Below are positions 1 to 22,463 of a stretch of 22,463 nucleotides of DNA, in pieces. Within the stretch, counting starts at the first letter, position 1, and every line of letters starts with the position of its first letter. The stretch covers positions 2,535 to 24,997 of the IMG/VR virus record IMGVR_UViG_3300030419_003365. One strand, written 5' to 3'. Source of the stretch: a virus. The notes beneath the pieces are model-generated. The model ran no database searches and had not been told where the DNA came from. It saw only the letters and a list, made by a program, of their open reading frames with translations. A program made the position numbers and the translations under genes.

Positions 1-2
1 GA

Positions 3-1655
3 GTTGTTGTCGGTGAGAACCTAGATCGTTATATGCCCTTGATCAACAGTCGTGGTGTCACTCAAACGCCGTGGTCAGAAGGGCAGAACGTTCGTCATCT
101 TGAGCCAATGGGGTTCATTAAGTTTGATATCCTTGGACTCTCGACTTTGAAAATGATTGAGGGTGCGATTGGTCACATTCTCAAACGGCATCACGGAATT
201 GAAGAGCCGACGTTTGAACAAATTCAAGAATACTACAACGAACATCTTCACCCAGACAAGATGAATCTTAATGACCAGAAAGTGTATAAGAACATTTTCC
301 ACAAAGGGAAATGGGCAGGTATCTTTCAGTTCACAGAGGAGGGTGCGCAAAAGTTCTGCGTAAAGGCTAAGCCGAAGAATATCATTAATGTTGCGGCCAT
401 CACATCCATTTACAGACCTGGGCCTTTGAGTGCGAACGTACATGAAAGCTACGTCGACGCAAAAGATAACCCAAGAAGCATTCGCTATGGCCATGATGTT
501 GTAAAAGAATATACAAAAGAGACTTATGGCTTCCTTATCTTTCAGGAGCAGATTGCTCTTTTGGCTCACAAGCTGGGCAAAGACTTTAGTTTGGATGAAG
601 GCAATAAGCTTCGCAAACTTCTTACAAAGAAAGGCACAGGCGAAGTGGCAAAGCAGAAGAACGAGCTTAGGCTTAAGTTCGTCGCAGGTTGCGTAGAAAA
701 AGGTTTGTCTGAAGATTGGGCAAACAAGATGTGGCAAAAGTTTGAATTCTTCAGTGGATACGGATTCAATAAGAGCCATGCCGTTTCTTATTCAATCATC
801 TCTTTTCAGTGTGCGTGGCTATTTAATTATTATCCCGCTGAATGGATGGCGGCTTTCTTGGATAAAGAACCGGAGAGCAGAAAAGAAAAAGCAATTAACT
901 TAGCAAAGAAGTATGGATTTAATATTCAATTAGTGGATGTAAACAAATCAGGCGCAGTGTGGGAGATCAGCGAAGATGGCAAAACTCTCATCCAGCCCTT
1001 AACTTCTTTGAAAGGATTAGGAGATAAAGCAATTGAACAAATCACGAAACATAGACCTTTTAACACTGTTGAAGAATTTCTCTTTAACGAAGAGGTTGTC
1101 TATTCTAAGCTCAATAAGAAAGCGCTAGATGTGCTGGCAAGAAGTGAAGCCTTGGATGATCTTATTGATGACCGCTTCACAGGGCTTAAGCATTTTTGGT
1201 CAGCATGCATTGTTGATCGGCCACTAAACCCAAAGAAACTTGCCGATAATATACAACTTTACGAGCCAGAAGGCGACTTTTCTATTGAAGAAAGGATTAG
1301 TAATCTGGTGTCATTAACTGGTGTTTTCCCGCTAGATTTGGTGTTAAATGATAGGCTTTTAGATCAGCTTAATCACTTCCAAGTTCCGCCTATCGGAGAG
1401 TGGGACAATGACTTGGGAGTCGCTTGGTTTATCCCGAGAGAGGTGATCACAAAGAAAACCAAAAATGGAAAAACATATTGGATTGTTAAAGTGATTGATA
1501 GTACATCTACAATCACGAGTATTAAATGCTGGGGAGTGAAGCCCGAAAAAGATCACATTTACATTAATCGGCCCTACATGAGCAAGTTAGATTACGATGA
1601 ACAGTGGGGATTCAGCACAAGATCTATCAAACATAATTTTAGAATGTTGGGATAA
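3..1655 (+). CDS. dnaE: DNA polymerase III alpha subunit (DnaE-type), C-terminal part, truncated by window edge
   Basis: C-family replicative DNA polymerase; the reading frame is open to the left edge, so the gene starts upstream and the Met at 33 is internal. Counting from that Met, KFDILGL at about 30-36 carries the third catalytic Asp of the palm (equivalent to E. coli D555); the first two Asp lie outside the window. ETYGFLIFQEQ (about 161-171) and GYGFNKSHAVSYS (about 242-254) are standard DnaE signatures. A helix-hairpin-helix region (LKGLGDKAIEQI, about 328-339) and an OB-fold-like stretch (about 470-530) follow. The protein then ends, so the long C-terminal tau-binding region of cellular DnaE appears absent. 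This suggests a phage polymerase with its own processivity partner (inference). Family assignment is firm. Confidence 0.95.
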   Translation, partial: VVVGENLDRYMPLINSRGVTQTPWSEGQNVRHLEPMGFIKFDILGLSTLKMIEGAIGHILKRHHGIEEPTFEQIQEYYNEHLHPDKMNLNDQKVYKNIFHKGKWAGIFQFTEEGAQKFCVKAKPKNIINVAAITSIYRPGPLSANVHESYVDAKDNPRSIRYGHDVVKEYTKETYGFLIFQEQIALLAHKLGKDFSLDEGNKLRKLLTKKGTGEVAKQKNELRLKFVAGCVEKGLSEDWANKMWQKFEFFSGYGFNKSHAVSYSIISFQCAWLFNYYPAEWMAAFLDKEPESRKEKAINLAKKYGFNIQLVDVNKSGAVWEISEDGKTLIQPLTSLKGLGDKAIEQITKHRPFNTVEEFLFNEEVVYSKLNKKALDVLARSEALDDLIDDRFTGLKHFWSACIVDRPLNPKKLADNIQLYEPEGDFSIEERISNLVSLTGVFPLDLVLNDRLLDQLNHFQVPPIGEWDNDLGVAWFIPREVITKKTKNGKTYWIVKVIDSTSTITSIKCWGVKPEKDHIYINRPYMSKLDYDEQWGFSTRSIKHNFRMLG

Positions 1656-1659
1656 AGAC

Positions 1660-1688
1660 TTGACAAATCAAAAGATTTCTAGTAATAT
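1660..1688 (+). promoter_or_regulatory. Sigma-70 promoter for the nuclease/methyltransferase unit
   Basis: TTGACA (1660-1665), a 17-nt spacer, then TAATAT (1683-1688). It begins 4 nt after the stop codon of the polymerase gene. Predicted start of transcription is near 1695, leaving a leader of about 20 nt with a GGAGG ribosome-binding site before the ATG at 1715. Confidence 0.85.
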
Positions 1689-1714
1689 ACATGTATAAGA
1701 ACTTGGAGGTCGCC

Positions 1715-2341
1715 ATGACAAAGATGAGAAAGATTTTAGAAGATATTAAAACCATGCCTTATTATAAGAACTATGCTGCTGCTAGCGGAGCGGTACACAA
1801 CGTCGCAAAGCATGAAGACGCTGTGGAAGACAAACTCAAGAAGCATGGCCTATCTTATCTACAAAAGGGAGGCATTAAACAAAAGCAACGTGATGCTTGG
1901 CTTAACGACGCAGACCACTCCAGCATGCCAGATAATAGTTATATTTCTCAACCTTGCGGTACCCACAATAGTCCAGATTTTATTGTCAAGGTAGACGGCG
2001 ATCTGCACTTCATTGAGTGTAAAAGTGCCAAAGGAAACAAGCCAATGTATAATTCTGGGATCCCCAAGGAAAAGTATATTTATGTATTTTGTTCTGAAAA
2101 GCACGATGAAACAACCATATACCGTGGCGCTCACGTATGCTCGCCGGAAGTATATGAGATGCTCCAAGAGTGTATTAGGGAGCACCGGAAGATAGATGAA
2201 AAGTACAATGCCATGCTCATTAATGAGAATTCTGTACTACAGCACTACACGCGACCAATGATTATGCATAATCAAAATGCTGCGTATTTTAATGAAGCAG
2301 TTCGAAGTGAACATGAGCAGGGTGTACTTAATGCGGTTTAA
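1715..2341 (+). CDS. PD-(D/E)XK endonuclease, probable type II restriction enzyme
   Basis: 208-residue protein, probably a DNA endonuclease. The ATG at 1715 was chosen because GGAGG lies 5 nt upstream; an in-frame ATG at 1691 sits inside the promoter and has no ribosome-binding site. SPDF (86-89) followed 12 residues later by IECKS (100-104) gives the classic PD-x(12)-ExK catalytic core, and an upstream helix (HEDAVEDKL, 33-41) supplies a candidate extra Glu. The stretch after ECKS (GNKPMYNSGIP) resembles type II restriction enzymes as I remember them. It overlaps by 11 nt a DNA methyltransferase gene, the usual arrangement of a restriction-modification pair. Recognition site cannot be read. 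Alternatives: a nuclease for host DNA degradation, with the methyltransferase protecting phage DNA. Confidence 0.75.
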   Translation: MTKMRKILEDIKTMPYYKNYAAASGAVHNVAKHEDAVEDKLKKHGLSYLQKGGIKQKQRDAWLNDADHSSMPDNSYISQPCGTHNSPDFIVKVDGDLHFIECKSAKGNKPMYNSGIPKEKYIYVFCSEKHDETTIYRGAHVCSPEVYEMLQECIREHRKIDEKYNAMLINENSVLQHYTRPMIMHNQNAAYFNEAVRSEHEQGVLNAV

Positions 2342-3197
2342 GTTAGTAACTGGAGACAGTCAGGAAGTTTTAACCGAACTGCCAGAAAATAGTATTGATT
2401 CCTGTATAACAGATCCTCCGTATGGAATGGGCATGGAGGAGTGGGATCATTCCGTTCCAACAAAAGAACTATGGCAAGAAGTTTATAGAGTTTTAAAACC
2501 GGGCGCATTTTGTTTAAGTTTTTGTAGTCCACAATTATATCATCGAATGGCGGTTGCTGTAGAGGACGCCGGCTTTGTTATAAAAGATCAAATCATGTGG
2601 ATGATTACCACCAAAATGCCTAAAAAGAATCGCCTCAAACCGGCGCACGAGCCCATTGTTGTGGCACAAAAGCCCTTCAAGGGATCTATTCAGAAAAACT
2701 TTGAAGAGTGGGGCGTGGGAAAAATAGACGTAGACACAACTCGCATACCATGGGACGGAGAACCCCCGAAGGGGTGGGTCAAGGGGGGCATGCAACGAAG
2801 GGTCTTTGGTAAAGAAGGCAAGACAACAGGCAGTCAAAAAGAGTTTGGAAAAGTCGATGCTAATCCGGCCGGCCGATACCCTTCGAATATCATTGGGGAG
2901 GTTTTACCAGAACACCAAAAGTATTTTTATGCCCCACGAGTAACACGAAAAGAGCGCGGAGAATATAACGACCACCCTACGCCGAAGCCCATTGCTTTGA
3001 TGTCTTATCTGATTAAAGTGTATTGCCCTCCAGGCAAAATAGTGTTAGATCCTTTTTGCGGCAGCGGCAGCACGGGTATTGGCGCGCTACTTGAAGACAG
3101 GAAATTTCTAGGGATTGATTTAGAGGAAAAGTATATTGAGATCTCTAAAAGAAGAATTAATGATTTTACCAACAATGTTGATAAGGGGGACAAGTGA
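2331..3197 (+). CDS. DNA N6-adenine/N4-cytosine methyltransferase, beta class
   Basis: 288-residue SAM-dependent DNA amino-methyltransferase. Catalytic motif IV, DPPYG, is at 28-32, and the SAM-binding motif I, DPFCGSGSTG, is at about 240-249. This order (IV before I) marks the beta class. HPTPKPIALMSYLI, just before motif I, is also typical of this family (N6_N4_Mtase, PF01555). The central region, about 130-190, probably carries target recognition. The ATG at 2331 overlaps the nuclease stop by 11 nt, implying coupled translation; an AGGGTG lies upstream. Whether it methylates A or C cannot be decided from DPPY alone. It likely protects DNA from the adjoining PD-(D/E)XK enzyme or from host restriction. 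Confidence 0.92.
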   Translation: MRFKLVTGDSQEVLTELPENSIDSCITDPPYGMGMEEWDHSVPTKELWQEVYRVLKPGAFCLSFCSPQLYHRMAVAVEDAGFVIKDQIMWMITTKMPKKNRLKPAHEPIVVAQKPFKGSIQKNFEEWGVGKIDVDTTRIPWDGEPPKGWVKGGMQRRVFGKEGKTTGSQKEFGKVDANPAGRYPSNIIGEVLPEHQKYFYAPRVTRKERGEYNDHPTPKPIALMSYLIKVYCPPGKIVLDPFCGSGSTGIGALLEDRKFLGIDLEEKYIEISKRRINDFTNNVDKGDK

Positions 3198-3661
3198 ATC
3201 TAAAGGTTTATAAAATTCGTTCAGACGCAAAACTACCAGTTCGAGCTTACCGAACGGATGCTGGGATGGATATTTTTTATTGCCCAAATGGAGAAAAGAA
3301 GTTGTACGATTGTACAAAAGAATTCTTTATTCCACCAAAGGAGTCGCGTTTGCTTCCTACGGGAATCAAAGTAGAGGTTCCATATGGATATATGTTAGAA
3401 GTTAAAAACAAATCAGGGATTGCTTCAAAAAAGCAATTGGTCGTGGGTGCGTGCGTAATTGATTGCGGGTATGATGGGGAGGTGTATGTAAATCTTCACA
3501 ACATTGGGCATGACACGCAATCATTTAAGCCGGGAGAAAAAATTGCTCAAGCGGTCTTGGTGCCTATCAATCACTGTGGCATTGAAGAGGTATTTGAAGA
3601 CAATTTAAATCAGAAAACGGAACGGGGCTCTGGAGGTTTCGGTTCAACGGGGAATGTATAA
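3194..3661 (+). CDS. dut: Deoxyuridine triphosphatase (dUTPase)
   Basis: Trimeric-type dUTPase: hydrolyses dUTP to dUMP and pyrophosphate, keeping uracil out of DNA and feeding dTMP synthesis. All five motifs are visible: I DAGMDI (22-27); II NKSGIASK (72-79), with Lys where many members have Arg; III VIDCGYDGE (88-96) with the catalytic Asp90; IV GEKIAQ (114-119); V RGSGGFGSTG (144-153) for nucleotide closure. Length of 155 residues is normal. The GTG start overlaps the methyltransferase stop (GTGA), with AAGGGGG upstream. Cytoplasmic; part of a DNA-precursor group with the IMPDH-family gene further on. Confidence 0.95.
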   Translation: MNLKVYKIRSDAKLPVRAYRTDAGMDIFYCPNGEKKLYDCTKEFFIPPKESRLLPTGIKVEVPYGYMLEVKNKSGIASKKQLVVGACVIDCGYDGEVYVNLHNIGHDTQSFKPGEKIAQAVLVPINHCGIEEVFEDNLNQKTERGSGGFGSTGNV

Positions 3662-3948
3662 TGGGATCGCTAGAAAGAAAATTAAGTAGAAAAAAGGCAG
3701 TCAAAGAAAAGAAGAACGCCGAAAAAGAAATGGCCACAAAAGTTGCTTTATTTGACAAATTATCAGATAAATGCTTGACTTGTGAGAAGCCGTTTGATAA
3801 AATGAATAAAGAACAGGTAATGTCTTGGAACGTAGTTGTGAGACAGGAAGAAGGAAAAGTAAATCTTTATTGCCCAGACTGTTGGAAAAAGGCATTAAAG
3901 ATTGTTGAGGACTTTAAAAAGCATTTAGAAAATAAAAAGGAGGAGTAA
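3661..3948 (+). CDS. Small zinc-ribbon-like protein
   Basis: 95 residues. The first 25 are strongly basic and helical (many Lys), followed by two CxxC pairs, C38/C41 (CLTC) and C71/C74 (CPDC), about 30 residues apart, the spacing of a treble-clef or zinc-ribbon fold. The C-terminus is again a Lys-rich helix. Charge and zinc site suggest nucleic-acid binding, but no specific function is recognised. The ATG shares one base with the dUTPase stop (TAATG), so it is translated from the same message. Confidence 0.7.
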   Translation: MGSLERKLSRKKAVKEKKNAEKEMATKVALFDKLSDKCLTCEKPFDKMNKEQVMSWNVVVRQEEGKVNLYCPDCWKKALKIVEDFKKHLENKKEE

Positions 3949-4293
3949 ATGCAGTTTTATCCACAATCAAAGACAGGATTCGCAATCAGCGAAAGTGTCG
4001 CAGAAGCGCTAGGATTGGCCGACGAATATGTAATGTGGCAGAAAGGCTATGACCATGTTGAGTTTTGTAACGCATTTGGGGAGAGATTTGGCGTACAGCC
4101 AGATAACATTACCCACTTTGAGTATACGCGCGGAGGATATGTTCAGGGTTTGAGTGGCTTTGACTGGGATCAAACATATGTCTTGTTTGACGACTATAAC
4201 AAGGGCAATGATAACTGGGAGCCAATGAAAGAGAAGATTGAGGGAGACTTTGGTTTTACCTTTGAGAACGGTACTTGGTCAGAGTTGGGTTAA
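3949..4293 (+). CDS. Hypothetical protein, acidic, 114 residues
   Basis: Not recognised. Starts directly after the preceding stop with a strong AAGGAGGAG ribosome-binding site. Soluble-looking, acidic and aromatic-rich, with an F-x-W-D-Q-T-Y-V-L-F-D-D segment near residue 75-86. No transmembrane segment, no signal peptide, no catalytic motif seen. Its tight position between the zinc-ribbon protein and the next overlapping gene supports it being real. Confidence 0.7.
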   Translation: MQFYPQSKTGFAISESVAEALGLADEYVMWQKGYDHVEFCNAFGERFGVQPDNITHFEYTRGGYVQGLSGFDWDQTYVLFDDYNKGNDNWEPMKEKIEGDFGFTFENGTWSELG

Positions 4294-4598
4294 TGAAAAT
4301 GGGACAAAGATACGTAAGAGGCGATAAAGACTTTAACAAAGTATTAAGAGAGATCAAGAAAAGGTTTCACGGAAAGGCCGGCGATTCTGAAAGCGAATCA
4401 ATGATTGATTGCAACAAAGGAGATCTTAAAGAAGGCTTTGTTTGGTTCTACTCAAATAATAAAGACGCAGCTAAATTGATTGAAAGATCCCGAAAATTCA
4501 TCCTGGAGATTAGAGATCATGGCGACCATGGTGTACACTTCAAGATGTCCAAAGAAGGCTTTAGATCGGTGATTACAGCGTTTAAGGTGGCGCGATGA
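4293..4598 (+). CDS. Hypothetical protein, 101 residues
   Basis: Not recognised. Start chosen at the ATG that overlaps the previous stop (TAATG at 4291-4295), rather than a TTG 18 nt upstream. Mixed charge; contains DHGDHGVHF near residue 76-84 and a C-terminal amphipathic segment (EGFRSVITAFKVAR). No membrane segment. Confidence 0.65.
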   Translation: MKMGQRYVRGDKDFNKVLREIKKRFHGKAGDSESESMIDCNKGDLKEGFVWFYSNNKDAAKLIERSRKFILEIRDHGDHGVHFKMSKEGFRSVITAFKVAR

Positions 4599-4708
4599 GT
4601 AGTGGCATAGTAATAGGCTCAATTGTTCTGTCTTCGAACGTACTTTGTTTCATAGTTGGAATTTTGGTGGGGAGGGCGATATGGAAGCGACCAACGAGAG
4701 AGTGGTAG
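4595..4708 (+). CDS. Very small single-pass membrane protein (37 residues)
   Basis: Short reading frame starting with ATGA overlap on the preceding stop codon. The product has one long hydrophobic run (about residues 4-25: GIVIGSIVLSSNVLCFIVGI plus LV) followed by a positively charged tail (GRAIWKRPTREW), the topology of a small inner-membrane protein with its C-terminus inside. It overlaps the next gene by 28 nt. The start overlap and the intact membrane segment followed by basic residues argue for a real gene; no function can be named. Confidence 0.55.
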   Translation: MSSGIVIGSIVLSSNVLCFIVGILVGRAIWKRPTREW

Positions 4709-4935
4709 AAGATAAGGTAAATCGCCCAAACCACTACAATATTAATTGGAAAGGCGAACAAGCAATTGAAACCTATACATATATTCGCTCATGGAGAATG
4801 GATTATCCAGAGAGCAATATTATCAAATATGTTACGCGACATCCCTATAAAGGGAAGTCGTTACAAGATTTGAAAAAAGCGCGCTGGTATTTAGATAAGC
4901 TCATTGAAGAGGTGGAAGCAAATGAAAGTCGGTGA
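4681..4935 (+). CDS. DUF3310 phage protein (possibly related to T7 gp1.7)
   Basis: 84 residues. Start chosen at the ATG preceded by GGGGAGG (4669-4675), not an ATG 36 nt upstream that lacks a site. The pattern VNRPNHY at about 14-20, followed by IKYVTRHPYKGK and DLKKARWYLDKLIEEV, is that of DUF3310 (PF11753), a family common in phages and, from memory, including T7 gp1.7, described as a nucleotide kinase. This protein is much shorter than gp1.7, so enzyme activity is uncertain. Location between dUTPase and the IMPDH-family gene fits nucleotide metabolism. Confidence 0.8.
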   Translation: MEATNERVVEDKVNRPNHYNINWKGEQAIETYTYIRSWRMDYPESNIIKYVTRHPYKGKSLQDLKKARWYLDKLIEEVEANESR

Positions 4936-5098
4936 TTTGGTTAGGGTGAAAGAATATTGCAGGAATGGGGGCATGTACGCTCTCGTTGTTAGAACATATC
5001 CTATCGCTGCGGACATTCAATATTTAGATACAAGCATGGGCCACAAAGTTGCATACGCATTAAAGTCAAACTTGGAATTGATCAGTGAGGGTGGGTGA
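4922..5098 (+). CDS. Small VGDLVR-type (SH3-barrel-like) protein, copy 1
   Basis: 58 residues beginning MKVGDLVRVKEYC. The ATG at 4922 has GAGGTGG upstream. The opening VGDLVRV followed by short beta-like strands (YALVVRTYPI, ADIQYLD) and a final NLELIS strand looks like a small SH3/KOW-like barrel. Three relatives occur in this window (next gene, the gene at 19390, and the partial gene at 22359). Role unknown. Confidence 0.7.
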   Translation: MKVGDLVRVKEYCRNGGMYALVVRTYPIAADIQYLDTSMGHKVAYALKSNLELISEGG

Positions 5099-5270
5099 CT
5101 TGATCCAACACAAACATACAGGGGCAACTGCTATGATTGTGAAAGAAATTGGACCGAAATCTAAAAAGCCTTACTTTTATTATGAGATTTTAATAAGCGG
5201 CGAAGAAGATACAATAACAGCACCGATAGATATGCTGTTAAAATTATGGGAGGTAGTGAGTGAAGTTTAG
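5085..5270 (+). CDS. Small VGDL-type (SH3-barrel-like) protein, copy 2
   Basis: 61 residues, MRVGDLIQHKHTGATAMIV onward. The GTG at 5085 was preferred over a GTG at 5091 because it restores the same N-terminus as its neighbour (M-K/R-V-G-D-L); a GGA lies 8 nt upstream. It overlaps the preceding related gene by 14 nt. The tandem pair looks like a duplication that has diverged strongly after the first strand. Function unknown. Confidence 0.65.
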   Translation: MRVGDLIQHKHTGATAMIVKEIGPKSKKPYFYYEILISGEEDTITAPIDMLLKLWEVVSEV

Positions 5271-6294
5271 TGAAGCATTGACATATGATGACGTACTTTT
5301 AGTGCCGCAATATTCGGACATTGAAAGCCGACAAGAGGTTGATACATCCAATAAGTTAGGAGATAGCATTTACATGAAGCTTCCAGTAATCTCCTCTCCG
5401 ATGGATACAGTGACGGGAGAAACCATGGCAACGGCGATGTATAATGCTGGTGGGCTGGGAGTTATTCATCGCTATAACACAATTAAAGAGCAGTGTGAGA
5501 TGGTGGGCAAAGTTCATAAAGCTTTAGTTTCGCGCCATGCTCCCCGCATCGCTGCGGCTGTTGGCGTCTCCGGTGATTATCTACAACGAGCCGTTAATCT
5601 ATTTGATGCTGGCGTTAACGTTATCTGTATTGACGTCGCGCACGGGCATCACGCACTAATGAAACGAGCCATCAAAGCCATTAGGGCCGAGGTGGGCGAC
5701 ACACTACACATCATGGCTGGTAATGTGGCTACCCGCGAAGGCTTTGAAGCCCTGGTTGAGTGGGGCGCTGATAGCGTGAGGTGTAATGTTGGTGGTGGCT
5801 CTATCTGCTCTACAAGAATTCAAACCGGCCATGGCATGCCAGGTCTTCAAACCATCTTTGATTGCGCTTCAGTGAAGAGTGGTGTAAAGATTATTGCCGA
5901 TGGTGGCATTCGCAGTTCAGGAGACATTGTAAAGGCCCTCGCAGCAGGCGCAGATTTTGTAATGCTTGGCTCAATGTTGGCGGGAACTGATGAGTCACCA
6001 GGGAATAAAGTCGTTACACTCGGCGGCGTCAAAAAAGAATATCGTGGAATGGCGAGCAAAGAGGCGCAAATGGATTGGCGTGGAAAGTACTCTTCTGATG
6101 AGGGAGTTGCCACAATGATTCCCTACAAGGGGCCGGTGGATGATGTGCTGACGCAGATTAAAAATGGCATTGCTTCGGGTCTTTCATATTCTGGTGTGAG
6201 GACAGTAAAAGAACTACAAGAGAACGCAGTTTTCGTTAGACAAACCGCAGCCGGGCTGAATGAAAGTCACACTCACATCTTAGGAAAGAAGTAG
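5260..6294 (+). CDS. guaB: IMP dehydrogenase / GMP reductase family enzyme without CBS domains
   Basis: 344-residue TIM-barrel purine oxidoreductase. N-terminal EALTYDDVLLVPQYSD (5-20), PMDTVT (47-52), and C-terminal AGLNESHTHIL read like IMPDH (IMP to XMP with NAD, the committed step to GTP). Catalytic Cys is C183 in GGGSICSTR (178-186); DGGIRSSGDI (214-223) binds phosphate; E281 precedes the PYKG motif. There is no Bateman/CBS insert, so ATP/GTP feedback through that module is impossible. The segment between YRGM (261-264) and E281 is short, closer to GMP reductase than to the long IMPDH flap, and the usual flap Arg-Tyr reads Lys-Tyr (K276-Y277). Reaction direction is therefore not certain. 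GTG start with GGGAGG upstream, overlapping the previous gene. Confidence 0.9.
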   Translation: MKFSEALTYDDVLLVPQYSDIESRQEVDTSNKLGDSIYMKLPVISSPMDTVTGETMATAMYNAGGLGVIHRYNTIKEQCEMVGKVHKALVSRHAPRIAAAVGVSGDYLQRAVNLFDAGVNVICIDVAHGHHALMKRAIKAIRAEVGDTLHIMAGNVATREGFEALVEWGADSVRCNVGGGSICSTRIQTGHGMPGLQTIFDCASVKSGVKIIADGGIRSSGDIVKALAAGADFVMLGSMLAGTDESPGNKVVTLGGVKKEYRGMASKEAQMDWRGKYSSDEGVATMIPYKGPVDDVLTQIKNGIASGLSYSGVRTVKELQENAVFVRQTAAGLNESHTHILGKK

Positions 6295-6623
6295 TGTCCG
6301 AGGTTGAGTATGGAAATACAATCAAGAAGATTTGTTTTGATAGTACAGACGCCCTACATGCGGAGCTAAAAATAAGATTGCATTATGATGAGATTAAGAT
6401 TAAAGACTTTTTTAACGAGGTGGTGAAAGCTTATGTTGGAAGGAATGAACACATGCTGGCGATGGTCAATGAAATAAAAGCAAACAAGATCTCAGCCATC
6501 AAGAGAAACAAAGCGAAAAGAATGCGAGAAAAAGAAGTTGAAACCATTAATAAATTTGGTTTAAACAAGAAGGACATCGAGAGCATATTTGATATACTAG
6601 AAAAGGAGCATCCAGATTTATGA
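6294..6623 (+). CDS. Small basic helical protein, possible ribbon-helix-helix
   Basis: 109 residues, GTG start sharing one base with the preceding TAG stop. An N-terminal strand (KKICFDS) followed by two helices (TDALHAELKIRLHYDE and KIKDFFNEVVKAYVGR) is compatible with a ribbon-helix-helix DNA-binding domain. The rest is a Lys/Arg-rich helix ending in an acidic tail. It overlaps the following sigma-like gene by 4 nt, so a shared regulatory role is plausible but inferred. Confidence 0.6.
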   Translation: MSEVEYGNTIKKICFDSTDALHAELKIRLHYDEIKIKDFFNEVVKAYVGRNEHMLAMVNEIKANKISAIKRNKAKRMREKEVETINKFGLNKKDIESIFDILEKEHPDL

Positions 6624-6859
6624 GAGAGTGTGCAAAAGAGTGTAAAAAACAAAAGAAAAGATGTATACAAAAAGATTGTCGACTGTGGATTGACTACAAG
6701 AAGGATCTTAACTGTACTTTAGTTGCCGTCGAGAATAATCCAAGCATGACTTTGGAAGAGGTTTCAAAAAGATTACACATCAGCCTTGTGAGGGTAAAAC
6801 AGATACAAGATAAGGCCGTACAAAAAATGCAAAAAAACAGGCTTTTAAAAGCAATTTAA
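6620..6859 (+). CDS. Cys-rich protein with sigma-70 region-4-like helix-turn-helix
   Basis: 79 residues in two parts. Residues 4-32 hold five Cys (C4, C8, C15, C20, C32) among basic residues, likely a metal site. Residues 43-72 (MTLEEVSKRLHISLVRVKQI and following) match the helix-turn-helix of sigma region 4.2, where the family reads TLEEV-x-G-x-R-x-R-x-Q-I-x-x-x-A-x-x-K-L. It therefore probably binds DNA, perhaps promoter -35 regions or, like phage late factors, host RNA polymerase. No regions 2 or 3 are present, so it is not a complete sigma factor. ATGA overlap with the preceding gene. A similar Cys-plus-HTH protein is, from memory, seen in other marine phages. Confidence 0.75.
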   Translation: MRECAKECKKQKKRCIQKDCRLWIDYKKDLNCTLVAVENNPSMTLEEVSKRLHISLVRVKQIQDKAVQKMQKNRLLKAI

Positions 6860-6867
6860 CTATTTAT
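6858..6867 (+). promoter_or_regulatory. AACTATTTAT motif, possible late-promoter-type box (first copy)
   Basis: The exact 10-mer AACTATTTAT begins inside the stop codon of the sigma-like gene, in a 58-nt gap. The same 10-mer recurs at 21153-21162, again right after a stop codon in a short gap. No sigma-70 promoter is visible in either gap. AT-rich box of unknown role; promoter status is a guess. Confidence 0.3.
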
Positions 6868-6917
6868 ATAGAATAATGCCAGAAGTGCTGGCCGAAACAT
6901 GTTTCAAGGAGAAGACA

Positions 6918-7538
6918 ATGAAAGAAGATAAAAATCTCTTAAATGAAGGGACAGTAAGACGTTTCATGAAACTAGCTGGTACGCAGCCGCTGGCAAGTGA
7001 TTTCGTCAATGAGATGGGCTACGGTATGATGTATAAAGACGACGAGCCCCGCGAAGAGGCTGACGTCGATGAGTATCGCAAGGGCGAAGAGGAAGGCGAG
7101 GAAAGAGAAGCCGAGGAACTTGAAGGTGGAGACGAGCTTGAAATGGATCTCGATCTTGACGTTGAAGAGGACGCGCCTGAAGCTGAAGGTGAAGTGACTC
7201 TGACTGACGAGGATGTTGATACACTTCTCGCTGCTCTCGATGCTGCCAATATGCTAGCCGACAAGCTTCGTGGTGCCGCCGAGATGGCCGAGCCCGAAGA
7301 GATGGAGGCCGCCGAGCTAGAACTTCCCGCAGAGGATGACATGACTGGTGAGCCGCTTGAGGTAGAAGAAGAAGAAGAGATGGAACTCGAAGAGGCCCAA
7401 GAAGAGGAGCTTGAAGAGTCCAAAGAAGAAGAGTTGGAAGAGTCCGCAACAGATACGGATGCTGACTTAAGCGAGAGCATTGTTAATGAGGTTTACAAGC
7501 GAGTCGCCCAACGTCTATCAGAATTGAAAGGGGAATAA
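6918..7538 (+). CDS. Extremely acidic protein, probable virion or prohead-associated
   Basis: 206 residues. The ATG at 6918 has AAGGAGAAG 4-11 nt upstream; an earlier in-frame ATG at 6876 lacks a site. The N-terminus (NLLNEGTVRRFMKLAG, 6-21) and C-terminus (ESIVNEVYKRVAQRL) are ordered-looking helices, while the middle is dominated by Glu and Asp with long EEEE runs. From memory, proteins with a similar LLNE-x-T-V-R-R-F-M-K-L-A leader recur in marine myovirus genomes. LNE followed by Gly also fits the (L/I)xE cleavage pattern of T4-type prohead proteases. A scaffold, internal or DNA-mimic role is inferred. Composition differs sharply from its neighbours. Confidence 0.7.
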   Translation: MKEDKNLLNEGTVRRFMKLAGTQPLASDFVNEMGYGMMYKDDEPREEADVDEYRKGEEEGEEREAEELEGGDELEMDLDLDVEEDAPEAEGEVTLTDEDVDTLLAALDAANMLADKLRGAAEMAEPEEMEAAELELPAEDDMTGEPLEVEEEEEMELEEAQEEELEESKEEELEESATDTDADLSESIVNEVYKRVAQRLSELKGE

Positions 7539-7915
7539 TGACTGAGTTCATTTGGTTTGTATTTGGCGCAGCCTCTTACCAACTAATTTCCTATTTGTTG
7601 AGAATCGGCCATAGTCAGTTGCTCATAAAGGCCATTCAATTAGATGCCCTAAGTTTTCTTGGGACAATCGTTGAAGACGTGGCCTTTATTCGAGCGCTTA
7701 AATACAAGACAATGGAAGAGTCTGAGCTATCTTCAATAGAAATTAATAACATTAAGTTAGCCGACGAAGCGGTTCTTCGTCAGTGGAAAGAGAGGTGCGT
7801 GAAAAAAGTCCACGGGTCTGTCCCCCCTGCGGTACGCGCAGCTATCCCTTTCAAAAACTGGGAAGAAGCGATGGAAATTTTAGACAAGGTTTATAAAAAT
7901 CAACTTCCAAAATGA
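7538..7915 (+). CDS. Membrane-anchored hypothetical protein
   Basis: 125 residues; ATG shares one base with the previous stop (TAATG). Residues 3-22 form one hydrophobic segment (EFIWFVFGAASYQLISYLL), followed by a long helical, partly amphipathic region and a C-terminal motif FKNWEEAMEILDKVY. Probably anchored in the inner membrane with the bulk in the cytoplasm. Similar small anchored proteins are common in large marine phages (from memory); function unknown. Confidence 0.7.
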   Translation: MTEFIWFVFGAASYQLISYLLRIGHSQLLIKAIQLDALSFLGTIVEDVAFIRALKYKTMEESELSSIEINNIKLADEAVLRQWKERCVKKVHGSVPPAVRAAIPFKNWEEAMEILDKVYKNQLPK

Positions 7916-8211
7916 ATTTCTTTGGTTGGCTTTCAGACGAGGGGGCAATTCAGCATACCGACGATAATATCATATACGCTGGTCGTGCCTTTATGGCAAA
8001 TTCAGTATTGCATTGGTGCGCAAAGAAAGCCAAACGAAAAGAGCTAAACGAAAAGCAAATAAAAGAATACGCGCAAATAATTCGATATTTTATTCACAAA
8101 AAGGTTGACATTTGGTGGGAAAAAGGTACAATAAACATTGGACTTACCAAAGGAGACAAATATGACAGCGACAGCATGGAAGATCCCAAGCCGTATGGAC
8201 GGCCGGATTAG
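7912..8211 (+). CDS. Hypothetical protein, 99 residues
   Basis: ATGA overlap with the preceding gene. Helical and basic in the middle (CAKKAKRKELNEKQIKEYAQ), with aromatic residues near DIWWEKGTINIGLT and an acidic, Pro-rich tail. Not recognised. A sigma-70 promoter and the start of the next gene lie inside its last third, so its C-terminal tail shares DNA with the next gene over 50 nt. Confidence 0.65.
   Translation: MNFFGWLSDEGAIQHTDDNIIYAGRAFMANSVLHWCAKKAKRKELNEKQIKEYAQIIRYFIHKKVDIWWEKGTINIGLTKGDKYDSDSMEDPKPYGRPD
8105..8132 (+). promoter_or_regulatory. Intragenic sigma-70 promoter ahead of the 8162 and clpP-like genes
   Basis: TTGACA (8105-8110), a 16-nt spacer, TACAAT (8127-8132). It lies within the upstream gene. 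Predicted transcription start is near 8139, about 23 nt before the ATG at 8162, which has AAAGGAG at 8149-8155. Confidence 0.65.
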
Positions 8212-8461
8212 TTATCGTTTACAGTGGGAAGGAATTAAAGGCATTCGTGCTTTGAAAAAAGCTTTTAAACAAATGTCAGAATGGAGAGACGTAGGTATGG
8301 GAACTGATAAAGATAAGAATAAAATTTTAATCTTTGATCGCAGTTTTGATACAATGGACGAATGGATTGCGTGGGCTAAACAGTTTCCTTTTAAATTGGT
8401 TGAGATCAACACAAAGGGATTACCAAAACCCATCAAGCTAGGCATTGACGCAAAAAAGTAG
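8162..8461 (+). CDS. Small hypothetical protein (DUF4268-like fold uncertain), 99 residues
   Basis: Start chosen at the ATG with AAAGGAG 6 nt upstream, 50 nt inside the end of the preceding gene. Residues 20-75 read as strand-helix-strand (ISYRLQWEGIKGIRALKKAF, then ILIFDRSFDTMDEWIAWAKQ), ending in a Lys/Pro-rich tail. No known motif; the fold remark is only an impression. It is the first gene after an internal promoter and precedes the ClpP-like protease by 6 nt. Confidence 0.65.
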   Translation: MTATAWKIPSRMDGRISYRLQWEGIKGIRALKKAFKQMSEWRDVGMGTDKDKNKILIFDRSFDTMDEWIAWAKQFPFKLVEINTKGLPKPIKLGIDAKK

Positions 8462-8467
8462 GTTATA

Positions 8468-9166
8468 ATGACAAAGAAAAAGAAAAAAATAGAAGAAGAA
8501 ATTATTGAGGAAGCTGTTGAGGAAGTTCTTGAAGAGGAGGAAGAGTCACGAAGTAACATTCCTCCTATTATAATCATGGATGCTCCGAAGGCTCCGGAGC
8601 CGAAACTCCGGATAATTAATCTATTCGGGGATCTAAATGAGGAGAAGGCAAAAGAGATTACGCTATCTTTAGTTGCCCTGCGCGAAACAGGCAAAGAGGA
8701 AATACCAGAAGATCCGGAAGATCCTGAATCACCAATAAAAGAGGTAATCTACAAGCCCATTGACTTTTATGTTTCAACATGGGGTGGCGATGCGCTTGGG
8801 ATGTTCGCAATTTACGATGCCATGCGAATGGTTCGCGAAGATTGTGTGATCAATACTTTTGGTATGGGAAAGGTAATGTCTGCGGGTGTTTTGCTGTTGG
8901 CAGCAGGTACCAAAGGGCAAAGAAAGATTGGAGCGAATTGCCGCGTAATGCTTCACGCAGTTGCTGGTGGGAACTGGGGACCGATTCACAACCTAGAAAA
9001 CGAAATGGAAGAGATGAGGTGGATCCAGGAACAGCATACCAATGCGCTAGTAAAAGAATCAGATCTAACAAAAAGGCATTTAAAGAAGATGCTAGATAGA
9101 AAGGTAAATGTCTATTTAGACGCAAAGCAGGCTGTGGAATATGGCATTGCTGATATAATTGTATAG
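8468..9166 (+). CDS. ClpP-like serine protease
   Basis: 232 residues. The first 30 are a Lys run followed by Glu-rich helix, not present in cellular ClpP. The rest follows the ClpP fold: IDFYVSTWGGDALGMFAIYDAM (98-119, oxyanion-loop region), GKVMSAGVLLLAAGTKGQR (134-152) with nucleophile Ser138, RVMLHAVAGG (159-168) with catalytic His163, and LDAKQAVEYGIADII near the end. By hand alignment the catalytic Asp position (E. coli D171) is Asn214, so the triad may be altered. Possible roles: prohead protease, processing of the adjoining virion proteins, or partner of a host Clp ATPase. No ATPase gene lies nearby. Weak ribosome-binding site (GTAGGTT). Confidence 0.9.
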   Translation: MTKKKKKIEEEIIEEAVEEVLEEEEESRSNIPPIIIMDAPKAPEPKLRIINLFGDLNEEKAKEITLSLVALRETGKEEIPEDPEDPESPIKEVIYKPIDFYVSTWGGDALGMFAIYDAMRMVREDCVINTFGMGKVMSAGVLLLAAGTKGQRKIGANCRVMLHAVAGGNWGPIHNLENEMEEMRWIQEQHTNALVKESDLTKRHLKKMLDRKVNVYLDAKQAVEYGIADIIV

Positions 9167-9177
9167 AGGTAAATAAT

Positions 9178-10068
9178 ATGTCTTGGCTAACAAACAGATA
9201 CAATAAACGTTCGTCCAAAAGGCTGGGGTGGTTCCCAGAGTGGTTTGGTGCTAGCGGGTTTGACGATGACTTGGCACGCAAGATCATGGAATTCCAAAGA
9301 AGCCGTGACCTAGACGTTGATGGCAAGTGTGGCCCAGCTACTTACAGAAGGGTTTTAGCTGATCGTGAGCTACAAGAAGTGGACAATGAAGGACGTAGCT
9401 ACATTATTTGCGATGGTCGTAAGACAGAAATTGATTGGGATAAAGTTGTTAATTTAACTGATAATAACGCCTTGGTGCTTCCCAGGGGTAATTACCGAAG
9501 ATATGAAGCCGGCAAGCGACCAATCAAGAATATTGTAACTCACTTTGATGTTTGTTTGTCAGCAGAATCTTGTTTTAAAGTCCTGAATAGAAAAGGAATA
9601 TCCAGTCACTTTGTGGTTGATAATGACGGAACTATCTTTCAAATGGTCGATCCGCAACACGAAGCTTGGCATGCTGGAAAACGCCTATGGAACAAGAGGG
9701 CTATCGGGGTAGACATCAGTAACGCCATCTATCTTAAATATCAGCGCTGGTACGAGCAGAAAGGTTTCGGTAAAAGGCCCGTATTGAGAGATGTTCCAGT
9801 TCACGGGACAAAAGTAAAAGACTGCTTAGGTTTTTATCCAGTACAAATACAGGCTTATAAAGCCCTAATTAAAACTCTTTGTGATCGTTATGACATTCCA
9901 GTTCAATGCCCTACTAATGTCGATGGAACGTTATTCAGGGCGGTGTACGATCCGGCAGTCAGAGGAACATACCGAGGGGTTGTAAATCACTTCCATCTAA
10001 CCAGAGGGAAATGGGACACTGCTAATTTAGAAATGGATAAGGTTTTAGAAGAAATTCGTAATTCATAG
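9178..10068 (+). CDS. N-acetylmuramoyl-L-alanine amidase (endolysin) with peptidoglycan-binding domain
   Basis: 296 residues. Residues 22-62 match a peptidoglycan-binding domain (DDDLARKIMEFQRSRDLDVD, then GKCGPATYRRVL). Residues 116-285 form an Amidase_2/PGRP zinc hydrolase: H122 (IVTHFD), GISSHFVVDNDGTIFQMV (140-157), H165 (AWHAG), then H271 and D280 in NHFHLTRGKWD, matching the H-x(8)-D zinc-ligand pattern of AmpD-like enzymes. It cleaves the amide between N-acetylmuramic acid and the stem peptide. No signal peptide, so export would need a holin. Alternatively a virion-associated lysin, given the location beside possible structural genes. Start ATG follows GAGGT. Confidence 0.93.
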   Translation: MSWLTNRYNKRSSKRLGWFPEWFGASGFDDDLARKIMEFQRSRDLDVDGKCGPATYRRVLADRELQEVDNEGRSYIICDGRKTEIDWDKVVNLTDNNALVLPRGNYRRYEAGKRPIKNIVTHFDVCLSAESCFKVLNRKGISSHFVVDNDGTIFQMVDPQHEAWHAGKRLWNKRAIGVDISNAIYLKYQRWYEQKGFGKRPVLRDVPVHGTKVKDCLGFYPVQIQAYKALIKTLCDRYDIPVQCPTNVDGTLFRAVYDPAVRGTYRGVVNHFHLTRGKWDTANLEMDKVLEEIRNS

Positions 10069-10082
10069 AACTAATTAATAAT

Positions 10083-11537
10083 ATGAGCGATATAGATAAG
10101 TTAGTAGAAAATTACTTCCGCCCGAAGAATACTTTGGGAGTTGAGAGTTTACTTCAATTGATTGAAGAAACTGTGAACAGTCTTTCCTTTGTTCGTGAGG
10201 AAGCAAAAGAACTAGATACTAGCGATGAAAAGGATATCAATATATCTTTTCCGAAAATCCGTATCAGCGAAGACTTTGGTAAGATTGGCACCGAAGACCG
10301 TGCGATGATTGAAAAGTTCGCTTCCAACATCCCAGGTGAAACATTGGAGGCGAAACTCGCAGCGCTTAACAGCATTCTAGAAACAAAAAAAGAAAGTGCA
10401 ACAATAGGTGAAATCCTATCCACAATGGTGATGTCGGAAATTCTTTCGGCAATCATTACAAACTTTACAGAAAGTGCTGGAGGTTTTATCTTTGAAGGCT
10501 TTCTAGCAGGTTTATTTGGCGGAAAGTCCGTTCAAATCACAAAGCCGGAAGACATTGAAGGCATGACCGCAGCCGGCAAGCCTATTACCGATGTGGTTTT
10601 AGGCGATAGACACTATTCCTTGAAGCTTCTCGGCCAAACAACTGGTGTGAAGGGCTCTTTCCGAAACATGGTTGAGCACTTTAAAGTTGTTGATCACATT
10701 GTTTATTTAGATGCGCGCAGAATTGGCAAGGACCAGGGATTAGAATTTGGAGAATTTACAATTACATTAGAAAACTTTTTAGATGTTTTCGTTTCTCCAT
10801 TTCTTTCAAAGGTGACTCGAAAAGAGCCAGTTACATTGGACACAGCATCGGAGTTTAAATCAACATTAAATCAGTTGATACGAGATAAGAAAGCTATCAA
10901 AAGAATTACCGTTGCGAAGCCACTAGAAGCCCTTGGTCGCGCAAGAGTTTTTGACTTCTCCCCCACCGCACCTGAAAAGCTAGGAGAAGTAAAGCTTAAC
11001 CAGAATGATTTTAATAAGGTTATAAATTATTTATTTGAATTGCCCGACGAGGAGCTACAAAGCATTGCTCCATTCAGTATTGTACATTCCGAAGAGAAGT
11101 TTGAGGGTACAAAAGCTGAAAAGCTTTTTGGAAATTTTAGCCTAATTGAAGAAATACAAGAGGCCATTCAATCAGGCGACAGAGACGCCATCTTAGCCAA
11201 ACTAGAACTAACCCCAGGCTATAGAGATCCGCAGCAGTTTGAGTTCACGCGATCACAAGCCGAGGCAATTGCGAACTTTAAAGTAATCGGCACCCTAATG
11301 ATCGGCCCCGAATTTATGAAAAAGACATTTGCTAATTATGCGAATCTCTTACAGCAAACCATCTCTCCCGTCTATGAGCAGTTACAATTGTTTACTGACA
11401 ATATTAATGATTATTTCTTGGGAGTTGATGGTGAAAGAGCAGAGCAGGATAGAAAGCAATATGCTCTTGATGCCATCAATAACGCCAAACAGCTAGAGGT
11501 TGCTACCAACAACGCTGTTGAAAAGATTGAAAAATAG
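10083..11537 (+). CDS. 484-residue protein with PD-(D/E)XK-like core, likely nuclease or virion protein
   Basis: Not a named family for me. Residues 134-181 contain GGFIFEGFLAGLFGG (E138), then KPITDVVLGDRHYSLKLL with D170 and S179-L-K181. A Glu in a preceding helix, an Asp on a hairpin and an xxK nine to eleven residues later is the layout of the PD-(D/E)XK nuclease superfamily (here SLK), and the following strand DHIVYLDARR fits that fold. N-terminal (1-130) and C-terminal (300-484) parts are largely helical, with EEIQEAIQSGDRDAILAKL and a long terminal helix. There is no ribosome-binding site before the ATG, only an AT-rich 14-nt gap. Could be a large DNA-processing enzyme packaged with the virion. 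Confidence 0.65.
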   Translation: MSDIDKLVENYFRPKNTLGVESLLQLIEETVNSLSFVREEAKELDTSDEKDINISFPKIRISEDFGKIGTEDRAMIEKFASNIPGETLEAKLAALNSILETKKESATIGEILSTMVMSEILSAIITNFTESAGGFIFEGFLAGLFGGKSVQITKPEDIEGMTAAGKPITDVVLGDRHYSLKLLGQTTGVKGSFRNMVEHFKVVDHIVYLDARRIGKDQGLEFGEFTITLENFLDVFVSPFLSKVTRKEPVTLDTASEFKSTLNQLIRDKKAIKRITVAKPLEALGRARVFDFSPTAPEKLGEVKLNQNDFNKVINYLFELPDEELQSIAPFSIVHSEEKFEGTKAEKLFGNFSLIEEIQEAIQSGDRDAILAKLELTPGYRDPQQFEFTRSQAEAIANFKVIGTLMIGPEFMKKTFANYANLLQQTISPVYEQLQLFTDNINDYFLGVDGERAEQDRKQYALDAINNAKQLEVATNNAVEKIEK

Positions 11538-11538
11538 C

Positions 11539-11567
11539 TTGACATTCCCCACAATATTTGCTATACT
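11539..11567 (+). promoter_or_regulatory. Sigma-70 promoter for groEL
   Basis: TTGACA (11539-11544), 17-nt spacer, TATACT (11562-11567), preceded by TGC, an extended -10. It begins 2 nt after the preceding stop codon. Predicted transcription start near 11574 gives a 25-nt leader holding AGAGAGG. Confidence 0.9.
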
Positions 11568-11598
11568 ATGAGAGACAACTTTACGCAGAGAGGTATGT

Positions 11599-13173
11599 AT
11601 GTCCCGTCAATATGAATCTGGAACGAATCTACAACAAAAAGTATTAAAAGGAGCAAACGTTTTAGCAGATAACGTTGCTTCTACATTAGGCCCGAGAGGA
11701 AGAAATGTAATTCTTCATGTCAAGCAAGGGCAAGACAATCCAATTATTACAAAAGATGGAGTAACGGTCGCAAAGTTTGTTGCGCTTGAAGATCCATTTG
11801 AGAACGTTGGTGCGCAAATTATCAAGCAGGCGGCTGCTAAAACAAATTCAGAAGCTGGTGATGGCACCACTACATCAACTGTTTTGACAAGAGCCATTCT
11901 CAATCAGTCACAAAGGTACTTAATGGCTGGTGCTGCTCCCATTGAACTTAAAAGAGGAATGGATAAGGCTGTAGAAAAGATTGTAGAGAATCTAAAAGAA
12001 ATGTCTACGCCAATTATGTCGGAAGGAGATGTCGCACACATCGCAACCATTTCAGCAAATGGCGACAAAACCATCGGCAAGTTAATTGCCAGCGCTGTTG
12101 ACCTTGCTGGCAAAGACGGATCCATTACGATTGAAGAAGCCAGATCTCTTGAGACGAGCCTAGACATTGTTGAAGGTTTTCGCTTTGATTCCGGATACTT
12201 GGCCACGGCGTTCATTACCGATGAAAAGCGTGGAGTTGTTAGGTACGAAGATCCTCTCATCATGGTCACGGACGAAAAGATTGATACTGTGGATGAGTTA
12301 ATGCCCGCACTTGAACTTGCGGCACGAGAAGGAAGGCCATTTATTATTGTTGCTGAAAATATTGAAGGTCAAGCCTTGGCAGCGCTTATCATGAATGCGA
12401 CACGCGGCACATTGAGAGTGGCCGGGATCAAAGCCCCACGATACGGAGAAGAGAGAAGAAACATTCTGAAAGATCTTGCTCTTTCAGTTGGCGCAACTTT
12501 TATTACGCGAGAGCAAAATTTAAGATTGAGAGACATTAAACTAACTCACCTTGGTAAAGCAAAGACTTTTGAAAGTGCTAAGAACTTCACTACCATCGTG
12601 GGAGGGAAAGGCGACCTAGAAGAAGCAGAAAAAAGAATTGAAATACTCAAAGCTGAGATAACCCAAACAGAAAGCCTACAAGAGTGTGAAAGAATTCAGG
12701 AAAGAATCACGCGATTGGCTAGTGGTATCGCAATCATTCGTGTCGGCGCCGCCACTGAAATTGAAATGATTGAAAAGAAGCATCGCATTGAGGACGCCCT
12801 AGAAGCAGTAAAATCTGCACAATTGGAGGGGGTTGTTCCTGGTGGCGGAATTGCTTTGCTACGCGCATCAAAAGACGTAGAAGTTGAAACCACGAGTCAT
12901 GATCAGGAGTTGGGTGTAAGGATTATTTTAGATGCGGTTAAAGATCCTATTCGGCAAATGGCTATTAATGCTGGTGAATCCCCAGACTTAATTTTAGCCG
13001 CCGCAGAGAAAGAAGAAGGAAATTCTGGAATTGATTTTACAAACGGTCAAGTAATTGATATGCTAGAAGAGGGCATCATTGATCCGGTTAAAGTTACGCG
13101 GTGTGCCCTACAGAATGCGACCTCAGTTGCCTCAACACTAATCACCACAAACCACGCCATTATTGAAGCCTAG
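11599..13173 (+). CDS. groEL: GroEL-type chaperonin (HSP60)
   Basis: 524 residues, essentially full length compared with E. coli GroEL (548) but lacking the Gly-Gly-Met tail. The ATPase motifs are intact: TLGPRGRNV (29-37), DGVTVAK (53-59), GDGTTTSTVL (87-96) with D88, PGGGIAL (414-420), and VGAATEIEM plus EDAL with D399 (E. coli D398). The apical substrate-binding strip is largely hydrophobic, GYLATAFI (199-206), but Ala204 replaces the Tyr of E. coli position 203. It should form a folding chamber for phage or host proteins. No GroES-like gene is seen here, so it may use the host co-chaperonin. Own strong promoter; ribosome-binding site AGAGAGG, ATG at 11599. Confidence 0.97.
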   Translation: MSRQYESGTNLQQKVLKGANVLADNVASTLGPRGRNVILHVKQGQDNPIITKDGVTVAKFVALEDPFENVGAQIIKQAAAKTNSEAGDGTTTSTVLTRAILNQSQRYLMAGAAPIELKRGMDKAVEKIVENLKEMSTPIMSEGDVAHIATISANGDKTIGKLIASAVDLAGKDGSITIEEARSLETSLDIVEGFRFDSGYLATAFITDEKRGVVRYEDPLIMVTDEKIDTVDELMPALELAAREGRPFIIVAENIEGQALAALIMNATRGTLRVAGIKAPRYGEERRNILKDLALSVGATFITREQNLRLRDIKLTHLGKAKTFESAKNFTTIVGGKGDLEEAEKRIEILKAEITQTESLQECERIQERITRLASGIAIIRVGAATEIEMIEKKHRIEDALEAVKSAQLEGVVPGGGIALLRASKDVEVETTSHDQELGVRIILDAVKDPIRQMAINAGESPDLILAAAEKEEGNSGIDFTNGQVIDMLEEGIIDPVKVTRCALQNATSVASTLITTNHAIIEA

Positions 13174-13205
13174 TGACTAATTAATGTTACAGGGGGGGTT
13201 TGTAA

Positions 13206-13490
13206 ATGGCTGAAGAAGATTGCCCAACAAATGTAAAGGTAACTTTTGTCGAGATCGAGGGGAAATTCGATCAAATTATGAATAATATCGACACGGTAAA
13301 AGAGAAGCAAGAAGAAATGGCCCAAGACATTTCAAAAATAAAGGAAGCAGTCTACCACCCCGATCAAGGATTGTACGCTCGCCTTAAAGAGCTAGAATCT
13401 TGGAAAGAAACTTCTTCACGCTTGACGTGGCTAATTATAACAAGTGTAATTGGATTGACTGTTGCAACAATATACAAAACTTTATTTTAA
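13206..13490 (+). CDS. Coiled-coil protein with C-terminal membrane anchor
   Basis: 94 residues with an AGGGGGGGT ribosome-binding site. Residues 15-50 are a heptad-like coiled coil (EGKFDQIMNNIDTVKEKQEE), then YHPDQGLYARLKELESWK, and a C-terminal hydrophobic segment (LTWLIITSVIGLTVATIYKT, about 73-92). The layout of coiled coil, then one membrane segment at the very end, recalls XhlA-like haemolysin or holin-accessory proteins of phages, though the similarity is in architecture only. Located straight after groEL and before a new promoter. A role in lysis with the amidase is possible. Confidence 0.7.
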   Translation: MAEEDCPTNVKVTFVEIEGKFDQIMNNIDTVKEKQEEMAQDISKIKEAVYHPDQGLYARLKELESWKETSSRLTWLIITSVIGLTVATIYKTLF

Positions 13491-13497
13491 AAAACCC

Positions 13498-13526
13498 TTG
13501 ACAAAAAGAATAAATGTTGCTATCAT
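13498..13526 (+). promoter_or_regulatory. Sigma-70 promoter for the glutaredoxin-containing unit
   Basis: TTGACA (13498-13503), 17-nt spacer, TATCAT (13521-13526) preceded by TGC (extended -10). It begins 7 nt after the preceding stop. Predicted start near 13533, so the leader is only about 14 nt and starts at the AAGGAG itself. Confidence 0.85.
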
Positions 13527-13546
13527 ATTACCAAGGAGTTTATAAT

Positions 13547-13846
13547 ATGAGAGTAAACATTACATATTCTGTTGGCATTGAAGAGATCCCCAAACGTGTC
13601 GCAACCCTATTAAACGAGACAATAGTTAACGTCTCAGAAGGCATTATGGCGGGCTTAAAGCTGGCAGAGAATAGCATTCATCAAGACAACAATATTAATA
13701 TGGCTTTACAGGCCATAGACGATACAAGAAAGCAAATGGCCATTATTGATAGCCGGCTAGCGGAGTGTACAAACATTCTACTTGGTTATCAAAAAATCCT
13801 GATGGAACCCAAAGGAGGCACCCATGATGACAATAAGCAAGGGTAA
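13547..13846 (+). CDS. Hypothetical helical protein, 99 residues
   Basis: The ATG at 13547 is preceded by AAGGAG (13533-13538); an in-frame ATG at 13514 lies within the promoter and is rejected. N-terminal strand (MRVNITYSVGIEEIP) then long helices (TLLNETIVNVSEGIMAGLKL, ALQAIDDTRKQMAIIDSRLA). From its helical heptads it may oligomerise. Function unknown. Overlaps the next gene by 23 nt. Confidence 0.68.
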   Translation: MRVNITYSVGIEEIPKRVATLLNETIVNVSEGIMAGLKLAENSIHQDNNINMALQAIDDTRKQMAIIDSRLAECTNILLGYQKILMEPKGGTHDDNKQG

Positions 13847-14057
13847 TCTTGTTTACGTCCCATCAAAGGTGGAACTTTACAAATTTAATGAGTCTGTGGA
13901 CATTGGCCCACAGTATTTTGGGTTTAAGCAAGTAGAGATATTGGAGAAGCCAATGAATTTATTGTTGCTGGAGAGCACCAGTGATAATAAGTTTGTAAAA
14001 GTTTGGTACGACGGCGAAGAATGGTTCGTAGATAAGCGTGACATCAGAGATTTATAA
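13824..14057 (+). CDS. Small beta-rich protein, 77 residues
   Basis: AAAGGAGG (13810-13817) precedes the ATG at 13824; a second ATG follows directly. The product opens with ISKGNLVYVPSKVELY, a start reminiscent of the VGDLVR barrel proteins, and ends with strands FVKVWYDGEEWFVDKRDIRDL. Predicted small beta barrel; function unknown. Confidence 0.65.
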   Translation: MMTISKGNLVYVPSKVELYKFNESVDIGPQYFGFKQVEILEKPMNLLLLESTSDNKFVKVWYDGEEWFVDKRDIRDL

Positions 14058-14066
14058 GGAGGAGGA

Positions 14067-14363
14067 ATGATTAGATTAGTGGAAGTGTGTGAAGTGTTAA
14101 ATGCATCAAATACATCGCGACAGAAATATACTTTACGGGAGGTATACATCAATCCCAAGCATGTAGTTTCACTGAGAGAAGAACGAAACTATAAGCAAAA
14201 GCTGGAAGAAGGAATGCTTCCAGAAAATCTAGACCTGCGCCAGCAGTTTACAAGGCTTACGTTGGATAAGGGTCATACCGGCTTAGAAATGATTATTGTG
14301 GGAGCCCCGCAGTTAGTAGAACAAAAACTACAAGGGGGACAAAGAGATGTCATCCTTGGTTAA
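14067..14363 (+). CDS. Hypothetical beta-rich protein, 98 residues
   Basis: Strong ribosome-binding site AAGGAGGAGG just before the ATG. Contains YTLREVYINPKHVVSLREER (about 21-40) and RLTLDKGHTGLEMIIVGAP, a strand-rich pattern that faintly recalls the FlbD family (INP, then a thr-rich strand, then a hydrophobic strand). No catalytic residues recognised. Overlaps the glutaredoxin gene by 17 nt. Confidence 0.65.
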   Translation: MIRLVEVCEVLNASNTSRQKYTLREVYINPKHVVSLREERNYKQKLEEGMLPENLDLRQQFTRLTLDKGHTGLEMIIVGAPQLVEQKLQGGQRDVILG

Positions 14364-14646
14364 CCGCTATTACTTTATGTGGTCTAAAAGTACTTGCCCT
14401 TATTGCGTGAAGGCAACAGAACTTTTAGCTCAAAATCAAGTCAATCATACAGTCTATACGATGGATGAAAGAGGGGACGAGCTAGATAAAGTAAAAGGAC
14501 ATTTTGATTGGAAGACTGTGCCAATCATTACATCACAAAGATCTGATGGGCCTATGGAATTTATTGGTGGGTGCGATGATCTTCGAAAACACTTGGAGGA
14601 AATTAATGATCGAGTGCAAACTCATTCCGATGAAGAAGTACGGTAA
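14347..14646 (+). CDS. Glutaredoxin
   Basis: 99 residues with the dithiol active site CPYC at 17-20, the cis-proline loop TVPIIT (P59, 57-62) and the C-terminal FIGGCDDL (72-79) that binds glutathione in the family. It reduces protein disulfides using glutathione; in phages the usual client is ribonucleotide reductase, which is not in this window. AAGGGGGAC lies upstream of the ATG. Embedded in a chain of overlapping small genes. Confidence 0.93.
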   Translation: MSSLVNRYYFMWSKSTCPYCVKATELLAQNQVNHTVYTMDERGDELDKVKGHFDWKTVPIITSQRSDGPMEFIGGCDDLRKHLEEINDRVQTHSDEEVR

Positions 14647-15010
14647 TTGTGCTAAGGATGCCAAAGTAAAGTTTGGCAAATACATGAATTCTATTTATCA
14701 AATAAAAGGGTTCGGAAGAAAGAGGTGGGTAGTAGGTGTCAATATTGATTTAGATTATGAGGGGCAGCAGGAAAGACCACTACAAGAAGTTGTCCAAGGT
14801 TGTATTGAATTCCTAAACACGCCACCAAAAAGTAAATACGGAAAGCGACGCAAGCGCAAGCCCTTGTACGGCTCCTTTGAGGCGGATCCTCATAAATTTT
14901 ACTTATTGGAAAAGGATAACAAGAAGTATATTCAAGCACTCCTAATTGTTGATCAGCGAAAATCTAAACACTTCTGGGGTGAAGGCGAAAAGGTTTCTCT
15001 TATCAAATGA
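14606..15010 (+). CDS. Basic hypothetical protein, 134 residues
   Basis: The ATG at 14606 has GGAGG (14595-14599) at 6 nt, inside the end of the glutaredoxin gene (41-nt overlap); an ATG further upstream has no site. Central sequence SKYGKRRKRKPLYG is strongly basic, flanked by strands RWVVGVNIDLDYE and KKYIQALLIVDQRKS. Soluble, possibly nucleic-acid binding. Not recognised. Confidence 0.68.
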   Translation: MIECKLIPMKKYGNCAKDAKVKFGKYMNSIYQIKGFGRKRWVVGVNIDLDYEGQQERPLQEVVQGCIEFLNTPPKSKYGKRRKRKPLYGSFEADPHKFYLLEKDNKKYIQALLIVDQRKSKHFWGEGEKVSLIK

Positions 15011-15363
15011 GCAACAAGAAACAAAAAGAAACTCTTTTTGCGATTGATGAAGACATGTTCATTGGGTACTTCTTTATGATTGATATGGGCAGAAAGATAT
15101 CTCGCTCCATCATAACAGATATTCTGATGGGAGACAAAAAGGCAGAAAATGAATTTGCCTTAGTGTGTGAATATTATTCAGCACTTTATCACATGGAGTC
15201 TGTATTGGAGCAAGTTGAGGCCGAAGCTGTGTTCAATGAGGAGCGATATCAATACATGGTGGGGCAAAAACTGGGAATGAGATTGATAGTTTATATAAAT
15301 TCTATCTTTAGTCTCCAAAGCGAATTGGTCCAAAAATACAATCTTTCCCTAGCTTTGCATTAA
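15007..15363 (+). CDS. Helical hypothetical protein, 118 residues
   Basis: ATGA overlap with the preceding gene. Nearly all helix, with amphipathic segments (FIGYFFMIDMGRKISRSIIT; YYSALYHMESVLEQVEAEA; GMRLIVYINSIFSLQSELVQ). No clear membrane segment, no motif. Last gene before the hsp20 promoter. Confidence 0.68.
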   Translation: MSNKKQKETLFAIDEDMFIGYFFMIDMGRKISRSIITDILMGDKKAENEFALVCEYYSALYHMESVLEQVEAEAVFNEERYQYMVGQKLGMRLIVYINSIFSLQSELVQKYNLSLALH

Positions 15364-15369
15364 AAACAC

Positions 15370-15397
15370 TTGACAAACATAAACAGAGTGCTATACT
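15370..15397 (+). promoter_or_regulatory. Sigma-70 promoter for hsp20
   Basis: TTGACA (15370-15375), 16-nt spacer, TATACT (15392-15397) preceded by TGC (extended -10). Predicted start of transcription about 15402-15404, immediately before the first leader hairpin. Confidence 0.88.
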
Positions 15398-15403
15398 ATA
15401 GAC

Positions 15404-15468
15404 AGAACTGAGTGTTGCCTTTGGGACATTCAGTTTGTTACTTGCTTATACAAGGAGGAAATACTATG
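15404..15468 (+). promoter_or_regulatory. Two-hairpin leader of hsp20, probable ROSE-like RNA thermometer
   Basis: Hand folding of the leader. Hairpin 1: 15406-15416 pairs with 15425-15435, 11 pairs including two G-U, loop of 8. Hairpin 2 follows at once: 15436-15446 pairs with 15453-15463 around a 6-nt loop. In hairpin 2 UUGCU (15442-15446) lies opposite AGGAG (15453-15457), giving U-A, C-G, a G-G mismatch, U-A and U-G; C-G, one A-A mismatch, two U-A, G-U and U-A extend it. The ribosome-binding site AAGGAGG is almost wholly in the stem and the AUG (15466) is just outside. A UUGCU strand with a G-G mismatch opposite the ribosome-binding site is the hallmark of ROSE thermometers of bacterial small heat-shock genes (established). 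Thermosensing here is inferred. Confidence 0.7.
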
Positions 15469-15900
15469 AGTAACGCACTATCACTACATCGCCGCCCAGC
15501 ACTTTTGGGAGGTTCAATCTTCGATGACATCTTTAATAATGTACTGGACTTGCCCCAGTTGGTTCAACAATCAACTCAAGGGTATCCTGTCGCTGATATC
15601 TATCGAGAAGACGACGGCACAACAATTATGGAGTTCGCACTGGCCGGTTTCTCTAAAGAGGAATTATCAGTAGAAATTGAACCTGGAAAGAAAAGTATTA
15701 CAGTTGGCGCGCAATCTATTGTTGGAGAAAAAGAAATTGCCAATCGACGGATTGCACGCCGAAGCTTTAAGAAGACTTATGTGAATTTTGATAATAATCT
15801 CGATCTTTCAACAGCAATCGCTGATTATCAAAACGGTCTTCTTCGCATCACCATCTCACCGCGCCCAGAGGTCCAGCCTCTAACTATTAAAATTAATTAG
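15466..15900 (+). CDS. Small heat-shock protein, Hsp20/IbpA family
   Basis: 144-residue ATP-independent holdase that keeps unfolding proteins soluble. The alpha-crystallin domain spans about 40-132: PVADIYREDDGTTIMEFALA (41-60), GFSKEELSVEIEPG, and the signature YQNGLLRITI (121-130), matching A-x-x-x-N-G-L-x-I. The C-terminal IKI (141-143) supplies the I-x-I/V oligomerisation motif. The ATG at 15466 follows AAGGAGG; an ATG-like upstream extension lies in the leader and is rejected. Single-gene unit with own promoter, structured leader and downstream hairpin. It likely works with GroEL of this phage or with host chaperones. Confidence 0.95.
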   Translation: MSNALSLHRRPALLGGSIFDDIFNNVLDLPQLVQQSTQGYPVADIYREDDGTTIMEFALAGFSKEELSVEIEPGKKSITVGAQSIVGEKEIANRRIARRSFKKTYVNFDNNLDLSTAIADYQNGLLRITISPRPEVQPLTIKIN

Positions 15901-15913
15901 AAATCTCCTTTTA

Positions 15914-15937
15914 GAAGGGGAGGAAACCCTCCCCTTC
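15914..15937 (+). terminator. Hairpin after hsp20, probable terminator
   Basis: GAAGGGGAGG (15914-15923) pairs perfectly with CCTCCCCTTC (15928-15937) around AAAC: 10 pairs, GC-rich. The downstream stretch is AT-rich but lacks a clear T run, so intrinsic termination may be weak; it could instead protect the hsp20 message 3' end. Confidence 0.65.
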
Positions 15938-15952
15938 GCTCTAATTATCTTA

Positions 15953-16471
15953 ATGGGACTTGTAATTTGTCAAATTGGTTATTTTAATCTCTTCATGTAT
16001 TTTATTTCCATTCCATTAGCCTATGCATATGCTGCTCTATGTGAGTGGCTGATTCATAAATACATTCTTCATGGGCTTGGAAAGAGAAAGAATAGCTGGT
16101 TCTCTTTTCACTGGCACGACCATCACAAGGGCTGTAGAAAACATGGCGGGATGGATCTACACTACGCTCGTAAGCCGAAGCACAAGACTATTTGGAAAGA
16201 GATAGTGGGCTTAGCTGGTCTGGCTCTCATTCATGCGCCTCTATTTTTAATAGCACCAGTTTTCTATGGAGCGTTATTGGTTTTGTTGGTTCGTTATTTT
16301 TATATTCACAAAAAAGCGCATTTGAACGTAGAATGGGCCAAACAAAATGTACCATGGCACTGGGATCATCATATGGGCAAGAACCAAGATGCAAATTGGG
16401 GAGTAACAACGGACATGTGGGATCTAATTATGAAGACTCGAATAAAATACTTGGAGGATCCAAAAGAGTGA
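15953..16471 (+). CDS. Fatty acid hydroxylase / carotene-hydroxylase-like di-iron membrane enzyme
   Basis: 172 residues, integral membrane. Histidine boxes of the fatty acid hydroxylase superfamily are all present: H35-x4-H40 (HKYILH), H53/H55/H57/H58 (HWHDHH), H119-x3-H123 (HKKAH) and H136/H139/H140 (HWDHH). Hydrophobic segments lie at about 12-33 and 84-115, between boxes. These enzymes hydroxylate lipids, sterols or carotenoids using a di-iron centre and O2; the substrate here is unknown. The ATG at 15953 lacks a ribosome-binding site; an ATG at 15995 would still keep every His box, so the start is uncertain. Confidence 0.85.
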   Translation: MGLVICQIGYFNLFMYFISIPLAYAYAALCEWLIHKYILHGLGKRKNSWFSFHWHDHHKGCRKHGGMDLHYARKPKHKTIWKEIVGLAGLALIHAPLFLIAPVFYGALLVLLVRYFYIHKKAHLNVEWAKQNVPWHWDHHMGKNQDANWGVTTDMWDLIMKTRIKYLEDPKE

Positions 16472-16749
16472 AACGAATTACCCCTTGTAGCCTGGCAGGC
16501 GCGCTAATGGTTGTGCTGGTTGCGATAATGTTAATATTAGTCTTTTTTAATATAGCACAGGCTAGCCCGCCCGACGAAAGAGCAAAATTTTACGATTTTA
16601 GTGACCAAATTATTGATGGCGAAATTCGCAGACCAACAGCTTTATATACAGACGCAAGAGATCGCGCAAAATTTGACAGACTCTTGAGGCTTAAGAAATC
16701 ATTTCTTCCGGATTTATTTGAATCTAGCCAAGAAAGAACATTTAAGTAA
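16468..16749 (+). CDS. Secreted or periplasmic small protein with signal peptide
   Basis: 93 residues. GTG start overlapping the hydroxylase stop (GTGA), with GGAGG at 16453-16457. KR at positions 2-3, a hydrophobic core (about 9-28) and AQA at about 31-33 form a type I signal peptide, cleavage after AQA being likely. The mature part (SPPDERAKFYDFSDQIIDGE and onward) is charged, with a repeated-looking KF-D-R/L pattern (DRAKFDRLLRLKKSFLPDLF). It presumably acts in the periplasm or cell envelope. Function unknown; similar short exported proteins occur in other marine phages (from memory). Confidence 0.72.
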   Translation: MKRITPCSLAGALMVVLVAIMLILVFFNIAQASPPDERAKFYDFSDQIIDGEIRRPTALYTDARDRAKFDRLLRLKKSFLPDLFESSQERTFK

Positions 16750-16760
16750 GTGAGAACAAA

Positions 16761-19358
16761 ATGAAGAATTACCGACGCTTTTTGAAAGAAGTAGAAGAAT
16801 TAATTGAAGTAACAGACGCAGAGATGGAAAACATCGAAGATATCCTCATGGACTTGGATCCAAGAGACTTATCCTTTAATGAGATTTTTGGCGATAAAAC
16901 ACGAATAATTGCGCCATTTTACTCGCACGATGCGAACCTTAACAGACTTAAGACTTTACTGGCTAAGAGTGGTTACACTCCTGATTTTAGCACAGGATTG
17001 GCAACTTATTATGAGACTACCTTCCCACCAAAGTATGAAGGTGGGAGGCCAAGAAAGATGATCTTGACCTTGGCGCAAACACAAGATCCAAGCTTAACAA
17101 AAGACGCTAGAACCCAAAAGAAGCAAGTCAAGATAGGCAAGCTTTTACAGAAAGGTTCGCGCCTTTTTGATGCGGCAAAGAAAGCCCAAGAAGAATTTGA
17201 AAAGGTAAACCCTGAAGATTTTGGCGTGAGTGCCGACGAAACAAAACCAGAAGATGAAACTAATGTCGCAAAATACAGGAAAGCCTCAGAAGAAGCAGAA
17301 GAAAAGGCAAACAAGGATTTTAGTAAGCTTACGGATGTGTTCTTTGGTACGCAGCCCATAATGATTGACGATACAAACAACTTCGCCAAGTTGGCTGACT
17401 GGTGGAATAAAAAGAGTGCTTTCTATCGTGAAAACCCAGAAGCAGCTGCGGGAGACGTAGGGGAAGAAAAATCCTCAGTATATTCAGTTATCTACACTCG
17501 CCACCCGATTGATGTCATGAGAATGAGTGATTTTGATAGCATTCAATCGTGCCATTCTCCACCGTCCAGAAGTGGCGGGATGGGTGGTTCGTACTACAAA
17601 TGTGCCGTAGCAGAGGCGCATGGCCATGGTATAGTCGCATATGTGGTGAAGAATGATGATTTGGAAAACCTAAAAGCAGCATGGGGCGCAGAAGACGTAA
17701 GCGACCAAGAGTTTTTAGATGACTTACAGAAGGGCGAAGAAGAATTGTTTTCAGACCCAGAAAGAGGGACGGGCGACATTGAACCAGTTTCTCGCTTGAG
17801 AATCCGCCAATACGCTTCACCAGAACATGAGATGGAATTCGCAGTACCCGAAGTGGCCAAGCAGATTTACGGAGGTCATGGAAGGAGCGAGCAGGGCTCC
17901 AAAGAGTTTTATAATACAGTTAAAAAATGGGCTCTTGAAAATCAAAAAGAACAGTTTGACAAACTATTAAAGACAGCCAAAGAAGAAGGCGTTTTAAATT
18001 TAAGCAACTTAGAAAGATACGGCGGCTCTTATATGGATTACGGCGTAAGTAGCGAAGTTTTATTAAAAAGCCTGCTCGCGACGGATGAAAATAAAGAATG
18101 GTTAAAGTTCAGCGGAGAGGCAAAAGTTGATAGCACCACCGAAGATAATATTGTATTGAATGCGAACGTAATAGAGGAGTGGGAACAAGAAGTTAGTGAT
18201 ATGGTGGAGAATTTTAATCGACGGTCAAATGGCATGCAAGTAGAAGCCTCCGTAGACCTTAATGATCTTGATGAAGCGTCCATTACATTGAGCGGTGAAA
18301 TGGTATTTACCATAGCAGAAGACAGATTTACCACTCCCGTGTTTACCGATGGGGCAAAAAAAGTAATTGAAAGCGCAGTAGACCCTCTTAGAGACTTCGG
18401 GTACGATATATTTGAAGACTACGTGAACTATACTGTCAGGAATCAGTCGGTGATCATCAGTATACCACTTGAGTTTGAGTATATTAATGGAGTGGAGACT
18501 TGGAGTTTTAGTCCAGACGAACTTCAAGAAAACTTAACCATGCTTGATCAGCTAGACGATGACCATGATGCGATGGAAGAAATTTTAGAAAACTATTTTA
18601 GGAGTCAAGGTATTTTTGAAGGTGCTGCTCTCGTCACACTGGCCCAGCAATTAGAGGGCGAAGATTGGTATGAATGGGAATATGAGGTTGACGATGATTA
18701 TAACCCAACAGATATTTCAATAGAAACAAACATTTATGTAAACTTTGAAGATCTAGTCAAAAAAATACCTATTACATTTGAGCGCAAGGCACCTAACTCG
18801 CCCGAAGTATTCATTATGTTTGCTGGCGATCCTCTCGCTCTCGCTTCACAAACTCACGGTGGCGAGGACTTCTCCTTCCAAGGTTGGGAAGTTCGCTCCC
18901 CAGAGTTTGAAGCGGAAAAGCTTGGAGGTTTCAAAGATCTAGACGAAGTAAAAGCATATGTTCAAGATGAAGTTGCTAAGCTAATCTTACGCCCCAAGGG
19001 CACCAAGATACCAAAGGGCTTACAGTCCAGCCGAGATTATCTTATTGCTGTATCTAATCTAATGCGAGCAGGAGCAGGGGGCAAGCAAGATGATTTTCCC
19101 CTCCCCAATCGTGAAATGTGGGTCAACGGCCCTGATAGCGACGACGAGTACAAAATGATGTTTAGAATGGAAGTTGGAGATAGCACTCCCGACAACGTAA
19201 TTGAAAGCGCTTGGGAGATCATATCAGAAAATGATGACGAAGATAATCTGAAAGAGATTTTTAGAACCGCATTCGCAAAAGTAGCAAAGATTAAGGGAGC
19301 TTCCGTCGCAGAGACAAAACAATACTTTGCGAAATTTAAGGATGTTATTTCCTCTTGA
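16761..19358 (+). CDS. Large (865-residue) probable virion or injected protein with a Cys/His-rich core
   Basis: Not a named family. The N-terminus MKNYRRFLKEVEELIE resembles the capsid-targeting leader of T4 internal proteins (MKTYQEFIAEA type), with IE/LIE sites of the (L/I)xE prohead-protease pattern. Residues 110-190 are charged, coiled-coil-like. Residues 238-300 hold a compact, conserved-looking block: YTRHPIDVMRMSDF, SCHSPPSRSGG (C264, H265), YKCAVAEAHGHGIVAYVV (C281, E285, H287, H289), followed by PVSRLRIRQY (342-351) and IYGG. Clustered Cys, His and Arg suggest an active site. The remaining 480 residues are acidic with alternating beta stretches. Its stop codon overlaps the next -35 box. 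Likely packaged in the head; enzymatic role inferred. Confidence 0.75.
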   Translation: MKNYRRFLKEVEELIEVTDAEMENIEDILMDLDPRDLSFNEIFGDKTRIIAPFYSHDANLNRLKTLLAKSGYTPDFSTGLATYYETTFPPKYEGGRPRKMILTLAQTQDPSLTKDARTQKKQVKIGKLLQKGSRLFDAAKKAQEEFEKVNPEDFGVSADETKPEDETNVAKYRKASEEAEEKANKDFSKLTDVFFGTQPIMIDDTNNFAKLADWWNKKSAFYRENPEAAAGDVGEEKSSVYSVIYTRHPIDVMRMSDFDSIQSCHSPPSRSGGMGGSYYKCAVAEAHGHGIVAYVVKNDDLENLKAAWGAEDVSDQEFLDDLQKGEEELFSDPERGTGDIEPVSRLRIRQYASPEHEMEFAVPEVAKQIYGGHGRSEQGSKEFYNTVKKWALENQKEQFDKLLKTAKEEGVLNLSNLERYGGSYMDYGVSSEVLLKSLLATDENKEWLKFSGEAKVDSTTEDNIVLNANVIEEWEQEVSDMVENFNRRSNGMQVEASVDLNDLDEASITLSGEMVFTIAEDRFTTPVFTDGAKKVIESAVDPLRDFGYDIFEDYVNYTVRNQSVIISIPLEFEYINGVETWSFSPDELQENLTMLDQLDDDHDAMEEILENYFRSQGIFEGAALVTLAQQLEGEDWYEWEYEVDDDYNPTDISIETNIYVNFEDLVKKIPITFERKAPNSPEVFIMFAGDPLALASQTHGGEDFSFQGWEVRSPEFEAEKLGGFKDLDEVKAYVQDEVAKLILRPKGTKIPKGLQSSRDYLIAVSNLMRAGAGGKQDDFPLPNREMWVNGPDSDDEYKMMFRMEVGDSTPDNVIESAWEIISENDDEDNLKEIFRTAFAKVAKIKGASVAETKQYFAKFKDVISS

Positions 19359-19383
19359 CAAATACAAAATAATAGATTATTAT
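19355..19383 (+). promoter_or_regulatory. Sigma-70 promoter producing a leaderless message
   Basis: TTGACA (19355-19360), 17-nt spacer, TATTAT (19378-19383). The TGA stop of the preceding gene is part of the -35 box. The next ATG is at 19390, 7 nt after the -10, which is the expected transcription start, so the message would begin with AUG. Confidence 0.82.
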
Positions 19384-19389
19384 AGTAGT

Positions 19390-19650
19390 ATGGACGAAGA
19401 AAATAAGTCTGGCTTTAGCGATCAAGACTGGGAAAAGTGGATCAAATCAAGAGAGCCTGCCTACGGTGACAACGAATGGGAAGACGAAGATTCCCCAATT
19501 CAAGTCGGAGATTTGGTACGAGAAAACGAAGGCGCTAGAATGGCAGGGCTTGTCATTAAAGTATACAAAAGAGAATTCAATCGTATACAAGTCTTATGGC
19601 CTAACGGCGAAAAATGGACTTATAAAAGTGTTTTTTTGAAGAAAATGTGA
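19390..19650 (+). CDS. VGDLVR-type small barrel protein, copy 3, probably leaderless
   Basis: 86 residues. The ATG at 19390 was chosen because it coincides with the predicted transcription start; upstream in-frame codons lie within the preceding gene and promoter, and no ribosome-binding site exists. An acidic N-terminal extension (about 1-35, including SDQDWEKWIKSREP) precedes QVGDLVRENEGARMAGLVIK and a second strand pair (RIQVLWPNGEKWTYKSVFLKK). The VGDLVR block is shared with genes at 4922, 5085 and 22359. Function unknown. Confidence 0.72.
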   Translation: MDEENKSGFSDQDWEKWIKSREPAYGDNEWEDEDSPIQVGDLVRENEGARMAGLVIKVYKREFNRIQVLWPNGEKWTYKSVFLKKM

Positions 19651-19656
19651 CATTTC

Positions 19657-19679
19657 TGTTAAAAATGGGATTTTTAACA
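19657..19679 (+). terminator. AT-rich hairpin, probable terminator
   Basis: TGTTAAAAAT (19657-19666) and ATTTTTAACA (19670-19679) pair perfectly around GGG, 10 pairs, just after the stop codon of the VGDLVR gene. The stem's 3' arm provides T5 and is followed by TTTTCG. This fits an intrinsic terminator of the short unit. Confidence 0.6.
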
Positions 19680-19703
19680 TTTTCGAACATATGTATTTAT
19701 AGA

Positions 19704-19721
19704 TGCGAAATTTTTTTCGCA
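19704..19721 (+). repeat. Second perfect hairpin in the 135-nt gap
   Basis: TGCGAAA (19704-19710) pairs with TTTCGCA (19715-19721) around TTTT. With the hairpin at 19657-19679 it makes the longest non-coding stretch of the window (19651-19785). Could be a backup terminator or a 5' element of the PAP2 message; no -35/-10 pair was found before the PAP2 gene. Confidence 0.45.
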
Positions 19722-19785
19722 CTAACCCGCAATATTTTTGTAAAGTGGATTGATTATGCTTGATCAGTCAGGAGGACTAGTATAA

Positions 19786-20397
19786 GTGTCGGTACGAGCA
19801 AAAGCACGCTATATTCTTATAACGCTTTTGCTTTATCTTATCGCTTATTTTTCAATTCAATCTTTTATTACGGTCAACGAATACAATCTATCAACCGACC
19901 TTGATAGAATGATTCCCTTTGTTCCACAGTTTGTCTGGGTCTATCATACCATCGCTCCAATTCTTTTATTTACGGCGATTGTCCTAATTCAAAGAAGAGA
20001 CGTATTTTTATCAATGATAGCAGCTTTTGTCGTCGCCAGTTTGATTATGAGTGTGTTTTACGTGGCTTTTCCTTCTTTTTATCCGCGCGAACCCATTGGA
20101 GACTATTCTTTGTCTGCCGGTTTAGTTGAATTGACTCGAATGGTAGATGGCCCAGGCAACACTTTCCCTTCCGGTCACGTAACTTTTTCTTGGTTACTTG
20201 TTTTCTTTGTTGGATTATCAGAGCAAGCCCGAAAATTTAAATGGGCTTATATGATTTGGGCGATCCTCATCGCAACATCAACATTAGTTCTAAAACAACA
20301 CTTTATAGTTGATGTATTTTCTGGTATACTACTGGCTTCGGTTTGCTATTATTTAGCAAAAAATACGGTGTTTGAACGCTTACAACAAGCTAGTTAA
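19786..20397 (+). CDS. PAP2-family membrane phosphatase
   Basis: 203 residues with about five to six hydrophobic segments (7-30, 48-68, 74-95, 133-145, 153-169, 175-190). Catalytic motifs of the PAP2 superfamily: YPREP (99-103, Arg101 region), FPSGH (127-131) with the catalytic His131, and STLVLKQHFIVD (165-176) with H172 and D176, where Thr166 stands in place of the usual Arg of SRxxxxxHxxxD as in some PAP2_3 members. The enzymes dephosphorylate lipid phosphates such as phosphatidate or undecaprenyl pyrophosphate. The active site would face the periplasm. GTG start with GGAGGA 10 nt upstream. Confidence 0.88.
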   Translation: MSVRAKARYILITLLLYLIAYFSIQSFITVNEYNLSTDLDRMIPFVPQFVWVYHTIAPILLFTAIVLIQRRDVFLSMIAAFVVASLIMSVFYVAFPSFYPREPIGDYSLSAGLVELTRMVDGPGNTFPSGHVTFSWLLVFFVGLSEQARKFKWAYMIWAILIATSTLVLKQHFIVDVFSGILLASVCYYLAKNTVFERLQQAS

Positions 20398-20400
20398 TAT

Positions 20401-21012
20401 ATGGACCACGATCTTCCTGAAGACGAGATGCAGAAAAAATATACTGGAATTGTCAAGGATATCCTGGGAGAGGATTTTGTAGGGATTGATATCTCTCAGT
20501 TCATTCTCAGAGAAGATATTCAAAATAGTTGTTCTCAAATTTCTTGTTTTCTTACCTTAAAAAATGGTACGACAGACTCTATTCTAATAGAAGGGACAGG
20601 CAGTGGTATGGTCGATGCCTTATTTAGCTCTATCATTGAACAGTTGAGTGATAAATATTCATCCTTGCGACAAATTGAACTTGCTGACTTTGCTTTAAAA
20701 GTAAAGTTTAAAGAGAGTCGGAGATGGAGAAAATCTGATGCACCAGTAGAAATTAGACTGGCCTTGAGAAGCGAAGGCAATAGAAGATTGTATTTTAAAG
20801 CACAATCAAGTTCTCTGGTTGGCACAGCTATTGTGGGCATGCAGAAGGCTTTTGAGTATCTAGTCAACGCCGAGATTGCTGTTATTAGACTCCGCAAGGA
20901 CATCTATGATGCTAAAGAAAGAAATAGAACCGATTTAGTTTCGCTCTACACAAAACAATTAACTGAGTTGGTTCGTATAATTTCATATGAACAAACCATT
21001 AAAGATATTTGA
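20401..21012 (+). CDS. Free-standing LeuA-type allosteric (LeuA_dimer-like) domain protein
   Basis: 203 residues. Residues about 60-158 follow the pattern of the LeuA regulatory domain (PF08502): GTGSGMVDALFSSIIEQL (65-82), like G-x-G-P-V-D-A-L, then DFALKVKF (96-103), a strand pair VEIRLAL and LYFKAQSSSLVGTAIVGMQK, like the GxSxDIVxAS stretch, ending with AFEYLVNAE (150-158). In isopropylmalate synthase this domain binds leucine and dimerises; here no catalytic barrel is attached. The N-terminal 55 residues and the helical C-terminus (160-203) are unrelated. Ligand binding is inferred. No ribosome-binding site before the ATG at 20401; an ATG at 20428 is an alternative. Confidence 0.7.
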   Translation: MDHDLPEDEMQKKYTGIVKDILGEDFVGIDISQFILREDIQNSCSQISCFLTLKNGTTDSILIEGTGSGMVDALFSSIIEQLSDKYSSLRQIELADFALKVKFKESRRWRKSDAPVEIRLALRSEGNRRLYFKAQSSSLVGTAIVGMQKAFEYLVNAEIAVIRLRKDIYDAKERNRTDLVSLYTKQLTELVRIISYEQTIKDI

Positions 21013-21151
21013 ACCTTTTGAAAAATGGGTTCTTAAAACACTCCCCCTTGCGGCGAAAGAAGAAAACAACCGCCGAGAAAACATATTATTTTTATTTTTG
21101 ATTGCCACACCGTTCTTCGTGGCGTGGCTATACGATCATTTGCTTCTCTGA
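20987..21151 (+). CDS. Tiny C-terminally anchored membrane protein (54 residues)
   Basis: Short frame overlapping the end of the LeuA-like gene by 26 nt. Residues 1-31 are charged (NKPLKIFEPFEKWVLKTLPL, then AAKEENNRRE), followed by one hydrophobic segment to the end (ILFLFLIATPFFVAWLYDHL). Charge distribution places the N-terminus in the cytoplasm. No clear ribosome-binding site. Followed by AACTATTTAT. Real gene likely but unproven; function unknown, a small holin-like role is conceivable. Confidence 0.5.
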   Translation: MNKPLKIFEPFEKWVLKTLPLAAKEENNRRENILFLFLIATPFFVAWLYDHLLL

Positions 21152-21152
21152 C

Positions 21153-21162
21153 AACTATTTAT
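21153..21162 (+). promoter_or_regulatory. AACTATTTAT motif (second copy)
   Basis: Exact copy of the 10-mer at 6858-6867, again starting right after a stop codon (TGA 21149-21151), 20 nt before the TTG start of the next gene. See the first copy for what can and cannot be said. Confidence 0.3.
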
Positions 21163-21182
21163 TTTTGAGGGGGGAAGTATTT

Positions 21183-21356
21183 TTGAGAAAAAGAACATAT
21201 CCACAGCATTTTAAATACTTCTGGAAAATGGGATCTTTAATGTTTGCGGCTGGAATAATGTTCATCCTTAAAGGCGTGTTTCCTTTCATCCCCATTCCAG
21301 AAAAATTACAACTCCTTACAGTCGCAGGTAAATTTTATAGGTGGGTCAATGAGTGA
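21183..21356 (+). CDS. Small membrane protein with TTG start (57 residues)
   Basis: The TTG at 21183 was chosen because GAGGGGGGAAG lies just upstream; the in-frame ATG at 21102 is inside the previous gene and adds a segment with no site. The product (MRKRTYPQHFKYFWKMGSLM onward) has a basic N-terminus, one hydrophobic segment (about 17-36, ending IMFILKGVFPFIPIP) and a short tail (YRWVNE). Probably a single-pass inner-membrane protein. Function unknown. Confidence 0.6.
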   Translation: MRKRTYPQHFKYFWKMGSLMFAAGIMFILKGVFPFIPIPEKLQLLTVAGKFYRWVNE

Positions 21357-21790
21357 GTTGCGAGAACTGTAGTTGTAACTGTGAAAGACTAGCGACACCC
21401 AGACTCGGCCAGCTTCGCGTCAAGAAAAAAGTACTACTGAACCAGGACAGGCCCGACCATTTAGAAGTGGCGATTGGAGAAATAGAACTCGTTAATGATT
21501 CGGAAATTCATTATATTGTTAGCTTTGGTGGTGGAAACAGTGTAAGAATTATAGGTAACGATAACTGGAATAAGTTTGTTGAAATGATTAGATGGCTAGC
21601 CTGGAACCCAGCGGATACCATTGAGGGTCCATTCAATGTCGACGAATGGCATCCCGTTTGCGATACTTGTGGCATATCTTATGCCGAAGGGTCTGACCAT
21701 AAGTGCTTGACTTCACAGGCAAATACAAACCCATCAATAAAAATTGAAACTTTTGAGCAAAAAACTCTTGACGACGAGCCTCTCACGTGA
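21353..21790 (+). CDS. Cys-rich, probable zinc-binding hypothetical protein
   Basis: 145 residues. GTG start overlapping the preceding stop (GTGA), with GGTGGG upstream. N-terminus SCENCSCNCERL holds four Cys in eight residues. The middle is beta-rich (LEVAIGEIELVNDSEIHYIV, VRIIGNDNWNKFVEMI), and CDTCG (about 103-107) plus DHKC (about 115-118) form a second Cys/His cluster. Two metal sites are likely. Its 3' end contains the -35 and touches the -10 of the next promoter. Not recognised. Confidence 0.7.
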   Translation: MSCENCSCNCERLATPRLGQLRVKKKVLLNQDRPDHLEVAIGEIELVNDSEIHYIVSFGGGNSVRIIGNDNWNKFVEMIRWLAWNPADTIEGPFNVDEWHPVCDTCGISYAEGSDHKCLTSQANTNPSIKIETFEQKTLDDEPLT

Positions 21791-21796
21791 TACTAT
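21768..21796 (+). promoter_or_regulatory. Sigma-70-like promoter
   Basis: TTGACG (21768-21773), 17-nt spacer, TACTAT (21791-21796) preceded by TGA (extended -10); an overlapping TATACA lies 3 nt further. It is embedded in the last codons of the preceding gene. Leader of about 23 nt with AAGGGAG before the ATG at 21826. Confidence 0.7.
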
Positions 21797-21825
21797 ACAT
21801 ATAGAAACAATCAAGGGAGCCCAAA

Positions 21826-22320
21826 ATGCAAGCAAACGATATTTTGATGAAGAAATGGTGTTTCGGTTTCGGTCGTTCTAAGGCACGAACGGAGGTTACA
21901 ATGAATCGGCAAGGCGAACTACAAACTTTCCGCTCATTCCCTAAGTATCGCACCATTGTATTTAAAGTATCACAGGCGCGAAAGCAAGGCAAGCAGTGGC
22001 ACGTTGAGGGGCAGCAGTTCTCTTCACTCAATGGAAAGCCAAAAAAGACCACTCTCGTCTTGACTGAAAAGAATGGATTGCTTTTTGCCCCAAACCAAAA
22101 GCGACCCTTTCTTATGATGCGCAATGCTGCTGCGCCAACTGAAAAGGGCCTCCCGCCAGTTGGTAGTCTCATTACGGTGGACAAAAAGCACGCAATCGTT
22201 ACAGAAGTTGGCCGGAACGAACTAACGGTTTTCGTCAAGGGTGAGTTACAGAAGATTACTTGTAAACCAGGAACAGTTCGGTGGCATTCTGATAAAATTC
22301 TTGCCGCTGCTGTAAAATAA
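21826..22320 (+). CDS. Basic beta-rich hypothetical protein, 164 residues
   Basis: Not recognised. AAGGGAG lies 7 nt before the ATG. Strongly basic, with strands around YRTIVFKVSQARKQGKQWHV (about 41-60) and a C-terminal part PVGSLITVDKKHAIVTEVGR (about 111-130) then LTVFVKGELQKITC, which again looks like a small barrel related in style to the VGDLV proteins. Possibly binds nucleic acid. Single-gene unit between two promoters. Confidence 0.7.
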   Translation: MQANDILMKKWCFGFGRSKARTEVTMNRQGELQTFRSFPKYRTIVFKVSQARKQGKQWHVEGQQFSSLNGKPKKTTLVLTEKNGLLFAPNQKRPFLMMRNAAAPTEKGLPPVGSLITVDKKHAIVTEVGRNELTVFVKGELQKITCKPGTVRWHSDKILAAAVK

Positions 22321-22323
22321 TTC

Positions 22324-22352
22324 TTGACTTTCTCAAAACCCTTTGGTATAAT
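22324..22352 (+). promoter_or_regulatory. Near-consensus sigma-70 promoter, leaderless message
   Basis: TTGACT (22324-22329), 17-nt spacer, TATAAT (22347-22352) with TGG upstream (extended -10). The ATG of the next gene is at 22359, exactly 7 nt after the -10, where transcription is expected to start. Confidence 0.88.
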
Positions 22353-22358
22353 GTAGTT

Positions 22359-22463
22359 ATGAAAGTCGGTGATTTAGTGCGTGTGAACGAGAACTGTATC
22401 GTGCCCTATCTGGGAATCGTTGTATCTATCAACTCGAAGGGTGGCGCTCTTGTGCGCTCAACG
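22359..22463 (+). CDS. VGDLVR-type small barrel protein, copy 4, cut by window edge
   Basis: First 35 codons only; the frame is open to the right edge. MKVGDLVRVNENC is almost identical to the start of the gene at 4922 (MKVGDLVRVKEYC), followed by a strand YLGIVVSINSKGGALVR. No ribosome-binding site; the ATG coincides with the predicted transcription start. Function unknown. Confidence 0.75.
   Translation, partial: MKVGDLVRVNENCIVPYLGIVVSINSKGGALVRST

Follow-up and report, generated by a model that had tools for sequence, protein, structure and literature searches.

The 62-nt leader preceding the hsp20 gene of the phage studied here likely acts as a riboregulator of the ROSE-like kind, built of two hairpins and controlling the Hsp20 that the phage itself encodes. 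The conservation of its structure together with the hsp20 gene is shown below by comparison of related phages; its response to temperature is inferred. The whole stretch of DNA analysed (22,463 nucleotides, hereafter the window) belongs to a virus record of 24,997 bases, and its genes are of phage type, encoding a DNA polymerase, an endolysin, a ClpP-like protease and GroEL. The hsp20 gene (15466-15900) is flanked by an ORF of 118 aa on one side and by a gene resembling fatty acid hydroxylases on the other, and has its own promoter, from which a transcription start near 15404, and hence a leader of 62 nt, was inferred. The relevant features are as follows.

15370..15397, + strand: sigma70-type promoter of hsp20, TTGACA-16-TATACT (consensus scan, 11/12)
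15404..15465, + strand: 62-nt 5' leader with two adjacent hairpins, ROSE-like (Rfam ROSE_3 match; kept in related phages)
15405..15436, + strand: hairpin 1, 12-bp stem with bulged G15417 and a C-C/G-G apex (folding z-score; covariation)
15417, + strand: bulged G in hairpin 1, present in all 21 leaders without variation and matched in position by a bulged G of the Rfam ROSE_2 and ROSE_3 consensus (alignment; Rfam consensus structures)
15441..15457, + strand: hairpin 2, CUU[G]CUU (anti-SD, 15441-15447) with AAGGAG (15452-15457) (folding; 21-leader alignment)
15444, + strand: bulged G in hairpin 2, located inside U(U/C)GCU and the hallmark of ROSE elements (invariant in the alignment)
15452..15458, + strand: Shine-Dalgarno (SD) sequence AAGGAGG of hsp20 (sequence)
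15466..15900, + strand: hsp20, IbpA-like small heat-shock protein of 144 aa (Pfam PF00011, 5.4e-8; PHROG 432)

The two hairpins occupy most of the leader. In hairpin 1, positions 15405-15416 pair with 15425-15436, followed by the bulged G15417 and by CC/GG closing a UUU loop; its folding energy is -15.2 kcal/mol, as compared with -5.4 ± 2.0 kcal/mol in shuffled sequences (z -4.8, 0/200). Hairpin 2 is formed by the pairs C15441-G15457, U15442-A15456, U15443.G15455, C15445-G15454, U15446-A15453 and U15447-A15452, with G15444 left unpaired, and is weak but above chance (-2.9 kcal/mol, z -2.5 against shuffles), while the entire leader folds with a z of -2.69. An initial annotation, made from the sequence alone, had proposed two adjacent hairpins filling the short leader, and this held in both sequence and coordinates. 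The first stem of 11 pairs that it described held save for the count, which is 12, and the G-G mismatch that it placed in the second hairpin held only in part, since a bulged G, like that of the ROSE_2 and ROSE_3 consensus, describes it better.

Comparison with the Rfam families by cmscan revealed a match of ROSE_3 (RF02523) to positions 15409-15471, with a score of 29.4 bits, covering the model completely (1-69 of 69) and with the AUG in register. The E-value was 1.4e-4 for the 181 bases scanned and 0.017 over the window, where it was the top of six matches. The gathering score of the family (43 bits) was not met, so that the leader is not counted as a member of RF02523, and none of the phage leaders scanned reached this score, the best being that of L020 (37.9 bits, E 8e-8 in its own record), with 34.1 bits (E 0.0012) for Melnitz-1 and 26.2 bits (E 0.28) for L034. 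For reference, the score of ROSE_2 (RF01832) for E. coli ibpA is 100 bits. Both families, ROSE_3 and ROSE_2, have in their consensus structures the same two hairpins as the phage leader, with a bulged G in each.

The closest tested counterparts are the ROSE-like thermometers of Pseudomonas ibpA, which are 61-62 nt long and consist of two hairpins (Krajewski 2013, PMC3669281). They resemble the phage leader in length, in the stable first hairpin, in the second hairpin hiding the SD opposite U(U/C)GCU and in the gene itself, ibpA. They differ in being located on bacterial chromosomes, in having been verified experimentally, in a GC-rich hairpin 1 (AU-richer in the phage) and in their sigma32 control, whereas the phage hsp20 has a sigma70-type consensus. 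The hsp17 thermometer of Synechocystis (PMC4477652) likewise masks the ribosome-binding site ahead of a small heat-shock gene but is a single hairpin, whereas the leaders of cyanophage hsp20 are of the two-hairpin ROSE type. Of the traits that define the ROSE-like class (PMC3669281, PMC12857270), melting and translation upon heating are inferred here by analogy, whereas three others are seen in the leader: an SD imperfectly paired to U(U/C)GCU beside the start codon, at least one stable 5' hairpin ahead of the SD hairpin (supported for hairpin 1 by z-score and covariation) and, as the usual case, control of a small heat-shock gene, the leader lying directly before the PF00011-encoding hsp20.

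When used as a lone query against viral contigs, the Hsp20 of the window gave no matches, and an alignment query (A1) was needed, which returned 80 viral loci, 24 of them with 49-70% identity to the window protein. All 20 distinct leaders from these 24 loci keep the two-hairpin layout. In a structural alignment of 21 leaders, including that of the window, 89.7% of the cells are paired, as compared with 70.4% in shuffles and 46-58% when slid, and covariation, strong in hairpin 1, amounts to a score of 0.590 against 0.213 ± 0.022 and 0.10-0.15, respectively. Both sides change in 12 of the 14 pairs of hairpin 1, the apex of which (the bulged G and C-C/G-G) is conserved in sequence while the stem varies freely; in hairpin 2, 96.8% of the cells are paired. 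It should be mentioned that the alignment (A4) was fitted to the structure by hand and is biased in its favour, for which reason tests independent of it were sought, and that hsp20 leaders are mutually related, so that the counts are not independent.

A fixed two-hairpin descriptor was passed at 6/6 by 40 of 90 hsp20 leaders and by none of 1659 other ORF leaders, and at 5/5 by 64/90 and 8/1659, respectively; the control in loci not chosen by their SD motif gave 0/381. The pass rate is underestimated, since the 90 leaders include miscalled upstream starts and bacterial genes. A protein-blind pattern recovered at least 120 viral elements, every one with a start codon 4-10 nt downstream, of which 101 precede genes encoding Hsp20 (phmmer) and about seven more precede Hsp20 truncated by contig ends (by eye), the remaining 12 preceding one unknown family of 61-98-aa proteins. 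The SD-hairpin pattern alone proved weak, only a handful of 80 loci having scored in a search with R1 (described below).

Model R1, built from the 21 leaders only, was run on 22 whole phage records with leaders absent from its training; four of these test records (S-RSM4, HTVC115P, S-WAM2 and S-H9-1) had given proteins to the alignment query. Eleven matches were obtained, and the best nine (HTVC115P, ACG-2014f, Melnitz-1, MA01, S-PM2, syn9, S-CREM1, S-ShM2 and S-SSM7) end exactly at the AUG of hsp20. No match was returned in several records whose leaders show the element on reading; R1 is specific, not sensitive. By direct reading, the leader is present in 20 of 21 phage records, including S-PM2, syn9, HTVC115P, Melnitz-1 and Deifobo, the sole exception being Vibrio phage PWH3a-P1, whose hsp20 has no ROSE-like leader. 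Beyond these 21 records, the hsp20 leaders of Phosso, P-TIM68 and PAC2 carry the element as well. The hosts of the phages in which it precedes hsp20 are cyanobacteria, Pelagibacter, Methylophilales, Pseudomonas and Sinorhizobium. Hsp20 itself was found in 505 of the 50,697 phage records searched, mostly cyanophages.

Because the ribosome constrains its sequence, the SD helix can vary little. Its outer pair, C-G, is replaced by G-C in S-RSM4-type cyanophages (GUCGCUU with AAGGAC) and by U-A in L066 and L076, and the U.G pair by C-G in many phages. With blind anchors, the three outer pairs were all formed in 73 of 88 hsp20 leaders against 19 of 166 anchored controls. A shuffle test of these outer pairs over 14 motif types was not significant, in part owing to anchors misplaced in the AAGGAGG leaders. 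Covariation in the SD helix is sparse, and support for the pairing comes from conservation together with a small number of compensatory changes.

Folding with ViennaRNA of the leader together with the coding sequence to 15475 or beyond favours rival pairings, and the SD becomes increasingly free from about 20-30°C, being largely open in this leader from about 30°C. The rival pairing was not seen by eye in the leader of the closest relative, L009; unlike it, the SD hairpin is shared by every relative. In the same calculation the known ROSE element of E. coli ibpA was predicted to melt hardly at all between 20 and 50°C, and energy folding over temperature is consequently uninformative as a test.

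The initial annotation had read the leader as a ROSE-like thermometer of a phage hsp20 and had named folding over temperature, the Rfam ROSE models and pairing in related phages as checks. The last was favourable, as pairing is kept in related hsp20 phages and hairpin 1 shows numerous compensatory changes; the match of the ROSE_3 model is in register, below its gathering score; and folding was ambiguous, the SD being freed increasingly from about 20-30°C once coding sequence is included, in a calculation to which the known E. coli element is unresponsive. Its reading is supported by comparison, melting and temperature-dependent translation being inferred. Its statement that no case is described in a lytic phage agrees with the literature searched. 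As to the lytic nature of the source phage, the record is only a 25-kb fragment; the same leader occurs in cultured cyanophages. Those cyanophages are generally regarded as virulent.

In the mechanism proposed, transcription from the sigma70-type promoter, itself inferred from consensus, would yield an mRNA beginning with the stable bulged-G hairpin, for which covariation provides support. In the weak second hairpin, CU(U/C)GCUU would pair with AAGGAG, leaving one G bulged. By analogy with the Pseudomonas elements, which share this layout and have been tested, this hairpin would hide the SD at ordinary temperature and keep Hsp20 low, while heat or another opening trigger would give the ribosome access.

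The main rival explanation, or partner mechanism, is autorepression, in which the leader is chiefly a binding site of Hsp20/IbpA and misfolded protein produced by infection titrates Hsp20 away, so that aggregation is sensed more than temperature. This is no more than possible, in the absence of binding data, and it is compatible with temperature sensing. The IbpA proteins of E. coli, Cedecea and Vibrio repress their own translation via thermometer-type 5'UTRs, for which R93 is required (PMC10474464). In favour of this explanation, Arg is found at position 93 in 30 of 33 aligned phage Hsp20s and an aromatic residue at position 34 in all 33, the leaderless phage PWH3a-P1 has S93/F34, and the apex of hairpin 1 is conserved on a freely varying stem, as would be expected for a recognition site. 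The window protein meets the criterion of Arg 93 and aromatic 34 (PMC10474464) with R99 and Y40; that of a positive charge at both 97 and 98 is unmet, the residues being K and T, respectively. Against it, R93 is also general in IbpA of alpha- and gamma-proteobacteria, Deifobo and L034 carry the leader and yet have K93, which is repression-defective in E. coli, and the phages do not conserve K98, the positive charge of which is required in E. coli.

According to a second alternative, hairpin 1 merely guards the mRNA at its 5' end, and hairpin 2 is weak and incidental, without any regulation. Only 1-2 nt separate hairpin 1 from the predicted 5' end, which would be consistent with a role in stabilising the mRNA, as proposed for Pseudomonas (PMC3669281), and hairpin 2 amounts to only a few kcal/mol. 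Nevertheless, the anti-SD CU(U/C)GCUU is retained despite very different surroundings and changes along with the SD (GUCGCUU/AAGGAC; UUUGCU/AGGAA), which makes this reading very unlikely. Finally, the inverted repeat of hairpin 1, which follows the promoter closely and has arms of ten bases separated by another ten, might be taken for a CIRCE-like DNA operator of a transcription regulator; this was rejected and is all but excluded, as the arm sequences vary freely among phages while pairing is kept, including G-U, as would be expected of an RNA structure rather than of a fixed site bound by a protein.

Beyond the ROSE-like riboregulator proposed here, a bolder reading may be considered, namely that tailed phages own a widespread ROSE-type branch acting as a combined sensor of heat and protein aggregation. 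In this reading Hsp20 would recognise the bulged-G hairpin of its own leader, feeding back on translation during infection (no binding data are available); the element would also operate in hosts outside alpha- and gamma-proteobacteria, such as marine cyanobacteria; and it would have been recruited to further phage genes (a groESL operon and an unknown family of small proteins). Taken jointly, these suppositions are no more than a possibility.

RNA thermometers are known in temperate phages, namely that of lambda cIII (cited in PMC8917201) and the FourU thermometer of SP-beta blyA (Tong 2023, cited in PMC12857270). These are also phage genes under an RNA thermometer, but they represent other structural classes, other genes and temperate phages. 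No report of ROSE in phages was found in the literature searched, which excluded most subscription journals, so that absence is not proof; in two papers on cyanophage Hsp20 (PMC3827213, PMC5028025) neither "thermometer" nor "untranslated" occurs. Should the leader prove to function as a thermometer, the chaperone output of ocean phages would be set at translation by temperature or protein stress, and its occurrence in cultured phages (S-PM2, syn9, S-ShM2, Deifobo) makes the idea directly testable.

Several minor observations were made in the course of the analysis. In the syntenic relatives L002 (5517-7166) and L003 (769-2427) an ORF of 549-552 aa takes the place of the window hsp20; having no hsp20 at the corresponding place, they are uninformative on the leader, and hsp20 with its leader may conceivably be an exchangeable cassette. 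The same leader precedes an Hsp20 start of 57% identity in a contig of 11 kb assigned to a Polaribacter MAG (L198:1431-1497), which may be of phage origin and have been binned together with bacterial sequence. An unverified record of Campylobacter phage A11a (L227, MG065691.1 73694-74904) contains E. coli ibpA with its ROSE_2 element, which is likely host contamination. Genes of tmRNA lie near hsp20 in two viral contigs (L011:454-814, L030:1-84). The unknown 61-98-aa family behind the two-hairpin leader (L240, L241, L254, L262, L271, L273, L276, L300, L301, L316, L340, L348) has no significant Pfam match and appears phasin-like by eye.

Thermometer-type control of IbpA of this sort has been described in alpha- and gamma-proteobacteria (PMC10474464); Hsp20 leaders of Spirochaete MAGs (L203:1283-1362, L204:1256-1335, L206:1424-1503) display a bulged-G hairpin with CACGCUU/UACGCUU opposite GAGGUG. 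The promoter of the window groEL (TTGACA..GCTATACTAT, 11539-11598) closely resembles the hsp20 promoter, but groEL is without such a leader. The 112-kb viral contig L136 carries two ROSE-like elements on the - strand (36-105 and 2159-2220), one of them upstream of an Hsp20-like ORF truncated at the locus end and the other about 100 nt before a groES-groEL operon.
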